This document shows positions 1 through 64,000 of a stretch of 64,000 nt of DNA, piece by piece. Origin of the DNA: Roseibium sp. TrichSKD4 (GTDB taxonomy: Bacteria; Pseudomonadota; Alphaproteobacteria; Rhizobiales; Stappiaceae); contig NZ_GL476314.1 of the NCBI RefSeq assembly GCF_000148725.1, positions 156,165 through 220,164 on the forward strand, in the 5' to 3' direction. Below the pieces are notes generated by a model that saw only the letters and a list, made by a program, of their open reading frames with translations, was not told where the DNA came from and did not search any database. Position 1 is the first letter of the stretch. Each line of letters begins with the position of its first letter. A program made the translations under genes and the position numbers.

Positions 1-515
1 GCTATTATTGGCCGTTCTCCGGGGGCGTCGAACAGCGGAGCTTGAGCGTTGTCTGAAGCGTACAGCACGGTATCCATGTATTGCGGAGGATCTACCCTAT
101 CCGGCCAGTCTTCATCGTCCGACAACCCTGCCTCTATGATTTTAACAAATGTTGCTCTATCAATTACACGAACGGATTGGACACGATACCCTGGATTTAT
201 CTCACCTTTTTCGTTGATGAAGCCAGGTTCAAAACCACCATTTTGTGCGCAGCTAACGGGCTGATCAAAGTTCAAATAGTTTTCAATGTCTGCGTAGTAA
301 AAACCATGTCTCACGGAATCTGAGCGGATTCCTTTTAGATATCCAAGGCCGATGTAATAACGGCCTTTTCTTCCAGTTACAGGGCCATCGTAGATTATCC
401 AATCATTAACAGCTTTCTCTAGTCTGCTTAAGTAACTCTTTGGAAAATGGTATCGTATTGCTGGGTCGTCATCATAAATGCTGTCGGGTTTGTGATATAG
501 TATCGCGTTTGGTAT
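1..515 (-). CDS. Partial HNH-endonuclease-family protein, N-terminal module
   Basis: The minus-strand frame stays open from position 602 down to the window edge, so the 3' end is missing. The translation contains PDSIYDDDPAIRYHFPKSYL, then NDWIIYDGP and a stretch with YYIGLGYL and FYYADIENYL. This pattern is what I recall from the N-terminal module that precedes an HNH nuclease domain in a family of predicted restriction-type endonucleases; the HNH part itself would lie outside the window. Similarity begins near 515, where the codon is ATA. No ATG, GTG or TTG occurs in frame after the stop at 603-605, so the gene either uses an unusual start or has lost its start. The family assignment rests on motif memory only. 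Confidence 0.5.
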   Translation of the reverse strand, partial: MPNAILYHKPDSIYDDDPAIRYHFPKSYLSRLEKAVNDWIIYDGPVTGRKGRYYIGLGYLKGIRSDSVRHGFYYADIENYLNFDQPVSCAQNGGFEPGFINEKGEINPGYRVQSVRVIDRATFVKIIEAGLSDDEDWPDRVDPPQYMDTVLYASDNAQAPLFDAPGERPII

Positions 516-693
516 GTTTTTTCGTCGATGTGATAAAGGTTTATTCGGAAATACGTTAGTGTGGCCGTTCTTTTGTCTGACCTTCAGTCGCTCATTAGGT
601 TCTTAGGATTAGCATAAATAAATTTATACTCTTACAACATTGATGGCTAGTTGCTGGAGGCCAAAATTTAAGTGAGCTTCTGGCTAGTCTCAC

Positions 694-1413
694 CTATCCC
701 ACCTTCTTTGTCCGTTCTTGCACTGACGCTTCGGTGGCTGCGGCGTTGAAGGTGTGTGCGGCGAGGGCGCAGTTGCCGCCGTCTTGTCGGGCTTGGGTGA
801 GAGCTTTGGCGGCCTGTTCCATCAGGGTTTCGGCTGACTGACCATCTGACGGCGAACTTGCCCAGCCGATGCTCGTACTGATGCCAACCAGTGCGTCGGT
901 TTGGGTGGTTTTCGACAGGGTCTTGCGCAATAGTTCGGCGCAGAGCGGTGTTATTGAACTGCTCGATCCGCCGTCTCGAAGCAGGACCGCAAACTCATAT
1001 AGGCCGGTGTGCCCGACGACTGTGCCGCGTGGTAGGGTTTCGATCAATTTGTCGGCGACAAAGGCGATCTGTTCGGTGGGCGGATTTGGGGCAATCGGCT
1101 CATAAAGGTGGTGCGTGAAATCAATTCCCATGACCATCAGGGTGCAGGGCGAGCGGTCAGCATTTTGAACCAGCGGGGCGATCAGGTCGATAAACTCCGC
1201 GCGCGATGTGGGTTGAGCCAGCGTTTCGCGGAGACCAACCACCACATCCAGATTGTCAGGATCAGTCAGCGCCTTGTTCATTTGGGGGGCGCCGCCGCCA
1301 TGGAGGAAGCCGGAGGCGTAGGATGACGCAAAGGCCGCGGTTGAGCGTTGTGGACGCATTTCCTTGCGATCTGTATTCGATTTCAACGCTGTTGGTCCAA
1401 CTGGCTTCGTCAT
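694..1413 (-). CDS. Degenerate GGDEF-domain protein
   Basis: A 239-residue soluble protein. Roughly residues 65-220 follow the GGDEF fold: a FIDLIAPLVQ helix, LMVMGIDFTH, then TGLYEFAVLL where the GGDEF signature should be, and a later GISTSIGWA strand followed by an alanine-rich helix (TLMEQAAKALTQAR). The catalytic GG(D/E)EF motif is replaced by TGLYEF, so diguanylate cyclase activity is unlikely. It may bind nucleotide or act as a protein partner. The first 50 residues are low-complexity, and a start further inside is possible. It lies downstream of a chemoreceptor on the same strand but beyond that gene's terminator, so it is probably transcribed separately. Confidence 0.7.
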   Translation of the reverse strand: MTKPVGPTALKSNTDRKEMRPQRSTAAFASSYASGFLHGGGAPQMNKALTDPDNLDVVVGLRETLAQPTSRAEFIDLIAPLVQNADRSPCTLMVMGIDFTHHLYEPIAPNPPTEQIAFVADKLIETLPRGTVVGHTGLYEFAVLLRDGGSSSSITPLCAELLRKTLSKTTQTDALVGISTSIGWASSPSDGQSAETLMEQAAKALTQARQDGGNCALAAHTFNAAATEASVQERTKKVG

Positions 1414-1593
1414 GGTCTGTCGCCCTTGTCACTTTGAGTATCGGCCAAATCCGATCTGTAGTGTTTGATTGAATAATGCACGTTTAAATTGAATTTTGAG
1501 TTAGGTTTGACGTAAATTCCGGCCTTCTTTTGAGTTAAGTTACCGTTGCGTAAATCAATTGGTTTGAATGGTCTGAATGTCCTCGCTAATGGC

Positions 1594-1625
1594 AAAAAGA
1601 GGCCCCGATGAGTGTCATCGAGGCC
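1594..1625 (-). terminator. Rho-independent terminator of the chemoreceptor
   Basis: Arms 1601-1611 and 1615-1625 form an 11-bp stem with one mismatch and a 3-nt loop. Read leftward, the stem is followed by TCTTTTTGCC. It lies about 40 nt beyond the stop of the minus-strand chemoreceptor. Confidence 0.75.
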
Positions 1626-1665
1626 AGGGCAGAGTGGACAGTGGAGTTTGGAGGAGAACGCGGTG

Positions 1666-3727
1666 TCAGGCAGCGCGAACGCTGGAGACAAACTGGGTCA
1701 CTTGTTCGCGGAGTTCCGTTGCCTTCTGATTGAGGCCATCCGCCGCCTGATTGAGCTCGCCGCTTGAGATGCCGGTTTGTTCGACGGCTTCACTGATGTC
1801 GCTCAGCCCTTGCGCGATTTCGCTGCCGATGTTAGAAGAGGTGCCGCTGCTGTCAGCGATCGACTGGGTTGCCATCTGCTGCTGGGCGCGGCTTCGGCGG
1901 TTTGGATGTGCTGTGCGAATTCCATGATCATGGAGGAAATCTGCTGAACAGCATCCACGGAGGATTTGAAGCAGTCTGGATTTCCTCAATTTGGGTCTTG
2001 ATCTCATCCGTCGCCTTGGAGGTTTGCTCAGCCAGTTGTTTCACCTCTGCAGCGACCACTGCGAACCCTTTGCCAGATTCACCTGCACGGGCGGTTTCAA
2101 TCGTTGCGTTGAGGGCGAGCAGGTTTGTCTGTTCGGCAATATCCTGAATGAGATTGGTGACATCTGCAACTTTGGAGACCATGTCCCCAAGTTCTTCCAC
2201 AGAGCTGGATGTGTTTTCCGCTTCCTTGGAGGTTTTCTCCGTCATTGAGGAGGTCATCTCGATCTGGGCGGCCATTTCGCGTGCGCCGGTGGAGAGCTGC
2301 TCAACGGCAGTGGTTACTGTGTGAGACTGGCCATTGGAATTTTTAAATGAAGCTGTGATCTTTTTCATTTCTGTGTCGGTCAACTCGGCGACCTGATGCA
2401 TGCCGTCGGCGTTCGTTGCCATGTTGCTGGCAGCTGCGAACACGTTGTCGACTATGGCTCCGACCGTTTGTTCGAAGTCTCCGGCGAGGCGGTCCAATTC
2501 CTCCTTACGGCGTTGTGCTTGTCGCTTCTCTTCTTCGCGTTGGTGCTCTTCAAGTTCGTGTGCGCGGTTCAGGCCTTTCTTGAAGACGTCCAAAGCCGTG
2601 GCCATCTTGCCAATTTCGTCATTGCGGCCCGCGTAGGGGGTGTTTGACGAGAGGTCCCCATTGGACACATTCAACATAGCCTTGGCCAAAGAGTTGACCG
2701 GGTTGAGCACGCGAGAGAACAGGACATAGCCCACACAGGCACAACAGGCGACAATTGAAACGAGAACCATTCCGAACACTGCAGACATTAAAGTCCGCAT
2801 GCCCAAAAGGGTTGATAGCAAACTGTCTCTGGCAGTGTTTTTCTCTGTAACAATTTGGCTTTTGAGGGTTGCAAGAGCCTCATAGGATGGTGTGTCGTCC
2901 ACCCGAACTTGTTGGTCGATTTCCCTGACAGTTGCCCCGGTACTTGCCAAGTGATCAATCTTGTCAAAGCTGGCTTCATAAGCTGTGATCATTTGCTCAA
3001 GGCTCTTGATCGCTTGCGCTTCCTCTTTGGTGGAGATCAAAGGCTTGTATTTGTTGATGTGAGCGCGGCCTTCCTCCACGCTTTCAGCAAAGCCGACCTT
3101 GTTGAACTCGCTCCGCAAAATCAGGTAGTCTTTGAAATGCTGGATCATTCCGCCATAGCCGAGCGCATCTTGAAGTGCGATTATGCTAACTGCCTTGATC
3201 GAAGTGTTTTTGACGAGGTAGCGGTTTTGAGTTTCTTGCGCTAAAATTTTGATCGCCTCAATTGCGGTATCATCGTCCACATAAAAGAAACGGGACACCA
3301 CTTGAGGTGACGCTCCTGTGGCAAGCATTTTGATGTTTTGAGTCAGTGCAGCATCATATTCATCGAGCATCAAGTGAATATCGGAAAGTGCCTTCAGCTC
3401 CGCTTCACTTGGGCTTACTTGCGCATAGACCTCCAGCGCCATACGGGAGGCGCCGATGGCATTGCGAACCTTGCTGACCAATCTGGCATCGCGGCGCAGA
3501 ACGTAATTCTTGTAGTTGTGTATCATCCCTCCGTATCCGAGCTCTGTGGTTAGAAAACCAAGAGCTTGAGCACGTGGGCTGCTTTTGTCGGCAAAGACAC
3601 GCCATTGCGTATCCACTTCCGCTCGTTTGTAAACGCCAACGACGAGAAGTCCCATGATAAGCAGGCCAAACAGAACCATGGTGCTGATCAGGCCGATGCC
3701 AATGGTGCGTAGTGACATGCGAAGCAA
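1666..3727 (-). pseudogene. Methyl-accepting chemotaxis protein broken by two frameshifts
   Basis: The N-terminal part (from 3727) has a membrane helix at residues 10-32, a large periplasmic domain, a second helix near 310-335, a HAMP region ([17 protein letters not shown]) and a signalling hairpin with [18 protein letters not shown]. The periplasmic part contains an internal duplication, [16 protein letters not shown] and [16 protein letters not shown]. After QIEEIQTAS the frame is lost and ends at TGA near 1950. The expected continuation ([13 protein letters not shown], then [12 protein letters not shown] to the end at 1666) is encoded in two other frames. Each break is repaired by adding one base, one at an AAA run near 1970 and one at a CCC run near 1885. 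It is either a real double mutation or two sequencing errors. Confidence 0.8.
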
Positions 3728-3879
3728 CCCTGAAGAAGAGAAATATCTGATGGCCTATAAGTATTCTAAACGTATTAATGCAGATTTAAGCAATAAATAT
3801 ATAAATTGTTACATGAATATATTGTATTGATAAAATACTTCATCTAGGTTATTCTGATTTTATCTTGCTGTGAGGGTCC

Positions 3880-4755
3880 GTGTTAGAAGAATGGTCTGAA
3901 ATTCCGGCGAGTGTGGCTCAAGCATTCGCAAGCCGTTTTGAACTTAGTCAGTGGGTGGGAGAGGTTGAGCACTGCAACAGGTTGAACAGTTTAAGCAATT
4001 CTGTTTTTGAGCTTGTCAGCAGCAAGGGGAAATATGTTTTGCGTTTGCCGAGTTCCTATGCCCAAACGCTGGTCGACCGACATGCTGAATTGACCAATCT
4101 AACCGCTGCCGCGTCTGACGGCTTAACGGTTCAGCCGCTTTACTTTGAGCCTGAAACCGGCGTCATGCTGTCTCCGTTTGTCGAGGTCTCTGGCCAAACA
4201 CCTGAGCCGAAGCAGCTGGGAGCCGTTCTGGCCCGACTTCACTCTCTTCAGAGTGGATTTGAGATTAATCGGGATTTGGCAGGCTGGGTTTATCGACTTC
4301 TGGAAGCCGAAAAACTCTCGCGGTTGCAGCGAAACCGGGTTGCAGCAACGTTCGAGAGTTTAAAAGGTGCAGAGCATTGGCGGGAAAGCCGGATTGTTCC
4401 GTGCCATTGGGATGTGACCGCAGACAATTGTCTCGTAACTGAAAATGGTGTGTTGCTAATCGACTGGGAGTATTCTGCCAAAGGTCCGCGGGCCTGGGAC
4501 TTGGCATATGCGAGTTTGGAGTTGGGGTACTCGGCAGAGCAGGAAGCTGAGTTTATTGCGGCGTATGCTGTAGGGTCCGAGAAGCAATCAAATATTTCTG
4601 ACGAGGTGGCGGAGATGAAAGTGTCGTGTGATCTCGTGTCGGCCCTTTGGGCGTTTGGGCAACAAACAGATCCAGCTCTCAATCAAGATCTGAAAGAGTT
4701 TGGACAGACCCGGCTTGAGCGGGCAGAGCGGCATTTGGATGCTCTCAATCTGTGA
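3880..4755 (+). CDS. Choline/aminoglycoside-type phosphotransferase
   Basis: A 291-residue kinase-like protein of the APH/choline kinase fold. The Brenner motif is visible as CHWDVTADNCLV (catalytic Asp and the Asn that binds metal), followed by LLIDWEYSAKGPRAWDLAY, where the Asp of the DFG-like position lies in IDWEY. The N-terminal strand GKYVLRLP carries an Arg where the nucleotide-binding Lys often sits. The start is GTG at 3880 with GAGGG about 5 nt upstream. The substrate cannot be read from sequence; choline, ethanolamine, thiamine or an amino sugar are all possible. Its 3' end overlaps the convergent DUF1624 gene by 11 bp. Confidence 0.8.
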   Translation: MLEEWSEIPASVAQAFASRFELSQWVGEVEHCNRLNSLSNSVFELVSSKGKYVLRLPSSYAQTLVDRHAELTNLTAAASDGLTVQPLYFEPETGVMLSPFVEVSGQTPEPKQLGAVLARLHSLQSGFEINRDLAGWVYRLLEAEKLSRLQRNRVAATFESLKGAEHWRESRIVPCHWDVTADNCLVTENGVLLIDWEYSAKGPRAWDLAYASLELGYSAEQEAEFIAAYAVGSEKQSNISDEVAEMKVSCDLVSALWAFGQQTDPALNQDLKEFGQTRLERAERHLDALNL

Positions 4756-5680
4756 CCAACTTGGTCGCACATTGAGCATATCGGTCATTCATCTTTTGGC
4801 GCAGTTCGCTGTTGTCTGGAGCGGCGACCAAAGGGTCCCAAAGTTGATCGTCAATGAGTGCGTCCACGGTGCAGCGGCATATATTTGTGCAAGGTTGGTT
4901 TGCTCCTTCGGTAACAGAGCAAACTGCAGCACAGCTTTCGACAAAACGGGACTTTGCAGGATCTGGCAGCAATCCCACATTGGCAGGTATCCAGAGAAGT
5001 CCGAACAAGAGCGGTTGGTGAAGGATGTAAATCGCCAGGGAGTGGCGCCCGAGCCATTGAAGGTATGGTCTGGTCCGGACGTTTTGGAGGCGGTTCTGAA
5101 TTTTCGGATAGAGCGGGCTTTGAACGAACGCCAACCCTGCAAGCACAAAGCCTGCCCACGGGGCGAGCGGCACATAGTCCACGCTGCCAAAGTCAGGTCG
5201 CCCAAGTCCGGTCCAGAGCCAGAGCTGCCCATCAAAATACGGAAAGCTTCCCCAAGTCGGCAATGTTCCAATGCCAACGGCGGCAAGAAGCGTTAGACGC
5301 CAGTCTGCCCCCAGAAATGGCAATGCCAACAGGCCGGATAAAAACAGGCAATGTAGAATTCCAAATCGAACAAACGTGCTGGAGAATACGAAATAGGTCG
5401 CGGTGCTGACCCCAACCGCTGCGATCAGGAGCAATATTTTGGAGCGCAATAGCGGGCGCCACCGGATCGTGTCGCCATGTGCCAGCGAAAGCGTTACGCC
5501 TGAAAGAAACAGAAATGATCCGGCAATTGCCGCTGCAAAGGCGCGCCAGCCCCTGCCGTTTGCCACAGGCCAGTCGACCAGATGAAACCAGGTCAAGTCC
5601 CAAGAGAAATGATAGACCGCCATGGCAACAACAGCGAGGCCGCGCAATTGATCAAGTGCGCCGAGCCTTGCGTTTGCCAT
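4745..5680 (-). CDS. DUF1624 / HGSNAT-like integral membrane acyltransferase
   Basis: A polytopic membrane protein of about 311 residues beginning MANARLGALDQLRGLAVV. The opening pattern (LDQLRG, then VYHFSWDL) is typical of DUF1624 proteins related to the heparan-alpha-glucosaminide N-acetyltransferase catalytic domain. Seven or more hydrophobic helices follow, with GRHSLAIYILHQPLL in the last one. The cytosolic-looking tail is cysteine-rich (CAAVCSV, CTNICRC), a feature I associate with alphaproteobacterial members. The frame is open 15 codons further upstream, but the family start fits the ATG at 5680. The acceptor substrate is unknown. Confidence 0.8.
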   Translation of the reverse strand: MANARLGALDQLRGLAVVAMAVYHFSWDLTWFHLVDWPVANGRGWRAFAAAIAGSFLFLSGVTLSLAHGDTIRWRPLLRSKILLLIAAVGVSTATYFVFSSTFVRFGILHCLFLSGLLALPFLGADWRLTLLAAVGIGTLPTWGSFPYFDGQLWLWTGLGRPDFGSVDYVPLAPWAGFVLAGLAFVQSPLYPKIQNRLQNVRTRPYLQWLGRHSLAIYILHQPLLFGLLWIPANVGLLPDPAKSRFVESCAAVCSVTEGANQPCTNICRCTVDALIDDQLWDPLVAAPDNSELRQKMNDRYAQCATKLVTD

Positions 5681-5973
5681 CGTGTATCCAGAAGTTTCTT
5701 GAAATTTCGGGCGTTTAACCCGCAAAAGCCATGATAAACACTGATAATAAACCGGCAGCGATTAATGCGCCGAAAACCAAAGGCCAAGGGGACGGACGTG
5801 CTGCCGTCAAGCTGTCGTGATTTGAGTCATTGTGTACCATACTTCGAAAGCCCCCGTACTAATGACAGTGCGGTGAGCCTGTCTGAAAAATCGGGGCAGG
5901 AAAAGCAGGTAAATGGAATATTAACAGGCTTTTCCAGAGGAAGTTTTGTTACAAAATAAAAACCTATAGTTGT

Positions 5974-6384
5974 TCACAGGTCCAGTGCACCCAAACCTGC
6001 TTCAAGGTAGTCCGCCAACAAGGCCATTCCGAGAAGATAGGTTGATGTCGCGCCAACGGCTCGTTCTTTTGCTTGATCAACCGTTTGGCTGAAGTCTGAC
6101 GCTTCGGTATCACCACGCCCGGTCCAGGCGATTGCTACCAACTCCGCAGCTTCATCGACATTGAGATCGTTAATCAGCTCCCGGAGTTCTTCCTTGGAGA
6201 GGTTTTCGCTTTCCTCTTCCGCCAAGCCATCGTGATGATGCGTGTCGCTCAGAGTATCAGCGTCAAACTCTATCTCGTGGTCACTGCCGTCCTGAAAGGT
6301 GTCATCAAGTGTTTCAGTTGCTGCACGAGCTTTTTGTATCAAAAGACGGACTGTTTCGGCAGATAGAGTGAGATCGACGGCCAT
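5974..6384 (-). CDS. DUF3775-family acidic protein
   Basis: A 136-residue cytosolic protein. It has an N-terminal helix (LTLSAETVRLLIQKARA), an acidic histidine-containing linker (SDTHHHDGLAEEESE) and a conserved C-terminal part, KEELRELINDLNVDEAAELVAIAWTGRGD, that matches the DUF3775 pattern as I remember it. I chose ATG 6384 because GGAGG lies 7 nt before it; the longer open frame to 6600 lacks such a site and reads through unlikely sequence. The function is unknown. Confidence 0.75.
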   Translation of the reverse strand: MAVDLTLSAETVRLLIQKARAATETLDDTFQDGSDHEIEFDADTLSDTHHHDGLAEEESENLSKEELRELINDLNVDEAAELVAIAWTGRGDTEASDFSQTVDQAKERAVGATSTYLLGMALLADYLEAGLGALDL

Positions 6385-6514
6385 GAATGCCTCCATGATT
6401 ACGCTGGCATGATTGTCCCAAAAGCAGGGCATGCACTCAAAACTGGTTGGTTCGCCGGACGCTATCACGGTCAATGTGCTGAAATCATGAGGTGAATTAC
6501 GGATAGAGACGGTT

Positions 6515-6718
6515 TTATGAGGCGCCTTTTGGGTCCTCGCTGGCAATTTCAGGTGCCAAAGAGGGCTGGACCGCATTTGCAGGTGCCAGAACCGCCGCAA
6601 TCATGATGGTCGCTGCCAATCCAAGGCCGAGGCAAATGGATATGATGAGTGCGCGAGCGCTTTCTGTTTTCTGTGGCTTGGTCCTGGCAAGACCTTCGGA
6701 TGAAGGGACCTTGGTCAT
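6515..6718 (-). CDS. Small single-span membrane protein
   Basis: A 67-residue protein with a positively charged N-terminus (residues 1-22), one membrane helix at about 24-46 (ALIISICLGLGLAATIMIAAVL) and a short tail. Its start overlaps the stop of the upstream small gene by ATGA (6715-6718), so the two are probably translationally coupled. I do not recognise the family. Confidence 0.55.
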   Translation of the reverse strand: MTKVPSSEGLARTKPQKTESARALIISICLGLGLAATIMIAAVLAPANAVQPSLAPEIASEDPKGAS

Positions 6719-6969
6719 GCTGCACCTCTCAGTGGCTGAGCAAAGGGCTTGGCGAGCGTACGCAAGTCCTCAGTCAATTGTTGAGCAAGGCCGAGTGTAT
6801 AAATCAGCATCATCAGGAAGCCGCTGCATAAGCCCGCGAGCAGAATGCGTTGAGACACCGGCAGGTCAAAAGCTGCTGTCAGCGTTGCAATTAACAGGGC
6901 GGCGCTCACGAGACGCAGCAAAGTTCCGGTCCGAAATCCAGTGCGGGGTCGCTTTGAGGTGTTTTTCAT
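6715..6969 (-). CDS. Small two-helix membrane protein
   Basis: An 84-residue protein with a basic N-terminus (KNTSKRPRTGFRTG) and two hydrophobic helices, about residues 18-36 and 42-63. It is the first gene of a two-gene unit with the 67-residue membrane protein, joined by a 4-bp ATGA overlap. No family is recognised. The coupling and similar size suggest the two products act together in the inner membrane. Confidence 0.55.
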   Translation of the reverse strand: MKNTSKRPRTGFRTGTLLRLVSAALLIATLTAAFDLPVSQRILLAGLCSGFLMMLIYTLGLAQQLTEDLRTLAKPFAQPLRGAA

Positions 6970-7253
6970 TTCTATGCTCCGTCACTTGTCTGAATGTGAA
7001 AGTGACGAGAAATTCGGTCGATCTACTGACGGGAAATAGGCTGTTTACGTGTCATTTGGTGGCAAGAATGGGGCATCCATTTCGCCCAATCTATGTAAAA
7101 CTCAAGAGTAATCTGGCTTTTTTAACAAAGTGAATTCTGACCTTTGTAATATATCAAGTTACCGTCAAAAGTTTGAGGGCTTCATAATATGTTTCCTTTT
7201 TGGAGACAGTCTACTTGGGTGCATATTTCTCCATCATCTTGACCGAGCCACAG

Positions 7254-8402
7254 ATGAAATCCAACGCCGCTAAACTTCGGACCCGGCCAAAACTAAAAAT
7301 GAAAAAGCCTGCACAATCAGTAGGCGCAGACAAAGCTATTGAAGAGAATGCGGTTGAAAGTAAGTGGCCGGCACTTTCTCTTTCGGGGCTGCAGTTCTTT
7401 GTTTTCGACAATGCAAAAAAGCATCTTCTCTGGTTTGAGAGCGGAAGCCAAAGCTTCAATAGCAAGGTCACCGGATTGCAGCAGGCACCGTTGGTCGACG
7501 CCTTGCGTCTCCTTATTGCAGAAGATCGCAAAGCGATTTTGCGGGTGGTCCAATCTGCGTTTCACGATGGCAAGGCTGGTCCTGTAGAAGTCGGTGGAGG
7601 CCCTGATCACCGCCTACCTGGTGTGTCGTTGATCGCCTACCGATACATCACTGAAGACGGGCATCAATTCGCTGTCGGCTTCCCGTCTCTTGAAGATGGC
7701 GATGAAGACGGAGGGAAGATCGTCCTGGGGCTGGCGCCGATCCTCCAGCACTTTGTTCGAAATTCCAGTCGCATGGTGCTTTTGGTCGACAATTTTGGAT
7801 ATGTACGGTTCGCTAGCGACGGCTTTTTGTCTGGCTTTCAGATTTCTGATCCCAAAATGATTATTGGGCGGAATATAGCTCACATCCTGCCTCGGGTTGG
7901 CCGGACCATAGTGTCTTTGAGCCTTGCCGCCTTGACACGGCGTGCCAATGCATCGGGAAAGGGCAAGTTCCTCCTGGCGAATGGCGATAGTCTGGAGCTT
8001 GCATTTGACGCGATGTATTTCCGCCTAGGTGGCAGTGTTGGCGGCGTTTTGTTTTCTGCAGGCCGTGTTGCCGGAGAGGTCGACTACACGGGTGTCTTCA
8101 ACCATTGCAGTGCCCCGATGATGGTTGTTGACGGTAAAACCCGAATGATCCTGTCCGCCAATCGTGCAGCAATGAAGGCGTATCACTTGACTGCGGAGAC
8201 CATTGACTCTCAAACGATTACGGAACGATTGCTTCATGCTCGCAGTTTCGCAGCGCTTCTGGATGCTGCTCGCAAGAAGAATGAAGTTCCGCAGTCAGTG
8301 GTCGTGAACGGCTATGATGGAAAATCAAAGAAAAAGCGATTGAAAGCTGTTTTGCTCGACGACAGTGACCAACCGAAGCTGTTGATCGAAGCTCGATCTT
8401 GA
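7254..8402 (+). CDS. PAS-like sensory protein without output domain
   Basis: About 382 residues, soluble. After a basic N-terminus (LRTRPKLKMKKPAQS) come three regions that look PAS-like: about residues 45-140 (LQFFVFDNAKKHLLWFESGS), 165-270 (MVLLVDNFGYVRFASDGFL) and 275-380 (PMMVVDGKTRMILSANRAAMKAYHLT). The last is the clearest PAS core. No kinase, GGDEF, EAL, HTH or methyl-accepting domain follows, so the protein would signal by contact with a partner. The frame can start at TTG 7200, but ATG 7254 is preferred; neither has a strong ribosome-binding site. Confidence 0.65.
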   Translation: MKSNAAKLRTRPKLKMKKPAQSVGADKAIEENAVESKWPALSLSGLQFFVFDNAKKHLLWFESGSQSFNSKVTGLQQAPLVDALRLLIAEDRKAILRVVQSAFHDGKAGPVEVGGGPDHRLPGVSLIAYRYITEDGHQFAVGFPSLEDGDEDGGKIVLGLAPILQHFVRNSSRMVLLVDNFGYVRFASDGFLSGFQISDPKMIIGRNIAHILPRVGRTIVSLSLAALTRRANASGKGKFLLANGDSLELAFDAMYFRLGGSVGGVLFSAGRVAGEVDYTGVFNHCSAPMMVVDGKTRMILSANRAAMKAYHLTAETIDSQTITERLLHARSFAALLDAARKKNEVPQSVVVNGYDGKSKKKRLKAVLLDDSDQPKLLIEARS

Positions 8403-8431
8403 GCTGACCCCATTCAAATTTTAAACGCAAA

Positions 8432-8463
8432 CACCCTGCCGGGGGTGCCTTCCCGACAGGGTG
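8432..8463. terminator. Stem-loop after the PAS gene
   Basis: Arms 8432-8443 and 8452-8463 pair over 12 positions with one mismatch and an 8-nt loop, starting 29 nt after the PAS gene stop. No T-run follows on either strand, so it may be a weak or Rho-assisted terminator. Confidence 0.45.
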
Positions 8464-8488
8464 CGATTACTGCGCGGCTGCTGACTTA

Positions 8489-9969
8489 GTTCGCGCTGAA
8501 AAACCCCTTAACTGATTGAAGAGTATGGATACCCATTGGGTTTTGGATGTGTGAATATGCCGGTTAGTTGATCCGAAGCACGCATTTTCTGGCATATTCT
8601 CATGAGACCTTCAAAACGCAACAAACGGTGTGGCGATCTGTTCAAGGAACGCCTGGCCGCAATCATCGATATGAACCATTCGTTGGTGCGGCTGTCTGGT
8701 CTGATGCCTTGGGATGAATTTGATGCGGAGTTCGGCAGGCATTATCGCCCCTTGGGACGACCGGCCAAACCAACGCGTCTGATGGCCGGGCTGCACTTTC
8801 TCAAGCACATGTACGATCTTTCCGATGAAGAGACGGTTGAGCGTTGGGTTGAAAACCCCTACTGGCAGTCTTTCTGCGGTTTTGAGTTTTTCCAGCACCA
8901 ATTCCCCATTGATCCCTCAACCATGACCCGCTGGCGCAAACGGATTGGTCCTGAGGGAATGGAAAAGCTTCTTTCTGCTACGGTAGGTGTTGCGATTGAG
9001 AGCGGGACGATCAAGAAGAGCAGCCTTGAGCGGGTCTTGGTTGATACGACCGTTCAACCCAAAGCCATTGCCCATCCCACCGATAGCCGTCTTTATCACA
9101 AGGCCTTGCAGCTTCTGGTGCGCCAGGCCAAGAGGGCCGGCATCATCTTGCGTCGCAGCCATACCAGAGTTGCCAAAAAGGCGGCCTTGATGGCGGGCCG
9201 TTATGCCCATGCCAAACAGTTCAAGCGGATGCGCCGGGAACTCAAAAAGCTGAAGACCTATCTGGGCCGGGTCTATCGCGACATCTCCCGCAAGATCGCA
9301 GGCAACGAAGGTCTTGAGCACCGGTTCTCCCGTCTGCTGGGACTGGTGGAGCGGCTTCTGGCCCAGACCCCCAAGGACAAAAACAAGATTTATTCCATGC
9401 ATGCGCCGGAAGTGGCCTGTATTGCCAAGGGCAAGGCGCGAACACCTTACGAGTTCGGGGCCAAGGTTGGCATTGCCACGACCAATCGGGAAGGATTGGT
9501 TCTTGCGGCGAGGGCTTTTGAGGGCAATCCCTATGATGGGCACACCTTGAATGACACCATCAGTCAGGCTGAGAAAGTCTGCGGCACCAAAGCTGAGCGT
9601 GTCTATGTGGACCGTGGCTATCGGGGGCATGATTATGAGGGCGACGCCAAGGTCATGATCTCCGGCCAGAAGCGCGGGCTGACGGCACAGATGAAGCGTG
9701 AGCTGAAACGACGATCAGCGATCGAGGCCACCATCGGCCACATGAAAACAGATGGACGACTTGACCGGAACTTCCTCAATGGCAAAAATGGCGATGCCAT
9801 CAACGCCCTGCTGGCCGCAGCCGGTCATAACCTGCGTCTGATCCTCAATGCACTGATCATTTTGCTGCTCTGGATCACAAACCCCATCCCCAAACCGGTC
9901 AAATCGAATATTTGCGTATTGCTTCGGCCACGCGCAACATCAATGGCTTAGACGTTGTTCAGGGCGGAC
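8489..9969 (+). mobile_element. IS5-family insertion sequence
   Basis: A 1481-bp element. Imperfect terminal inverted repeats begin at 8489 (GTTCGCGCTGAAAAAC) and end at 9969 (complement GTCCGCCCTGAACAAC), 13 of 16 positions matching. GACTTA flanks both ends (8483-8488 and 9970-9975), which fits a 6-bp target duplication. The right copy includes the stop codon of the convergent chemoreceptor gene, which stays intact. One transposase gene fills the element. Confidence 0.8.
8602..9951 (+). CDS. IS5-family DDE transposase
   Basis: A 449-residue transposase that appears complete. The N-terminal region has the IS5-type pattern YDLSDEETVERWVENPYWQ and PIDPSTMTRWRKR. Catalytic acids are visible as LVDTTVQPK (first D), VYVDRGYRGHDY (second D) and SAIEATIGHMK (E). 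A basic helical insertion lies between the first and second acids (residues about 185-250). The start ATG 8602 lies 113 bp inside the left inverted repeat. Nothing suggests decay, so the element may be active. Confidence 0.9.
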   Translation: MRPSKRNKRCGDLFKERLAAIIDMNHSLVRLSGLMPWDEFDAEFGRHYRPLGRPAKPTRLMAGLHFLKHMYDLSDEETVERWVENPYWQSFCGFEFFQHQFPIDPSTMTRWRKRIGPEGMEKLLSATVGVAIESGTIKKSSLERVLVDTTVQPKAIAHPTDSRLYHKALQLLVRQAKRAGIILRRSHTRVAKKAALMAGRYAHAKQFKRMRRELKKLKTYLGRVYRDISRKIAGNEGLEHRFSRLLGLVERLLAQTPKDKNKIYSMHAPEVACIAKGKARTPYEFGAKVGIATTNREGLVLAARAFEGNPYDGHTLNDTISQAEKVCGTKAERVYVDRGYRGHDYEGDAKVMISGQKRGLTAQMKRELKRRSAIEATIGHMKTDGRLDRNFLNGKNGDAINALLAAAGHNLRLILNALIILLLWITNPIPKPVKSNICVLLRPRATSMA

Positions 9970-9972
9970 GAC

Positions 9973-11448
9973 TTAAAGATTGCGCAGGAATTCCTGAATT
10001 GCAGTGTTTTTGGTCTTGATGTCCTCCACGTCGTGAACAAGACCTTCAACCTGTTTTGCAGTTTCAGTCGTGTTGTCACTGGCCTGCGAAACGCCGACAA
10101 TGGCGCGGGCGACTTCTTCGGCCGCGGCTTGCTGTTCCGTCATGGTGGCTGCAACTGCCGAGGACTGTTCATCCAACGAAGTAATTACGCCCATGATGGA
10201 TTGGATTGCGTTTTGAGCTTCACTCGTTTCTTCTTGCATCGCCTCGATTTGCTCGCGAATTTGATCGGTGCCGCGTGCGGTTTGCTCTGACAGCCCTTTC
10301 ACCTCCGCCGCCACAACCGCGAAGCCTTTTCCTGCGTCACCGGCTCTGGCCGCCTCGATCGTTGCGTTCAGCGCTAGTAGTTTTGTTTGGTCGGCAATAG
10401 CTTGAATGGTTCCCATGACCGAACCAATCTGCTCAGATGCTGCTTTCAGGGTGCCAATTTGATCAGAGGCAGCCTGAGCGCGTGTTAGTGCATCGCGAGA
10501 CATGTCCGCTGCTTGTTGCATGCGCTTAGAGATCTCAGAAATTGAAGCTGTCATCTCTTCAGCCGCAGAGGTTACAGATGTCGCCTGAGACCGAGCGCTT
10601 TCAGCGGAAGTCAGCATAATCTCGGAATTTCTTGAGAGATTATCGCCGATTTGGTTCATGTCGTAAATGACTTCGGTGACCTTCTCGGTCACGTTCACTT
10701 GGTCGGTGACAATTGCCCATGAGAGCATTGGCCCCAGATAGCTTCCGTCATGGTCCATAATGGCGTTTACCGTAAGGCGCAAAGTCTCCGGGCCAACAGA
10801 AATATTGGCCTTCCAAGGCAGGCGGGATGGGTCTGCAAGAATCTGGCGTTGGTGAGCCGGGTTCTTGTGGAACACGTCGATGCATTGACCTAGTAGTTTT
10901 TCAGGATCGACAGGGAGGTGCGGGCCGAGAGGCTTGAGGGTGTCGATGCTGGTCTGGTTGACGTAGTTGATCTCGAATGTTTCCGGATCGCAAGTCATCA
11001 CGTTGATCGGCAGCTTGTCGATCATTTGCAAAAGGCGCTTCGTATCGCGGTCGGCCTTCACCTTTTCAGTGGCAACCGCCCATTGAAGACCAACTTTTGT
11101 ATATCGTCCTTTTTGATCATGGATCGGGAAGACGTGAAGGTCCAAATACTCGCCGCCCAGTTCGATCATGGTTCTGTAGGGCAGATTGCTCTCGTTTCTC
11201 AGCAGTTCTCGCTGTTTGCTGGGAACCTTGTGAAACACATCGATGGATGTCCCGATGATATCGGCAATCTTGACGGGCAGTAGGTGTTCAAGTTTGCCGA
11301 GCATGGTCCGCGATTCACGATTGACATAGTCAATCCTGAATTCCTCCAAGTCGCAGGTCATGATTGCTGTTGGAAGCACTTCCAGCAGCCTCTCGGACTG
11401 GCTATCCACCCCCTTCAAGAGGTTACCACTCGAAAACATCCGGCTCAT
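9973..11448 (-). CDS. Soluble PAS-PAS methyl-accepting chemotaxis protein
   Basis: A 491-residue cytoplasmic chemoreceptor with no membrane helix. Two tandem PAS-like modules (about residues 20-130 and 140-250) are clear duplicates: each has [12 protein letters not shown]- or [12 protein letters not shown]-like starts, then [22 protein letters not shown] and a closing strand ending in WAV or WAI. The signalling domain (about 255-490) has the hairpin tip [18 protein letters not shown]. The stop codon lies inside the target duplication of the IS5 element, whose insertion sits immediately downstream, so the original terminator has been displaced. Confidence 0.85.
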
Positions 11449-13171
<1,723 letters not shown>

Positions 13172-13195
13172 CGTGTTCGCAAGCGGGATTTGAAG

Positions 13196-13222
13196 AGGGC
13201 GGCCTATTGGTCGCCCTTTTTC
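13196..13222 (+). terminator. Rho-independent terminator of aatA
   Basis: Nine-bp stem (13196-13204 with 13209-13217, one G-T pair) with a TATT loop, followed by TTTTTCTT on the plus strand. It ends against the stop codon of the convergent amidohydrolase gene. Confidence 0.85.
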
Positions 13223-15060
13223 TTATGCTGAATACCGTTGCTTACCATTCATCCATGTTTCCAGAACACGAATATCCTTGATGGTGTCCGGGTCGACTTT
13301 TCGGGGGTCTTTGTTGAGGATCACAAAGTCAGCGAGTTTTCCGGTTTCCAAACTCCCGACTTCATGCTCTGAGTTCAGCTGCCAGGCCGCTTCAATCGTC
13401 AGGGCGCGGATGGCGCTTTCGACGGATATGCGTTCCTGCGGTGCGAGAACAAAGTCAGGGTCTTTCCATGTCTTCCGGGTGACAGCCATTTCGATCATGT
13501 GCAATGGATCAGGGTCGGTGACGGTAAAGTCCGAGTGCAGTGTGTAACCAATTCCCTGATCTTCGCCCGGTCCAGCAGCTCCACCTTTTCCTCCCCAAAC
13601 ACTTCATCGCGCATCGCAACGCCCCAGAAGTGGACATGGCCGATCAGAAAGCTGGCCGAGATGCCAAGGTCTTTCATGCGGACGATCTGTTCGTCATGAA
13701 GAATCGAGCAATGCTCAATGCGCGGGCGAACTTTGGCAACGTCGGTGCCCGCGTCCTTAACAGCCTGTACAGCATCGAGAACGTTATCAATTCCGGCATC
13801 TCCGTTGCCGTGGATCGCGAGCTGCCAGCCTTGACCCGCACGTTTTACTGCGAGACGCTTTAGTTCTTCAGGAGACGTGTAGGCCAAACCATAATTGTCT
13901 GTTCCCAGATACGGTTCTCTTTGCAGGCCTGTGAAGCCCTGGTTCGATCCGTCCGCGACAAGTTTGTAGCCCGCGATGCGGACGATATCATCGCCTTGGC
14001 CGGGATGAATTGGCGAGGCATCCCACGCTTCATCATAGGGATAAAATGGATAGGCCCGAATGCGAGATGCGAGGTCTCCCGTTCGACCTGCTGCAAACAG
14101 AAGTTCAGCATCATTGTATCCACTGGAGAGTGCGCCCAAAGCCAGCTCTGAAATCGTTGTCAGTCCGAGTTTGCTCCAGGTTTGAGTGAGCTCGACCAAT
14201 GCCGCCACCGGATTTACGTTTTGCATGGCCGGATTGGCTTGAAAGACCGGTTGGAATGCAACCTGGTTTTTCATAACGCCATTGAGCTTTCCATCCTCCC
14301 CGCGAACAAATTCGGCCCCTGGTGGGTTGATGACATCCTCGGTGATCCCGGCAACTTCAAACGCCTTTGAATTGGCATAGGCCAGATGACCTGAGGCATT
14401 CATCACAAATACAGGATTGTCTTTGGAGACAGCGTCGAGTTCGACAAAAGTGAGAGCATTCGGGCCGGTTTGAACTGATGGGTCAAAGTTCCGCGCTGCA
14501 ATCCATTCGCCGGGCTTTACTTGAGTGGCCCGTTGTTTCAGGTGTGCCAAGACTTCTTCTGCAGTCCCAAAACGCGCCATGCCGACATAGTCCATCAAGC
14601 CAGCCACAATGCTTCCACTGACAACATGGATGTGTGCGTCGATAAAGCCGGGAAGGAGGACTTTTCCCTTCAAATCGATGATTTCCGCATCGCTTCCCGC
14701 TAATTGAAGAACCTCGATTTCCTCGCCAACTGCAAGAATTTTGTTTTCCCGTATGGCAACCGCCTCAGCTTCGGAGAAGGTCTCATCGACTGTCAGAATC
14801 GTACCGTTTCGATAGACCCGCGTTTTTGTAGCTTGCGCATTTGCTTTGGTGGCGCTGAAGGACAATGCCCCAATTGTTCCAACAACTGCCAGCGAGCCTT
14901 TTACAAAACCCCGGCGGTCGACCACCGCTTCGCAGCTAAAACCGGCCGGGGCCTGCTGTTCCGCCGATATTTTGGTGAGTTTTTTCGACAGTGCGGGGCT
15001 GTAAAGAAGCTGGCCGAGCGCGCCGCTGCAACACAGGCAAGTAAACGGGTCTGAATTCAT
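13223..15060 (-). pseudogene. Tat-exported amidohydrolase (YtcJ-like), single frameshift
   Basis: The first part (15060 to 13495, 521 residues) has a twin-arginine signal (DRRGFVKGSLAVVG) preceded by a cysteine-rich segment (CLCCSG). It then shows the amidohydrolase pattern GKVLLPGFIDAHIHV (metal ligands), IHGNGDAGIDNVL and RIEHCSILHDEQI. After AKIRELV the frame breaks. The natural continuation, YTLHSDFTVTDPDP through LETGKLADFVILNKDP, is in the next frame and ends at 13223. Adding one base near 13552 (a GG pair) restores a full-length metal-dependent hydrolase of the YtcJ type. Either the gene is recently broken or one base is missing from the assembly. The substrate is unknown. Confidence 0.8.
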
Positions 15061-15187
15061 GGCAAAAGTCTTTCAAGCAAATGGACAATAAGGATTGTAC
15101 CAAAAGCAATCTGCCATCAGACACCAAGGGTATCAACTTGCGAAAAACACGTGTGGGCATAGGGTCTTTTCTGACCCTAAATCGATC

Positions 15188-15215
15188 AAAAGAGCGGCTG
15201 TTAAACCGCTCTTTT
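15188..15215 (-). terminator. Terminator of the DUF302 gene
   Basis: A perfect 10-bp stem, AAAAGAGCGG at 15188-15197 with CCGCTCTTTT at 15206-15215, lies 6 nt beyond the stop of the minus-strand DUF302 gene. The A/T-rich base of the stem gives a U-run in both directions. Confidence 0.8.
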
Positions 15216-15221
15216 TAAATG

Positions 15222-15683
15222 TTACTTCGCGGCTTTGTCTGTCAGTTTGGCCAAAGCTCCGGTAATTTTCATGATGCTTGGATGGTCTTCAGGCAGACCA
15301 TGTGCCTGCGCCAGCGTTTTGGGGGCGTGATAGGTGATCACAGTGCCGGTGTCAGTTTCAAAGGCGGACACGCGCATTGGAAGGTCGAGGCCAGCAGTGG
15401 GCGCATCTTTTATGATTGGCGTGCCCAAAACCGGGTTTCCGAAGATCAAGACCTGATTGGCGGGAATCTCCATTCCGGCCTTTTTTGCGCCTGCGGCATG
15501 GTCAATTCTGGCAAAAACCGTAGCGCCTGCTGCTTCAACGGCGTTCTGAAGATTGTCGATGGTTTGGGAAACTGAATGTGGACTGGTGAGCTGAGTGAAA
15601 CTGTCATCCATGGCGAAACTCTGGCTTAAGGGGAGGGAGGCCAAAAAGGCCGTGATTACAAAGGCAAAAGCAGATCTGAGCAT
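15222..15683 (-). CDS. Exported DUF302-domain protein
   Basis: A 153-residue periplasmic protein. A signal peptide covers residues 1-24 (MLRSAFAFVITAFLASLPLSQSFA, cleavage after AFA likely). The remaining domain has the DUF302 pattern: SVSQTIDNLQNAVEAAG, VFARIDHAAGAKKAGM, VLIFGNPVLGTPII and LPMRVSAFETDTGTVITY. This small alpha/beta domain is common in bacteria but has no settled function. It is divergent from msrP, with 278 bp between them. Confidence 0.85.
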   Translation of the reverse strand: MLRSAFAFVITAFLASLPLSQSFAMDDSFTQLTSPHSVSQTIDNLQNAVEAAGATVFARIDHAAGAKKAGMEIPANQVLIFGNPVLGTPIIKDAPTAGLDLPMRVSAFETDTGTVITYHAPKTLAQAHGLPEDHPSIMKITGALAKLTDKAAK

Positions 15684-15961
15684 AAGTCTTCCTTAGCGTG
15701 AGAATATGCGAAATCTGATCACCAGCCTCTTGAGGCGCAAATAAACTTTTTGTTCTTTGTGTGTGTTTGAGAGGAAGTCGCTCCGGTTCATCCAAACAGA
15801 CTTATGGTCTGAGCTTGTGCAAACCCATGCAGTTTTAGCCTGCGTTGCCGTAAAGGCTCGCTTGCTGTAATGGGTTTCGCCTTGCCGCTCATCACTTTGG
15901 CTTTACTTGCTTTTGAAGTCCCAATTGCCGTTTCCTCAACGCACGTTTCAGGAGCAGGAAT

Positions 15962-16927
15962 ATGACCATCTTTCAAAAACGACCCTGGGAATTGCCAGAG
16001 CGTGATGTGACACCAGAGGCGGTGTTCTTGAACCGCCGCAGTTTTATGACAGGGCTTCTGGCAACCGGCACGGCGCTGGGCGCTGGTATTGCGGCTCGTT
16101 CAGCCTTTGCCGAAGAGGACCCGAGTGCGCAGCTTTATCCGGTCAAACGCAATGATGGGTTTCAGGTGGATGACCGGCCTATGACCGAAGAGGGTATCGC
16201 GTCTACTTACAACAATTTCTATGAGTTTGGGTCGCACAAGCAAATTGCAGATGCTGCACAAGCGCTGTCGATCCGCCCGTGGACGGTCACCATTGATGGT
16301 GAAGTAGAAGAAGCCCAGACCATCGATATCGACGGGCTTTTGGCGAAAATGCCGTTGGAAGAACGGATTTACCGGCATCGGTGTGTCGAGGCCTGGTCTA
16401 TGGTTGTGCCGTGGTCTGGCTTTCCTCTGGCTGAACTTGTCAAACTGTCAAAGCCGACATCCAAAGCGAAATATCTGCGGTTTGAGACCTTCCACAATCC
16501 GAAAGTTGCCAGCGGCCAGAAGCAGTCTTGGTATCCTTGGCCCTACGTTGAAGGCTTGACGATCGAAGAAGCCACCAACGATCTCGCCTTTATGGCAACG
16601 GGTGTCTACGGCAAGCCGCTTGCCAAGCAGTTTGGCGCACCTCTTCGTCTGGCTGTGCCGTGGAAATACGGGTTCAAGTCCATTAAGTCGATTGTCCGGA
16701 TTTCATTCACCAGTGAGCGCCCGGTGAGTTTCTGGGAAGAAATTCAGGGCAAGGAGTATGGGTTCTGGGCGAATGTGAATCCGTCGGTGCCGCATCGTCG
16801 CTGGAGCCAGGCAAGTGAGCGCCTTCTAGGGACAGATCTTCGCCGTAACACTTTGCTTTTCAATGGATACGAGGAGCAGGTGGCCCATCTCTATAAAGGA
16901 ATGGAAGGCGAACTGCTCTACATGTAA
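15962..16927 (+). CDS. msrP: Periplasmic methionine sulfoxide reductase, molybdopterin subunit
   Basis: A 321-residue Tat-exported molybdoenzyme that repairs oxidised methionine in periplasmic proteins. The N-terminus has NRRSFMTGLLATGTALGAG (twin arginine and hydrophobic core) ending in SAFA. YRHRCVEAWSMVVPWSG contains the cysteine that ligates molybdenum. Other typical segments are VASGQKQSWYPWPYVEGL and VPWKYGFKSIKSIVRISF. ATG 15962 is preceded by AGGAG at about 5 nt. The usual haem partner MsrQ is not adjacent here, so it must be encoded elsewhere or electrons come from another donor. Confidence 0.93.
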   Translation: MTIFQKRPWELPERDVTPEAVFLNRRSFMTGLLATGTALGAGIAARSAFAEEDPSAQLYPVKRNDGFQVDDRPMTEEGIASTYNNFYEFGSHKQIADAAQALSIRPWTVTIDGEVEEAQTIDIDGLLAKMPLEERIYRHRCVEAWSMVVPWSGFPLAELVKLSKPTSKAKYLRFETFHNPKVASGQKQSWYPWPYVEGLTIEEATNDLAFMATGVYGKPLAKQFGAPLRLAVPWKYGFKSIKSIVRISFTSERPVSFWEEIQGKEYGFWANVNPSVPHRRWSQASERLLGTDLRRNTLLFNGYEEQVAHLYKGMEGELLYM

Positions 16928-16983
16928 TCGCTCGTTCTTTCAGGAGCATTTGGAGCGCATCTTTTGAACGTTCCGAAAATTTC

Positions 16984-17017
16984 AGACAAAAAAAGAGCCG
17001 GGTCCATTGGACCCAGC
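16984..17017 (-). terminator. Rho-independent terminator of a leftward transcript
   Basis: Read leftward, a 9-bp stem (17017-17009 with 17005-16997, one G-T pair) with a 3-nt loop is followed by TCTTTTTTTGT. The nearest minus-strand CDS ends 450 bp away, so this terminator implies a separate short transcript here. Confidence 0.75.
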
Positions 17018-17124
17018 AGTCTAAATTCGAAATCACCAAAATGAGGTGAAATCACCTTCCAGAGGGGAACAGCTGGCAGTTGCCGGCCGCTGGGAGGAAG
17101 GTGCGGCGTCAACTGAACCAACAG
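16986..17124 (-). ncRNA. Candidate AbcR-like (alpha-r15) small RNA
   Basis: Seen: a strong leftward terminator at 16984-17017, a plausible promoter upstream (TTGTTT at 17160-17155, ATATAA at 17136-17131), and between them a non-coding stretch. That stretch has two pyrimidine-rich anti-Shine-Dalgarno-like segments (CTTCCTCCCAG near 17100-17090 and GTTCCCCTCTGG near 17070-17058) and a small hairpin GGTGATTTCACC. Known: AbcR sRNAs of Rhizobiales use unpaired CUCCC-type motifs to silence ABC-transporter mRNAs and lie near the LysR gene lsrB/vtlR beside trxB. Inferred: this is the local AbcR. The exact 5' end is a guess. Confidence 0.45.
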
Positions 17125-17169
17125 TGATGCTTATATGCGATGCACAAGCTGATGAAACAAGAGGCAATG

Positions 17170-17188
17170 CTGCATTGCAGCTATGCAG
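17170..17188. promoter_or_regulatory. LysR-type box upstream of the sRNA candidate
   Basis: CTGCAT (17170-17175) and ATGCAG (17183-17188) form a perfect dyad with a 7-nt spacer, matching the T-N11-A layout. Its centre lies about 55 nt upstream of the expected sRNA start, the usual place for an activating LysR protein. Confidence 0.4.
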
Positions 17189-17403
17189 TATTAACGTGTC
17201 TTAACTACTGGTATTCGCGAAATGCGTATCCATAGGCGCATTTCACGGCAACTTGTTGAAATTTAAAGCACAGTGCAGCCGAATAAGGCAAGTGAAATGA
17301 TCGATATTGGTGTGTTGAACTAGAATGCAGGTCAAGATTGCTGCGATGCGGAATTTTGAGCAGGCACTAGGGCGACAGCGCACAGGAAGTGAGCAAAACA
17401 CTT

Positions 17404-17421
17404 GGCCTCCTTTCGGAGGCC
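17404..17421 (-). terminator. Stem-loop after the SnoaL-like gene
   Basis: GGCCTCC (17404-17410) pairs perfectly with GGAGGCC (17415-17421) around a TTTC loop, 42 nt beyond the minus-strand stop at 17463. Leftward it is followed by AAGTGTTTTG, a poor U-run, so termination may be partial. Confidence 0.5.
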
Positions 17422-17462
17422 GGTTCGTGCTCAAGTGATTGAAGAATGTCTCGAACCAACAC

Positions 17463-17783
17463 TCAGGCGTTTGGGTGATAGTATTTTTCGTCGATGATCA
17501 AGCCATTCGCCCAAGTCGTGACTACGGCTTGATCTTGTTTTACATGCTGACCGTCTTTGGTTTTGAACTCCATTGTGGCCTCATAGAAAGTCTTGTCCTT
17601 TCCGTCAGAGCCAGCTGAATGGGCGGTGTACTGGATGAATTCTGACACTTCAGAGAGAAGGTCTTCCTCAACTGCGATGCGATGCGCTTTGCCGACCTTC
17701 GGTTCTTGCCCGACTTCGCAAATCGAAACGTTCTGGTCAAAAAACTTTTCCATGCCTTCGAGGAATTTGCCGTCTTTAAGCAT
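17463..17783 (-). CDS. SnoaL-like / NTF2-fold protein
   Basis: A 106-residue cone-shaped NTF2-fold protein. FLEGMEKFFDQNVSICEVGQ, KVGKAHRIAVEEDLL and TFYEATMEFKTKDGQHVKQD give the helix-strand pattern of SnoaL-like proteins, ending in GLIIDEKYYHP. The usual N-terminal helix appears in frame upstream (TDTNLNNLNELLV), but no start codon is available there before the TAG near 17870, so the annotated ATG 17783 may give a slightly shortened product. No catalytic assignment is possible. It lies between the LysR gene and the sRNA candidate. Confidence 0.65.
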   Translation of the reverse strand: MLKDGKFLEGMEKFFDQNVSICEVGQEPKVGKAHRIAVEEDLLSEVSEFIQYTAHSAGSDGKDKTFYEATMEFKTKDGQHVKQDQAVVTTWANGLIIDEKYYHPNA

Positions 17784-18089
17784 GACGAGAAGTTCGTTGA
17801 GATTGTTCAGATTGGTGTCGGTGATGTGGGTCCCCTGCCGTTTCGTTAGGCTAGGACCGGTATCCTAATAATTTGCGTTGTTCCAATAAGTTATGCCTAT
17901 GATTGGCGGTCCGAACCCCAGGGTCTTGAACCTAGTCAATCTGCCGGGTGCGCTTTGTTGAGATTGTCGATTTGAACACACCTTCGCTCAGCCCTTGGGA
18001 AAACCCCAAGGCCAAATATTTTTCATAGAGATAGGTGGGGTAAAGGCACTGTTGCCAGCGAAAAATGTAGCTAGCGACTGGTCTGTTCC
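17784..18089. other. Spacer between SnoaL-like and LysR genes
   Basis: A 306-bp non-coding stretch. A 7-bp stem-loop (17993-17999 with 18005-18011) followed by ATATTTTTC on the plus strand resembles a terminator, but no plus-strand gene precedes it. A second sRNA is possible but unsupported. Confidence 0.35.
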
Positions 18090-18986
18090 CTAAAATTCCC
18101 ATTTCTCTGCGTTTGAGAGAAGAAACTCTCTGAAGGCTGTAATGCGGGCGGTGTTTTTGAGTTCCGATGGATAAACAAAATAGGTGTCGAACGAGGGTAC
18201 TTTTTCCTCAATGTCCGACAAAACGCGTTTTAGTTCAGGGGCCCGCTCGACAATGTAATCGGGCAGCATGGCAATGCCGATCCCGCTTTGGACGGCGCGC
18301 CGAATAGCCAAGAGGTTGTTGATCCGGAGAATTGGAGAGCGCGGATCACCCGGAGCCCGCCCTGCAGTTTGAAGCCAGTTCATTCCACGCAAGAACGACG
18401 GAGCCTGCTCGCCAAAGGTGATGAGCCGGTGATTATCGAGATCCTCGGTGCTTTCCGGAGCACCAAAACGGCTCAGATAGTCCGGTGAAGCAAAGACATG
18501 GAAATGTACCGTGAACAGCTTGCGCTGGATCAGGTCTGGTTGGGTTGGCTGCCTCAGACGAATGGCAACGTCAGCTTCGCGCATGCCAAGGTCGAGCTCG
18601 TCGTCATCAAAGAGAAGCTGAAGTTCAACCTCCGGGTAAAGATCAACGAACTCGCTGATCCGGGAGGTCAGCCATGTTGACCCGAGGCCTACAGTGGTTG
18701 TGACCCGCAGGACCCCGGAGGGCTTTTCCTTGCTGTCGGTCAGGCGGCCTTGAACCGCTTCCAGCTTCATCAGAACATCGCGCGCGGTGCGATAGAGCAG
18801 TTCTCCCTGCTCTGTTAGCAAAAGCCCGCGTGCGTGACGGTGAAAGAGGGGGACGCCGAGATCGTGCTCCAGACCACTTACCTGACGACTTACAGCCGAT
18901 TGGCTCATGTGCAGCGTATCACCCGCGTGGGTGAAACTGCCTGCCTGGGCAGCCGCATGAAAGATGCGCAGTTTGTCCCAGTCCAT
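18090..18986 (-). CDS. LysR-type regulator, LsrB/VtlR-like
   Basis: A 298-residue LysR-family regulator. Residues 1-60 form the winged helix (MDWDKLRIFHAAAQAGSFTH, then LHMSQSAVSRQVSGLEHDLG and FHRHARGLLLTEQGELLY). Residues about 90-295 are the effector domain (GVLRVTTTVGLGSTWLTSRI, LQLLFDDDELDLGMREADVAI). Its place immediately downstream of trxB, on the same strand with a 39-bp gap, matches lsrB of Sinorhizobium and vtlR of Brucella. In those organisms the protein activates abcR2 and controls stress and envelope genes. The name is inferred from synteny and overall sequence. Confidence 0.85.
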   Translation of the reverse strand: MDWDKLRIFHAAAQAGSFTHAGDTLHMSQSAVSRQVSGLEHDLGVPLFHRHARGLLLTEQGELLYRTARDVLMKLEAVQGRLTDSKEKPSGVLRVTTTVGLGSTWLTSRISEFVDLYPEVELQLLFDDDELDLGMREADVAIRLRQPTQPDLIQRKLFTVHFHVFASPDYLSRFGAPESTEDLDNHRLITFGEQAPSFLRGMNWLQTAGRAPGDPRSPILRINNLLAIRRAVQSGIGIAMLPDYIVERAPELKRVLSDIEEKVPSFDTYFVYPSELKNTARITAFREFLLSNAEKWEF

Positions 18987-19025
18987 GTCGTCCCCCGATG
19001 TCTCGTTAGAGCTCTGGTCAGCCGA

Positions 19026-19994
19026 TTATTCGGCAGCTTCTGATGTGCTTTGCGAGTCCAGCTCGGCCAGATATTTTTCCGCTTCCAGTGCAGCCATACA
19101 GCCCATTCCGGCAGCCGTTACTGCCTGACGATAAATGTCATCGGTCACGTCGCCAGCTGCAAATACCCCCGGAATGGATGTTTTGGTCGAGTCTGCTTCT
19201 GTGACCAGATAGCCGCCTGCTTTCAATTCCAGCTGGTCCTTGAACAGGTCCACAGATGGTGCGTGACCAATGGCAATGAAGACCCCATCGGTGGAAAGCT
19301 CTTTAGTCTCACCGGTTTTGGCGTGCTTCAGCCGAACACCTGTTACAGCCTTTGGAATTCCGCCACCAAGGATCTCGTCGACAACATGGTCCCAGACGAT
19401 TTCTATTTTCGGATTTTTCTTCAGGCGTTCTTCCAGTATGCGTTCGCAGCGAAGCTCGTCCCGGCGGTGTACCAGAGTGACCTTGGATGCCAGATTGGCG
19501 AGATAGAGCGCTTCTTCTACGGCTGTGTTGCCGCCACCAACCACGACAACTTCCTTGTTGCGGTAGAAAAAGCCGTCACAGGTTGCGCAGGCTGAAACGC
19601 CAGCGCCCATGAATTCAGTTTCAGAGTCCAGCCCAAGCCAGCGTGCTTGCGCGCCTGTCGCAATGACCACGCTGTCTGCGGTGAAGACCGTGCCGCTGTC
19701 CGCTTCGAACCGGAACGGGCGAACGGATAGGTCAGCTTTCGTGATCGTGTCGTAGACGAGCTTTGTGCCGACATTCTCGGCTTGTTTTTGCATCTGCTCC
19801 ATGAGCCAGGGGCCCATGATCGGGTCCGCAAAGCCCGGGTAGTTTTCAACATCTGTGGTGATGGTCAACTGACCGCCTGGTTGAATGCCCTGAACCAGTG
19901 TTGGCTCCAGCATGGCGCGCGCAGCGTATATGGCTGCTGTGTAGCCTGCGGGGCCGGAACCAATAATCAGAAGCTTTGTGTGTTCAGTCGTCAT
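19026..19994 (-). CDS. trxB: Thioredoxin-disulfide reductase
   Basis: A 322-residue FAD enzyme that reduces thioredoxin with NADPH in the cytoplasm. The FAD-binding motif is LLIIGSGPAGYTAAIYAARA near the N-terminus. The redox-active disulfide is CATC in VSACATCDGFF, and the NADPH-binding Rossmann motif follows as VVVVGGGNTAVEEALYLA. The C-terminal FAD segment GVFAAGDVTDDIYRQAVTAAG is intact. A short extra tail (SQSTSEAAE) follows. It probably shares a transcript with the LysR gene downstream. Confidence 0.96.
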   Translation of the reverse strand: MTTEHTKLLIIGSGPAGYTAAIYAARAMLEPTLVQGIQPGGQLTITTDVENYPGFADPIMGPWLMEQMQKQAENVGTKLVYDTITKADLSVRPFRFEADSGTVFTADSVVIATGAQARWLGLDSETEFMGAGVSACATCDGFFYRNKEVVVVGGGNTAVEEALYLANLASKVTLVHRRDELRCERILEERLKKNPKIEIVWDHVVDEILGGGIPKAVTGVRLKHAKTGETKELSTDGVFIAIGHAPSVDLFKDQLELKAGGYLVTEADSTKTSIPGVFAAGDVTDDIYRQAVTAAGMGCMAALEAEKYLAELDSQSTSEAAE

Positions 19995-20060
19995 CTGTAT
20001 CGCCTTGGCATTCTTCTAGCGCGTCTGTGTTGCCGCATCTTAACGGCTTCACCGTTCCTG

Positions 20061-21035
20061 TCATGTGACATTCGCGCTCATATGTGCGGTGTATCGTCTT
20101 TCGATTTCAGCAGCGATGAGCGGTGTTGCATCAATCGGGTCGTAGGTAGTGGTTATAAGCGGCCTGGGAAAGGGGTGCAGGATACCGAGTTCTCTAAGTG
20201 TCGCCAAAAAGCGATCAATTTTTTTGTGACCGCCATTGGGGTGGAAAACATGAATAGGGCGACCGCTAACGGCAGCCTCACCAATCATGTTTGTTGAATC
20301 GGCTGTAACGATAATCGCATCCGCCTTGGCCAGAAACTGCCCCAGGGGGTTCTCCCCCGTACCATCCCAAAGAAAATGTGTGCCATTGACGACAAGTTTT
20401 TCCAAAAAAGTCAGCAAAGGGCGGGGGGTGCGTCTGGAGGTGGTGATCATCAAAGATGCACCTCCGTTATCGCTCACCTCCTCCAGCCCGCGTATCAGGC
20501 GCTTAAAGTCCGCTGTTGTGTACTGGTGGTGTCGACTGTTGCCGCCAACAAGAACAGCGATCCGCTGCGCTGGCAGGTTGTCTATTCGTGGATCCGCAGT
20601 CGCCCGAATGTCTTTAAGGTATCGAGCACTGAACCGATGCGGCGATGTCGGCGTGACCAGAACATTTTCCCCACGCAACGCATCGTGCTCAGGCACCCAT
20701 ATGAAATCAGCGGCTGCTGTACCGGTTCTGGGATCCTTTAGGCAAACGGTGAATACAGCTCCGTTTGAAGCCGATTTCAAATGCCGCAGATAGGCAACAG
20801 CTCGGCGCCCCGAGGCGATGGCAATATCGGGAAGCGGAGGCTTGAGCGGACTATTTGGATTTCGAGATGATTCGCGCGGATCAATGGGGCCGTGGGGCAA
20901 AAACCATGAGAACGGAATGCGGGGGGACACCGTTTTGATTTCGTAATCCCCTCCAAGAGCACAGGCCACTCCTTCGCATTGCGCCAGATCACCTGCTTTT
21001 CCGTCCGTAATCAGCCAGATTCTTGGTAGTTTCAT
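20061..21035 (-). CDS. ELM1-family protein (mitochondrial fission ELM1-like)
   Basis: A 324-residue protein with the family opening IWLITDGKAGDLAQCEGVACALG. Later segments are PDIAIASGRRAVAYLRHLK, RIAVLVGGNSRHHQYT and ADAIIVTADSTNMIGEAAVSGRPIHVFHPNGGH. The last resembles the donor-binding end of GT-B glycosyltransferases, so a sugar-transfer role is possible but unproven. In alphaproteobacteria this gene commonly lies near trxB and lrp, as here. It is divergent from the Lrp gene. Confidence 0.8.
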   Translation of the reverse strand: MKLPRIWLITDGKAGDLAQCEGVACALGGDYEIKTVSPRIPFSWFLPHGPIDPRESSRNPNSPLKPPLPDIAIASGRRAVAYLRHLKSASNGAVFTVCLKDPRTGTAAADFIWVPEHDALRGENVLVTPTSPHRFSARYLKDIRATADPRIDNLPAQRIAVLVGGNSRHHQYTTADFKRLIRGLEEVSDNGGASLMITTSRRTPRPLLTFLEKLVVNGTHFLWDGTGENPLGQFLAKADAIIVTADSTNMIGEAAVSGRPIHVFHPNGGHKKIDRFLATLRELGILHPFPRPLITTTYDPIDATPLIAAEIERRYTAHMSANVT

Positions 21036-21246
21036 GAGATGGACCTGACCTGCGGCAAAAGGAATGACCTATCGTAATGTTTCGAAAATGAGGTGGAAAT
21101 TGTTATAGTCTTGCACGAACGCGCAAAAAATCATACTTCGTTCGCAAAACATAGCCCTTGGACACGCACACTGAATGACACCCACCGCAGGTGCCAAGGC
21201 AAGACCAAAAACAATTCACTGTGGACGTGGCCCGAAGGAGACAAAT

Positions 21247-21717
21247 GTGAAAGCGCGGCTAGACGCCATTGATTGGCACATTCTGAAAGAATTGCAACAA
21301 GACGGTCGAATGACCAATGTTGAGTTGGCTCGCCGCGTCGGAATATCCGCTCCGCCTTGCCTACGCCGTGTGCGCGCATTGGAGGAAGCGGGCCTCGTCT
21401 GCGGGTACCGCACCCTGCTGGATGAAAAGCAGCTTGGCTATGATGTGACTGCCTTTGCCATGGTGGGGCTTCACAGCCAGACAGAAGCGGATCTGGTTGC
21501 CTTTGAAAGCCAAGTGGAAAACTGGAAGCTTGTGCGAGAGAGCTACATGTTGTCCGGCGAAGTGGACTTCTTGCTGAAATGCATCGCGCCTGACCTGCAA
21601 TCCCTTCAGAACTTCATCATCAGTGAACTGACGGCTGCGCCGAATGTTGACAGCGTGCGCACCGCTCTGACGATCAGAAAGACCAAAGATCTTCCGATCG
21701 TTCCAATCGACGAATAG
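21247..21717 (+). CDS. Lrp/AsnC-family transcriptional regulator
   Basis: A 156-residue regulator. The N-terminal helix-turn-helix is LDAIDWHILKELQQDGRMTN followed by VELARRVGISAPPCLRRVRALEEAG. The C-terminal RAM domain that binds amino acids covers about residues 65-145 (DVTAFAMVGLHSQTEADLVAFE, SGEVDFLLKCIAPD). GTG 21247 is chosen because AAGGAG ends 6 nt upstream; the longer frame from 21175 has no such site. Which amino acid it senses is not visible. Confidence 0.9.
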   Translation: MKARLDAIDWHILKELQQDGRMTNVELARRVGISAPPCLRRVRALEEAGLVCGYRTLLDEKQLGYDVTAFAMVGLHSQTEADLVAFESQVENWKLVRESYMLSGEVDFLLKCIAPDLQSLQNFIISELTAAPNVDSVRTALTIRKTKDLPIVPIDE

Positions 21718-21742
21718 TCACTGCTGGATGCAGTGTCCGGGC

Positions 21743-22024
21743 TTAAGCGGATGATTGAGAAACGCGACGAAGGCGTTTCTTCAGACGGCCGATGAGGCTG
21801 ATATCATTGAGTGCTTTGGCAACAAGCGTAAAACTGATAGCCAGAAGTAGGCAGTGAGCAACAGCGACCAGCACTAGTGGCATCTCATACACGTAGGTGT
21901 TCAGGTAGGGATCAATTTCCTCGGTCCCTGTGTAGAGGCGATTACGGACGACATCTTTGTAGCTGGAGACAGTTCGTGCGCTGCCAGACTTGAGGAAGCC
22001 CAATCCATACACCAGCGACATCAC
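21743..22024 (-). CDS. Small one-helix membrane protein
   Basis: A 93-residue protein. A single hydrophobic helix at about residues 48-70 (MPLVLVAVAHCLLLAISFTLVA) is preceded by a polar segment (SYKDVVRNRLYTGTEEIDPY) and followed by a basic tail (RLKKRLRRVSQ). The basic tail suggests a cytosolic C-terminus. I do not recognise it. It is convergent with the Lrp gene and lies downstream of greA on the same strand. Confidence 0.5.
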   Translation of the reverse strand: MMSLVYGLGFLKSGSARTVSSYKDVVRNRLYTGTEEIDPYLNTYVYEMPLVLVAVAHCLLLAISFTLVAKALNDISLIGRLKKRLRRVSQSSA

Positions 22025-22111
22025 TACCCCGACGCCTGCTCAAATCCAGAGTAAACTACTCCTTTTTGAACAAGCGTCAAAGGCGAAGATTTCTAAATTG
22101 CACGTTTGGCT

Positions 22112-22585
22112 TCAGACATATTCAACAGCAGTAATCTCGTAAGCGCGGGCTCCACCAGGAGCTGCCACTTCTACGCTGTCACCTTCAGTCTTGCCGATCA
22201 GGGCACGCGCAATGGGGGAGGAGATTGAAATCTTGTGCTGTTTCACATCGGCTTCGACATCACCGACGATCATATATTTCTTTTCTTCTTCCGTATCTTC
22301 ATCAACGAGAGACACAGTTGCGCCGAATTTGATCACATCGCCAGACATCTTTGAAACATCAATGACTTCGGCACGGGACAGTTTGTCTTCCAATTCCGCG
22401 ACCCGGCCTTCGTTGTGGCTCTGCGCTTCCTTGGCCGCATGGTATTCGGCATTTTCCGACAAATCGCCATGTGCACGGGCTTCTGCAATCGCCTCCACAA
22501 TCCGTGGGCGCTCGACAGAAGTACGCTGCTTCAATTCCTCCTGAAGCATCGCGTAGCCGTCTGTGGTCATCGGCACTTTTTCCAT
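22112..22585 (-). CDS. greA: Transcription elongation factor GreA
   Basis: A 157-residue factor that rescues backtracked RNA polymerase by stimulating transcript cleavage. The N-terminal coiled coil has the signature [23 protein letters not shown]; the acidic D and E of DLSENAEY are the residues that reach the polymerase active site. The C-terminal globular domain (about 80-157) includes [19 protein letters not shown]. The length is standard. It lies 113 bp beyond carB's stop, separated by carB's terminator. Confidence 0.96.
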
Positions 22586-22639
22586 GGGTCTCAGACCTTC
22601 AGGTTATTGGGCCCCCCTTTCACGAGGGCCACGGAATAA

Positions 22640-22677
22640 AAAATAGTCCAGCCGGAAAAGGTGTCCCCTTTTCCGGC
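22640..22677 (-). terminator. Rho-independent terminator of carB
   Basis: A perfect 11-bp stem (22651-22661 with 22667-22677, 5-nt loop), followed leftward by TGGACTATTTTTTATT. It separates carB from greA. Confidence 0.8.
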
Positions 22678-22698
22678 CGGATAGGTGTCAGTTTAACC

Positions 22699-25600
22699 CT
22701 AGGCGAAGTAGGATTGCAAAGGTTTCACTTCAAGGGTTCCGGCCTTGTGGGCAACAATTCCTTTTGCTGCGGCAATCGAACCGGCCAATGTTGTGTAATA
22801 TGGCACCTTGTTGACCAACGCTGCACGGCGCATAGAGCGGCTGTCTGCGATAGCTTGTGCGCCTTCCGTCGTGTTGAAAACCAGCTGGACTTCACCGTTT
22901 TTCACCGCGTCAACGATGTGCGGACGACCTTCCATCACCTTGTTGATCTGTTCGCAGGCAACGCCGTGTTCTGTCAGGAATTTCTGTGTTCCGGATGTTG
23001 CGATGATGCGGAAACCAGCCTCTTCTAGACTTTTCATTGCGTCCAAAACAGCTTCCTTGTCCGCATCGCGCATGGAGATGAATACGGTTCCTTCCTCTGG
23101 AACACCCGTTCCGCTGGCGATTTGCGACTTGGCGAAGGCTGTGCCGAATTTATTGTCCAGCCCCATGACTTCACCGGTCGAGCGCATTTCTGGACCGAGG
23201 ATCGTATCCACGCCCTGAAAACGCGCGAATGGGAAGACCGCTTCCTTGACTGCAATGTGGTCGAATTTCTTTTCTTCCAACCGTAAAGAGGCAAGGCTTT
23301 CGCCGGCCATGACGCGGCTGGCGATCTTGGCCACCGGATCGCCGATGGTTTTGGCTACAAACGGAACCGTTCTTGAGGCGCGCGGATTGACCTCAAGCAC
23401 ATAGATTTCGCCGTCCTTGATTGCGTATTGGACGTTCATCAATCCGCCAACTTCAAGAGCTAGTGCCATTTCGCGTGTCTGACGCTTTAGTTCTGCAATC
23501 ATGTCCTCGGAAAGAGAGAAAGGCGGAAGGGAACAGGCGCTGTCCCCGGAGTGAATACCGGCTTCTTCGATGTGCTCCATGATGCCGCAGACGAACACAT
23601 CCTTGCCATCACACAGGGCGTCAACGTCTACCTCAATCGCACCTTCCAGATAGCGGTCAAACAGCAGCGGGTTCGTGCCAAGCACTGTGTTGATTTGGCC
23701 CGTCTTGTCGTTCGGATATTTGGCTCGAACGTCTGCAGGAACCAGTTCCGGGAGGGTGCCCAAAAGATAGGAGTTCAACTGCTCTTCGTCCCGGATGATC
23801 TGCATGGCGCGGCCACCTAGAACATAGGACGGACGCACGACAAGTGGGAGGCCCAGCTGGCTTGCAATCAGCCGACCTTGTTCCACTGAATAGGCAATGC
23901 CGTTTTCCGGCTGCTTCAAATCAAGCTTGATCAGCAGCTTCTGGAACCGGTCACGGTCTTCAGCAAGGTCGATCATGTCGGGCGCTGTGCCTAGGATCGG
24001 AACATCGGCCTTTACGAGCGTCTGAGCCAGTTTCAGCGGTGTTTGACCACCAAACTGGACGATTACACCGTGAAGGGTGCCTTTAGACTGCTCAACCTTG
24101 ATGATCTCCAGAACGTCTTCATCGGTGAGCGGCTCAAAATAAAGTCGGTCCGATGTGTCATAGTCGGTGGAGACGGTTTCGGGGTTGCAGTTTACCATGA
24201 TGGTTTCATACCCAGCGTCTTCCAGAGCGAAGGCGGCATGACAGCAGCAATAGTCAAACTCAATGCCCTGGCCGATCCGGTTCGGGCCACCACCGAGAAT
24301 AACAACCTTCTTGCGCTCAGACGGTGCTGCCTCGCAAGCAGGTGCACCCATGAACGGTTTTTCATAGGTTGAGTACATATAGGCGGTCGGCGAAGCGAAT
24401 TCGGCGGCACATGTGTCGATGCGCTTGTAAACTGGATGGATATCGTGTTCTTCGCGCAGGGTCGCAATGTCTTCTGCGTTGACGCCAGTCAGCGCGGCTA
24501 AACGTGCGTCAGAAAAGCCCATACCCTTCAGCATGCGCAGGTTCTGGGCATCTTTGGGCATGCCGTTCGCACGGATTTTGGCTTCGGTTGCAACAATCGC
24601 TGACATTTGCTCAAGGAACCAAGGGTTGATCCCGGAGGCCTTGTAGATGTCTTCGTTGCTCATTCCCAAGCGCATGGCCTGTGCCACATGCAAAATACGC
24701 TCCGGTGTCGGAGTTGCGACGGCAGAGCGAATGGCATTTTCGTCATTGCCCTGTCCCATGCCAGGAATATCGGTTTCATCCAAACCGGACAGTCCGGTTT
24801 CCAGGCCGCGCAGTGCTTTCTGGAAACTTTCAGCAAAGGTCCGGCCAATGGCCATCACTTCCCCAACCGATTTCATGGCAGTGGTCAGGACCGGATCAGA
24901 GCCCGGGAACTTCTCGAAAGCAAACCGGGGGATCTTGGTGACAACATAGTCAATGGACGGCTCAAAGGACGCCGGTGTGGCGCCGCCGGTGATGTCGTTT
25001 TCCAGCTCATCCAGTGTATAGCCAACGGCAAGCTTTGCCGCGATCTTTGCGATCGGGAAACCTGTTGCCTTGGAGGCGAGGGCGGACGAGCGCGACACAC
25101 GAGGGTTCATTTCGATGACCACAAGGCGTCCATTGTCTGGATTGACCGCGAACTGAACGTTGGAGCCACCGGTTTCAACGCCAATCTCACGCAGGACTGC
25201 GATCGATGCGTCCCGCATGATCTGGTATTCTTTGTCGGTAAGGGTCAGCGCCGGGGCGACTGTAATGGAGTCACCCGTGTGCACGCCCATCGGGTCGACG
25301 TTTTCAATCGAACAAATAATGATGCAGTTGTCCGCCTTGTCGCGGACGACTTCCATTTCATATTCTTTCCAACCGAGCAGGCTTTCGTCGATCAGAACCT
25401 GGCCGACTGGGGAAGCATCGATGCCGGATTTGGCAATGGCTTCGAATTCTTCCTTGTTATAGGCAACCCCGCCACCTGTGCCGCCAAGTGTAAAGGCAGG
25501 GCGAATAATGGCCGGCAGCCCAATATCGTCCAGCGCGCGCATGGCTTCCAGAAGGCCGGCGTTCCGATCATAACCTTTGATTTTGCCGTTCTCATCGCGG

Positions 25601-26061
25601 ATTGCCGGAGAGGAAGCAATGGCTGCACGTGGGTTTTCCAGCCCGATGGTATCCATGGCTGCCCGGAACTTCTCGCGATCCTCGGCTTTTTCGATCACAT
25701 CGGCTTTGGCGCCGATCATCTGTACGCCGAATTCTTCCAGAACACCCATTTGCTCCAGATCGAGCGCACAGTTCAGTGCGGTCTGGCCGCCCATGGTTGG
25801 AAGCAGGGCGTCCGGACGTTCCTTTTCGATGATCTTGGCGACAATCTCTGGTGTGATCGGTTCGATATATGTTGCGTCAGCCAGATCCGGATCCGTCATG
25901 ATGGTGGCCGGATTCGAGTTCACCAGAATGATGCGATAGCCCTCTTCTCGGAGTGCCTTGCAAGCCTGTGTCCCGGAATAGTCGAACTCACAGGCCTGAC
26001 CAATTACGATCGGACCTGCGCCGATAATCAAAATGGAAGAGATATCAGTGCGTTTTGGCAT
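22699..26061 (-). CDS. carB: Carbamoyl-phosphate synthase large subunit
   Basis: A 1120-residue enzyme that makes carbamoyl phosphate from bicarbonate, ATP and ammonia delivered by CarA, feeding arginine and pyrimidine synthesis. Two homologous halves are visible: each has a [19 protein letters not shown]-type start and an ATP-grasp region ([12 protein letters not shown] in the first, [13 protein letters not shown] in the second) with [18 protein letters not shown] and [18 protein letters not shown]. The C-terminal 140 residues are the MGS-like allosteric domain. ATG 26061 is the standard start ([18 protein letters not shown]). carA lies 1.9 kb upstream, with two regulator genes in between. 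Confidence 0.97.
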
Positions 26062-26249
26062 CAGGGCTCGCAGCGGCCGTTCCAGATTTCAGGCGCAGTT
26101 ATGGCCTGCCGGTCCGGCTCGTTCCAGTATGAGTGACAATGTTGGCTGAGCGCGTCTTATAGGCAAAAGGGTCTGCTGTGGGAACCCCGTCAAAGCCGCA
26201 AACTGCGTTTTGTTTGTGATTTGTAGGGCAAAGTTGCATTGGCCGAAGA

Positions 26250-26522
26250 TCACGGGGCGGGATTTGTGTCCGCTAGAAGGGGGGTTTGTCCATCAAAATC
26301 ATCTATTCCGTTTGAAAGGGCATAGCAGGCCAGACGGATTGATTTTGGGATTTCAACTGGTCGTCCTTCGCGGTTTCCCTTCTCATAATATTGGATCATG
26401 CGTTTTTTCAGCCCAAGCTGATCTGCTGCATCCTTTTGTTTCAGTCCGAGGGAACGTCTCCACTCGCGGAATTGTTCCGGCGTCATAACCGGAGTTTTTT
26501 TCGTGGGTTTTGTCTCAGCCAT
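26250..26522 (-). CDS. XRE-family helix-turn-helix protein
   Basis: A 90-residue DNA-binding protein. The helix-turn-helix is TPEQFREWRRSLGLKQKDAA followed by DQLGLKKRMIQYYEKGNREG and KSIRLACYALSNGI, a Cro/cI fold with little else attached. Its target is unknown. It is a single gene upstream of carB on the same strand, 188 bp away, and next to the AT-rich non-coding stretch. Confidence 0.75.
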   Translation of the reverse strand: MAETKPTKKTPVMTPEQFREWRRSLGLKQKDAADQLGLKKRMIQYYEKGNREGRPVEIPKSIRLACYALSNGIDDFDGQTPLLADTNPAP

Positions 26523-27410
26523 GACTGACGACTGCCTTCATTCCAGATCCTTCGAACCGCGTGATATGGCGATCCTTATACACCTCACTAAAAATCCTGT
26601 TGATACGACCCTGTCAATCTTCATGTGCACTGAGTGCTTTTGGGTGTCGTAAAGTCCTGCAACCTTGCGGAAGCAGTCGGAGAGGATGTCCTTTTCTCTT
26701 CGGAAGGTTGTTAAAAAATATATCGAGTGTGGAAACTATTATTGCCAATGTAAAACTTCTTTTTGAATCTCTAGTATTGTTAGAATTATCAATATAAATT
26801 CTGCTAATTTGTAATTTGATTTGCAAAAAGTGTCGCTGAGGATTAATGAGTGTTAATTCAGTTCCTTTGCGTAACTTAATTAAAATCATAAATTGTATTT
26901 TTTGCTTAGGTATACCCGTATTATTTCCATTGTTAATCTTTGCTTGAGTGTACCCTGCGTAATATTTCTTCCTATGGTAAGTATATTTTTTTGCAACTAC
27001 CAAAGAACATCTATGCTGTATTTCTCATGTATAAATTATCGATAATAAATATTGCTAGTTTAACTTGAGGTTATGTTTTGATGAATTTGCGTTTATCTAT
27101 GATCTTGTTTTAGATTTTTTAATATTGAAACTTTAGAAATGCTCTAGATGATGCGGGATTTTTTCCGTATTTTTTGCAAATTAACGAAAAAATGAAAAGA
27201 AAATGGATTTATTAACCCTGCAATAGTAGCAAAGTGACATCTATGTGATGTAAAAAGTTTTCGGCTCAACCGGCCAAATCAGTTGGTTGGACCTAAAAGT
27301 GGCAGAGATTTCGGCATGTGGGGCCTGACGTTGAGGAGAGGTGGGTTTCTCCTCGGAAGACGGCGCCGGACCTCTGTGAAAACCAAAACGAAAATGATCG
27401 GGCAAGAAAA
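26523..27410. other. AT-rich gene desert
   Basis: About 890 bp without a convincing gene. From about 26,700 to 27,240 the sequence is strikingly AT-rich compared with the neighbours. The open frames in it are low-complexity (Lys, Asn and Ile runs) without ribosome-binding sites. The right end holds the MerR gene's leader. I saw no tRNA, repeat array or transposon end. Confidence 0.5.
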
Positions 27411-27854
27411 ATGAATAGTGTAGCAACAAAAATGGTGGTGGTTCCGGATATTGCGGGACCTGTGACAAACGTTACGGACGATGAGCAGATCCTCGCGATC
27501 TCCGAAATGTCCGAACTGTTTGGAGTGACACTTCGTACTCTGCGTTTCTATGAGGAAAAAGGGTTGCTTAACCCGGTGCGTCGCGGCGCTCGCCGCTTTT
27601 ATGCACCAAAGGACGTGGCTCGCATGCGGGTCATTCTTCAGGTTAAAAAGATCGGTTTGACACTTGCGGAGATCCGTCAGGTCATCAAGCTGGTTGAAAG
27701 CAACTCGCCGAAGGATGCCCAATACACCGAACTGCGTGACATTTGCACAAGCCAGCAAGAGCTGCTGATGGAACAGAAGGCCGCCCTCGACGAACAAGTC
27801 GAAGAAGTGAACGGTATTCTGAACGCATTCGAAGAGCTGTTGGCAAAGCACTAA
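27411..27854 (+). CDS. MerR-family transcriptional regulator
   Basis: A 147-residue regulator. The winged helix is ILAISEMSELFGVTLRTLRF, then YEEKGLLNPVRRGARRFYAP (residues about 27-66) with KDVARMRVILQVKKIGLTLAEI. It is followed by a coiled-coil dimerisation helix (LRDICTSQQELLMEQKAALD onwards). No metal-binding cysteine pair is present in the C-terminal part: the single Cys in RDICTS is isolated. It therefore more likely senses a small molecule or works constitutively. ATG 27411 has only a weak upstream site; a GTG 93 bp earlier is in frame but reads through unlikely sequence. Confidence 0.85.
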   Translation: MNSVATKMVVVPDIAGPVTNVTDDEQILAISEMSELFGVTLRTLRFYEEKGLLNPVRRGARRFYAPKDVARMRVILQVKKIGLTLAEIRQVIKLVESNSPKDAQYTELRDICTSQQELLMEQKAALDEQVEEVNGILNAFEELLAKH

Positions 27855-27881
27855 GTCAGCTTTTTGACAGTTTGACAGAAC

Positions 27882-27914
27882 CGGCGCGTGGGCTCTGCTC
27901 ACGCGCCGTTTTTT
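27882..27914 (+). terminator. Terminator of the MerR gene
   Basis: A perfect 9-bp GC stem (27882-27890 with 27900-27908, 9-nt loop) followed by TTTTTTG, 27 nt after the stop. Confidence 0.85.
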
Positions 27915-27928
27915 GTTTGATGTCAGAA

Positions 27929-27958
27929 ACAAAAAAGGCCGCGAAACCGCGACCTTTT
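27929..27958 (-). terminator. Terminator of carA
   Basis: A 10-bp stem with one C-A mismatch and a 4-nt loop; the leftward base is T-rich (CCTTTTTTG). It is placed 26 nt after the carA stop, back to back with the MerR terminator. Confidence 0.7.
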
Positions 27959-27983
27959 CTTGGAAATCTGGGAGCTATAGAAC

Positions 27984-29165
27984 TCAGGCAGCTTTTTGAC
28001 CGCGCATCATGTCCGTGAACCTTTGAAACAGATAGTGGCTGTCGCGCGGTCCGGGCGAGGCTTCCGGGTGGTATTGAACCGAGAAGGCTGGTTTGGTCTT
28101 GTGGCGCAGGCCGCAGTTTGAACCATCGAACAAAGACACGTGGGTCTGCTCGACATCCTCTGGCAGGCTTTCAGCATCCACGGCAAAGCCATGGTTCATC
28201 GAAGTGATCTCAACCTTGCCGGTTGTGTGATCAAATACCGGGTGATTGGCACCATGGTGGCCTTGGTGCATTTTGACGGTCGTTCCACCGAGGGCGAGCG
28301 CCAGCATCTGGTGCCCAAGACAAATCCCGAAAGTCGGAACACCCTTTTCAACGATCGACTTGATTGTTGTCAGGGCATATTCGCCCGTGGCTGCCGGGTC
28401 GCCGGGGCCATTTGAGAGAAACACGCCGTCTGGCTTGTGGCTCAAAACGTCTTCAGCAGTCGCTGTTGCCGGAAGGACGGTCACATCACAGCCCGCATCC
28501 GTCAAAAGCCGGAGAATGTTGCGCTTCACACCAAAGTCCAGTGCAACCACCTTGAAGTCGTGCGGGTTGGCCGTTGCGTATCCGCTTTCCCACTTCCAGG
28601 TCGTTTCGTTCCAGGTGTGCGACTGTGTCGTCGAAACGCCTTTGGCCAAGTCCATGCCTTCAAGGCCGGGCCATTCGGCTGCCTGCTTCTTCAAGGCTTC
28701 AATATCAAAGGAGCCATCTGGGCTGTGGGCGATCACCGCATTTGGAACGCCTTGTTCCCGGATTAATGAGGTGAGCGCGCGCGTATCAATGCCGCTGATC
28801 GCAATCAGGTTTCGGGCTTTCAGCCATTCATCAAGGTGCCGGGTGGCGCGGTAGTTTACCGGGTCGGTGATATCAGTGGCGAGAACCGCTCCGCGGATAC
28901 CGCTGTTGGAAGCTGCATTCACCGTCTCGATATCGTCTTCATTCGTTCCCACATTGCCGATATGTGGAAAAGTGAAGGTAATGATTTGTCCTGCATAGGA
29001 CGGGTCTGTCAGGATTTCCTGATAGCCGGTCATGGCGGTGTTGAAGCAGACTTCGCCAACGGCTTCGCCGGTCGCGCCGAGGCCATAACCTTCGATAATG
29101 CGGCCGTCGGCCAACACAATTAGGGCGGTCGCCGGTTTGGAGGACCATGCGTCTGCAGTCGTCAT
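27984..29165 (-). CDS. carA: Carbamoyl-phosphate synthase small subunit
   Basis: A 393-residue glutaminase subunit that supplies ammonia to CarB. The N-terminal domain has GYGLGATGEAVGEVCFNTAM, then TGYQEILTDPSYAGQIITFT. The class I amidotransferase domain has VALDFGVKRNILRLL, the nucleophile in GICLGHQMLALALGG, and the His-Glu pair in SVQYHPEASPGP. I chose ATG 29165 (MTTADAWSSKPATALIVL) because it gives the standard length; the open frame runs 166 codons further but that part is unrelated sequence that overlaps the yqeY promoter region. Confidence 0.95.
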   Translation of the reverse strand: MTTADAWSSKPATALIVLADGRIIEGYGLGATGEAVGEVCFNTAMTGYQEILTDPSYAGQIITFTFPHIGNVGTNEDDIETVNAASNSGIRGAVLATDITDPVNYRATRHLDEWLKARNLIAISGIDTRALTSLIREQGVPNAVIAHSPDGSFDIEALKKQAAEWPGLEGMDLAKGVSTTQSHTWNETTWKWESGYATANPHDFKVVALDFGVKRNILRLLTDAGCDVTVLPATATAEDVLSHKPDGVFLSNGPGDPAATGEYALTTIKSIVEKGVPTFGICLGHQMLALALGGTTVKMHQGHHGANHPVFDHTTGKVEITSMNHGFAVDAESLPEDVEQTHVSLFDGSNCGLRHKTKPAFSVQYHPEASPGPRDSHYLFQRFTDMMRGQKAA

Positions 29166-29408
29166 GTCTTGTATCCAGATGTTGTTGGTGCCATCATGCG
29201 CTGCAGATAGAGGCAACTTGTTCGGAGAAAGGCCGCTTCGTTCCGTCTGCATTAAGCGCGGGACTCTATGGGAAGTGCGCAAAATCGTCAACACGGTTCC
29301 TGCTAAAAAAATGCTTTCAATTTCAACAGCTTGTCGGTAATCAGCTTTGTGCGTGTCTTTTGCACGCACCAATAGGGTGGCCCGTGTGCGTTCGGGCAGG
29401 ATAACAGT

Positions 29409-29900
29409 ATGCGCGATAAGATCAGTGCAGCCTTGAAGGTTGCTCAGGATGAAGAAGACAAACGTCGCACAGCGACGCTGCGCCTTGTGCAGATGGCGAT
29501 CAAGGATCGTGATGCAGCCGCTCGTGAGAACGGGCGCGACGGCGTGTCTGAAGAAGACGTGCTTGAAATCCTTCAAAAAATGGTGCGTCAACGCGAAAAA
29601 TCTGCCTCGGAATTTGAAGAGGCGGGTCAGCTGGAACTGGCCGAACAGGAACGCCTTGAACAAAATATCATCAGCGAGTTTTTACCCGTTCAGATTGATG
29701 ATGAAGAAATGCGTGCGATCTGTGAGGCAACGGTCAAGGATATCGACGCCCATGGGCTCAGAGATATTGGCCGATGTATGTCGACGCTGAAAGAGCGGTA
29801 TCCGGGCAAGATGGATTTTGTCCAGGCGTCGTGCCTGATGAAAGATCTGTTGCTCTCCGAACCCGCAGTGGATCACAGCGCCGACGCTTCCAAACAGTAA
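29409..29900 (+). CDS. GatB/YqeY-domain protein
   Basis: A 163-residue protein matching the YqeY family: MRDKISAALKVAQDEEDKRR, TLRLVQMAIKDRDAAAREN and a helical bundle with VLEILQKMVRQREKSASEFE, then EQERLEQNIISEFLP. The C-terminal part corresponds to the tRNA-binding domain shared with the GatB subunit of the Asp/Glu-tRNA amidotransferase. Its role as a free protein is unsettled. Its place between carA and dnaG is the usual alphaproteobacterial order. Confidence 0.9.
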   Translation: MRDKISAALKVAQDEEDKRRTATLRLVQMAIKDRDAAARENGRDGVSEEDVLEILQKMVRQREKSASEFEEAGQLELAEQERLEQNIISEFLPVQIDDEEMRAICEATVKDIDAHGLRDIGRCMSTLKERYPGKMDFVQASCLMKDLLLSEPAVDHSADASKQ

Positions 29901-30055
29901 TATCCACATCGATCCACTGTTACGCGGTCCGTGCATATTGCCGAATACGCGTTCCCCTAGACATGTGGTATGGATGCAGGGCTGCGAAACAACTTTTTGT
30001 TTAGTGACCCATCACCCCTTTGGCGGACAGAGTTTTCCGCAAGGCTTAGACCGTA

Positions 30056-32020
30056 ATGCGTTTTGACAACCGGCTTCTCGATGAAATTCGAGCTCGACTG
30101 ACCCTTTCGGACATCGTTGGGCGCCGTGTGACGTGGGATCGGCGTAAAACCCAGCCGGGCAAGGGGGATTATTGGGCTTGCTGCCCATTCCATCAAGAAA
30201 AGAGCCCGAGTTTTCACGTTGATGACCGGCGCAACCGATACAAGTGCTTTGGCTGCGGAGCCTCCGGTGATCATTTCAAGTTTTTGACGGAAACCGAGGG
30301 GCTAAATTTTCCAGAGGCCGTGGAGCGCTTGGCCGAACAGGCGGGTGTTGCTCTTCCTGCACCTGACCCACAAGCTGCAAAGCGTGAAAAGAAGCGGGCT
30401 GGTCTGGCGGATGTCTGCGAAATGGCGGCCCGTTTCTTTCAGATGGAGTTTTCTGCGCCGCGCGGGGAGCATGCACGCTCTTATGCGCTGAAGCGCGGAT
30501 TTACGCCGCAAACGCTTGCCGAGTTTCGGTTTGGTTACGCTCCAAGCACGCGCGACGCCCTGAAGAAATATCTGGCTGAGCGCGATGTCCCGGAAGAAGT
30601 GATGGTTGAGGCCGGTCTGGTCATCAAGCCGGACAATGGCCGACCGTCCTATGACCGGTTTCGTGGCCGGTTGATGATCCCGATTCAGGATGATCGCGGT
30701 CGTGTGGTTGCCTTTGGTGGGCGAACGCTGGATCCGGACGGGCAGCCCAAATATCTCAACTCGCCGGAAACCCCGCTCTTCCACAAAGGTGTGATGCTGT
30801 TTAATGCCCATAGAGCGCGAGAGCCTGCTTATAAGGCGGGTCGGGCCATCGTTGTCGAAGGTTATCTGGATGCAATTGCCTTGGCGCAGGCCGGGATCCC
30901 TTACGTGGTTTCAACACTTGGAACCGCGTTTACCGAGGATCAGGTGCTTCGTTTGTGGCGATTTGCGCCGGAGCCAGTGGTCTGTTTCGATGGTGATGCA
31001 GCGGGCACTGCCGCGGCGCATCGGGTAGTCGACCGGATTTTCCCTGTTCTAAAAAGCGGGTACTCCTTCCAGTTTTGTTTCCTGCCCGATGGCATGGACC
31101 CGGATGATCTCGTGCAGAAGGAAGGTGTGCCGGGATTTGAAGCGCAGGTTTCCAGTTCGCAAACCCTTTTTAATGTGGTTTGGGACCGGGAAGTTTCGGT
31201 TGCTCAACTTGATACGCCAGAGCGCAAGGCTGCACTGGAAAAACGCTTCGATGACCTGATCGACACCATCCGTGATCCTCGGGTCAAACGACGCTACCAG
31301 TTGGACTTAAAATTTCGGCTTTCCAACCTCTTTTTTGAGCAAGCGCGAAAAGGGCGGGGCGGGCGCCAGCAAGGGGCAGGGCGAGGCGAACGTCCAACGA
31401 TTACCGGCCCCGCACCGTCACCAGATACCCCGCTCTTTGGAACGGAGCGCCTGATTTGCGGATTAAGTGTCAAATATCCGCAGTTTCTGGATCGGCATCT
31501 GGAGCGGATTTCAGCGCTGCGGTTTTCAGACCCAGTCCATCAAAGGTTCTGTGATACATTATGTGCTCTGGTGAACGGACTTGAAGAGACGCCTGTTGCG
31601 ACCGTCGTTGATGGTCTGGATGAAACCTCACGACAGCTGATGGCTGAAGTGATCCAGCGCGAAGGCCCGTCCTCCGATGGTGCCGTCTCCCGTCATGGTG
31701 CCTTTTCAGCGTTGGCCCAGCGATTTCCGCTTTTGAAAGTTGATCCGCCAGAAGATTTCGTTGAGGCGGCGTTCCTGCATTTTCTGGATGTTCTTGAACT
31801 CAAGACGCTTGAGCAGGAATTGGAGAGGGAAATGGAAGCGGCGGAAACGGAACTTGACGAGGCGTCCTGGCATCGAATGCAGGCGATTACGCAAGATTTG
31901 TCCCGCCGGCGGGAAGAATGTGCTCGAGACGAGGGCGAACTTGCTGAGCGGGCGAAGAAGTTGAGATCAGCTCCACCATCGGCGCCGCCAGTTGATGCGC
32001 CAGCAATTCAGGCTGGATAG
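30056..32020 (+). CDS. dnaG: DNA primase
   Basis: A 654-residue primase that makes RNA primers at the replication fork. The CHC2-type zinc module is CCPFHQEKSPSFHVDD with YKCFGCGASGDHF (about residues 41-71). The catalytic core follows, with a TOPRIM domain near 270-350 (AIVVEGYLDAIALAQAGIP, then VVCFDGDAAGTAAAHR carrying the metal-binding acids). The last 200 residues form the DnaB-interacting helical region with a charged coiled coil (LEQELEREMEAAETELDEAS). It is followed by rpoD, the classic macromolecular-synthesis order. Confidence 0.96.
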   Translation: MRFDNRLLDEIRARLTLSDIVGRRVTWDRRKTQPGKGDYWACCPFHQEKSPSFHVDDRRNRYKCFGCGASGDHFKFLTETEGLNFPEAVERLAEQAGVALPAPDPQAAKREKKRAGLADVCEMAARFFQMEFSAPRGEHARSYALKRGFTPQTLAEFRFGYAPSTRDALKKYLAERDVPEEVMVEAGLVIKPDNGRPSYDRFRGRLMIPIQDDRGRVVAFGGRTLDPDGQPKYLNSPETPLFHKGVMLFNAHRAREPAYKAGRAIVVEGYLDAIALAQAGIPYVVSTLGTAFTEDQVLRLWRFAPEPVVCFDGDAAGTAAAHRVVDRIFPVLKSGYSFQFCFLPDGMDPDDLVQKEGVPGFEAQVSSSQTLFNVVWDREVSVAQLDTPERKAALEKRFDDLIDTIRDPRVKRRYQLDLKFRLSNLFFEQARKGRGGRQQGAGRGERPTITGPAPSPDTPLFGTERLICGLSVKYPQFLDRHLERISALRFSDPVHQRFCDTLCALVNGLEETPVATVVDGLDETSRQLMAEVIQREGPSSDGAVSRHGAFSALAQRFPLLKVDPPEDFVEAAFLHFLDVLELKTLEQELEREMEAAETELDEASWHRMQAITQDLSRRREECARDEGELAERAKKLRSAPPSAPPVDAPAIQAG

Positions 32021-32432
32021 GCCCAAAAACACGCCAAACCTGAAAAAAATTAACGATTCTGGTTGACCACTGCCGAATCACACTTGCGAATCCCAAACGT
32101 CAAGCTAAATACAGGACAGCAGCACATTCGCGCCGCGACGATATCAATATCGGCGGCATTAGTCTTTCCTGCTGCAGATACCCGAATGTCAACGTGCGGG
32201 CGCAGGGCGCGCAGGCGCGTTTCTTGTGTTTCGACCGGAAATTTCCTGATGAGCAGGCAAAACCGGTGGCACGGTTAATTGGGACTTAAGGGACGCAGCT
32301 TAAAACTCGAATCAGGAATATTTCCGATGATGGCGACTCAGGGCCGAGAACCTGGCCAGCATCTGATCGGGTGGAAGCAATTTTGGGCGCGCCGCGGTTG
32401 CCTTTGAGGCAACTGCGATTTTGGAGCACAAT
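32021..32432. other. dnaG-rpoD intergenic region
   Basis: A 412-bp spacer that must carry at least one rpoD promoter. I found no ORF with support and no hairpin strong enough to call a terminator, so readthrough from dnaG is possible. Confidence 0.4.
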
Positions 32433-34442
32433 ATGGTAGCTAAGGCGACACAAGCAGACGAAACACAGGACAACGCAGCGGATGGTCCGGATGGCCCGCT
32501 CCTGGATTTGTCGGATGCCGCCGTCAAAAAGATGATCAAGGCCGCCAAGAAGCGCGGTTTTGTGACTTATGACGAGTTGAACGAGGTTTTGCCGTCCGAG
32601 CAAGTGTCTTCTGAAAAGATCGAAGACATAATGTCCATGTTGTCCGATATGGGCATCAATGTGATTGAGGCGGACGAGGCAGAAGAAGGCGGACCGGATG
32701 AAGTGGACGGCGGAGAGCTGACCACAACTAAGACAACCGCTGTTGCCAAAACCACCACGAAAGAGCCGACAGACCGAACCGATGACCCGGTTCGCATGTA
32801 TCTGCGTGAAATGGGCTCTGTCGAGCTTCTGTCCCGTGAAGGCGAAATCGCCATCGCCAAGCGGATTGAAGCTGGCCGTGAGGCCATGATCGCAGGGCTT
32901 TGCGAAAGCCCGCTGACATTCCAGGCCATCATCATTTGGCGCGATGAGCTCAACGAAGGCAACGTGCTTCTTCGTGACATCATCGATCTGGAAGCAACCT
33001 ATGCCGGCCCGGACGCAAAGGCTGGCCCGACTGGCGCGAATGATGATGACCCTGATGGGGAGTCCGGCAACGACAATGCTGAGGCACGTTCCCCGGATGC
33101 GGCCAATTCGGAACGCGGTGAAGATCAGGAAGGCGCTGAAGGCGATGACGAGGATGACGACGAGTTCGAATCCAACGTCTCCCTGTCTGCCATGGAAGCG
33201 GAGCTGAAGCCGCAGGTTCTGGAAACCTTCGACAACATCGCTGACAACTACAAAAAGCTGCGCCGTCTTCAGGATCAGCTGGTTGAAAACAAGCTGGCCA
33301 ACAAGACCTTGTCTCCGTCTCAAGAGCGTCGTTACAAGAAGCTCAAGGAAGACATTGTTGTTGACGTGAAAAGCCTGTCGCTCAACCAGAACCGTATTGA
33401 TGCTCTGGTGACCCAGCTTTATGACATCAACAAGCGCCTGATGGGCTATGAAGGCCGTCTTCTGCGTCTCGCTGATAGCTATAATGTCGACCGGTCTGAC
33501 TTCCTGAAACAGTATCAGGGTGCCGAGCTTGACCCGAACTGGCTGCGCAAGGTGGCCAATCTTTCCTCTCGCGGTTGGAAAAACTTCATCGCGAAAGAAA
33601 AGGAAACTGTTCGCGAGTTGCGTCAGGAAATCCAGACGCTTGCAACCGAGACAGGCCTTGAGATCACTGAATTCCGCCGCATCGTTGCCATGGTGCAAAA
33701 AGGTGAGCGGGAAGCGCGGATCGCCAAGAAGGAAATGGTCGAGGCCAACCTGCGTCTCGTTATTTCCATTGCGAAGAAATACACCAACCGGGGCCTGCAG
33801 TTCCTGGATTTGATTCAGGAAGGCAATATTGGTCTGATGAAGGCCGTGGACAAATTTGAGTATCGCCGCGGTTACAAGTTCTCCACCTATGCAACATGGT
33901 GGATCCGGCAGGCGATCACTCGGTCTATCGCCGACCAGGCTCGTACGATCCGTATTCCGGTGCACATGATCGAGACGATCAACAAGATCGTCCGCACATC
34001 GCGCCAGATGCTGCACGAGATTGGCCGTGAGCCGACCCCGGAAGAGCTGGCTGAAAAGCTGCAGATGCCGCTGGAAAAGGTCCGTAAGGTTCTGAAGATC
34101 GCGAAAGAGCCGATCTCCCTTGAAACGCCGATTGGCGATGAGGAAGATTCGCATCTTGGCGACTTCATTGAGGACAAGAACGCGGTGCTGCCGATTGATG
34201 CGGCCATCCAGTCGAACCTGCGCGAGACCACGACCCGCGTGCTTGCGTCTCTGACACCGCGTGAAGAACGCGTTCTTCGCATGCGCTTCGGCATTGGCAT
34301 GAACACTGACCACACGTTGGAAGAAGTTGGCCAGCAGTTCAGCGTTACCCGCGAACGTATACGTCAGATTGAGGCAAAGGCGCTGCGCAAGCTGAAGCAC
34401 CCAAGTCGCTCCCGCAAGCTGCGCTCGTTCCTCGACAGCTAA
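32433..34442 (+). CDS. rpoD: Primary sigma factor RpoD (sigma-70)
   Basis: A 669-residue housekeeping sigma factor. Region 1.1 covers about residues 18-95, and region 1.2 contains [21 protein letters not shown] long acidic spacer (about 185-250, rich in D, E, G) is typical of alphaproteobacteria. Region 2 has [40 protein letters not shown] and [16 protein letters not shown]. Region 4 has [21 protein letters not shown] chose ATG 32433, preceded at 6 nt by GGAG; a TTG 12 bp earlier is in frame but worse placed. Confidence 0.97.
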
Positions 34443-34465
34443 GCAGAACGTATTGATACTAAAGA

Positions 34466-34496
34466 AAAACCCGGCCCGAGCGCCGGGTTTTTTGTT
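34466..34496 (+). terminator. Terminator of rpoD
   Basis: A perfect 9-bp stem AAACCCGGC / GCCGGGTTT (34467-34475 with 34482-34490, 6-nt loop) followed by TTTGTTTT, 24 nt after the stop. Confidence 0.9.
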
Positions 34497-34507
34497 TTGG
34501 CTGCCTT

Positions 34508-35755
<1,248 letters not shown>

Positions 35756-35757
35756 CG

Positions 35758-37218
35758 TTATTTACTCTCTTGAGCGATAATGCGGCTGCGCAGCACCAGA
35801 ATTGCGCTGGCCGGAATTAAGCTCAATGCAGCGACTATGTAGAAGATATCGGCTCCAGCGGCCTCAATTGCCGCGCGATCCAGAAGGCTTCCCTTTCCCG
35901 GATCAATCAATCCAATCGCGATCGCCAAAAGACCCGTCAGCCCTCCACCAATTGCCACACCAGCAGAACTGATCGTCGGCAAAATGGCTGACACAAGGTC
36001 CTGCTCGCTACCCTTGGCAGAATACATCATGGCGCGAACGAGGATCTGGTTGGAGATGCCATATCCGGCTCCGGTCACAAAAGCGGCCAGCATGAATATG
36101 GACAATGAGACGAGCGTAACGGCAACGCCTGTCATTGCCAGACCGGCTGCGATGAGCGCTGGTCCAATTGCCAGATATGTCATCTCTCGTGAGCGGGTTG
36201 GGGCCCGCGCCGAAATCCACGCAAATATGGTCCAGGCTGCAGCCAACAAGGCAGCCACATAGCTGGCCTCCGTCACACTGAGTCCCCACAGGACCTGTCC
36301 ATATGTCGTGATGAAGAGAGCACGCACGGCGGCTGCGAGTGATGTCATGAAGACAATCCAGGTCCCAAGACCAATCAGGGTGGACGGGCGGAACGCCTCC
36401 TTTGGGAACAGCCGTGTTCCACAGCTAGCTTGATCAGCTTGAAGCAGCCAGATGGTGCAAACAACGCCAGCTATTAGAACCGAGGCAATGGCAAGGGGTT
36501 GGCGGAATTCACCAATGGCAGTCAAGAGCAGAACACTGACAAGCAGAAGGGACAGACGCCCATAGAGTGTTGATTTCCGGCCACTGGTTTCAGTCGAGGC
36601 GGCTTTTTTATGTGCCGGAACAGCAACCAGGATCAGGGCCAGCAACAAAAGCGTAAGGGGAATGTTGATCAGGAACGCTGCTCGCCATGACCAAAGTTCA
36701 GTCAAGAACCCCGCCGATACCGGCCCAATGCCGGCCGCCAAGGCACAGACCCCTGCCAAAAGAGCGAAGATCTTTGGGGCTACATTTTGCGGAAAAATGT
36801 CGGGAATGAGCGCGTAACAAAGTGCAATGATCATGCCTTCGCCGAAACCCTGAACGGCGCGGCCCACAATCAAACCTTCAAAGAAGGGGCTGAGGCCTGC
36901 AATCACGGAGCCAGCGGCTAACAGCAGCGTTGCAAAGATGAATGGAGCGCGCCCGCCGTGGCGCTGTTTGAGGGCCCCGGTCAGGCACCCGGCCAGAATC
37001 GCCATCATCTCAAAGGATGAAAATACCCAAAACGCCCGATTTTGCCCGCCGAGGTCACGAAGAATGTCTGGCAAAACAGCGCTGGTGACAAAGCCGTTGA
37101 TTGCATGTGACCCAACACCAAGAACGAGAGTGAGGGTGCCGATGGCTCTGGGACCCATAAGAAAGTCGGTTTGAAACCCGGACCACCAGGATCGGGGAGG
37201 GGATGTGGTTACAGACAT
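35758..37218 (-). CDS. MFS transporter (DHA2-like drug/solute exporter)
   Basis: About 486 residues with roughly 14 hydrophobic helices. The first helices carry SHAINGFVTSAVLPDILRDL and GCLTGALKQRHGGRAPFIFA, the family loop 2-3 motif in variant form, then GRAVQGFGEGMIIALCYALI, the motif C-like region. The layout (14 helices, a loop near the middle with AHKKAASTETSGRKSTLYGR) suggests the DHA2 drug:proton antiporter group. The substrate cannot be read. ATG 37218 (MSVTTSPPRSW) is chosen; an ATG 12 bp upstream is in frame. It is convergent with the TonB-like gene, 2 bp away. Confidence 0.85.
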   Translation of the reverse strand: MSVTTSPPRSWWSGFQTDFLMGPRAIGTLTLVLGVGSHAINGFVTSAVLPDILRDLGGQNRAFWVFSSFEMMAILAGCLTGALKQRHGGRAPFIFATLLLAAGSVIAGLSPFFEGLIVGRAVQGFGEGMIIALCYALIPDIFPQNVAPKIFALLAGVCALAAGIGPVSAGFLTELWSWRAAFLINIPLTLLLLALILVAVPAHKKAASTETSGRKSTLYGRLSLLLVSVLLLTAIGEFRQPLAIASVLIAGVVCTIWLLQADQASCGTRLFPKEAFRPSTLIGLGTWIVFMTSLAAAVRALFITTYGQVLWGLSVTEASYVAALLAAAWTIFAWISARAPTRSREMTYLAIGPALIAAGLAMTGVAVTLVSLSIFMLAAFVTGAGYGISNQILVRAMMYSAKGSEQDLVSAILPTISSAGVAIGGGLTGLLAIAIGLIDPGKGSLLDRAAIEAAGADIFYIVAALSLIPASAILVLRSRIIAQESK

Positions 37219-37388
37219 CGCATAATCCAATATAGAAAGAAAAATCTTTCCATATTGATGCGCCTGATAATTTGAAAAGTAAAGACTTATTTTATTTCAG
37301 GCATAGCTCGCTCGTCGTGAACACTTGAATATTGCATCTGTTTGAGTTTTCTATTTTTGGTAGAATTGTTTTTGGCGGCAGAGGTTTC

Positions 37389-38171
37389 ATGTTGAAGTTT
37401 TTTGGAGCGTTTGTAGCAGGCATGTTTTTGTCGCTTGTTGGGGCAAACGGCTGGGAAACGCCCAAAATCCGAGATGGTGGTGCTAGCAAATGGGAGTTCA
37501 TTTTTGCTCCTTATCTGCTTGCGCCGACAATTGAAGGTGATTCCAGTATCGGACGCCTTCCCAATGTTGGTTTGAATGTTGCACCGGGCTCCATATTCGA
37601 GCACTTGCAGTTTGGGGCAATGGGCCATTTTGAGGCGCTCTATGATCAGCGTTTTGGCCTAGTTCTTGATGTCGCCTATATGAACCTCGGTTCAGGAACG
37701 ACCTTTCCTGCCGTTGGAGGGTCGGTTAAATCCGGTGTCAAACAAGCTGTTACCGAATTCATGTTGGGTTATAGGTTTTGGAAAAGTGATCGTGCTTGGT
37801 TGGAGGCCTATGCTGGTGGACGTTGGTGGCACAACGAGCTGAAGGTGACTGCTGCTGTTCCTGCCGCAGGTTTTTCGCGCACGATTACAGAGAACTGGGT
37901 AGACCCGGTTGTCGGACTTCGAGGGCAGGCGTTTGTTGCGGACAAAGTCTCGCTCTATGGGAGCGCAAATATTGGCGGTTTTGGTCTCGTCTCGGATTTT
38001 TCCTGGGCTCTGCAAGGTGGTGTCGGCTATCACTTTACGGATCGTGTGGCCCTGCAGCTGCAATACAAGGGCACCGGTGTAGACTACGATAATGACAAGA
38101 GCGGAGCCTCTGCATTTTCATATAATACGGTCACACATGGTCTGATGGTTGGCGTCGCTATCCGCTTTTGA
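37389..38171 (+). CDS. Outer-membrane beta-barrel protein
   Basis: A 260-residue exported protein. A signal peptide covers residues 1-20 (MLKFFGAFVAGMFLSLVGANG). The rest alternates polar and aromatic residues as in 8- to 12-strand barrels: KWEFIFAPYLLAPTIEGD, GLVLDVAYMNLGSG, AWLEAYAGGRWWHNEL, WALQGGVGYHFTDRVALQLQ, and the last strand THGLMVGVAIRF ends in phenylalanine, the BAM signal. It resembles small OmpW/Omp25-type porin-like proteins without clear membership. The open frame starts 57 bp earlier, but ATG 37389 begins the signal peptide. Confidence 0.75.
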   Translation: MLKFFGAFVAGMFLSLVGANGWETPKIRDGGASKWEFIFAPYLLAPTIEGDSSIGRLPNVGLNVAPGSIFEHLQFGAMGHFEALYDQRFGLVLDVAYMNLGSGTTFPAVGGSVKSGVKQAVTEFMLGYRFWKSDRAWLEAYAGGRWWHNELKVTAAVPAAGFSRTITENWVDPVVGLRGQAFVADKVSLYGSANIGGFGLVSDFSWALQGGVGYHFTDRVALQLQYKGTGVDYDNDKSGASAFSYNTVTHGLMVGVAIRF

Positions 38172-38267
38172 AATCACTACGAATTTCCGAACATGTAAGA
38201 AATTTGACCTATCGTAAGAATCATGTGGCTGGCGTAAGAGCCCTAATGACGTAAGGCGGTGTGGCAT

Positions 38268-38693
38268 ATGAGCATGACAGAAACGCGGGAATTGCTGGAA
38301 GCCTATTTTGCGGCATTCAATGCCGGTGAGACCGGTAAGATGGTAGCGTTGGTGACTGATGACGTGATTCATGACGTGAATCAGGGGGAACGCCGGGTCG
38401 GAAAGGAAGAGTTTTGGGCATTTAATCTGCTCATGAGCAAATCCTACAAGGAGCAGCTCAACAACATCGTGGTGATGGCATCTGAAGATGGAACCCGTGG
38501 ATCGGCAGAATTCATCGTCGATGGCACCTATCTGGAAAGTCAGGATGGCCTTCCAAAAGCGGGTGGGCAAACCTATACGCTGCCAGCGGGTACTTTTTTC
38601 GAGGTCCGCGAGGGCAAGATTTCCCGGATCACGACTTACTATAATTTACAGGACTGGATCTCTCAGGTTTCCCTAGATCCAGCGGCGGAGTGA
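38268..38693 (+). CDS. Ketosteroid-isomerase-related SnoaL-like protein (copy 1)
   Basis: A 141-residue NTF2-fold protein beginning MSMTETRELLEAYFAAFNAG. TDDVIHDVNQGERRVGKEEFWAF and SRITTYYNLQDWISQVS match a family annotated as ketosteroid-isomerase-related. The deep cone usually holds a small hydrophobic ligand or substrate, but no catalytic claim can be made. It is paralogous to the next gene: both share AAFNAG, VTDDV, INQ/VNQ and ITTYYN/MTAYYN positions. ATG 38274 is an equally possible start. Confidence 0.75.
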   Translation: MSMTETRELLEAYFAAFNAGETGKMVALVTDDVIHDVNQGERRVGKEEFWAFNLLMSKSYKEQLNNIVVMASEDGTRGSAEFIVDGTYLESQDGLPKAGGQTYTLPAGTFFEVREGKISRITTYYNLQDWISQVSLDPAAE

Positions 38694-38967
38694 GTTGATC
38701 TCTCTATAATTTCATTAAAATTATATGCACTTATAAAGTGCATGTCAGGAGGCCGATTCCAAGTTTGTTTCGGGGATCAGCTTTCTCAACCAGTGTTGTG
38801 CGCTGCGTAATTTTTAGCGTTTTGAATTTGTTAAGGCTGGTGCCTTGTAGGCAGCGTTTCAATTCACAGGATGTTGTGAGGAGCCAAGTTCGCCTTCAGA
38901 ATTATGGGAGTGTTGGCCGATCAATTTGACCGGGCCTGTTTCCAGTAAAACTGAGCGAGGGCGTGCA

Positions 38968-39447
38968 ATGACGCAAACGAGACTTCGGGCGCTTTTGAAT
39001 ACATTCTTCGCCGCATTCAATGCCGGTGATACCGCACAGCTGAGCCAGCTTGTAACCGATGATGTTGTGCTGGACATCAATCAGGAGCAGCGTCGGGTTG
39101 GGAGAGATGCATTTTTGGCGTTCAATGCCTTGATGCGCCAATCTTTCAAGGAGCGGGTGTGCAGCTTACGGATCCATGTGTCCGAAGACGGTATGAGAGC
39201 CGGCGCGGAGTACAAGGTTTCCGGCTCTTGCGCATTCAATTTAGGGGAGAATGGTGCGTGGTCATCATCTGCTCAGGAACGGTATTTGCTTTCGGTTGGA
39301 AGTTTTTTTGAGCTTCGGGGCAACCGTATTGCCCGCATGACGGCCTACTATAATGAAGTCGACAGGATCGCGCGTGCGGTGCCTCCGGGTGCTCAGTTGC
39401 CTCAATCTGCGCGGCTAAAGCAATTCGCGAACCAGATTGCAGCCTGA
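38968..39447 (+). CDS. Ketosteroid-isomerase-related SnoaL-like protein (copy 2)
   Basis: A 159-residue paralogue of the gene 275 bp upstream. Shared features are LLNTFFAAFNAGDT, LVTDDVVLDINQEQRRVGRD and ARMTAYYNEVDRIARAV. It differs by an insertion near residues 90-105 (FNLGENGAWSSSAQER) and by a 20-residue C-terminal tail. ATG 38968 has GAGGG 8 nt upstream; the longer frame from 38926 does not. The pair is a diverged tandem duplication; whether they form a mixed complex is open. Confidence 0.75.
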   Translation: MTQTRLRALLNTFFAAFNAGDTAQLSQLVTDDVVLDINQEQRRVGRDAFLAFNALMRQSFKERVCSLRIHVSEDGMRAGAEYKVSGSCAFNLGENGAWSSSAQERYLLSVGSFFELRGNRIARMTAYYNEVDRIARAVPPGAQLPQSARLKQFANQIAA

Positions 39448-39488
39448 TGAACGAGGGTGATTGACGACGCAACGGAATTAAGTTAGCT

Positions 39489-39516
39489 CTATATAACTAG
39501 AAAATTAGTTATATAG
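39489..39516. promoter_or_regulatory. Palindromic operator of the ArsR gene
   Basis: CTATATAACTA (39489-39499) and TAGTTATATAG (39506-39516) are perfect inverted arms around a 6-nt spacer, 7 nt before the GTG start. This AT-rich layout is typical of ArsR/SmtB operators (a 12-2-12-like dyad overlapping the promoter), so autorepression is very likely. Confidence 0.75.
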
Positions 39517-39523
39517 GTGCATT

Positions 39524-39835
39524 GTGGAGCTTGATACAGCAGCAGGTGGATTTGCAGCGCTTGGGTCTGAGGCGCGGATGCAGGTGCTTCTTAGTCTGGT
39601 TCGGGCGGGTGGCGATGGCCTGACGGTTGGCGAAATTCAGGTGCGCACCGGGATGGCTGCCTCTACACTTGCCCATCATTTGCGCCTTCTCACGACAGCT
39701 GGATTGGTTGAGCAGGAAAAACAGGGACGCAGTGTGATCAACCGCGCCGCGTTCTCTCATCTTGAGGAGCTCGCCGGATACATTCTCAAAGAATGCTGTG
39801 CCGATCAGAAATGCACAGATGGAGCGGCGGCATGA
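39524..39835 (+). CDS. ArsR-family metal-responsive repressor
   Basis: A 103-residue winged-helix repressor: ARMQVLLSLVRAGGDGLTVG, then MAASTLAHHLRLLTTAGLVE and the wing QEKQGRSVINRAAFSH. A cysteine cluster in the C-terminus (KECCADQKC) is a likely thiophilic metal or metalloid site. It starts at GTG 39524, directly after the palindrome, and its stop overlaps the permease start by ATGA (39832-39835), so the two are co-translated. It probably represses both genes until a metal ion or arsenical binds. Confidence 0.88.
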   Translation: MELDTAAGGFAALGSEARMQVLLSLVRAGGDGLTVGEIQVRTGMAASTLAHHLRLLTTAGLVEQEKQGRSVINRAAFSHLEELAGYILKECCADQKCTDGAAA

Positions 39836-40893
39836 GCGAGAATGTAGAAACCACTTCCTGCTGCGGATCGGCTGCGGCGAAACCCACCGTATGGAGACAG
39901 CTGAAGCCTTATGTAGCGACACCCTGGAGCTTTGTTGTCGGAATTCCGGCCATCGTCGGTGTTCTTGATCCTGATCAGTTCACGGACGTGGTGCTGTTTG
40001 CGATAAAGGCTTTTGGCAGCACCTTACCTTACATTTTGTTTGCCGTTGTGCTGATTGCATGGCTCAAGGCGTCAGGCGCTGAGGCTTATGTTGGGCGTGC
40101 GTTTAAGGGGCGGGAAGTCCAGGCCATTGTCCTAGCCGCGCTATTCGGTGGTCTGGCGCCATTCTGCTCTTGTGAGGTGATCCCTTTCATTGCGGGCCTT
40201 CTGGCCGTTGGAGCGCCTTTGTCTGCGATCATGGCCTTTTGGCTGTCATCACCGCTCATCGACCCGCCAACGCTTTTGATAACTGCGGCTTCTCTTGGCT
40301 GGCCATTTGCAATCGGAAAAGCTGTCTTTGCGGTTGCTCTGGGTCTGTTCGGTGGGTTCATCGTTCGGGCCATGCTGACTGCTGGATTGTTTTCCAATCC
40401 CGTTAAACCGGTTTCCGTCAGCGGCTGTGGCTGCGGGCCAAACCCGTTTAACGGAACGCCGGTCTGGGCCTTCTGGAAAGAAGAAAAGCGTTCAACAGTG
40501 TTTCGGTCAGAGCTCATCGCCAATCTTCTGTTTTTAGCAAAGTGGCTGGCTCTTGCCTATGTGCTGGAAGCCTTGTTGGTGACCTATGTTCCGGCGGATT
40601 TAATCGCGCGTGTTGTCGGCGGGGAAGGACTGCTTCCGATCATCATTGCGGCACTTGTCGGCATGCCGGCTTATCTCAACAGCTATGTTGCACCCCCGCT
40701 TCTGGCCGGTCTTGTTGATCAGGGCATGAGCAATGGGGCTGCCATGTCATTCATCATTGCCGGGGCTGTCAGTTCCATACCGGCGATGGCTGCTGTTTGG
40801 TCGCTTGTAAAACCTAGCGTTTTTGCGACCTACTTGGGACTGGGGTTTGTCGGGGCTGTACTGTCCGGTGCGATTTATCAGCTGGTGATTTGA
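39832..40893 (+). CDS. ArsP/SO_0444-type permease (metal or organoarsenical efflux)
   Basis: A 353-residue inner-membrane permease of the DUF318 family with about 8-10 helices. GGLAPFCSCEVIPFIAGLLA contains the CSC-type motif of this family, and PAYLNSYVAPPLLAGLVDQG is the second half's counterpart. Extra thiols lie in the N-terminus (TTSCCGSA) and the central loop (SGCGCGPNP), a feature of the copper/zinc-linked SO_0444 group rather than classic ArsP. Substrate: a soft metal or trivalent organoarsenical, undecided. It is translationally coupled to the ArsR gene. Confidence 0.85.
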   Translation: MSENVETTSCCGSAAAKPTVWRQLKPYVATPWSFVVGIPAIVGVLDPDQFTDVVLFAIKAFGSTLPYILFAVVLIAWLKASGAEAYVGRAFKGREVQAIVLAALFGGLAPFCSCEVIPFIAGLLAVGAPLSAIMAFWLSSPLIDPPTLLITAASLGWPFAIGKAVFAVALGLFGGFIVRAMLTAGLFSNPVKPVSVSGCGCGPNPFNGTPVWAFWKEEKRSTVFRSELIANLLFLAKWLALAYVLEALLVTYVPADLIARVVGGEGLLPIIIAALVGMPAYLNSYVAPPLLAGLVDQGMSNGAAMSFIIAGAVSSIPAMAAVWSLVKPSVFATYLGLGFVGAVLSGAIYQLVI

Positions 40894-40996
40894 CCTCTTG
40901 AAAAGTCTTATCTGATTGACAGAAAACAATTACCGGAGCCTTGTGCTCCGGTATTGGGACGCTAATCTGCCATTCCTGTCATCAGAGAGTATTTCC

Positions 40997-42094
40997 ATGA
41001 AGGTTATTGTTGTTGGAGCTGGTGTCTCCGGCTTTTCCGCTGCTTGGGCGCTTGTCAAAAAGGGTGTTGAGGTCACGCTGATCGAGCAGGGACCGATCCC
41101 CAACCCTTTGTCCGCATCTGGAGATCAGCACCGTATCATCCGACGCGCTTATGGCGGCCAAGGTGGATATCAGCGCCGAATTGGCGACGCTTATGCGGCA
41201 TGGGATGCCATGTGGGATGATCTGGCGGAGAAGCATCTGGTCGATACTGGCTTTCTGCTTCTGTCGCAGGTTCAAGGAGATGATGGCGATACCTACCTGC
41301 AAGGCCTGAAAGACGGGGGATATCCCGTCGATGAAATGACACCGGAAGAGACTGCGACCCGTTTTCCGTTTGTTGATCCAGAGACCATCCGGTTCGGCGC
41401 CTTCAGTTCAGAAGGGGGCGTATTGTTGTGCCAAAAAATTGCGACCGGTATGCGTGACTGGCTGACGAACTCTGGCGCGACCTTGCTTGAAAATACACGT
41501 GTTTCAGCCGTAAATGCCGAGCGCGGTGAGGTGACACTTGAAGAAGGTACAACCTTGAGCGCCGATCATGTCGTGGTTACAGCAGGCGCTTGGACGCTCG
41601 GGCTGTTGCCGTCCCTTTCCAGTGACCTAACGACCTACCGCACGGCAGTTGCCTATCTCACACCTCCCGAGGATTTGCGCGCAGCATGGGAGAATGGCCC
41701 AACCATCTTGGATGTTGGCGGAACGGTGGACGGGTATGTGCTTCCGCCCGTGGCCGGGACAGGGCTTAAAGTCGGGGCTGGGGTTCACAAGCGCGTAAGC
41801 GGCCCGAATGAGGGACGTGATCCGGAAGACGGGGAAGGCATCACCATCAGGAACCTGTTCGGCCCGCCCTTTGCGCGGATAGAAGAATATGGTGTCGCTG
41901 ACGTTGTGACCTGTGCTTACACCTTCACGCGCGATGAGCATTTCTTTGTAAAGTCGGAAGGAAAACTGACGGCTGTGTCCGCATGCTCTGGGCATGGCTA
42001 CAAGTTTGGGGCTGTTGTCGGACAGAAAATCGCCGAAGGCGTGACCTCCGGCGATCTTGGAAAAACGCGCATCTGGTTAGAGGCGCGAGACTAA
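40997..42094 (+). CDS. FAD-dependent oxidoreductase (DAO family)
   Basis: A 365-residue flavoenzyme. The N-terminal dinucleotide motif is KVIVVGAGVSGFSAAWALVK with VTLIEQGP. HRIIRRAYGG follows the FAD site, a position and pattern I associate with monomeric sarcosine oxidase and N-methyl amino acid oxidases. The C-terminal ACSGHGYKFGAVVGQKIAEG closes the FAD-binding fold; in sarcosine oxidase the flavin is attached to a Cys in a similar place, and here a Cys is present (SACSGHGYKF). ATG 40997 is chosen because it begins the Rossmann motif. The substrate is probably a secondary amine. Confidence 0.82.
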   Translation: MKVIVVGAGVSGFSAAWALVKKGVEVTLIEQGPIPNPLSASGDQHRIIRRAYGGQGGYQRRIGDAYAAWDAMWDDLAEKHLVDTGFLLLSQVQGDDGDTYLQGLKDGGYPVDEMTPEETATRFPFVDPETIRFGAFSSEGGVLLCQKIATGMRDWLTNSGATLLENTRVSAVNAERGEVTLEEGTTLSADHVVVTAGAWTLGLLPSLSSDLTTYRTAVAYLTPPEDLRAAWENGPTILDVGGTVDGYVLPPVAGTGLKVGAGVHKRVSGPNEGRDPEDGEGITIRNLFGPPFARIEEYGVADVVTCAYTFTRDEHFFVKSEGKLTAVSACSGHGYKFGAVVGQKIAEGVTSGDLGKTRIWLEARD

Positions 42095-42103
42095 AATAGA
42101 GCC

Positions 42104-42613
42104 TCAGATAGACGTTGTTTTGGAGGAGAGCATACGCTTGAGCACGTTGTCCTTTTGAACAAAGTGGTGCCACAGCGCGCCCGCAATGTGCAGCACGACA
42201 AGGACCACAATCACCTTTTCCATCAGGTGATGTGGTCCGCCTGCTTCCCGAACCCTAAAGAACCACATGGCGATGCCGCTCAATGGGGCGATGAAAAGGG
42301 CTGCATAAAGCAGAAAATGGGCAGCCTTGGCAGCTAGATCCTGCAGTTTGGGGGCGGGGGCAGGTGGCGGTGCGCCATGAATAAAACGCAGGGCAATCCG
42401 CGCTATCATCAGGATCAGAACAGTAACACCGAGCCAGATGTGGGCATTCCCAAGAGTGAAGTCCATTGTTCCCGGCGTCTGGCCGTCTCGCAGGGCGTGG
42501 CCGTATTCTTCAATGCCCTCTGCAAAAACGATTTGAAACAAAATCAGGGCGGCTATAGCCCAGTGCAGGATTATCTGCGTCTTGCTGTAGGTTTCAGGAT
42601 GTACGCGTCCCAT
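42104..42613 (-). CDS. Cytochrome b561-type di-haem membrane protein
   Basis: A 169-residue protein with four helices. The haem ligands are expected in KTQIILHWAIAALILFQIV (His in helix 1), AHIWLGVTVLILMIARIALR (helix 2) and VLVVLHIAGALWHHFVQKD (two His in helix 4). The layout matches bacterial b561 (CybB), which passes electrons between quinones and periplasmic acceptors. It is convergent with the FAD oxidoreductase gene, 9 bp apart. Confidence 0.88.
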   Translation of the reverse strand: MGRVHPETYSKTQIILHWAIAALILFQIVFAEGIEEYGHALRDGQTPGTMDFTLGNAHIWLGVTVLILMIARIALRFIHGAPPPAPAPKLQDLAAKAAHFLLYAALFIAPLSGIAMWFFRVREAGGPHHLMEKVIVVLVVLHIAGALWHHFVQKDNVLKRMLSSKTTSI

Positions 42614-42713
42614 GGTGAGCCTTTAAACGTTGGTTTGACTTTTTGGCAAAAGCCCCAGCGGGCATCCACCTTGCCAACGATATAGCTTTCCTTGCGAGAA
42701 ATACGCACATACA

Positions 42714-42755
42714 AATATGTAAGAAAATGTACAGGAAGAAAACATCTTCCTGTAC
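42714..42755 (-). terminator. Terminator of speE
   Basis: A perfect 11-bp stem GTACAGGAAGA / TCTTCCTGTAC (42729-42739 with 42745-42755, 5-nt loop). Leftward it is followed by ATTTTCTTACATATT, 8 nt beyond the speE stop. Confidence 0.75.
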
Positions 42756-42762
42756 GAAATTA

Positions 42763-43635
42763 TCAAGCTGTTTTGCGACCTTCTTCAACGGCATCCAGAA
42801 TGAAGCGCGGCAAGGCAAATGCTGCTGCGTGAACCTCTGGTGTGTAGTAGCGCGTTTCGATGGCAGCTGCTTCAAACCGTTCCGTCAAGACCGAAACCGG
42901 CGTTGATCGCAGGTCCGTGTTATCGGTTGCCCATCCAAGCGCCATGTGGCCACCAAAATACGTCGGGATGGCGGCGATGTAGGCTGCTGCATCCTTATAG
43001 ATGCGGCTAAAGCGCTGAACACTCGTCACGAGTTCGCCGCGTTGCAGGAAGGGTACCCCGTTTTGGGTGACCAAAATGCCCCCGGGTGTCAGGCAGCGAT
43101 GAACGTTGCGATAAAACTCTTCGGAGAAGAGAACGGCTCCGGGGCCTTGCGGATCGGTGCTGTCGACAATCACCACATCGAAGCTGCGATCTGTTTCGGC
43201 CATGAACTTCATGCCGTCTGCAATGACCAGCTCAAAGCGAGGATCATCCAGAACACGGGTGTTGAAATCGGCGAAATGCTCTTTTGAGAAGTCGACGACC
43301 GACCGGTCGATTTCGACCTGAGCCAGTGTTTCGACGGAGGTGTGTTTCAAAACCTCTTCTGCCAACCCGCAGTCGCCGCCGCCAACAATCAGAACATTGC
43401 GCGCGTTGCCGTGAGCCATCAACGGCACATGGGACATCATCTCGTGATAGATGAACTCATCGGCTGTGGTGACCTGTGTGATGCCATCCAGCATCAGGAC
43501 CTTGCCGAAGACCGGATTGGAAAAGAGCACCAAATCCTGGTGCTCTGTCTTTTCCTGGTAGAGGATTTCATCGCAGCTGTAGCTGACTTGAACTCCGGGG
43601 TGGAGCGTCTCGTTAAAAGTCAATCCGTTGCTCAT
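42763..43635 (-). CDS. speE: Polyamine aminopropyltransferase (spermidine synthase)
   Basis: A 290-residue enzyme that transfers the aminopropyl group of decarboxylated S-adenosylmethionine to putrescine. LMLDGITQVTTADEFIYHEM and NVLIVGGGDCGLAEEVLKH give the family's substrate loop and nucleotide site, and VVIVDSTDPQGPGAVLFSEE contains the catalytic aspartate region. Its start overlaps the speD stop by 4 bp (43632-43635), so the two enzymes that act in succession are translationally coupled. Confidence 0.95.
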   Translation of the reverse strand: MSNGLTFNETLHPGVQVSYSCDEILYQEKTEHQDLVLFSNPVFGKVLMLDGITQVTTADEFIYHEMMSHVPLMAHGNARNVLIVGGGDCGLAEEVLKHTSVETLAQVEIDRSVVDFSKEHFADFNTRVLDDPRFELVIADGMKFMAETDRSFDVVIVDSTDPQGPGAVLFSEEFYRNVHRCLTPGGILVTQNGVPFLQRGELVTSVQRFSRIYKDAAAYIAAIPTYFGGHMALGWATDNTDLRSTPVSVLTERFEAAAIETRYYTPEVHAAAFALPRFILDAVEEGRKTA

Positions 43636-44150
43636 TCCACCTCTTTGCCTCGCAAAAGTTCCGACACGGCCGAGCGGCCTGGTTTGAAGGCTTCGTTCAA
43701 AACGTCAACGCATTTTTCGGGCATTGCATCCCCGCACATGAACACGTCGAAGGCGGCATATCCGACCTCTGGCCAAGTGTGTACGGAAATGTGGCTTTCG
43801 GCCAGCACGGCAACACCACTTACACCCGTTGGTTCAAACGGATGCAGATGAATGTGCAGCAATGTGGCACCTGCCTCGTCAACGCAGCGACGAAGCGTTT
43901 CTTCCATAAAATTAAGATCATCTAGACGCTCAGCGTCATAAAGATCGATGATCAGATGCGCACCAGCGCAGCGGACCCCTTCTCTTTCAATGAAATGGTC
44001 CAGCCTGTCGTCAGCTTCAGTAGCCTTGGACACGGCGGAGTTCAGTTCTTCCTTCTGGGTGGTGCTTCTTGGCCCGGCAACACAATTTGTGCCTTCTTCA
44101 ACACGGGCCGCCAAGTCCATCCCCAGTTGGAAGAGGGCGGTATTTGGCAT
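43632..44150 (-). CDS. speD: S-adenosylmethionine decarboxylase proenzyme
   Basis: A 172-residue pyruvoyl-dependent enzyme. The self-cleavage site is the serine in LAESHISVHTWPEVGYAAFD (cut between Glu and Ser), and FMCGDAMPEKCV follows with the catalytic Cys region. The first 45 residues are an extension rich in polar residues; shorter SpeH-type proteins start near EREGVRCAGAHLIIDLY. It supplies decarboxylated SAM to SpeE, its downstream partner. Confidence 0.93.
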   Translation of the reverse strand: MPNTALFQLGMDLAARVEEGTNCVAGPRSTTQKEELNSAVSKATEADDRLDHFIEREGVRCAGAHLIIDLYDAERLDDLNFMEETLRRCVDEAGATLLHIHLHPFEPTGVSGVAVLAESHISVHTWPEVGYAAFDVFMCGDAMPEKCVDVLNEAFKPGRSAVSELLRGKEVE

Positions 44151-44280
44151 TACGCTCTCCCCAACCAGCAGATGAAACCCGGACTATTTCCGGCGCGTTT
44201 GCTATACATATAAACCGGTTGTTCCACAACAGCCGATCTGAAGAGTTTCTTCTGTTACGCTTAATATAACCGCGAAAGGT

Positions 44281-44877
44281 GTGGGTGTGAGTATAGAAAT
44301 ACGGGTCCTGACAGGCAGTGACTTGGTCAAAAATCTCCCAAAACTTGCCGAGTTGCGAATTAATGTCTTTAAGGACTGGCCCTATCTTTACGAAGGGTCG
44401 CTTGAATATGAAGAAAAGTATTTGGCACGTTATGCAAAAACGGACGGGGCCGTGATTGTCGGCGCTTTTGATGACGGCGATCTTGTGGGGGCTGCAACGG
44501 GTGAGCCGCTGGACAAGGAGGTGATCCAGTTCCGCAAACCATTCGAGGATCTCGGATTTTCACCAAGCCGAATTTTCTATCTCGCGGAATCGGTTCTCGA
44601 TTCCAAGTACCGTGGCCGCGGGATCGGGCATCGATTTTTTGACGAGCGAGAGGCGCATGCAAAGCGTCTTGGATATTCGCAGACCGCTTTTTGCTCGGTG
44701 GTGCGGTCTCTGGACCATCCTGCCCAACCGGCAGATTACCGTCCACTTGACCCCTTCTGGAAAAAGCGCGGCTATGATGTTGTTGATGGTTTGATTGTGC
44801 ATTTCCCTTGGCAGGACGTTGGCGACCAGCAGGAAACAGAAAAGCCGATGCAGGTTTGGATGCGTGATCTTTTATGA
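44281..44877 (+). CDS. GNAT-family N-acetyltransferase
   Basis: A 198-residue acetyltransferase. The acetyl-CoA pyrophosphate loop is visible in VLDSKYRGRGIGHRFFDERE (RGRGIG), preceded by IFYLAESVL on strand 4. The C-terminal half has DPFWKKRGYDVVDGLIVHFP. The substrate is not identifiable. It starts at GTG 44281; GTG 44287 is also possible. It is divergent from speD with 130 bp between. Confidence 0.82.
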   Translation: MGVSIEIRVLTGSDLVKNLPKLAELRINVFKDWPYLYEGSLEYEEKYLARYAKTDGAVIVGAFDDGDLVGAATGEPLDKEVIQFRKPFEDLGFSPSRIFYLAESVLDSKYRGRGIGHRFFDEREAHAKRLGYSQTAFCSVVRSLDHPAQPADYRPLDPFWKKRGYDVVDGLIVHFPWQDVGDQQETEKPMQVWMRDLL

Positions 44878-44907
44878 AAAAAAACCGGGCGCGATGCGCA
44901 CCCGGTT
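44874..44907 (-). terminator. Terminator of the SIMPL gene
   Basis: AACCGGG (44883-44889) pairs with CCCGGTT (44901-44907), extended by GCG/CGC inside the loop. Leftward the stem is followed by nine T, overlapping the stop of the convergent GNAT gene. Confidence 0.8.
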
Positions 44908-44933
44908 GTCGAAGCAGACCACTTTCATTGAAC

Positions 44934-45716
44934 TTAGTCTTCGATCAGTTCCCATTTGATTGTAACTGACGCTTGCAGTGTGTTTTCGCCAGCCTCAACA
45001 GGGACACTGTCCGCGGCCATCGCCATGGCTTCCATGCGCAGACCGCGCGGGGCAGGTGTGTAGCTGCCATTTTCTGAAATTTGCAGGACTTCACCAAGTC
45101 GGCTGCCGGCTGCTTCGGCATAAATTTCAGCCTTCTTGCGTGCGTTCTCAACTGCCTTTTTCCGAGCTTCGTCCATCTTGCTTTCAGGATCGCTGACCTG
45201 AAACGAGATGCCTCCGATCTGGTTTGCGCCGCTTTCCACAACTGTGCTCAGAAGGTCACCGAGCCTGTCGAGATCGCGGACATTCACTGTGACGCCGTTG
45301 CGGACATCATAACCAACAATTTTCGGAGCCTTGTTTTGCGCCCGTTTGGAGTGGTCATACCTAGGGTAAATGGAAAAGCCGCTGGTCTTGATGTCTTTGG
45401 CTTCAATTCCAGCTGACTTAATCTCGTCAATCACCGCCTTCATGGCCTTGGAATTCGCGCTGAGGGCTTCCGGTGCCGTGTCTCCAGGGGAGACGACTTG
45501 CGTCGTGATGACAGCCATATCTGGTGCGACGCTGATCTTGCCTTCACCAGAGATGGTGATGTGCGGAACTATATGCTCCTCGGCTTTCGCGAGACTGGGA
45601 GCAAAAGCGGCAAGGCTTAAGCCCAATGCAACAATTACTGGCAGCGCATTGCGTTTCAACAAAGCTGTTGGGGATAGGGAGACAAGAGATTGATTTGAAA
45701 TAGCAAGGGATTTCAT
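44934..45716 (-). CDS. SIMPL-domain (DUF541, YggE-like) periplasmic protein
   Basis: A 260-residue exported protein. A long signal region is visible up to about residue 45 (LPVIVALGLSLAAFAPSLAKA). The SIMPL domain follows: PHITISGEGKISVAPDMAVI, the conserved ITTQVVSPGDTAPEALSANS and the tail GENTLQASVTIKWEL. E. coli YggE is linked to oxidative stress defence; the biochemical role is not established. It is a single gene with its own terminator. Confidence 0.9.
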   Translation of the reverse strand: MKSLAISNQSLVSLSPTALLKRNALPVIVALGLSLAAFAPSLAKAEEHIVPHITISGEGKISVAPDMAVITTQVVSPGDTAPEALSANSKAMKAVIDEIKSAGIEAKDIKTSGFSIYPRYDHSKRAQNKAPKIVGYDVRNGVTVNVRDLDRLGDLLSTVVESGANQIGGISFQVSDPESKMDEARKKAVENARKKAEIYAEAAGSRLGEVLQISENGSYTPAPRGLRMEAMAMAADSVPVEAGENTLQASVTIKWELIED

Positions 45717-45813
45717 TTATGGGAATGACCTCTTTGTTTAACTGGTTGCAGCAACATCTGCCTGGAATACGGCAGAGCCATGACCGGAGAATTCAGCCGG
45801 TGTTCATTTGCTT

Positions 45814-46899
45814 TCAAGCTTTAGCAATATCTGGGTTTTCTGCGATTTTCCCATCTGCAGAAAGCAAGACTGCGATCGGTCTGGAGGTTGGGAAACGGGC
45901 ACAAATGATCATAATTATGACGGTCAGTGGAACACACAGCACCATGCCGACCACACCCCAGATAGCCCCCCACAGCGCAAGTGACAGCATAATTATGATG
46001 CCGGAAAGGTTCAGGCTTGAACCCATCAATTTCGGCTCAATCAGATTGCCGATGGCGAACTGGATGAAGCCCAAACCAAATGTGATGACAAAAAACGGCG
46101 TCAGGCTATCGTAGTAGACCAGAGCCAGCATGCTCGGGAAAATGACACCGATCATGGATCCTATCGTGGGTATGTAGTTTAGCAAGAACGCAATGAATCC
46201 GAAAAGAGCTGCGTAGGGCAGCCCCATCATTGTGAGGATCACGCTGGTGAGTACGCCCGTTGCAATGCTGACGGCGGTTTTGATGCCAAAATAGTGTCGA
46301 ATGCTCTCGTTGATTTCGGCGCGAACCCTAAACGCAGCTTCCGCCTTGGCCGGATTTGAAAACAGACGAGCGAACTTGATGTCGAACGTTGATTGTTCCA
46401 GAAGCAGAAACAGCGTGTAGATGAAGACAAGAGATGCGGAGCTGGCGATTTGGGTAACGAAGCCTGCGCCCGCCGTGACCATGCGCTGCACGCCGCCTTC
46501 CGGCAGGAGGTCGTTGAAATCAATTGGGTCGCTGAGCTTGAAAGTTGCCGTGATTTGAGTGACGAGATCGTTCAATCGTGCCTGATAAGTCGGCGCATCC
46601 CGGGCAAGGTCCGCAAGGTTTGCAGCAACCATGTCAAAAACAACCGTAGCTGCAACGAAGATCACAACCAGCGACAAACCAAGCGACAGCCATCCGGGAA
46701 GAACTGGCTTTCCGGAGCGCGACGGTGCGCGTGCCAGAGAAGCTGATAAGGCGTTGATCAAGTACCAGAGCATCAATGCGATGACAAAAGGCAACAAAAG
46801 GGATCGACCCGCCACCAACAACCAGCCGGTCAGACAAACCAGAATGAGGCTGAGGGTGACGGTCAAGAGAGAAGAGCGCATTGAAAGGCCTTGAGACAA
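45814..46899 (-). CDS. AI-2E family (PerM/TqsA-like) membrane permease
   Basis: A 361-residue protein with about 7-8 helices in the AI-2E pattern: SLILVCLTGWLLVAGRSLLL at the N-terminus, a soluble segment (residues 90-140), then FGFIAFLLNYIPTIGSMIGV and the C-terminal IIMLSLALWGAIWGVVGMVL with VPLTVIIMIICARF. Members are linked to autoinducer-2 export, ion antiport or unknown solutes. ATG 46881 (MRSSLLTV) is a possible later start. Confidence 0.88.
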   Translation of the reverse strand: MSQGLSMRSSLLTVTLSLILVCLTGWLLVAGRSLLLPFVIALMLWYLINALSASLARAPSRSGKPVLPGWLSLGLSLVVIFVAATVVFDMVAANLADLARDAPTYQARLNDLVTQITATFKLSDPIDFNDLLPEGGVQRMVTAGAGFVTQIASSASLVFIYTLFLLLEQSTFDIKFARLFSNPAKAEAAFRVRAEINESIRHYFGIKTAVSIATGVLTSVILTMMGLPYAALFGFIAFLLNYIPTIGSMIGVIFPSMLALVYYDSLTPFFVITFGLGFIQFAIGNLIEPKLMGSSLNLSGIIIMLSLALWGAIWGVVGMVLCVPLTVIIMIICARFPTSRPIAVLLSADGKIAENPDIAKA

Positions 46900-47068
46900 A
46901 AGACAATTGCCTTATCGGTACCTTGTCTTTGCTCCAAGAGCTACCCTTGGAAATGGATAGAGATAGGGGATGTGTGTTGAAACCGTCTTGCCCCATCAAA
47001 CGACCGCCTATATACGGATGCTGTTGCAGTCAGCAGTGGCGACTCATGTCGTGCAAATGATCTGCTGT

Positions 47069-47145
47069 GGGCCTGTAGCTCAACTGGTTAGAGCCGTCCG
47101 CTCATAACGGATTGGTTGGGGGTTCGAGTCCCTCCGGGCCCACCA
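47069..47145 (+). tRNA. tRNA with CAT anticodon (Ile2 or elongator Met)
   Basis: 77 nt including encoded CCA. Acceptor stem GGGCCTG pairs with the 3' strand CGGGCCC (one mismatch or wobble at the seventh pair). D-arm AGCTCAACTGGTTAGAGC, anticodon loop CTCATAA (CAT) and T-arm GGGGGTTCGAGTCCCTC are all present. CAT can be elongator Met or lysidine-modified Ile2; the GGGCC acceptor end leans to Ile2. The integrase gene begins 97 bp downstream, so the 3' end of this tRNA is the probable chromosomal attachment site. Confidence 0.93.
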
Positions 47146-47241
47146 TTCTTTCTTTTTTTCTCTATAATTCAAAAAGATATTGAAATTCATGGGTTTGTTT
47201 GGCCTACTCTACTCAAAATCTCTACTACAAACGGAGGGCGA

Positions 47242-48948
47242 GTGGCCAAGGTACAGGGTCTGGTTCGGCAGGGAACGAAGTATTATTACAGGAGGGCCGT
47301 CCCCCCAAATTTGCACCCCGTTGCAAACAAGAAGGAAGTCTGGATAGCTCTTCAAACCTCGGATTATCATCGGGCGTGTCGATTGGCGCGGGAGGCTGCG
47401 ACGGCAACGGACGTATATTTTGCGGAGTTACGGTCTGGAAAGACGAGAGCGAAGTCAGCTGAGGAAATCTTTAGCCGACCTATCTCCGAACTGGATTTGC
47501 AACTGGCTGCGAAAAGGCATCTTTGGGAACGTGAAAAGCGGGAAAAAACCGCTGCTGGTGATAATGTCGAAGAGACCGTGGAGTACCTGTCGTTGCTTCG
47601 AAGGGCTTATGATGAAGAAGCCCAGTTGATTTCGTCGCTTGAGGAGATCGTCACTACAATTGTCAGAGAACATTTTCCTCAGATAGAGCTAACCACTGCG
47701 GTGGATACGTCCACCGACATTCCCATCACAACCATTGGCGAAAGAAAGCCTGAATGGTGGAAGCTGATAGAGTTGGTTCGCCGAGCTGAAATGGAGCATG
47801 CACAAAGGCGTTTGAACCGGGCTCAGGGAGGGCATGGGGATGCTGCAATCGATCCTCTTTTTGCCGATATTGCATCCTTCGCAGCGCAGCCGCAATTGGA
47901 TCGGGATGAGCATGTATCCATTGGCACGCTCATAGATCGGTTTCTAAAAGACCCACGACGCAGCGACCTCACCGAAAGTGCAGACAAGAAATATATCGTC
48001 ACTTTTCGTGTTCTTAAGGAAGTGGTGGGGGCTGATTTTCCGGTAAAGGATGTTACACGTAGACACTGTGCTGAAGTGCAAGAGCTGATTGCTGGGTTAC
48101 CCAAGAATATGGTGAAGTTGAAGCCGTACGATGGGCTCGATCTTCGCGCCTGTATCGCCCTACGTGCCAAAAGGAATGACCCTGCATTGTCTGCTGGGAG
48201 CGTAAAGGTCTATACACAGACGCTCTCCGCTTTCTTTAACTACGCGATCGATAGAGGTGTGCTCGAGCACAATCCAGCTTCTCGCTTGACGTTGTCTGGC
48301 GGTCGGTCCGAAAGAGTGCGTCGGCCCTACAAAATTGAGCACATCAACCAAATTTTAGCGGGGCTGAGTGACTGGTCATCAGAAAAGACAATCAGTTGGC
48401 GATACTGGGTGCCATTGATAGCTATCTTTTCCGGAATGCGGATGGGGGAAATCGTCTCTCTGCACGTGTCGGAGGTGGTCGACAAAGGCGCTCTCGGGAC
48501 GGCTTTTCAGTTGACCCATTCGGCAGATCGTCCGCTTAAAAACAAGGGGGCGGAGCGTACTGTACCCGTTCACCCGGCTCTTATTGATCTCGGCCTATTG
48601 GGCTTTATCGACCAAAGGGTGAAGGAGAAATCGCTACTCCTTTTTCCCGACCTCAATGGCAATAGCCACGAGGAGCGGGCCCATGCTTTCCAGCGTCGAT
48701 ATGAGTACTTCCAGAAAAGGAAGTTGGGTATTCGTGATCAGGGTGTCTCGTTTCACTCTTTCCGCCATAATTTCCGCGATGCGCTACGTGAGTGCGGTGT
48801 GCCAATTGACACCACAAGGGCATTGGGCGGATGGAGCAGAGGTGGTGGAATTGAGTTTCACTATGGCGAGGGTACGAGTTTTGCCACTCTGGCGAAATGG
48901 ATGTCGAAGGTGACCTATCCCGGACTAAACCTTGTGATCCTTCTTTGA
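47242..48948 (+). CDS. Tyrosine recombinase / island integrase
   Basis: About 568 residues. The N-terminus (VAKVQGLVRQGTKYYYRRAV, RACRLAREAATATDVYFAEL) is the DUF6538-like module of phage-type integrases. The core DNA-binding domain lies about 230-360. The catalytic residues are visible as Arg in IFSGMRMGEIVSLHV, His-x-x-Arg in FHSFRHNFRDALRE, and Tyr in IEFHYGEGTSFATLA. GTG 47242 is chosen because GGAGG ends 4 nt before it; the open frame extends into the tRNA. It points away from the tRNA, as is usual for tRNA-integrated islands. Confidence 0.9.
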   Translation: MAKVQGLVRQGTKYYYRRAVPPNLHPVANKKEVWIALQTSDYHRACRLAREAATATDVYFAELRSGKTRAKSAEEIFSRPISELDLQLAAKRHLWEREKREKTAAGDNVEETVEYLSLLRRAYDEEAQLISSLEEIVTTIVREHFPQIELTTAVDTSTDIPITTIGERKPEWWKLIELVRRAEMEHAQRRLNRAQGGHGDAAIDPLFADIASFAAQPQLDRDEHVSIGTLIDRFLKDPRRSDLTESADKKYIVTFRVLKEVVGADFPVKDVTRRHCAEVQELIAGLPKNMVKLKPYDGLDLRACIALRAKRNDPALSAGSVKVYTQTLSAFFNYAIDRGVLEHNPASRLTLSGGRSERVRRPYKIEHINQILAGLSDWSSEKTISWRYWVPLIAIFSGMRMGEIVSLHVSEVVDKGALGTAFQLTHSADRPLKNKGAERTVPVHPALIDLGLLGFIDQRVKEKSLLLFPDLNGNSHEERAHAFQRRYEYFQKRKLGIRDQGVSFHSFRHNFRDALRECGVPIDTTRALGGWSRGGGIEFHYGEGTSFATLAKWMSKVTYPGLNLVILL

Positions 48949-51383
48949 CGACTGAGTTCCGGGAATGTCGTAGCATTCTTGTGACTAGGATCATTCGATC
49001 TCGCAGTGGTTTGTTGTTCAGTTTGCACCCGGTTTCAAACTGCAATTTGCAGCATAGTACTCTTCTGATTTTAATAGGCGCGCTTGTAACTGCCCCGTTG
49101 ACAGCTGGTGCAAGTGGTTGGGTCGCAGGCCTGATCGTTCTAGGAGAGGCCGTCGTCTTTGCACTGCCTGACTTTGTCGAAGCAGCAAACGCGGATAGCG
49201 AAGAAGAACGTAAGCAGCATTTCAAAGCAGGGTTGATCAATTTGGTGCTTGGGTTGGCGATCCCGCTCGCGGCCAAGGGCGTGAGCCTTATTGCCAAAGA
49301 GGGCCTCGCGGCAGCCAAAGGCCTAGGCAGGAATATTCTCAGCAAATTGGAGGAACCGCTCACACAGGAGAGCCCATTCTTGATGAATACTCTTCAGGAC
49401 CTTGCTGAAAGTGAAGAGGTCTCTGTTCTCGGTGAAGTCAGGAACGCGTCCAAGGTGCCGGAAAGGTTCAAGGTTTCAGCTGAAGAACTTCCGGGAAAGG
49501 CCGACTACAAGTTCCACGAGCAGGGATATTTTCGCGGTCTTTATGTCAACTCGGAAGAGAATTTGGCAATCAGCTTGGACGGAGGAGAAACATTCATTCC
49601 AGTCTCGAGTGGCAGCGGAACCAACGAGTTCAAACTGGTCGGTAGATCAACCACATTCGTGCGACGTGCGGACGGATCATTTGACTTCAAATTCGTTTCC
49701 AGACCGCCGGGCGGAACCCCGTTCGACCCAGAGCAAGCCGCGTCTCGTTCAACTCAGAAACCAGGTGTTCGGCCCCCAGAAGAAATCGAACTTGAACCCG
49801 TTCCAACGACATCTGCGGCGACCTTGTCGATGTACAAATTGAACGGCCTGTTAGATCAGGTTGAAAACATATCGGAAGACGCGCGAAAAGCTGTCGTCGA
49901 AGAGTTTTCTCAAATGCCAGCAGAGAGGCAAGAGCTTTTCCTTTCGCGACTGGAAAAAGAGATTGGGAATGGCAACGGGAAGCGCTTCTTGGATCGTTTT
50001 ACAGGAACGAAACCGGTGCCCGAGGCTACCGAGTCTGTTTCTCCGTTTGAATCCAAGCCAATCAGCAGAGCGCTGCGTAAGGAACTTGACAGGCCCTGGT
50101 TGAAGGGACGGTTAAAATCTGAAGAATTCAAGGAAGTCGAAGGCGCGGTCAAAAACAGTTCCCCTGACGATCGAATGCTCTTCCAGAAAGCGCTGCAGCG
50201 AACCCGCAAAAACTCGAAGGCGGACTTTGCATTGGCATCGGCGCGTGTGCCTCAGGCCGACAGGAACGCATTCGCGGAAGCATGGCTTAGTAAAAGACCC
50301 ACAGCGCTATTCGAAAATCTCAAGGGATACAACGAAGATGGTAGTATAAAGTTTAAATTGCCGCAAGGTATGTCGGATGAGTTGAAAGAGTTCCTTGAAA
50401 CCACAGCTAAAGAAAACATGTCCGAAAAGGAAGTGAAGCAGCTTGTTGACGAATGGTTGACAAAGAGATGGCCTGATCATTTTCCTGCCGATGGTAAGGC
50501 CGCCGGTTTTACGAGAATTTTCACGAGTGCTGCGGGCAGGCAATATCTTGTGATTGGGCTGATTACCGGCGGAATTCCTACACTCGGCTTTATTGCATAC
50601 CTGGCAGCGACATCGGATTCAAGTAGTCCAACAGCAAGTGGCGACGGCACCAAAAATACGGCGTCTCCAAACGGCCCCACAGGTGCCAACAACAATGACC
50701 CAACGGCGCCCTATGTCACCGAATTGCCGGACCTAAGCCGTGGACCAAACTGGGAACACCACAGCACAGAAACTTCAAGGTACTATGGTCCAGCGGAACC
50801 TAGGCCTGACAAGAATGGGGTCGTGAGAGGCTCAAACGGCAAAATAATTGGCACGTACGACCAAAACGGAAACCTAATTAAAGCTGGTTCAACCACCGAG
50901 ATCATCAGACCTGATGGCAGCTATATCGGAACATATGTAAAAACAAAGATCTTCAAAGAAGACGACACGACAACACCTGAAGCAAACGAAGCCGGAAAGC
51001 AATTTTGGATCATTAAAGACAAAGCTGGAAACATTGTCGACACAGACGGCAATGTGATAGCAAAATACGTGGGCAAAAAAGATCATCCCACAGTGAAATT
51101 CGAAGATGGACGGCCATTTACTCAAGAGGTCTACGTCACAACTGACGGACAACAGAACCCTTCCGGCAATGGGCCACTAGAGGTTTATGTTTATTGGGAT
51201 GATTTGTATGGCTGGGAAGGCTACGCCACTCCCTACCGCACCAATATCAATCGCTCTCCCTACTGGCGCACGTTTACGGTCAATGGAGAAGCGAGAACAT
51301 ACTATTACCCAAAGGAAGGGAAGCCCTATCTTGTAGAGGAAGAGGGTTCCACCTCCAGAGCGGACATCGGTACTATAACTTAA
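48897..51383 (+). CDS. Large orphan protein with hydrophobic hairpin, effector-like
   Basis: An 828-residue protein I do not recognise. Residues 55-90 and 112-135 are hydrophobic (TLLILIGALVTAPLTAG, INLVLGLAIPLAAKGVSLIA), and another helix lies near 548-570. A small domain follows the first pair (KFHEQGYFRGLYVNSEENLA, TFIPVSSG). The middle is helical and charged. The C-terminal 200 residues have repeated NGKIIGTYDQNGN, DGSYIGTYV and AGNIVDTDGNVIAKYV turns. Two buried helices followed by such modules recall C-terminal parts of large dermonecrotic-toxin-like effectors; this is weak inference. The frame overlaps the integrase by 52 bp and has no good start site, so the N-terminus may be a deletion junction. 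Confidence 0.6.
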   Translation: MDVEGDLSRTKPCDPSLTTEFRECRSILVTRIIRSRSGLLFSLHPVSNCNLQHSTLLILIGALVTAPLTAGASGWVAGLIVLGEAVVFALPDFVEAANADSEEERKQHFKAGLINLVLGLAIPLAAKGVSLIAKEGLAAAKGLGRNILSKLEEPLTQESPFLMNTLQDLAESEEVSVLGEVRNASKVPERFKVSAEELPGKADYKFHEQGYFRGLYVNSEENLAISLDGGETFIPVSSGSGTNEFKLVGRSTTFVRRADGSFDFKFVSRPPGGTPFDPEQAASRSTQKPGVRPPEEIELEPVPTTSAATLSMYKLNGLLDQVENISEDARKAVVEEFSQMPAERQELFLSRLEKEIGNGNGKRFLDRFTGTKPVPEATESVSPFESKPISRALRKELDRPWLKGRLKSEEFKEVEGAVKNSSPDDRMLFQKALQRTRKNSKADFALASARVPQADRNAFAEAWLSKRPTALFENLKGYNEDGSIKFKLPQGMSDELKEFLETTAKENMSEKEVKQLVDEWLTKRWPDHFPADGKAAGFTRIFTSAAGRQYLVIGLITGGIPTLGFIAYLAATSDSSSPTASGDGTKNTASPNGPTGANNNDPTAPYVTELPDLSRGPNWEHHSTETSRYYGPAEPRPDKNGVVRGSNGKIIGTYDQNGNLIKAGSTTEIIRPDGSYIGTYVKTKIFKEDDTTTPEANEAGKQFWIIKDKAGNIVDTDGNVIAKYVGKKDHPTVKFEDGRPFTQEVYVTTDGQQNPSGNGPLEVYVYWDDLYGWEGYATPYRTNINRSPYWRTFTVNGEARTYYYPKEGKPYLVEEEGSTSRADIGTIT

Positions 51384-51421
51384 CGTCTCGCAATTTGTCT
51401 AATGCCTACACCTTGATTTGA

Positions 51422-51459
51422 TGTTTCTGTCGCAAACCTGCCGCTTTGCGACAGAAACA
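51422..51459. terminator. Perfect 15-bp stem-loop after the orphan gene
   Basis: TGTTTCTGTCGCAAA (51422-51436) and TTTGCGACAGAAACA (51445-51459) are perfect complements around an 8-nt loop, 39 nt after the stop. The A/T ends give a short U-run. Each arm contains CTGTCGCAAA, the same core as the IS6 ends nearby, so it could also be two fused IS ends. Confidence 0.6.
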
Positions 51460-51682
51460 AGGACTTGCAGATCGCTGTGTGTGCCTTGTAGCCAATTGTG
51501 GGAATGCGTCTGCCCTTGCATGCCTAATCACACTCAAGTAGCGCCAAATCCGGCAATACAGGTTCAACACCGCGATCAAATTGTAAAAAACGACCACACC
51601 TAAAAGGCCAGGACAAAATCATTGGGTATTTGCAGGTGTCAAACTATTGTTAAGGGCGAACGAATTAGCAATTGGTCCTGGA

Positions 51683-51905
51683 TTACGGGGCAAAGTCAAT
51701 GTCCGATGGAGGCACGTTTGCTGCCAAGCGGTAAGTTCGCGACAGAGCCCAGAAATCTATGCCGCCCTGAAGTTTTCCAACTTCCTCCATGAAACAACGG
51801 CGATTGCGCAATTTTGTGAGCGGATCGCGCGTCGCGTAGAAACGCAGTTCCTGCTGGCCAGAGAGCATCTTCTGTGCGGAGCGCATCTTGGCATAGAGTT
51901 CTTCG
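51683..51905 (-). pseudogene. Fragment of a diguanylate cyclase (GGDEF) gene
   Basis: Reading leftward from the IS6 edge, the frame gives ATGPEELYAKMRSAQKMLSG, then RFYATRDPLTKLRNRRCFME, the start of a GGDEF domain (compare the consensus DxLTxLxNRRxF). After about EEVGKLQGG the similarity stops, before the GGDEF motif itself. The 5' part is removed by the IS6 element at 51906. The remainder (51384-51682) holds only the stem-loop and no gene. Confidence 0.6.
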
Positions 51906-52797
51906 GGCCCTGTCGCATAGTTTTCTTGTTAACCCCGGCTTGAGAATTCGGTGATGAAAAGGCGTTCCGATTTGTTGGAGTGCGGGTTTATGATTCTGAA
52001 TGCCATTACCGAAAAGCTGAAGCGCCAATCAAAGGACGATTTCAAAGGGCGGCATTTCGAGGCATGGCTCATTGTTCAGGCCGTTGCCTGGTACTTGCGC
52101 TATCCGCTGAGCTATCGAGATTTGGAGGAGATGTTCCAGGAGCGTGGCTTCGAAGTAGATCACAGCACGATCAACCGATGGGTTCTTGCTTACGCGCCGA
52201 TGATCGAGAAACGGCTACGCCAGTTTCGCAGACCCCATTGCGGTTCAGTTCGCATTGACGAAACCTACGTCAAGATCCGCGGCAAGTGGCGCTACCTGTA
52301 CCGGGCCATTGACAAATGCGGCAATCCTGTCGACTTTCTGCTAACGGCAAAGCGCGACCTTGATGCGGCCAAACGATTTTTCCGCAAGATGCTGAAGGAC
52401 GAGCCCCTGCTATCGCCGGGGAAGATCGGTACCGACGGTGCAAATACCTTCCCGTCAACGATCAAAACGACCGTCGATGACCGGCTCCTGCGTCCAGATC
52501 CAGTACATTATGTCACCAAACATCTACAGCAAAGGATCGAAAGCGACCATTTCAGAGTGAAGAAGAACATGCCAAAGACCGGCGGTTTTCAATCCTTCAA
52601 AACGGCGCGACGAACGATTGCCGGTTTCGAGGCTATGCTCTGGCTGAAGAAGGGTTTCGGCTTCACTGGCGATTGGACTGTCAACGAACAGAATGGTTTG
52701 CTCGCGCAGCTCTTCGGACTTCAAAAGGTTAACAAAGAATGAAAATACCGCCGATCGCAGGGTAGCCTTATCCTGCTGAAAGGTTTGCAACACGGCC
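51906..52797 (+). mobile_element. IS6-family insertion sequence, copy 1
   Basis: The element runs from GGCCCTGTCGCATAG on the left to TTTGCAACACGGCC on the right, with imperfect IS6-type inverted ends. It differs from copy 2 (59016-59906) by one base in the transposase and by one extra C at the left tip. No 8-bp target duplication is present around it, so its present junctions were made by recombination. Confidence 0.85.
51951..52742 (+). CDS. IS6-family transposase (copy 1)
   Basis: A 263-residue DDE transposase. The HTH region is LRYPLSYRDLEEMFQERGFE with VDHSTINRWVLAYAP. The catalytic acids are in SVRIDETYVKIRGKW, GKIGTDGANTFPS and the Glu of HLQQRIESDHFRVKK. It is complete and identical to copy 2 except for Gly instead of Asp near residue 253 (NEQNGLLAQ). 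IS6 elements move replicatively and form cointegrates. Confidence 0.95.
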   Translation: MMKRRSDLLECGFMILNAITEKLKRQSKDDFKGRHFEAWLIVQAVAWYLRYPLSYRDLEEMFQERGFEVDHSTINRWVLAYAPMIEKRLRQFRRPHCGSVRIDETYVKIRGKWRYLYRAIDKCGNPVDFLLTAKRDLDAAKRFFRKMLKDEPLLSPGKIGTDGANTFPSTIKTTVDDRLLRPDPVHYVTKHLQQRIESDHFRVKKNMPKTGGFQSFKTARRTIAGFEAMLWLKKGFGFTGDWTVNEQNGLLAQLFGLQKVNKE

Positions 52798-52807
52798 ACA
52801 TGCGGTC

Positions 52808-54088
52808 TTACGTTTTTTCGGGTGTCCAGCTCAGAATTTCATATACTCGCTCGATTGGTTCAATGATCCAAGAGATCAGCGGACGTTGGTCAATGGAGAT
52901 GAAACCTGTAACCTCCAATCCATCACGTAATTTGGGCAAAATTTCCCGATCAAAGGTCGCGTCCCTGTTGAATGCAGCCTCAATTAGGAAAGAAGGTTTG
53001 TCCTCCGCGCTCTGAGACGGCAAATTTAAGTTTGGTAAACCTGTTTCAGAAATATTTGTGATGACAGCGGGAAAGGTACCCCATTCCGACACATCAAAAG
53101 TAACGAGTTCGATCCGTACCGCATGACCAACCGCTACATCTCTAAGGTTTCGACTTTGCACAACGAATTCTGTAAAAAATCCACCTTGTTCTCGATGATC
53201 TTGGGAAATCTGAATAAGGGGAGCCCCATTACTAAATACTGATGACCCCTTTTGTGTTCTTATATGTGTAACAAAACCATTGAACGGCGCTAAAAGGGTA
53301 ATACTATCTCGGTTTTCAAGATCCAGTAATTCCAAACTCAAAAGATCTATTTCGGCCATTACCTTTGTAATATCATTTTGAAGTGCTGAGGTGGTTTCCT
53401 GATTTCTCTTTTTCTGTTCCTCAGTGTTTCTTTGCAGGTGAAGAAGTCCCAATTTTTCTCGTATATGCCTTTGCTCTGTATCATTTATTTTTAAGAGACA
53501 AGTCTCTCTCTGATCTTCTGAAACAACACCACGATCGTGTAATGTTTGCAAGCGATCGCATTTCTGCTTGAGTAATTTCTCTTCTCCAGATATTGTTCTT
53601 AAAAGATGCTTATGAGTAGATTCTTCATTCGCTAACTGCCGTGTAGTTACGGCATGAGTCTCTTGTTCTAGTAGCAACTTATCTTCGAAGTTTGTTTTTT
53701 GGTTCTCTAGCTGCAAGATTCTCTTTTTGATACGCTCGCGCTCAATCTCGTTGGCATCACCTTTTTCTTCCCGTACAAGATCTGTGCCGATAGCGATTAG
53801 GGGTTGATTCTTCTTTACTGACTCGTCCCTCGACACCATCACCTCTAGTATACGTCCAGCCCGAGGAGCGGCAATATTTGCGATTAAACCCTGTGCTCTG
53901 ACTTGCCCCTTTACTTTCCGAATTTCAGGCAATTTTACGGATATGGCCAACGAAATCGCAGACAAGAACGTAGTCGATAATACGAACACAATAATTTTAG
54001 TTGAAAAGTGTGTGGATGGTAGACCGCGGATAACCCAAGCTGCAACGTTGTTTGTTTTAGCGTGTCGCAGTTGACCAGACGAAGGCAT
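52808..54088 (-). CDS. HlyD-type membrane fusion protein of the peptide exporter
   Basis: A 426-residue periplasmic adaptor. One N-terminal membrane helix (IIVFVLSTTFLSAISLAISV, about residues 30-50) is followed by the first half of a biotinyl-lipoyl-like domain (GLIANIAAPRAGRILEVMVS). A long coiled coil covers about 110-265 (RKRILQLENQKTNFEDKLLL-type sequence). The second lipoyl half is ITLLAPFNGFVTHIRTQKG, then a beta-barrel region. It would link the ABC exporter to an outer-membrane channel, which is not encoded here. It is the last gene of the leftward operon, 6 bp after the acyltransferase, and its stop lies 10 bp from the IS6 end. Confidence 0.85.
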   Translation of the reverse strand: MPSSGQLRHAKTNNVAAWVIRGLPSTHFSTKIIVFVLSTTFLSAISLAISVKLPEIRKVKGQVRAQGLIANIAAPRAGRILEVMVSRDESVKKNQPLIAIGTDLVREEKGDANEIERERIKKRILQLENQKTNFEDKLLLEQETHAVTTRQLANEESTHKHLLRTISGEEKLLKQKCDRLQTLHDRGVVSEDQRETCLLKINDTEQRHIREKLGLLHLQRNTEEQKKRNQETTSALQNDITKVMAEIDLLSLELLDLENRDSITLLAPFNGFVTHIRTQKGSSVFSNGAPLIQISQDHREQGGFFTEFVVQSRNLRDVAVGHAVRIELVTFDVSEWGTFPAVITNISETGLPNLNLPSQSAEDKPSFLIEAAFNRDATFDREILPKLRDGLEVTGFISIDQRPLISWIIEPIERVYEILSWTPEKT

Positions 54089-54094
54089 TTGAGA

Positions 54095-55009
54095 TTAATT
54101 CCTGTCTAGGTTCGAGGGTTGAAAGTAAGCCATAAACATAAACCAGTTACGCCACTCAAGCGGGTGTGCTGATATCTCACGACCAAGTATATAAGAAAGT
54201 TCAGTCATTCTTACCTGTTCGTCCGCCGAATATTCAACTAGCAATGTAAACTCAGGTGCGGACCTGTCTAACACGTTTCCGCGCGCATGACCCACCATCA
54301 TCCGGGCTTTAAGAATAGCACGTAATCGCAAAACACCGGCGCTCAAACGCGCAGGCCGACCCAATAGCCGACAATCCTGCGTTGCACCAAAACGACCAGG
54401 AAGATCAGAGAAACAAATAACAACTCCTGGCATTTTTCGACACATTTTTACGCATGACTTTAAAGCGCCTGCTTTTTCTAAAGACCAAAGATGTGCTTCG
54501 CGCGTTTCCGCGAAAGTGTTCCATAATCGTGCTTCACGCCAACTACGTGAACCAGTTGCAGCAATACAATGAATAGGTATTTCCCGTGGAATCAGTTTGT
54601 CAATGGCCCACATTAGATTAAACATGCTTGAGAAATGAAAGGCTGCGAAAACAATATTTTGTTCAATTTTACATAGCTTTTCTATTTCATTTCCATTCAC
54701 ATTAACTAATCTGATGCGGCCAGCATAGTACTCTGTCTCCTTTGGGCTAGCTTTTGCTAACAATGTTCTGCAAGCAACCATCAACGGTCTGCGATATATC
54801 CCGTGCCATTTGCTCTGCTTGATGATCGGGTATACTAAGAGCTGCTTCGAAATGCTTTTCATCAAAGGCGAAACTCCTAGATATGTCTTTGAAAGAAAAT
54901 CCGCCACCCAAGACACGAGCCTATAATACTTTGCTGGTAGGATTCTCAATAGACAGCTAAAAGCGGTAATGTGCAAGTATATAATTTGTGAAGAACCAAT
55001 AAAATGCAT
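54095..55009 (-). CDS. LpxL-like lysophospholipid-acyltransferase-fold protein
   Basis: A 304-residue protein with the outline of lipid A lauroyl/myristoyl transferases: a hydrophobic N-terminus (LHITAFSCLLRILPAKYYRL), then VFAAFHFSSMFNLMWAID at the HX4(D/E) position, GVVICFSDLPGRFG at the second conserved region, LSAGVLRLRAILKARMMVG, and the C-terminal ISAHPLEWRNWFMF corresponding to HPEQWxWxHRR. The acidic partner of the catalytic His is replaced by Phe, so the mechanism is altered or the enzyme is inactive. It sits inside a peptide-export operon (gaps of 2 and 6 bp), which suggests that it acylates the peptide or alters the envelope for immunity. Confidence 0.65.
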   Translation of the reverse strand: MHFIGSSQIIYLHITAFSCLLRILPAKYYRLVSWVADFLSKTYLGVSPLMKSISKQLLVYPIIKQSKWHGIYRRPLMVACRTLLAKASPKETEYYAGRIRLVNVNGNEIEKLCKIEQNIVFAAFHFSSMFNLMWAIDKLIPREIPIHCIAATGSRSWREARLWNTFAETREAHLWSLEKAGALKSCVKMCRKMPGVVICFSDLPGRFGATQDCRLLGRPARLSAGVLRLRAILKARMMVGHARGNVLDRSAPEFTLLVEYSADEQVRMTELSYILGREISAHPLEWRNWFMFMAYFQPSNLDRN

Positions 55010-55011
55010 AT

Positions 55012-56232
55012 CTATGCCGCCTTGACTACTTTAAGAGCCCCATTATCCAGCTCAAATATTTGATCGGCTGAGTCCCGAATATTTTTTTGGTGGGACGCGA
55101 CCAGCTTTATGCACGGAAGCTTCTTGATGTCGTCCCAAATATCGTTTGCGGTATCAACATCAAGATTTGCCGTAAACTCATCCAAATACAAAATGTCAGG
55201 AGCACGGTAAATAGCTCGTGCAATCAGTAATCTTTGAATCTCACCTGTAGACAAAATATGTCGCGCTATAGAAAACTCTGTCTTATCTCCATGATCCAAC
55301 TCCTTGATTCTGTTGGAGATCCTCGCAATATCGATGGCTTTGGCATAGCGTTGGTCATCAACAAATCCATGAAAAGATGTGATGTTTTCTTGGATTGTAC
55401 CGGAAAAAAGGGTATCTTTTGGTGTTACAGTCGCAACGTGGTTTCGAATTAATGGAATTGATTTTTCCTCTACATCTTTTCCATTTACTTGAATGCTACC
55501 TGCGGCTGTTGGAATAATCCCAACTAAAGCGCTAAGAAGCGTACTTTTTCCGGCGCCTGTTTTGCCGATAAACACTGCAGTTTGACCCTGTTTAATTGTG
55601 AGTGTGACATTTTCCAAAATCACATCAAGACTGCCTAATGGCGAAATGGCCAAATCGCGGCATGACAGAGACAGGAAAGGGGTTGGCAAAACATTTTTAC
55701 TGTGATCAATATCGGGCTTAGTTTGAACAATGTCCGCCATACGATCAATATGGACCAGAGCAATGTTACGCTCGAGCAACGTGTTGAAGATGCGAATAAA
55801 ATTATCGCCAAAGATATTTTTATATTGGATGTAGGCATAGGCCGCACCCACCGTAGCCTCGCCATTGATGATCCTGTAACCTGCCCAAGCGACCACAAGC
55901 AACTGCTCTGCGTGAAGTACCGCTTGCGACAAAGTATCAAAGGTGATGCGGTAGTTTTCTTTTTTGCGGCGTGCCTTTAAGCTCTGATTCAAGGAGCGCG
56001 CCCAAAGATTGCTTAGCGGGTTCACTACGTCAAAAACCTTGACCGAGAATATTCCTTCAACAGCTTGCAACATCCGACCATCCGCATCGGCTTTGCATGA
56101 AACTTCCTCAGCAGTGTAGCGACGTAATGGACCATAAAGGAGTATTCTGAGAAAAGAGAAAAGTACTAACCCAGAGAAGGAAATAAGAGCAAGAATAACA
56201 TCATAGTATATCATCATCACAATAGAAAACAA
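55012..56232 (-). CDS. Peptide exporter, C-terminal half: membrane and ATPase domains
   Basis: A 406-residue fragment that begins at a TTG and lacks the N-terminal part, encoded in another frame upstream. Membrane helices occupy about residues 1-35 and 105-125. The ATPase has Walker A GKTGAGKST (223-231), signature LSTGE (327-331), Walker B ILYLDE (347-352) and the switch His in VASHQKN. The Q-loop glutamine is replaced by Pro (TVTPKDTLFSG), an unusual change. Together with the upstream half it makes a bacteriocin-type PCAT exporter of normal length (about 694 residues). Confidence 0.8.
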   Translation of the reverse strand: MFSIVMMIYYDVILALISFSGLVLFSFLRILLYGPLRRYTAEEVSCKADADGRMLQAVEGIFSVKVFDVVNPLSNLWARSLNQSLKARRKKENYRITFDTLSQAVLHAEQLLVVAWAGYRIINGEATVGAAYAYIQYKNIFGDNFIRIFNTLLERNIALVHIDRMADIVQTKPDIDHSKNVLPTPFLSLSCRDLAISPLGSLDVILENVTLTIKQGQTAVFIGKTGAGKSTLLSALVGIIPTAAGSIQVNGKDVEEKSIPLIRNHVATVTPKDTLFSGTIQENITSFHGFVDDQRYAKAIDIARISNRIKELDHGDKTEFSIARHILSTGEIQRLLIARAIYRAPDILYLDEFTANLDVDTANDIWDDIKKLPCIKLVASHQKNIRDSADQIFELDNGALKVVKAA

Positions 56233-57094
56233 CAGCCAAATAAAGAGAGGAGAGCGCTACAAAATGATCGGTAAGAAACTCTGAAATCTTTTCCGCCGAG
56301 CCAATCCGTGCCAAAATATCAGCGGGAAACCTATTAGTGAAGTACAGGAAGGGTAACTTGAAAAGATGAGACGCGTTCGCATTTGACAATTTGCCAATCA
56401 GCGACACAGTCAAGATGTTCCTCAGCCAGTCCGTAAGAAATCGATAAACAGCCTCAAAGACATATATGACGCCAAATATAATTGCGAATGATATTAGAAG
56501 TTCAGTTGAGCTGTTTCGGATGGCCTCATCGACTACCAATTTGACATAGCTGGGTGCGGCCAAGAACAAAATCTGCAGAAATATACCACATAATAGTGCT
56601 GTAGAAAAATGTGTATTCACGCCAGCTAGAGCACGTACAAATTGCGAAATGCTAAGGAAGTCTAAAGCGCTATGCATGTCAGCATAGTTTTTGGTAGGTG
56701 TCACTTCTATTGCATATCCTGAGATATACTCTCTAGCCTCCTCTAGTCGAATCCTCCTTCTGCCCAAGGCAGGATCAACAATGGTTAGTGTTTGCCGAGA
56801 GGCATATTCAAGAATCACAAAATGATTATCACCCCAATGCAAAATGCATGGCGTCTGAAGTGCACATATTTCGTTTTCTTCAAAAGCTAATACACGGGGC
56901 ACCAACCCGTAGGTGTCCGCAATCCGGCTAAGCTCAAAAAGTGATAATCCAGATTCCAGACGCACGGGATATTTAGTACGCAGGGTACGTAAGCTAACTT
57001 CACGCTTAAAGTGACCAGTGAGCATTGAAATGCAAGCAAGGCCACACTCGGTAACTTGGTCTTGAAAAACTGGTCGTACCACTCGTTGCCTCAA
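56201..57094 (-). CDS. Peptide exporter, N-terminal half: C39 peptidase and first helices
   Basis: A 297-residue fragment. Residues 1-130 are a C39 peptidase that removes double-glycine leaders: Gln11 (oxyanion hole), Cys17 in QVTECGLAC, His91 in GDNHFVIL and Asp107 in IVDPALG are all present. Membrane helices follow (FSTALLCGIFLQILFLAAPS, and ISFAIIFGVIYVFEAVYRF). The frame ends early (FYCDDDIL), and the continuation is in the +1 frame, joined near 56,243. The start may be TTG 57094 or GTG 57082, which has GAGG 6 nt upstream. It lies 66 bp after the precursor gene, behind an attenuator. Confidence 0.85.
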   Translation of the reverse strand: MRQRVVRPVFQDQVTECGLACISMLTGHFKREVSLRTLRTKYPVRLESGLSLFELSRIADTYGLVPRVLAFEENEICALQTPCILHWGDNHFVILEYASRQTLTIVDPALGRRRIRLEEAREYISGYAIEVTPTKNYADMHSALDFLSISQFVRALAGVNTHFSTALLCGIFLQILFLAAPSYVKLVVDEAIRNSSTELLISFAIIFGVIYVFEAVYRFLTDWLRNILTVSLIGKLSNANASHLFKLPFLYFTNRFPADILARIGSAEKISEFLTDHFVALSSLYLAVVFYCDDDIL

Positions 57095-57109
57095 TAATAT
57101 TACAAAGAA

Positions 57110-57134
57110 CCGGAGCTGCGATTAGCAGCTCCGG
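57110..57134 (-). terminator. Attenuator hairpin between precursor and exporter
   Basis: CCGGAGCTGC (57110-57119) and GCAGCTCCGG (57125-57134) form a perfect 10-bp stem with a 5-nt loop. Leftward it is followed by TTCTTTGTAATATT, a moderate U-run. Such partial terminators commonly give more precursor than exporter transcript. Confidence 0.7.
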
Positions 57135-57160
57135 CAGCAAAAAAATATTTTATGAAAGGA

Positions 57161-57277
57161 TCAGCTAGCACCAAAGACGCCTGCGACCGCAGCACCAAGA
57201 CTAAATAGAGCGCCTACGAGGCCCCAATTTGAACCACCTTTGATGCTTTTTTGCTCAGCTTCTGAAACGATACGCAA
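57161..57277 (-). CDS. Double-glycine precursor peptide, class II microcin-like
   Basis: A 38-residue precursor. Residues 1-15 are a classic leader ending in Gly-Gly (RIVSEAEQKSIKGG after the start). The core is 23 residues, starting SNWGLVGALF and ending GVFGAS, rich in Gly, Ala and Val with GxxxG-like spacing, without Lys, Arg, Asp, Glu or Cys. TTG 57277 is the start: AGGGAGGG (57292-57285) lies 7 nt upstream, and the leader then has the usual length. The frame extends to a TTG at 57421, but that would give an atypical 63-residue leader and overlaps TTGACA, a perfect -35 sequence. An 8-bp hairpin (57369-57387) lies in the upstream region. The C39 exporter downstream is the expected processing partner. 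Confidence 0.75.
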   Translation of the reverse strand: MRIVSEAEQKSIKGGSNWGLVGALFSLGAAVAGVFGAS

Positions 57278-57459
57278 ATCTTTACCCTCCCTATGGTTAG
57301 AGTTAAATATTGATGGGTCACATTCTCCATTCACAGTAGATAGTCGATTACAACCCAACGAGACGATAGCCTTCCCTAAGGGAAGGCGCCCCACATTGAT
57401 ATAATTTTGTATCATTGTCAATAGTTCGCCCTGAGAAACCTCAGGCTGCTTTACATTCT

Positions 57460-57497
57460 AGGGTCAGAACAAGATTTGCTCCCGTAGACACGCTAAG
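57460..57497 (-). repeat. Terminal inverted repeat of a Tn3-family transposon
   Basis: A 38-bp segment, GGGTCAGAACAAG at its outer end and CACGCTAAG at its inner end, has the start and finish of Tn3-family ends (GGGGTC...TAAG). It lies 20 bp downstream of the TnpA remnant's stop, exactly where the transposase-side end belongs. The outer edge points to the precursor peptide gene. Confidence 0.75.
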
Positions 57498-57516
57498 GAC
57501 GAACGGATTGTGAACA

Positions 57517-57698
57517 TCATGCAGCCCGGAGGATATTTCCGGGGGGTCGCAACGTCCTTAGGCCTTCAGGTATTTGTTGCTCCGTGCCCCAGGAGTAGAT
57601 GCCGGTCAGATTGATATGCTCACAACTGAGCGGTGAGATGTGCTTGAGCACGTCATCAGGAATATTCCGGCCCTGCTGGCGCAGATGAGCTACTGCTT
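57517..57698 (-). pseudogene. tnpA: C-terminal remnant of a Tn3-family transposase
   Basis: The minus frame reads VAHLRQQGRNIPDDVLKHIS, then PLSCEHINLTGIYSWG and EGLRTLRPPGNILRAA before a stop at 57517. PLxxEHINLTGxYxW is the hallmark C-terminus of Tn3-family TnpA. The rest of the gene is cut off by the IS30 element at 57700. Only about 60 codons remain. Confidence 0.8.
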
Positions 57699-57699
57699 A

Positions 57700-58723
57700 G
57701 ATTCAGATTCGAAGTGCAACACCTGCTATTTGAGCAGGTGGCATGGGAATACAATACAGACATCTTGATTTGGCAGAACGGTGCCGGATTTGTGCGATGA
57801 GAAGCCTTGGACACAGCCTTGATGATATCGCGGCTATGCTTGGTCGGTCGAAGTCTACGATTAGCCGTGAGCTTAGGCGCAATAGCGGGGATAAAGGCTA
57901 CAAGCCGGATCAGGCTGACCGGATGGCCTGGGCTCGTAAACTTCGCGGTCACTTGCTTGAGCGCCACAGCCAGCTTCGAGGCTGCGTCGTGGCCCGTCTT
58001 GGCATGGGATGGACCCCGGAACAGATCACTGGCCGGCTGCGGCTTGAAGGATCACAGCACACGCTCAGCCCGGAGTCCATTTACCGCTACGTCTACAGTG
58101 CACATGGACGCAAGGACAAGCTTCACCGGTATCTGGCCCAAAGGAAGGCCAAACGGGGGTATCGCCGCCGGAAAGGCCGCACATCGCGAACAGATGAGGC
58201 AAAACAGCCGATCTGGCTGCGACCGACAAAGGCTCATACCCGTGCCGAGGTTGGTCATTGGGAGGGCGATTGCATGCATTTTCGCAAACAGAGCGATATT
58301 CTCCTAACCCTTCAGGACCGCAAGACCAGGTACTGGATAATGAATAAACTTCCGCGCAAAGACGCTGAGACAACCGCGAACATGGTGCGAGACCGTTTCG
58401 CTGAAATGCCTAAAAAGGCCCGCAAAACAATTACTCTTGATAACGGAAGCGAGTTTGCCCAGCATCGAAAGCTGGAACAAAAGACAGGAGTGCGAGCCTT
58501 CTTCTGCGAACCGCACTCGCCTTGGCAACGCGGGTCAATCGAAAACGGAAATGGCCGTGTTCGGCGGGACCTGCCCAGAAAAACTGACCTTCAAAACTGG
58601 ACGGACGAGGACATTGAAAACCTCACATTCATCTTCAATTCAACACCGCGAAAATGTCTTGGTTACAGAACTCCAATCGAGGCATTCGCAAAGGAAATAG
58701 GTGTTGCACTTAAATTGTGAATC
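57700..58723 (+). mobile_element. IS30-family insertion sequence
   Basis: A 1024-bp element with 25-bp inverted ends (57700-57724 and 58699-58723) matching at 21 of 25 positions, both beginning GATTCA and ending AAGTGCAACACCT. The flanks (CTTA on the left, CACC on the right) show no duplication, so one side was changed after insertion. Confidence 0.88.
57743..58720 (+). CDS. IS30-family transposase
   Basis: A 325-residue transposase. The N-terminal HTH is YRHLDLAERCRICAMRSLGH with IAAMLGRSKSTISRELRRN. The catalytic acids are in VGHWEGDCMHFR, TITLDNGSEFAQH and WQRGSIENGNGRVRRDLPR. The C-terminal part FNSTPRKCLGYRTPIEAF is the usual IS30 ending. It appears complete; its stop lies inside the right inverted repeat. 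Confidence 0.94.
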   Translation: MGIQYRHLDLAERCRICAMRSLGHSLDDIAAMLGRSKSTISRELRRNSGDKGYKPDQADRMAWARKLRGHLLERHSQLRGCVVARLGMGWTPEQITGRLRLEGSQHTLSPESIYRYVYSAHGRKDKLHRYLAQRKAKRGYRRRKGRTSRTDEAKQPIWLRPTKAHTRAEVGHWEGDCMHFRKQSDILLTLQDRKTRYWIMNKLPRKDAETTANMVRDRFAEMPKKARKTITLDNGSEFAQHRKLEQKTGVRAFFCEPHSPWQRGSIENGNGRVRRDLPRKTDLQNWTDEDIENLTFIFNSTPRKCLGYRTPIEAFAKEIGVALKL

Positions 58724-58769
58724 CACCCCTTCTCAAAAAAAGCATGATCGGGGATGGGGTCGACGACGA

Positions 58770-59015
58770 ATGAGATATCCCGCCTCCGAGAAACTTGAAA
58801 TCATTCGACTGGTGGAGCAGTCCCATCTTCCAGTCAGACAGACGCTGGATCGGCTGGGTATTCCAAGGTCAACCTTCTACGTCTGGTATGACAAATATCA
58901 AACCGGTGGCATAGATGCCTTGCAGGACACGGCCCCCATGCCTGCACGGGTCTGGAACCGGATCCCCGATGATATCCGCCAACAGGTCATTGATCTGGCC
59001 CTGGAAGAACCGGAG
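58770..59015 (+). pseudogene. 5' fragment of an IS3-type transposase
   Basis: About 82 codons: MRYPASEKLEIIRLVEQSHL, LDRLGIPRSTFYVWYDKYQT and PDDIRQQVIDLALEEPE. This is the HTH and linker part of an IS3-family transposase; the integrase core is missing because the IS6 element begins at 59016. The frame continues into IS6 sequence for a few codons. Confidence 0.75.
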
Positions 59016-59906
59016 GGCCTGTCGCATAGTTTTCTTGTTAACCCCGGCTTGAGAATTCGGTGATGAAAAGGCGTTCCGATTTGTTGGAGTGCGGGTTTAT
59101 GATTCTGAATGCCATTACCGAAAAGCTGAAGCGCCAATCAAAGGACGATTTCAAAGGGCGGCATTTCGAGGCATGGCTCATTGTTCAGGCCGTTGCCTGG
59201 TACTTGCGCTATCCGCTGAGCTATCGAGATTTGGAGGAGATGTTCCAGGAGCGTGGCTTCGAAGTAGATCACAGCACGATCAACCGATGGGTTCTTGCTT
59301 ACGCGCCGATGATCGAGAAACGGCTACGCCAGTTTCGCAGACCCCATTGCGGTTCAGTTCGCATTGACGAAACCTACGTCAAGATCCGCGGCAAGTGGCG
59401 CTACCTGTACCGGGCCATTGACAAATGCGGCAATCCTGTCGACTTTCTGCTAACGGCAAAGCGCGACCTTGATGCGGCCAAACGATTTTTCCGCAAGATG
59501 CTGAAGGACGAGCCCCTGCTATCGCCGGGGAAGATCGGTACCGACGGTGCAAATACCTTCCCGTCAACGATCAAAACGACCGTCGATGACCGGCTCCTGC
59601 GTCCAGATCCAGTACATTATGTCACCAAACATCTACAGCAAAGGATCGAAAGCGACCATTTCAGAGTGAAGAAGAACATGCCAAAGACCGGCGGTTTTCA
59701 ATCCTTCAAAACGGCGCGACGAACGATTGCCGGTTTCGAGGCTATGCTCTGGCTGAAGAAGGGTTTCGGCTTCACTGGCGATTGGACTGTCAACGAACAG
59801 AATGATTTGCTCGCGCAGCTCTTCGGACTTCAAAAGGTTAACAAAGAATGAAAATACCGCCGATCGCAGGGTAGCCTTATCCTGCTGAAAGGTTTGCAAC
59901 ACGGCC
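59016..59906 (+). mobile_element. IS6-family insertion sequence, copy 2
   Basis: An 891-bp element with ends GGCCTGTCGCATAG and TTTGCAACACGGCC, in the same orientation as copy 1. It interrupts the IS3-type fragment on the left and the histidine kinase gene on the right. The 8 bp outside its ends do not match (AACCGGAG and ACCTTATC), so it marks a rearrangement junction rather than a simple insertion. Confidence 0.88.
59060..59851 (+). CDS. IS6-family transposase (copy 2)
   Basis: 263 residues, identical to copy 1 except Asp instead of Gly near residue 253 (NEQNDLLAQ). All DDE motifs are present (RIDETYVKIRGKW, IGTDGANTFPS, RIESDHFRVKK), so it is probably functional. Confidence 0.95.
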   Translation: MMKRRSDLLECGFMILNAITEKLKRQSKDDFKGRHFEAWLIVQAVAWYLRYPLSYRDLEEMFQERGFEVDHSTINRWVLAYAPMIEKRLRQFRRPHCGSVRIDETYVKIRGKWRYLYRAIDKCGNPVDFLLTAKRDLDAAKRFFRKMLKDEPLLSPGKIGTDGANTFPSTIKTTVDDRLLRPDPVHYVTKHLQQRIESDHFRVKKNMPKTGGFQSFKTARRTIAGFEAMLWLKKGFGFTGDWTVNEQNDLLAQLFGLQKVNKE

Positions 59907-62098
59907 ACCTTATCTATGCTTCCAAACGACTGGATGTGGTGCAGTCGAGAATTCGACAAATGATCGCAAGACTTGGGACATTTAGGGAGCAGGTTGTTGG
60001 AGAGTTGGAGAATTCTCAATCTGATCCCGAATCCCGCCTTGCATGGTGGACGCTGCAAAGCATGACAGCTGACAGTTTCAATGCAGCCTATGCAGAGAAT
60101 CTGATTGGTGTAGGTGAGGAGCAACGACAATATCAAAGGCAAAGGCGCCAACTGGCATCACTTCCATTGAGCCAGAAACAAACTGAGTTTCTTCTTAAAC
60201 TTGAAGGAGTGATTTCGGGAGAGACCGGCATTTTCGAACTCCGACGGCAAGAGCTTGCTGTCAATCTCGAAGCACAAAATGCGCTCTTTCGCATCAGACG
60301 CGATGCGAACCTCGTCAATGAATTGGCTATTGGGTATGCGTCTAGAGCAGAAGCCTTTCTTGCCAAGGAAAGATCAAGCTCTTCGTCCACCATTCAATTT
60401 ATCAAACTCACCCTTGCAGTTGTCAGCTTGGTGAGCTTTGCTTTAGCATTATCAGCCGCATTGTTCGTCTCGCGCTATGTTGCCTACAATATTGGACGAG
60501 TAGCTGATGCAATGGTGCGCTTGGCCAATGGAGACAGGGCATCCGCTCTGCCGCGTAAAACAGGCAATGACGATGAAATTGGCGATCTGAACAGATCGTT
60601 TCGTAGTTTCAGAGCGAACGCCCTACGGCTTGATCGGTCACACAAGCAGCTCAATCAACGCAACGCGCTATTTGAGAAGGTTTTCGCCAATATTGCCTAT
60701 GGAATCGCGATTACCGATGCGAGCGGCAAGGTGACAGCTTCGAATCCAGCCTTTGCGGATATTTTGGAAATCGATCCTGCCAAGCCGTTCCGGGAGCCGC
60801 TTGCCAAATGGTTTCATGAAGGAAAGTTTGCCAAGTCTGCTGCAGAAGCAAATGTAAAGTCCAATCTGCGCGGTCAGCTAGAACTAGTCGCTGAAGATGG
60901 TCAAATTTTGGAGTTGAGAGCAAGCCAACTTCCGGATGATGGTCGTGTCTGGTTGGTGGCGGATGTCACCGAAAGCCATACCTTGTCAGCTCGTCTGGCG
61001 CAGATCGATCGCATTGAGGCGTTGGGCAAAGTTGCAGGTGACACAGCTCATGATTTTGCAAACATCCTTTCAACGATCCGCACTCATGCTCATCTTCTCA
61101 CAAGCGGGGCGACTTGTTTACAGAAGAACAATATCTCTGCAATTGAGAACGCCGTTGAGTTCGGCAGCTCTTTAACAGAACGTCTGCTGGCATTCGCGAA
61201 AAAGCAAAATCTCGCACCCGAGGTGGTTGAGCTCAACAGTTTACTCGAAGGGATGATCGAGCTTGCAGAAATTGGACTCAAGGAGAGTGTGGTGCTTAAT
61301 GCCGTGTACGCTCAAGAACCCCTTCATGTGATTGCTGATCCAGGTCAGATGGAATCCACACTTCTCAATCTCATCTTGAACGCAAATAATGCGATTGAGA
61401 ACAAAGGTGAGATCCAAATGCAATTGTTGTCGCATGACGGCGAAGCGACCATCATCATCAAGGACAATGGCATTGGTATGCCCGCTAATGTGCGAACAAA
61501 AGCCATCGAACCTTTCTTCTCCACAAGGGCTGCGGAGGGTGGATCCGGACTTGGGCTTTCAATCGTTTACGGGTTCGTCAAACAATCAGGCGGAAATCTT
61601 ACAATCGAGAGCGAAGAGGGTAAAGGCACAGCAATTTCCATTTCCATGCCTCTGGCAAAATTAGGTGAGCTGGAGACCGAAAACCTACCAACCAAAACAG
61701 CTCTTGTGATTGATGATGACCAACAAATGCGACAAATCGTTGAAACGATCCTTTGTGGCATGAACTACAAGTCGACCTTGTGCAGCAATGCCAATGACGC
61801 GCTAAAGCACCTGGAGACCGGTAAATTCCATCTAGTTGTCAGTGATTTTGATCTGGGATCAGAGATTACCGGCCGTGATATTTTGGAGACCTCAGCCAAG
61901 AAATTGCCATATGCGATGCGCATTCTTATCTCAGGCAAGTCATCATTGAGCGACGACTATGATGGACCCAACACAATGGTTCAGAAACCTGTCACAGCAA
62001 AGAAGTTGAAACTCATCCTGCAACAAAATGACGCCTTTTCATCACCGAATTCTCAAGCCGGGGTTAACAAGAAAACTTTGCGACAGGCCCCAATTTGA
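59894..62098 (+). pseudogene. Hybrid sensor histidine kinase truncated at both ends by IS6 sequence
   Basis: The open frame starts at a TTG inside the right end of IS6 copy 2 and ends inside an inverted IS6 remnant (last 22 residues from DAFSSPNSQAGVNKK onward). Between them are the end of a helical sensor domain, a membrane helix (LTLAVVSLVSFALALSAALF), HAMP, a PAS region (YGIAITDASGKVTASNPAFA), the phosphoacceptor region VAGDTAHDFANILSTI, an ATPase domain (LILNANNAIENKGE, IIIKDNGIGMP, GGSGLGLSIVYGF) and a receiver domain (ALVIDDDQQM, VVSDFDLG, MVQKPVTAKKL). The N-terminal membrane anchor is lost. The core could still be catalytic if expressed. Confidence 0.8.
62031..62089 (-). mobile_element. 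59-bp remnant of an IS6 left end, inverted
   Basis: Reversed, this stretch equals the first 59 bp of IS6 copies 1 and 2 except for one base (GTCGCAAAG here, GTCGCATAG there). With copy 2 it brackets the kinase fragment in opposite orientation. It ends abruptly at 62031, so the rest of the element was deleted. Confidence 0.88.
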
Positions 62099-62497
62099 AG
62101 TAATGAAAAGCCACTTTTGGTTTGCTTCGCGGCTGGGGTTCCAAGGGCCCTCCCTTGGCAAGTTGCATTTGGCATCAAACGGCCTCGGTTCGCTCTGTGA
62201 CCGGGTTGTTTGTGCAAATATGCAAACTTGCGGGCGCAGTGCGCCCCTTTTCGGCTATGCTGTTCACGCAGCGTCCGCTTTGAGGAAAAACTCGGCTTTG
62301 CCGGTCAACGCTGCGATGTTCTTCGGGCTCTGCCCGTTCATTTTTGTCTTGTAGTTCAGGTCTGCACAAAGCGGTGAAAAAGTTGGCAATCAGGCCTGAT
62401 GATGTAGAAGCCACGCCGCTTGCTTTGATGTGGGAAGGTATAATCCTCCAAGCTGCAGGATTATACCTCATGAATAAATGAAAACACTGTATCTTCA
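62099..62497. other. Spacer between the IS6 remnant and the methyltransferase gene
   Basis: About 400 bp without a supported gene. The short frames have no recognisable motif. A perfect stem-loop lies at its right end (62436-62468). Confidence 0.4.
62436..62468. other. Perfect 12-bp stem-loop after the pmtA-like gene
   Basis: AGGTATAATCCT (62436-62447) and AGGATTATACCT (62457-62468) are perfect complements around a 9-nt loop, 29 nt beyond the methyltransferase stop. There is no T-run in either direction, so it may be a Rho-assisted terminator, an mRNA-stabilising hairpin or an operator. Confidence 0.5.
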
Positions 62498-63202
62498 TCA
62501 ATCAGGTTTGCGCAGCCGCAGAAGTGTAAACAGTTTGAACGGCGGCAGGGTTTCCTCACATTCCGGGAGCAAGATTGTTCGATCCAGAACCCGGCTTTTT
62601 GGAAAGTCCGGGTTCCAGCCGAGCCGATGACCGAAGCGTTTCAAGGCTCTCTCCACGGTCAGACGCAACCCGGCCTCCGCGGAGAAGTGATTGACAAAGA
62701 TTACCGTTCCACCCGGTTTCGTCACACGTTCTAATTCCCGGATAACCTTGTCGGGGTCTGGCACGACCGTAATAACGAACATGGCGACAACCACGTCGAA
62801 ATGACCATCCGGATAAGACAGATCCGCAGCGTCCATAACTTGCAGCTGATCCACGTTATCTCTGCCCGCCGCTTTCGCCCGAGCCTGCTTCAGCATGTCT
62901 TCGCTAAGATCAATACCTGTAATTTTCAGGTGGCTGCCATAAAGCGGAAGCGACATGCCTGTGCCAATGCCCGCCTCAAGCACGTGGCCCTGAAGCTGGT
63001 TGACATGTTTGACCGCCGCACGCCGCCCCCAAAACAGGGGGCCAGCGAAAATGTAATCATAAATGGGAGCCCAACGGGCATAGGCAGCCAGAACCGCCGC
63101 CCCATCAAGCTTCTTCGTGCCCGATAGACCGCCCTTGAATATCCTTTCCGCCTTTTGCTTGAGGAGCCGGATATGCCTGGGAAGAGTGCCAGTCTGGTGC
63201 AT
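62498..63202 (-). CDS. SAM-dependent methyltransferase, PmtA-like
   Basis: A 234-residue class I methyltransferase. [20 protein letters not shown] is typical of phosphatidylethanolamine N-methyltransferases of the Rhodobacter/Rhizobium PmtA type. The SAM-binding motif is [16 protein letters not shown], with [15 protein letters not shown] as motif II and [20 protein letters not shown] as motif IV. It would convert phosphatidylethanolamine towards phosphatidylcholine at the membrane surface. The first 30 residues are a non-family extension. It is intact in the middle of transposon debris, so it is either island cargo or a surviving chromosomal gene. Confidence 0.8.
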
Positions 63203-63379
63203 GGAATGCCGTGTCTAAAATGGGTTTCCGTGCAGTATCTACGCGTTGAATGCCTGAAAGTAAACACACTTGCCGTAAGGTCAGCTCGGCACTATGGCCG
63301 CGACAAGCTCGAGCAGTGGTATTCCGGTATTGCCAACTTGTTGAATTCGTGGTGCATGACACCCCATTCTGGACGGGAT

Positions 63380-64000
63380 TCAGGCGTTTATTTTTCCAGT
63401 GTAGTCTTGCCATATTGCGAATGCATCAGCCCTTGCATGCCGGTATGAAGGTGCGGACAGTTTATATCGGCGCGGCCGGAAAAGCGTGTTGATCTGATCA
63501 TGGGCAGACAGGAAGCGTTGTGCCTGACGCGGAGATTTGAACCGGCCCATGATCTTCTCCCGTTTACGTGTTGGGCGATGGGAGTTCTCAATCCTGTTAT
63601 TCAAGCCCTTGTGAGCGCGATGATCGGCATTTGGCGCAAGAGCCCGAACCGGCTTGGTGTAACTGCGCAGTTTGTCTGTCACCACGACCCGGGGTTCGCC
63701 GTATTGCGTGACCAGCGTGCCAAAGAAACGTCTGGCTGCCCTGGCATTCCGACGCGATTGAACCAGGATATCCAGTACGTCTCCATCCCCGTCAATCGCC
63801 CGCCAGAGCCAGTATTTGACACCACCAATAACGATCACCGCTTCATCCAGGTGCCATTTGCTATTGGGCTTTGGACGGTCACGACGAATGCAGCGCGCAA
63901 AATGTCGGCCAAACCGGTTCACCCATTTGCGGACTGTTTCCCTACTGACAGCAATTCCCCGCTCCGCTAGCAGGTCTTCAACATCCGCCGCGTTCAACGC
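63380..64000 (-). CDS. IS6-family transposase, different type, cut by the window edge
   Basis: The frame is open to the right edge; about 30-35 N-terminal residues lie outside. Visible parts are [20 protein letters not shown] (HTH), [20 protein letters not shown] (first D), [19 protein letters not shown] (second D) and [20 protein letters not shown] (E). This is an IS6-family transposase clearly distinct from the two copies at 51951 and 59060. The C-terminus ([12 protein letters not shown]) is complete at 63380. The corresponding inverted end should lie at about 63,200-63,370 but was not defined. Confidence 0.9.

What the first reader, a model, noticed from the sequence alone, without database searches (positions are those of the whole stretch)
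52808..57277. Class II microcin-like export cassette carrying an LpxL-like acyltransferase
Five pieces in one leftward unit: a 38-residue double-glycine peptide, an attenuator, a C39 exporter, an LpxL-fold acyltransferase and an HlyD adaptor, with gaps of 2 and 6 bp between the last three genes. C39 exporters with an HlyD partner are standard for class II microcins, but an LpxL-type acyltransferase inside such an operon is not a usual member that I know. The known fatty-acylated peptides with C39 export (selidamides) use GNAT-type enzymes. The core peptide has no Lys or Arg, so acylation would have to fall on the new N-terminal amine, Ser or Asn. Alternatively the enzyme changes lipid A and gives immunity, since no immunity gene is visible.
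Basis: partly seen in the sequence, partly recalled or inferred. Interest (0 to 1): 0.93.

Follow-up and report, generated by a model that had tools for sequence, protein, structure and literature searches.

The report
Peptide export cassette with acyltransferase relative
A small bacterial gene cassette that should make and export a short bacteriocin-like peptide also carries a relative of the enzymes that attach fatty acids to lipid A; the same odd pairing recurs in other bacteria, sometimes beside its own fatty-acid-making genes, so these peptides may be exported with a fatty tail, although the exporter gene in this copy is split.

Summary
The cassette is real: a double-glycine peptide (57161-57277), an attenuator-like hairpin, a C39 exporter, an LpxL/LpxM-fold protein (54095-55009) and an HlyD adaptor. 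It lies between two near-identical IS6 copies.

Best reading: a divergent acyltransferase lineage that acylates exported double-glycine peptides from acyl-ACP, a counterpart to GNAT lipidation. Lipid A modification as immunity is less likely. The acyl acceptor is not shown. My searches found no description in print.

The parts
57161..57277 (-). 38-aa double-glycine precursor peptide (leader MRIVSEAEQKSIKGG, core SNWGLVGALFSLGAAVAGVFGAS), TTG start
57109..57135 (-). attenuator/terminator-like hairpin between peptide and exporter, weak T run
56201..57094 (-). exporter, first piece: C39 peptidase (Cys17, His86 or 91, Asp107 in VDP present by eye) and first part of the ABC membrane domain
55012..56232 (-). 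exporter, second piece in another frame: rest of membrane domain and ATPase (Walker A, signature, Walker B present by eye)
54095..55009 (-). LpxL/LpxM-fold acyltransferase-like protein, 304 aa; His125 and Asp202 kept, acidic residue of HX4D/E absent
   Evidence: fold through homologues
52808..54088 (-). HlyD-family adaptor, 426 aa, aligns over nearly its whole length (19-423) to the Burkholderia homologue at 21% identity
51909..52799 (+). IS6-family copy, approximate ends, left boundary of the cassette (ends a few bp beyond the HlyD stop)
57700..58723 (+). IS30-family element upstream of the peptide gene, approximate ends by its inverted repeats
59018..59908 (+). second IS6-family copy, direct orientation, 1 mismatch to the first, approximate ends

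Best explanation
This is a probably horizontally acquired, class-II-microcin-like export cassette of a lineage in which a C39 exporter is paired with a divergent LpxL/LpxM-fold acyltransferase. The most likely mechanism: the acyltransferase, at the cytoplasmic face of the inner membrane, uses its conserved His-Asp pair to move an acyl chain from acyl-ACP (host or cluster-encoded) onto the double-glycine peptide; the C39 domain removes the leader and the exporter-HlyD pair, with a host TolC, exports the acyl-peptide. Shown: gene content, recurrence, fold of a homologue, residue pattern, co-location with ketoacyl synthase and ACP in related clusters. Inferred: acyl transfer itself, peptide as acceptor, location, the acceptor residue (here N-terminal amine or Ser). 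In this copy the exporter frame is split, so it may no longer work.
Against: No acylated product is known. No ketoacyl synthase or ACP was detected in the Burkholderiales and Salmonella salamae loci or in the window's cassette; ACP-like hits occur in 2 of 30 control loci and a ketoacyl synthase in one C39 region without the partner (L115). Mature peptides share no residue, by eye, that would mark an acceptor. The acid of HX4D/E, critical in LpxL and LpxM, is gone (5 of 11 have an acid one residue earlier). Four of the six members from C39 regions were first recruited on weak scores. An Enterobacter cassette of the same order has at this place a 249-aa protein without established homology. The window exporter is split. 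Identity of the window protein to the others is 13-27%.
Confidence: 0.5

Rival explanations
1. This copy is a decaying passenger: the exporter is split, the cassette sits in a nest of insertion sequences and no relative was found in the nearest sampled family, so it has no function here whatever the family does. (Not exclusive with the best explanation, which is about the family.)
For: Frame change near 56201-56232; IS6 pair and IS30 around it; 0 of 87 genomes of the nearest sampled family match the narrow profile. Exporters are also split in L177, L199 and L205.
Against: The other reading frames, C39 residues and ATPase motifs are intact, and the frame change lies by a short T run, where a sequencing error is possible; no reads were available.
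Confidence: 0.45
2. The protein is an immunity device: it acylates lipid A or another membrane lipid and so shields the producer from its own membrane-active peptide.
For: LpxM/PatA fold, PF03279 similarity in 6 of 11 members, no other immunity gene recognised in the cassette.
Against: HX4D/E acid absent in 11 of 11, complete motif in 14 of 15 comparison LpxL/LpxM-type proteins; E137A in LpxL costs 3000-fold (PMC6286764, passage). Ketoacyl synthase and ACP in several clusters are hard to explain by immunity.
Confidence: 0.17
3. The protein is a non-catalytic LpxL-fold accessory that uses its hydrophobic groove to hold the hydrophobic peptide or to assist the exporter.
For: Acid of the catalytic motif lost; Enterobacter cassettes (L082, L216) have in the same place a 249-aa protein of unknown family without the His motif.
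Against: His and block-3 Asp are invariant in 11 of 11, which an inert protein would not need; ketoacyl synthase and ACP partners. Homology of the 249-aa protein is not established (hhalign E 0.05 over 21 columns).
Confidence: 0.18

Closest known systems
Class II microcin secretion systems (PMC9746304, passages; colicin V / MccH47 as examples recalled)
   Same: Double-glycine precursor, C39 peptidase-containing ABC exporter, HlyD-type membrane fusion protein
   Different: LpxL-fold acyltransferase as operon member; no immunity gene recognised; no TolC gene seen in the cassette; exporter split
GNAT-lipidated RiPPs: selidamides, nostolysamides, microvionin, goadvionins (PMC13060382, passages seen)
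   Same: Proposed fatty acylation of a ribosomal peptide; the nostolysamide cluster is predicted to use a C39 exporter
   Different: Acyltransferase is LpxL/PatA-fold, not GNAT; no lanthionine synthetase seen in the cassette; several related clusters bring their own ketoacyl synthase and ACP
Lipid A secondary acyltransferases LpxL/LpxM (PF03279) and PatA
   Different: HX4D/E acid absent in 11 of 11; window protein below Pfam detection; genes lie beside C39 exporters
Siderophore microcins with MceI/MceJ (a reference title seen in PMC10233263; acyltransferase-like nature of MceI recalled)
   Same: Exported microcin with a tailoring enzyme
   Different: MceIJ links a nonribosomal moiety to the C terminus (from that title); no LpxL fold is recalled for it

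Membership tests
Class II microcin system (five components, PMC9746304, introduction passage) | precursor with double-glycine leader | tested here: met
   57161-57277, only pattern match with Shine-Dalgarno-like sequence in the window
Class II microcin system (five components, PMC9746304, introduction passage) | C39 peptidase-containing ABC transporter | tested here: inconclusive
   All domains and motifs present but in two frames
Class II microcin system (five components, PMC9746304, introduction passage) | membrane fusion protein | tested here: met
   HlyD, 52808-54088
Class II microcin system (five components, PMC9746304, introduction passage) | cognate immunity protein | tested here: inconclusive
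   None recognised between the IS elements; immunity proteins are small and diverse (recalled)
Class II microcin system (five components, PMC9746304, introduction passage) | TolC | tested here: inconclusive
   No TolC gene among the ORFs of the cassette; a host TolC is possible, whole genome not held. The Burkholderia locus has one beside the cassette
Class II microcin system (five components, PMC9746304, introduction passage) | antibacterial activity of the peptide | not testable with these tools
   needs experiment
Lipid A acyltransferase family (PF03279, LpxL/LpxM) | fold | tested here: met
Lipid A acyltransferase family (PF03279, LpxL/LpxM) | Pfam gathering score (22.3 bits) | tested here: not met
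   Window protein no hit. Relatives differ: L096, L084, L171 31-32 bits (met), Burkholderia 18.5 and 12.9, L109 16.5, L176 13.1, none for L106, L105, L103, L173, L175
Lipid A acyltransferase family (PF03279, LpxL/LpxM) | HX4D/E catalytic motif | tested here: not met
   His kept, acid absent in 11 of 11 C39-linked proteins; complete motif in 14 of 15 comparison proteins, the fifteenth lacks the His
GNAT-lipidated RiPP (selidamide type) | GNAT-fold acyltransferase | tested here: not met
   LpxM/PatA fold in a homologue; no GNAT domain among the cassette's proteins
GNAT-lipidated RiPP (selidamide type) | acylated side chain or N terminus of the peptide | not testable with these tools
   needs mass spectrometry
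NHLP bacteriocin exporters (TIGR03796) | curated score | tested here: inconclusive
   142 and 157 bits for the two pieces against 853.3; scores of split pieces are not comparable with a whole-protein cut-off

The most novel reading that the evidence does not exclude
A second, GNAT-independent route to lipidated ribosomal peptides exists across Pseudomonadota: LpxM/PatA-fold transferases with a His-Asp dyad and no HX4D/E acid, bound to one lineage of C39 exporters, some with their own ketoacyl synthase, ACP and ketoreductase (also on conjugative E. coli and Salmonella plasmids), making hybrid ribosomal-peptide/fatty-acid products.
Probability: 0.4. Interest if true: 0.9.

Novelty: new variant of a known kind. 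Interest (0 to 1): 0.76.

Why it matters
If the acyltransferase acylates the exported peptide, class II microcin-like peptides would include a lipidated branch that peptide-only genome mining misses, because the enzyme is often below Pfam detection and its relatives are annotated 'ABC transporter' or 'hypothetical protein'. It would add a fold to peptide lipidation chemistry and give a test case for how LpxL-type enzymes change acceptor, since one shared change (absence of the HX4D/E acid) marks all 11 members compared.

Tried and rejected
Looked for the cassette in the host's own genome: none held. Viral contigs: 29 stretches matched the patterns, none a relative. The narrow Burkholderia/window profile A2 found only G001 itself in 398 genomes and nothing in 87 genomes of the nearest sampled family. 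In one search A2 missed the seven other strong members that A4 found in the same genomes, so these negatives are weak; A4 was not run on that family. The genome-collection scan used two short peptide patterns: of 108 stretches 18 were relatives, all Burkholderia or Paraburkholderia; it would miss the other lineages, which came from C39 loci instead.

Circularity: of the six members from C39 regions only L096 (E 1e-8) and, with the LpxL profile, L084 (E 9e-8) scored well at first; L106, L109, L105 and L103 had E between 0.06 and 7.6 with either profile and were taken up because they were 300-320-aa ORFs beside the exporter with the motif. Other support for them: L106 has E. coli relatives at 40% whose protein L171 passes Pfam's cut-off; L105 matches the E. 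coli proteins at E 1e-5; L109 matches PF03279 at E 0.005; L103 rests on its likeness to L105 in the alignment. L103, L105, L173, L106 and L175 have no PF03279 hit. One search gave 31 of 398 genomes at E up to 0.001; 23 of these are weak (19-41 bits). I fetched two of the weak ones (L200, L201): no C39 exporter.

Considered that the Enterobacter 249-aa protein in the same operon place (L082, L216) is a dead member of the family: hhalign E 0.05 over 21 columns, no Pfam hit; not claimed. Considered the exporter frame change as programmed frameshifting: no evidence. Considered a conserved acceptor residue in the mature peptides: none by eye in the sets. Double-glycine peptides were found in 13 of 22 acyltransferase loci scanned; none by these patterns in L103, L105, L173, L174, L172, L177, L203, L204, L205. 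For L171 the only plausible hit is about 7 kb beyond the last gene of the cluster (L178), so its link is uncertain. An Arg column matching LpxL Arg169 could not be aligned with confidence and is not used. The ketoacyl synthase in L115 (a C39 region without the partner) is a counter-example: 1 of 93 regions; L115 was not among the 30 controls, which I chose for long contigs. Two of those 30 have an ACP-like hit (L223 E 3e-6, L244 E 1e-3).

Literature: all 10 searches used. Judged by listed titles, starts of abstracts and term counts, none is about an LpxL-type enzyme with a C39 exporter; I opened passages (not whole texts) of seven papers. PMC8277102, which holds LpxL once, uses it for lipid A regulation (first 300,000 characters held). 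Only open-licence PMC papers are held, so absence in print is not proven. Searches served only LpxL/PatA residues.
Full report
WHAT IS THERE. On the - strand between 57277 and 52808 lie a 38-codon peptide gene, a strong hairpin, a C39 exporter, a 304-aa protein and an HlyD adaptor. The peptide has a class-II-bacteriocin-type leader and a 23-aa hydrophobic, glycine-rich core without Lys or Arg. The leader pattern finds two ORFs in 64 kb, only this one with a Shine-Dalgarno-like sequence. The spacings of 2 and 6 bp are right. C39 residues and ATPase motifs are present in the pieces. Whether the frame change is real or a sequencing error beside a short T run cannot be told.

SETTING. Two IS6-family copies in direct orientation with one mismatch (about 51909-52799 and 59018-59908) enclose the cassette together with an IS30-family element (about 57700-58723). 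Further left are a tRNA-Met and an ORF next to it that looks like an integrase by eye (no family search run). None of 87 genomes of that genome's family gave a hit with the narrow profile. This fits horizontal gain but, given the weak profile, does not prove it.

RECURRENCE. A genome-collection scan gave 18 loci, all Burkholderia or Paraburkholderia; the four Burkholderiales loci scanned with the strict pattern each carry two double-glycine peptide genes before the exporter. To look further I took C39 (PF03412) matches in 398 Pseudomonadota genomes (143 genomes with a match, list of places cut by the tool), fetched 100 regions (one an extension of another; up to 18 kb, some cut short by contig ends) and searched them with profiles. 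Of 99 regions, 93 hold a full exporter in one frame and 6, in six genomes, have a relative of the window protein beside it, besides the Paraburkholderia locus already known. Four of the six were first seen only as weak scores and accepted for size, place and motif; the other support for them is given under Tried and rejected. A profile of 11 such proteins then gave 8 strong hits in the 398 genomes (262-416 bits; the ninth has 41 bits). Seven are its own members; the eighth, G377, is independent and a C39 exporter ORF begins 8 bp after it. Plasmid searches with three of the proteins gave 18 distinct records. I inspected 10 of them (7 Enterobacterales, plus Caballeronia, Rhizobium and Salmonella salamae): all 10 have a C39 exporter within 1.4 kb, two of them in split frames. 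Two weak profile hits that I also fetched (L200, L201) have none. In a tree of 109 exporters the 20 with the partner fall, together with one other (L082), on one side of a single split (support 0.77, moderate); 2 label changes against at least 15 in 1000 shuffles. Several of the tips are close relatives, so the shuffle overstates independence.

CLUSTER-MADE ACYL CHAINS. Six inspected E. coli, Salmonella and Chimaeribacter plasmids carry acyltransferase, C39 exporter and a MacA-like adaptor, and at least parts of MacB and TolC; DsbA is annotated in 4 of 6. A ketoacyl synthase follows in 5 of 6 and an ACP in 4 of 6 (the stretches fetched for Chimaeribacter and for Salmonella L205 end before those places), with a 261-aa protein of unknown family and a ketoreductase in the E. 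coli unit L171/L178. Serratia pE41 has similar genes in another order. Rhizobium sp. SSA_523 has ketoacyl synthase, ACP and a class-III aminotransferase beside acyltransferase-HlyD-C39. With extended flanks a ketoacyl synthase is present in 5 of 8 unnamed-genome loci with the partner (L096, L084, L106, L109, L199; not L103, L105 or the Paraburkholderia locus), about 5-7 kb away in the four found by extension; and in 0 of 30 control C39 loci scanned over about 36 kb each. The flanks scanned for the 8 loci were no longer than those of the controls. ACP-like hits occur in 2 of the 30 controls. Within the first 12-kb regions alone the counts are 1 of 6 against 1 of 93. The five positives are two lineages, not five independent events. 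No ketoacyl synthase or ACP was detected in the fetched Burkholderia and Salmonella salamae loci or in L173, and the window's cassette contains none.

HOW IT MAY WORK. The 11 aligned proteins share His125, Asp202, Gly225 and Trp286 (window numbering). Of 15 LpxL/LpxM-type proteins from eight genomes, 14 have the complete HX4E motif (the fifteenth has Asp but no His); in the 11 C39-linked proteins that position is Phe, Met, Ala, Pro, Val, Tyr or Thr, though 5 of 11 have an acid one residue earlier. In PatA the His works with Glu200 in block 3, and the authors suggest the same for HtrB and MsbB; in A. baumannii LpxM two dyads, His122/Asp192 and Arg159/Glu127, are proposed; in E. coli LpxL the changes H132A, E137A, R169A and D200A cost about 1000-, 3000-, 170- and 15-fold (passages of PMC4792965, and PMC6286764). 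The C39-linked proteins thus keep what corresponds to the His-Asp dyad and lack the second acid. This fits an acyltransferase with another acceptor and fits lipid A modification badly. With the ketoacyl synthase and ACP partners the simplest reading is transfer of an acyl chain from ACP to the exported peptide, in the cytoplasm, before or during C39 cleavage. The acceptor residue is open: in the window core the N-terminal amine and Ser residues offer themselves (inference).

KNOWN OR NEW. Class II microcin systems are described as precursor, immunity protein, C39 exporter, membrane fusion protein and TolC (PMC9746304, introduction passage); an acyltransferase is not among them. The lipidated ribosomal peptides in the passages seen use GNAT enzymes (PMC13060382). 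My ten literature searches listed no paper about an LpxL-type enzyme with a C39 exporter (calls and limits under Tried and rejected). I therefore call it a new variant of a known kind; the window copy itself may be a dead member.

Noticed in passing
L171, L172, L203 (E. coli), L204 (Salmonella) plasmids: Plasmids typed as conjugative carry acyltransferase, C39 exporter, MacAB-TolC, ketoacyl synthase, ACP and ketoreductase in one unit; the acyltransferase is annotated 'ABC transporter' or 'hypothetical protein'.
   Followed up: partly
L082:5494-10064 and L216:1937-6507: Enterobacter-type cassette with peptide, C39 exporter, 249-aa protein of unknown family and HlyD in the window's order.
   Followed up: partly
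L177:8778-10989, L199:6877-9006, L205:9861-11932: The exporter of these acyltransferase-linked cassettes is split into two ORFs, as in the window.
   Followed up: no
L176:3605-3931: Two double-glycine peptides with hydrophobic glycine-rich cores, similar in character to the window's, on a Salmonella salamae plasmid with C39 and acyltransferase-like genes and an HlyD-like ORF by eye.
   Followed up: no
window 47069-48948: tRNA-Met followed by an ORF that looks like an integrase by eye, a possible entry point of a genomic island.
   Followed up: no
window 48897-51383: 828-aa ORF of unknown function with only a weak DUF6027 match.
   Followed up: no
window 51683-51886: Fragment that looks like part of a diguanylate cyclase (motif recalled, not searched), lying just left of the left IS6 copy.
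   Followed up: no
window 59894-62098: Sensor kinase-response regulator whose predicted start lies in the end of the right IS6 copy, so possibly cut at its N terminus.
   Followed up: no
window 34508-35755: 415-aa protein with a long Pro-Glu repeat, TonB-like by eye.
   Followed up: no
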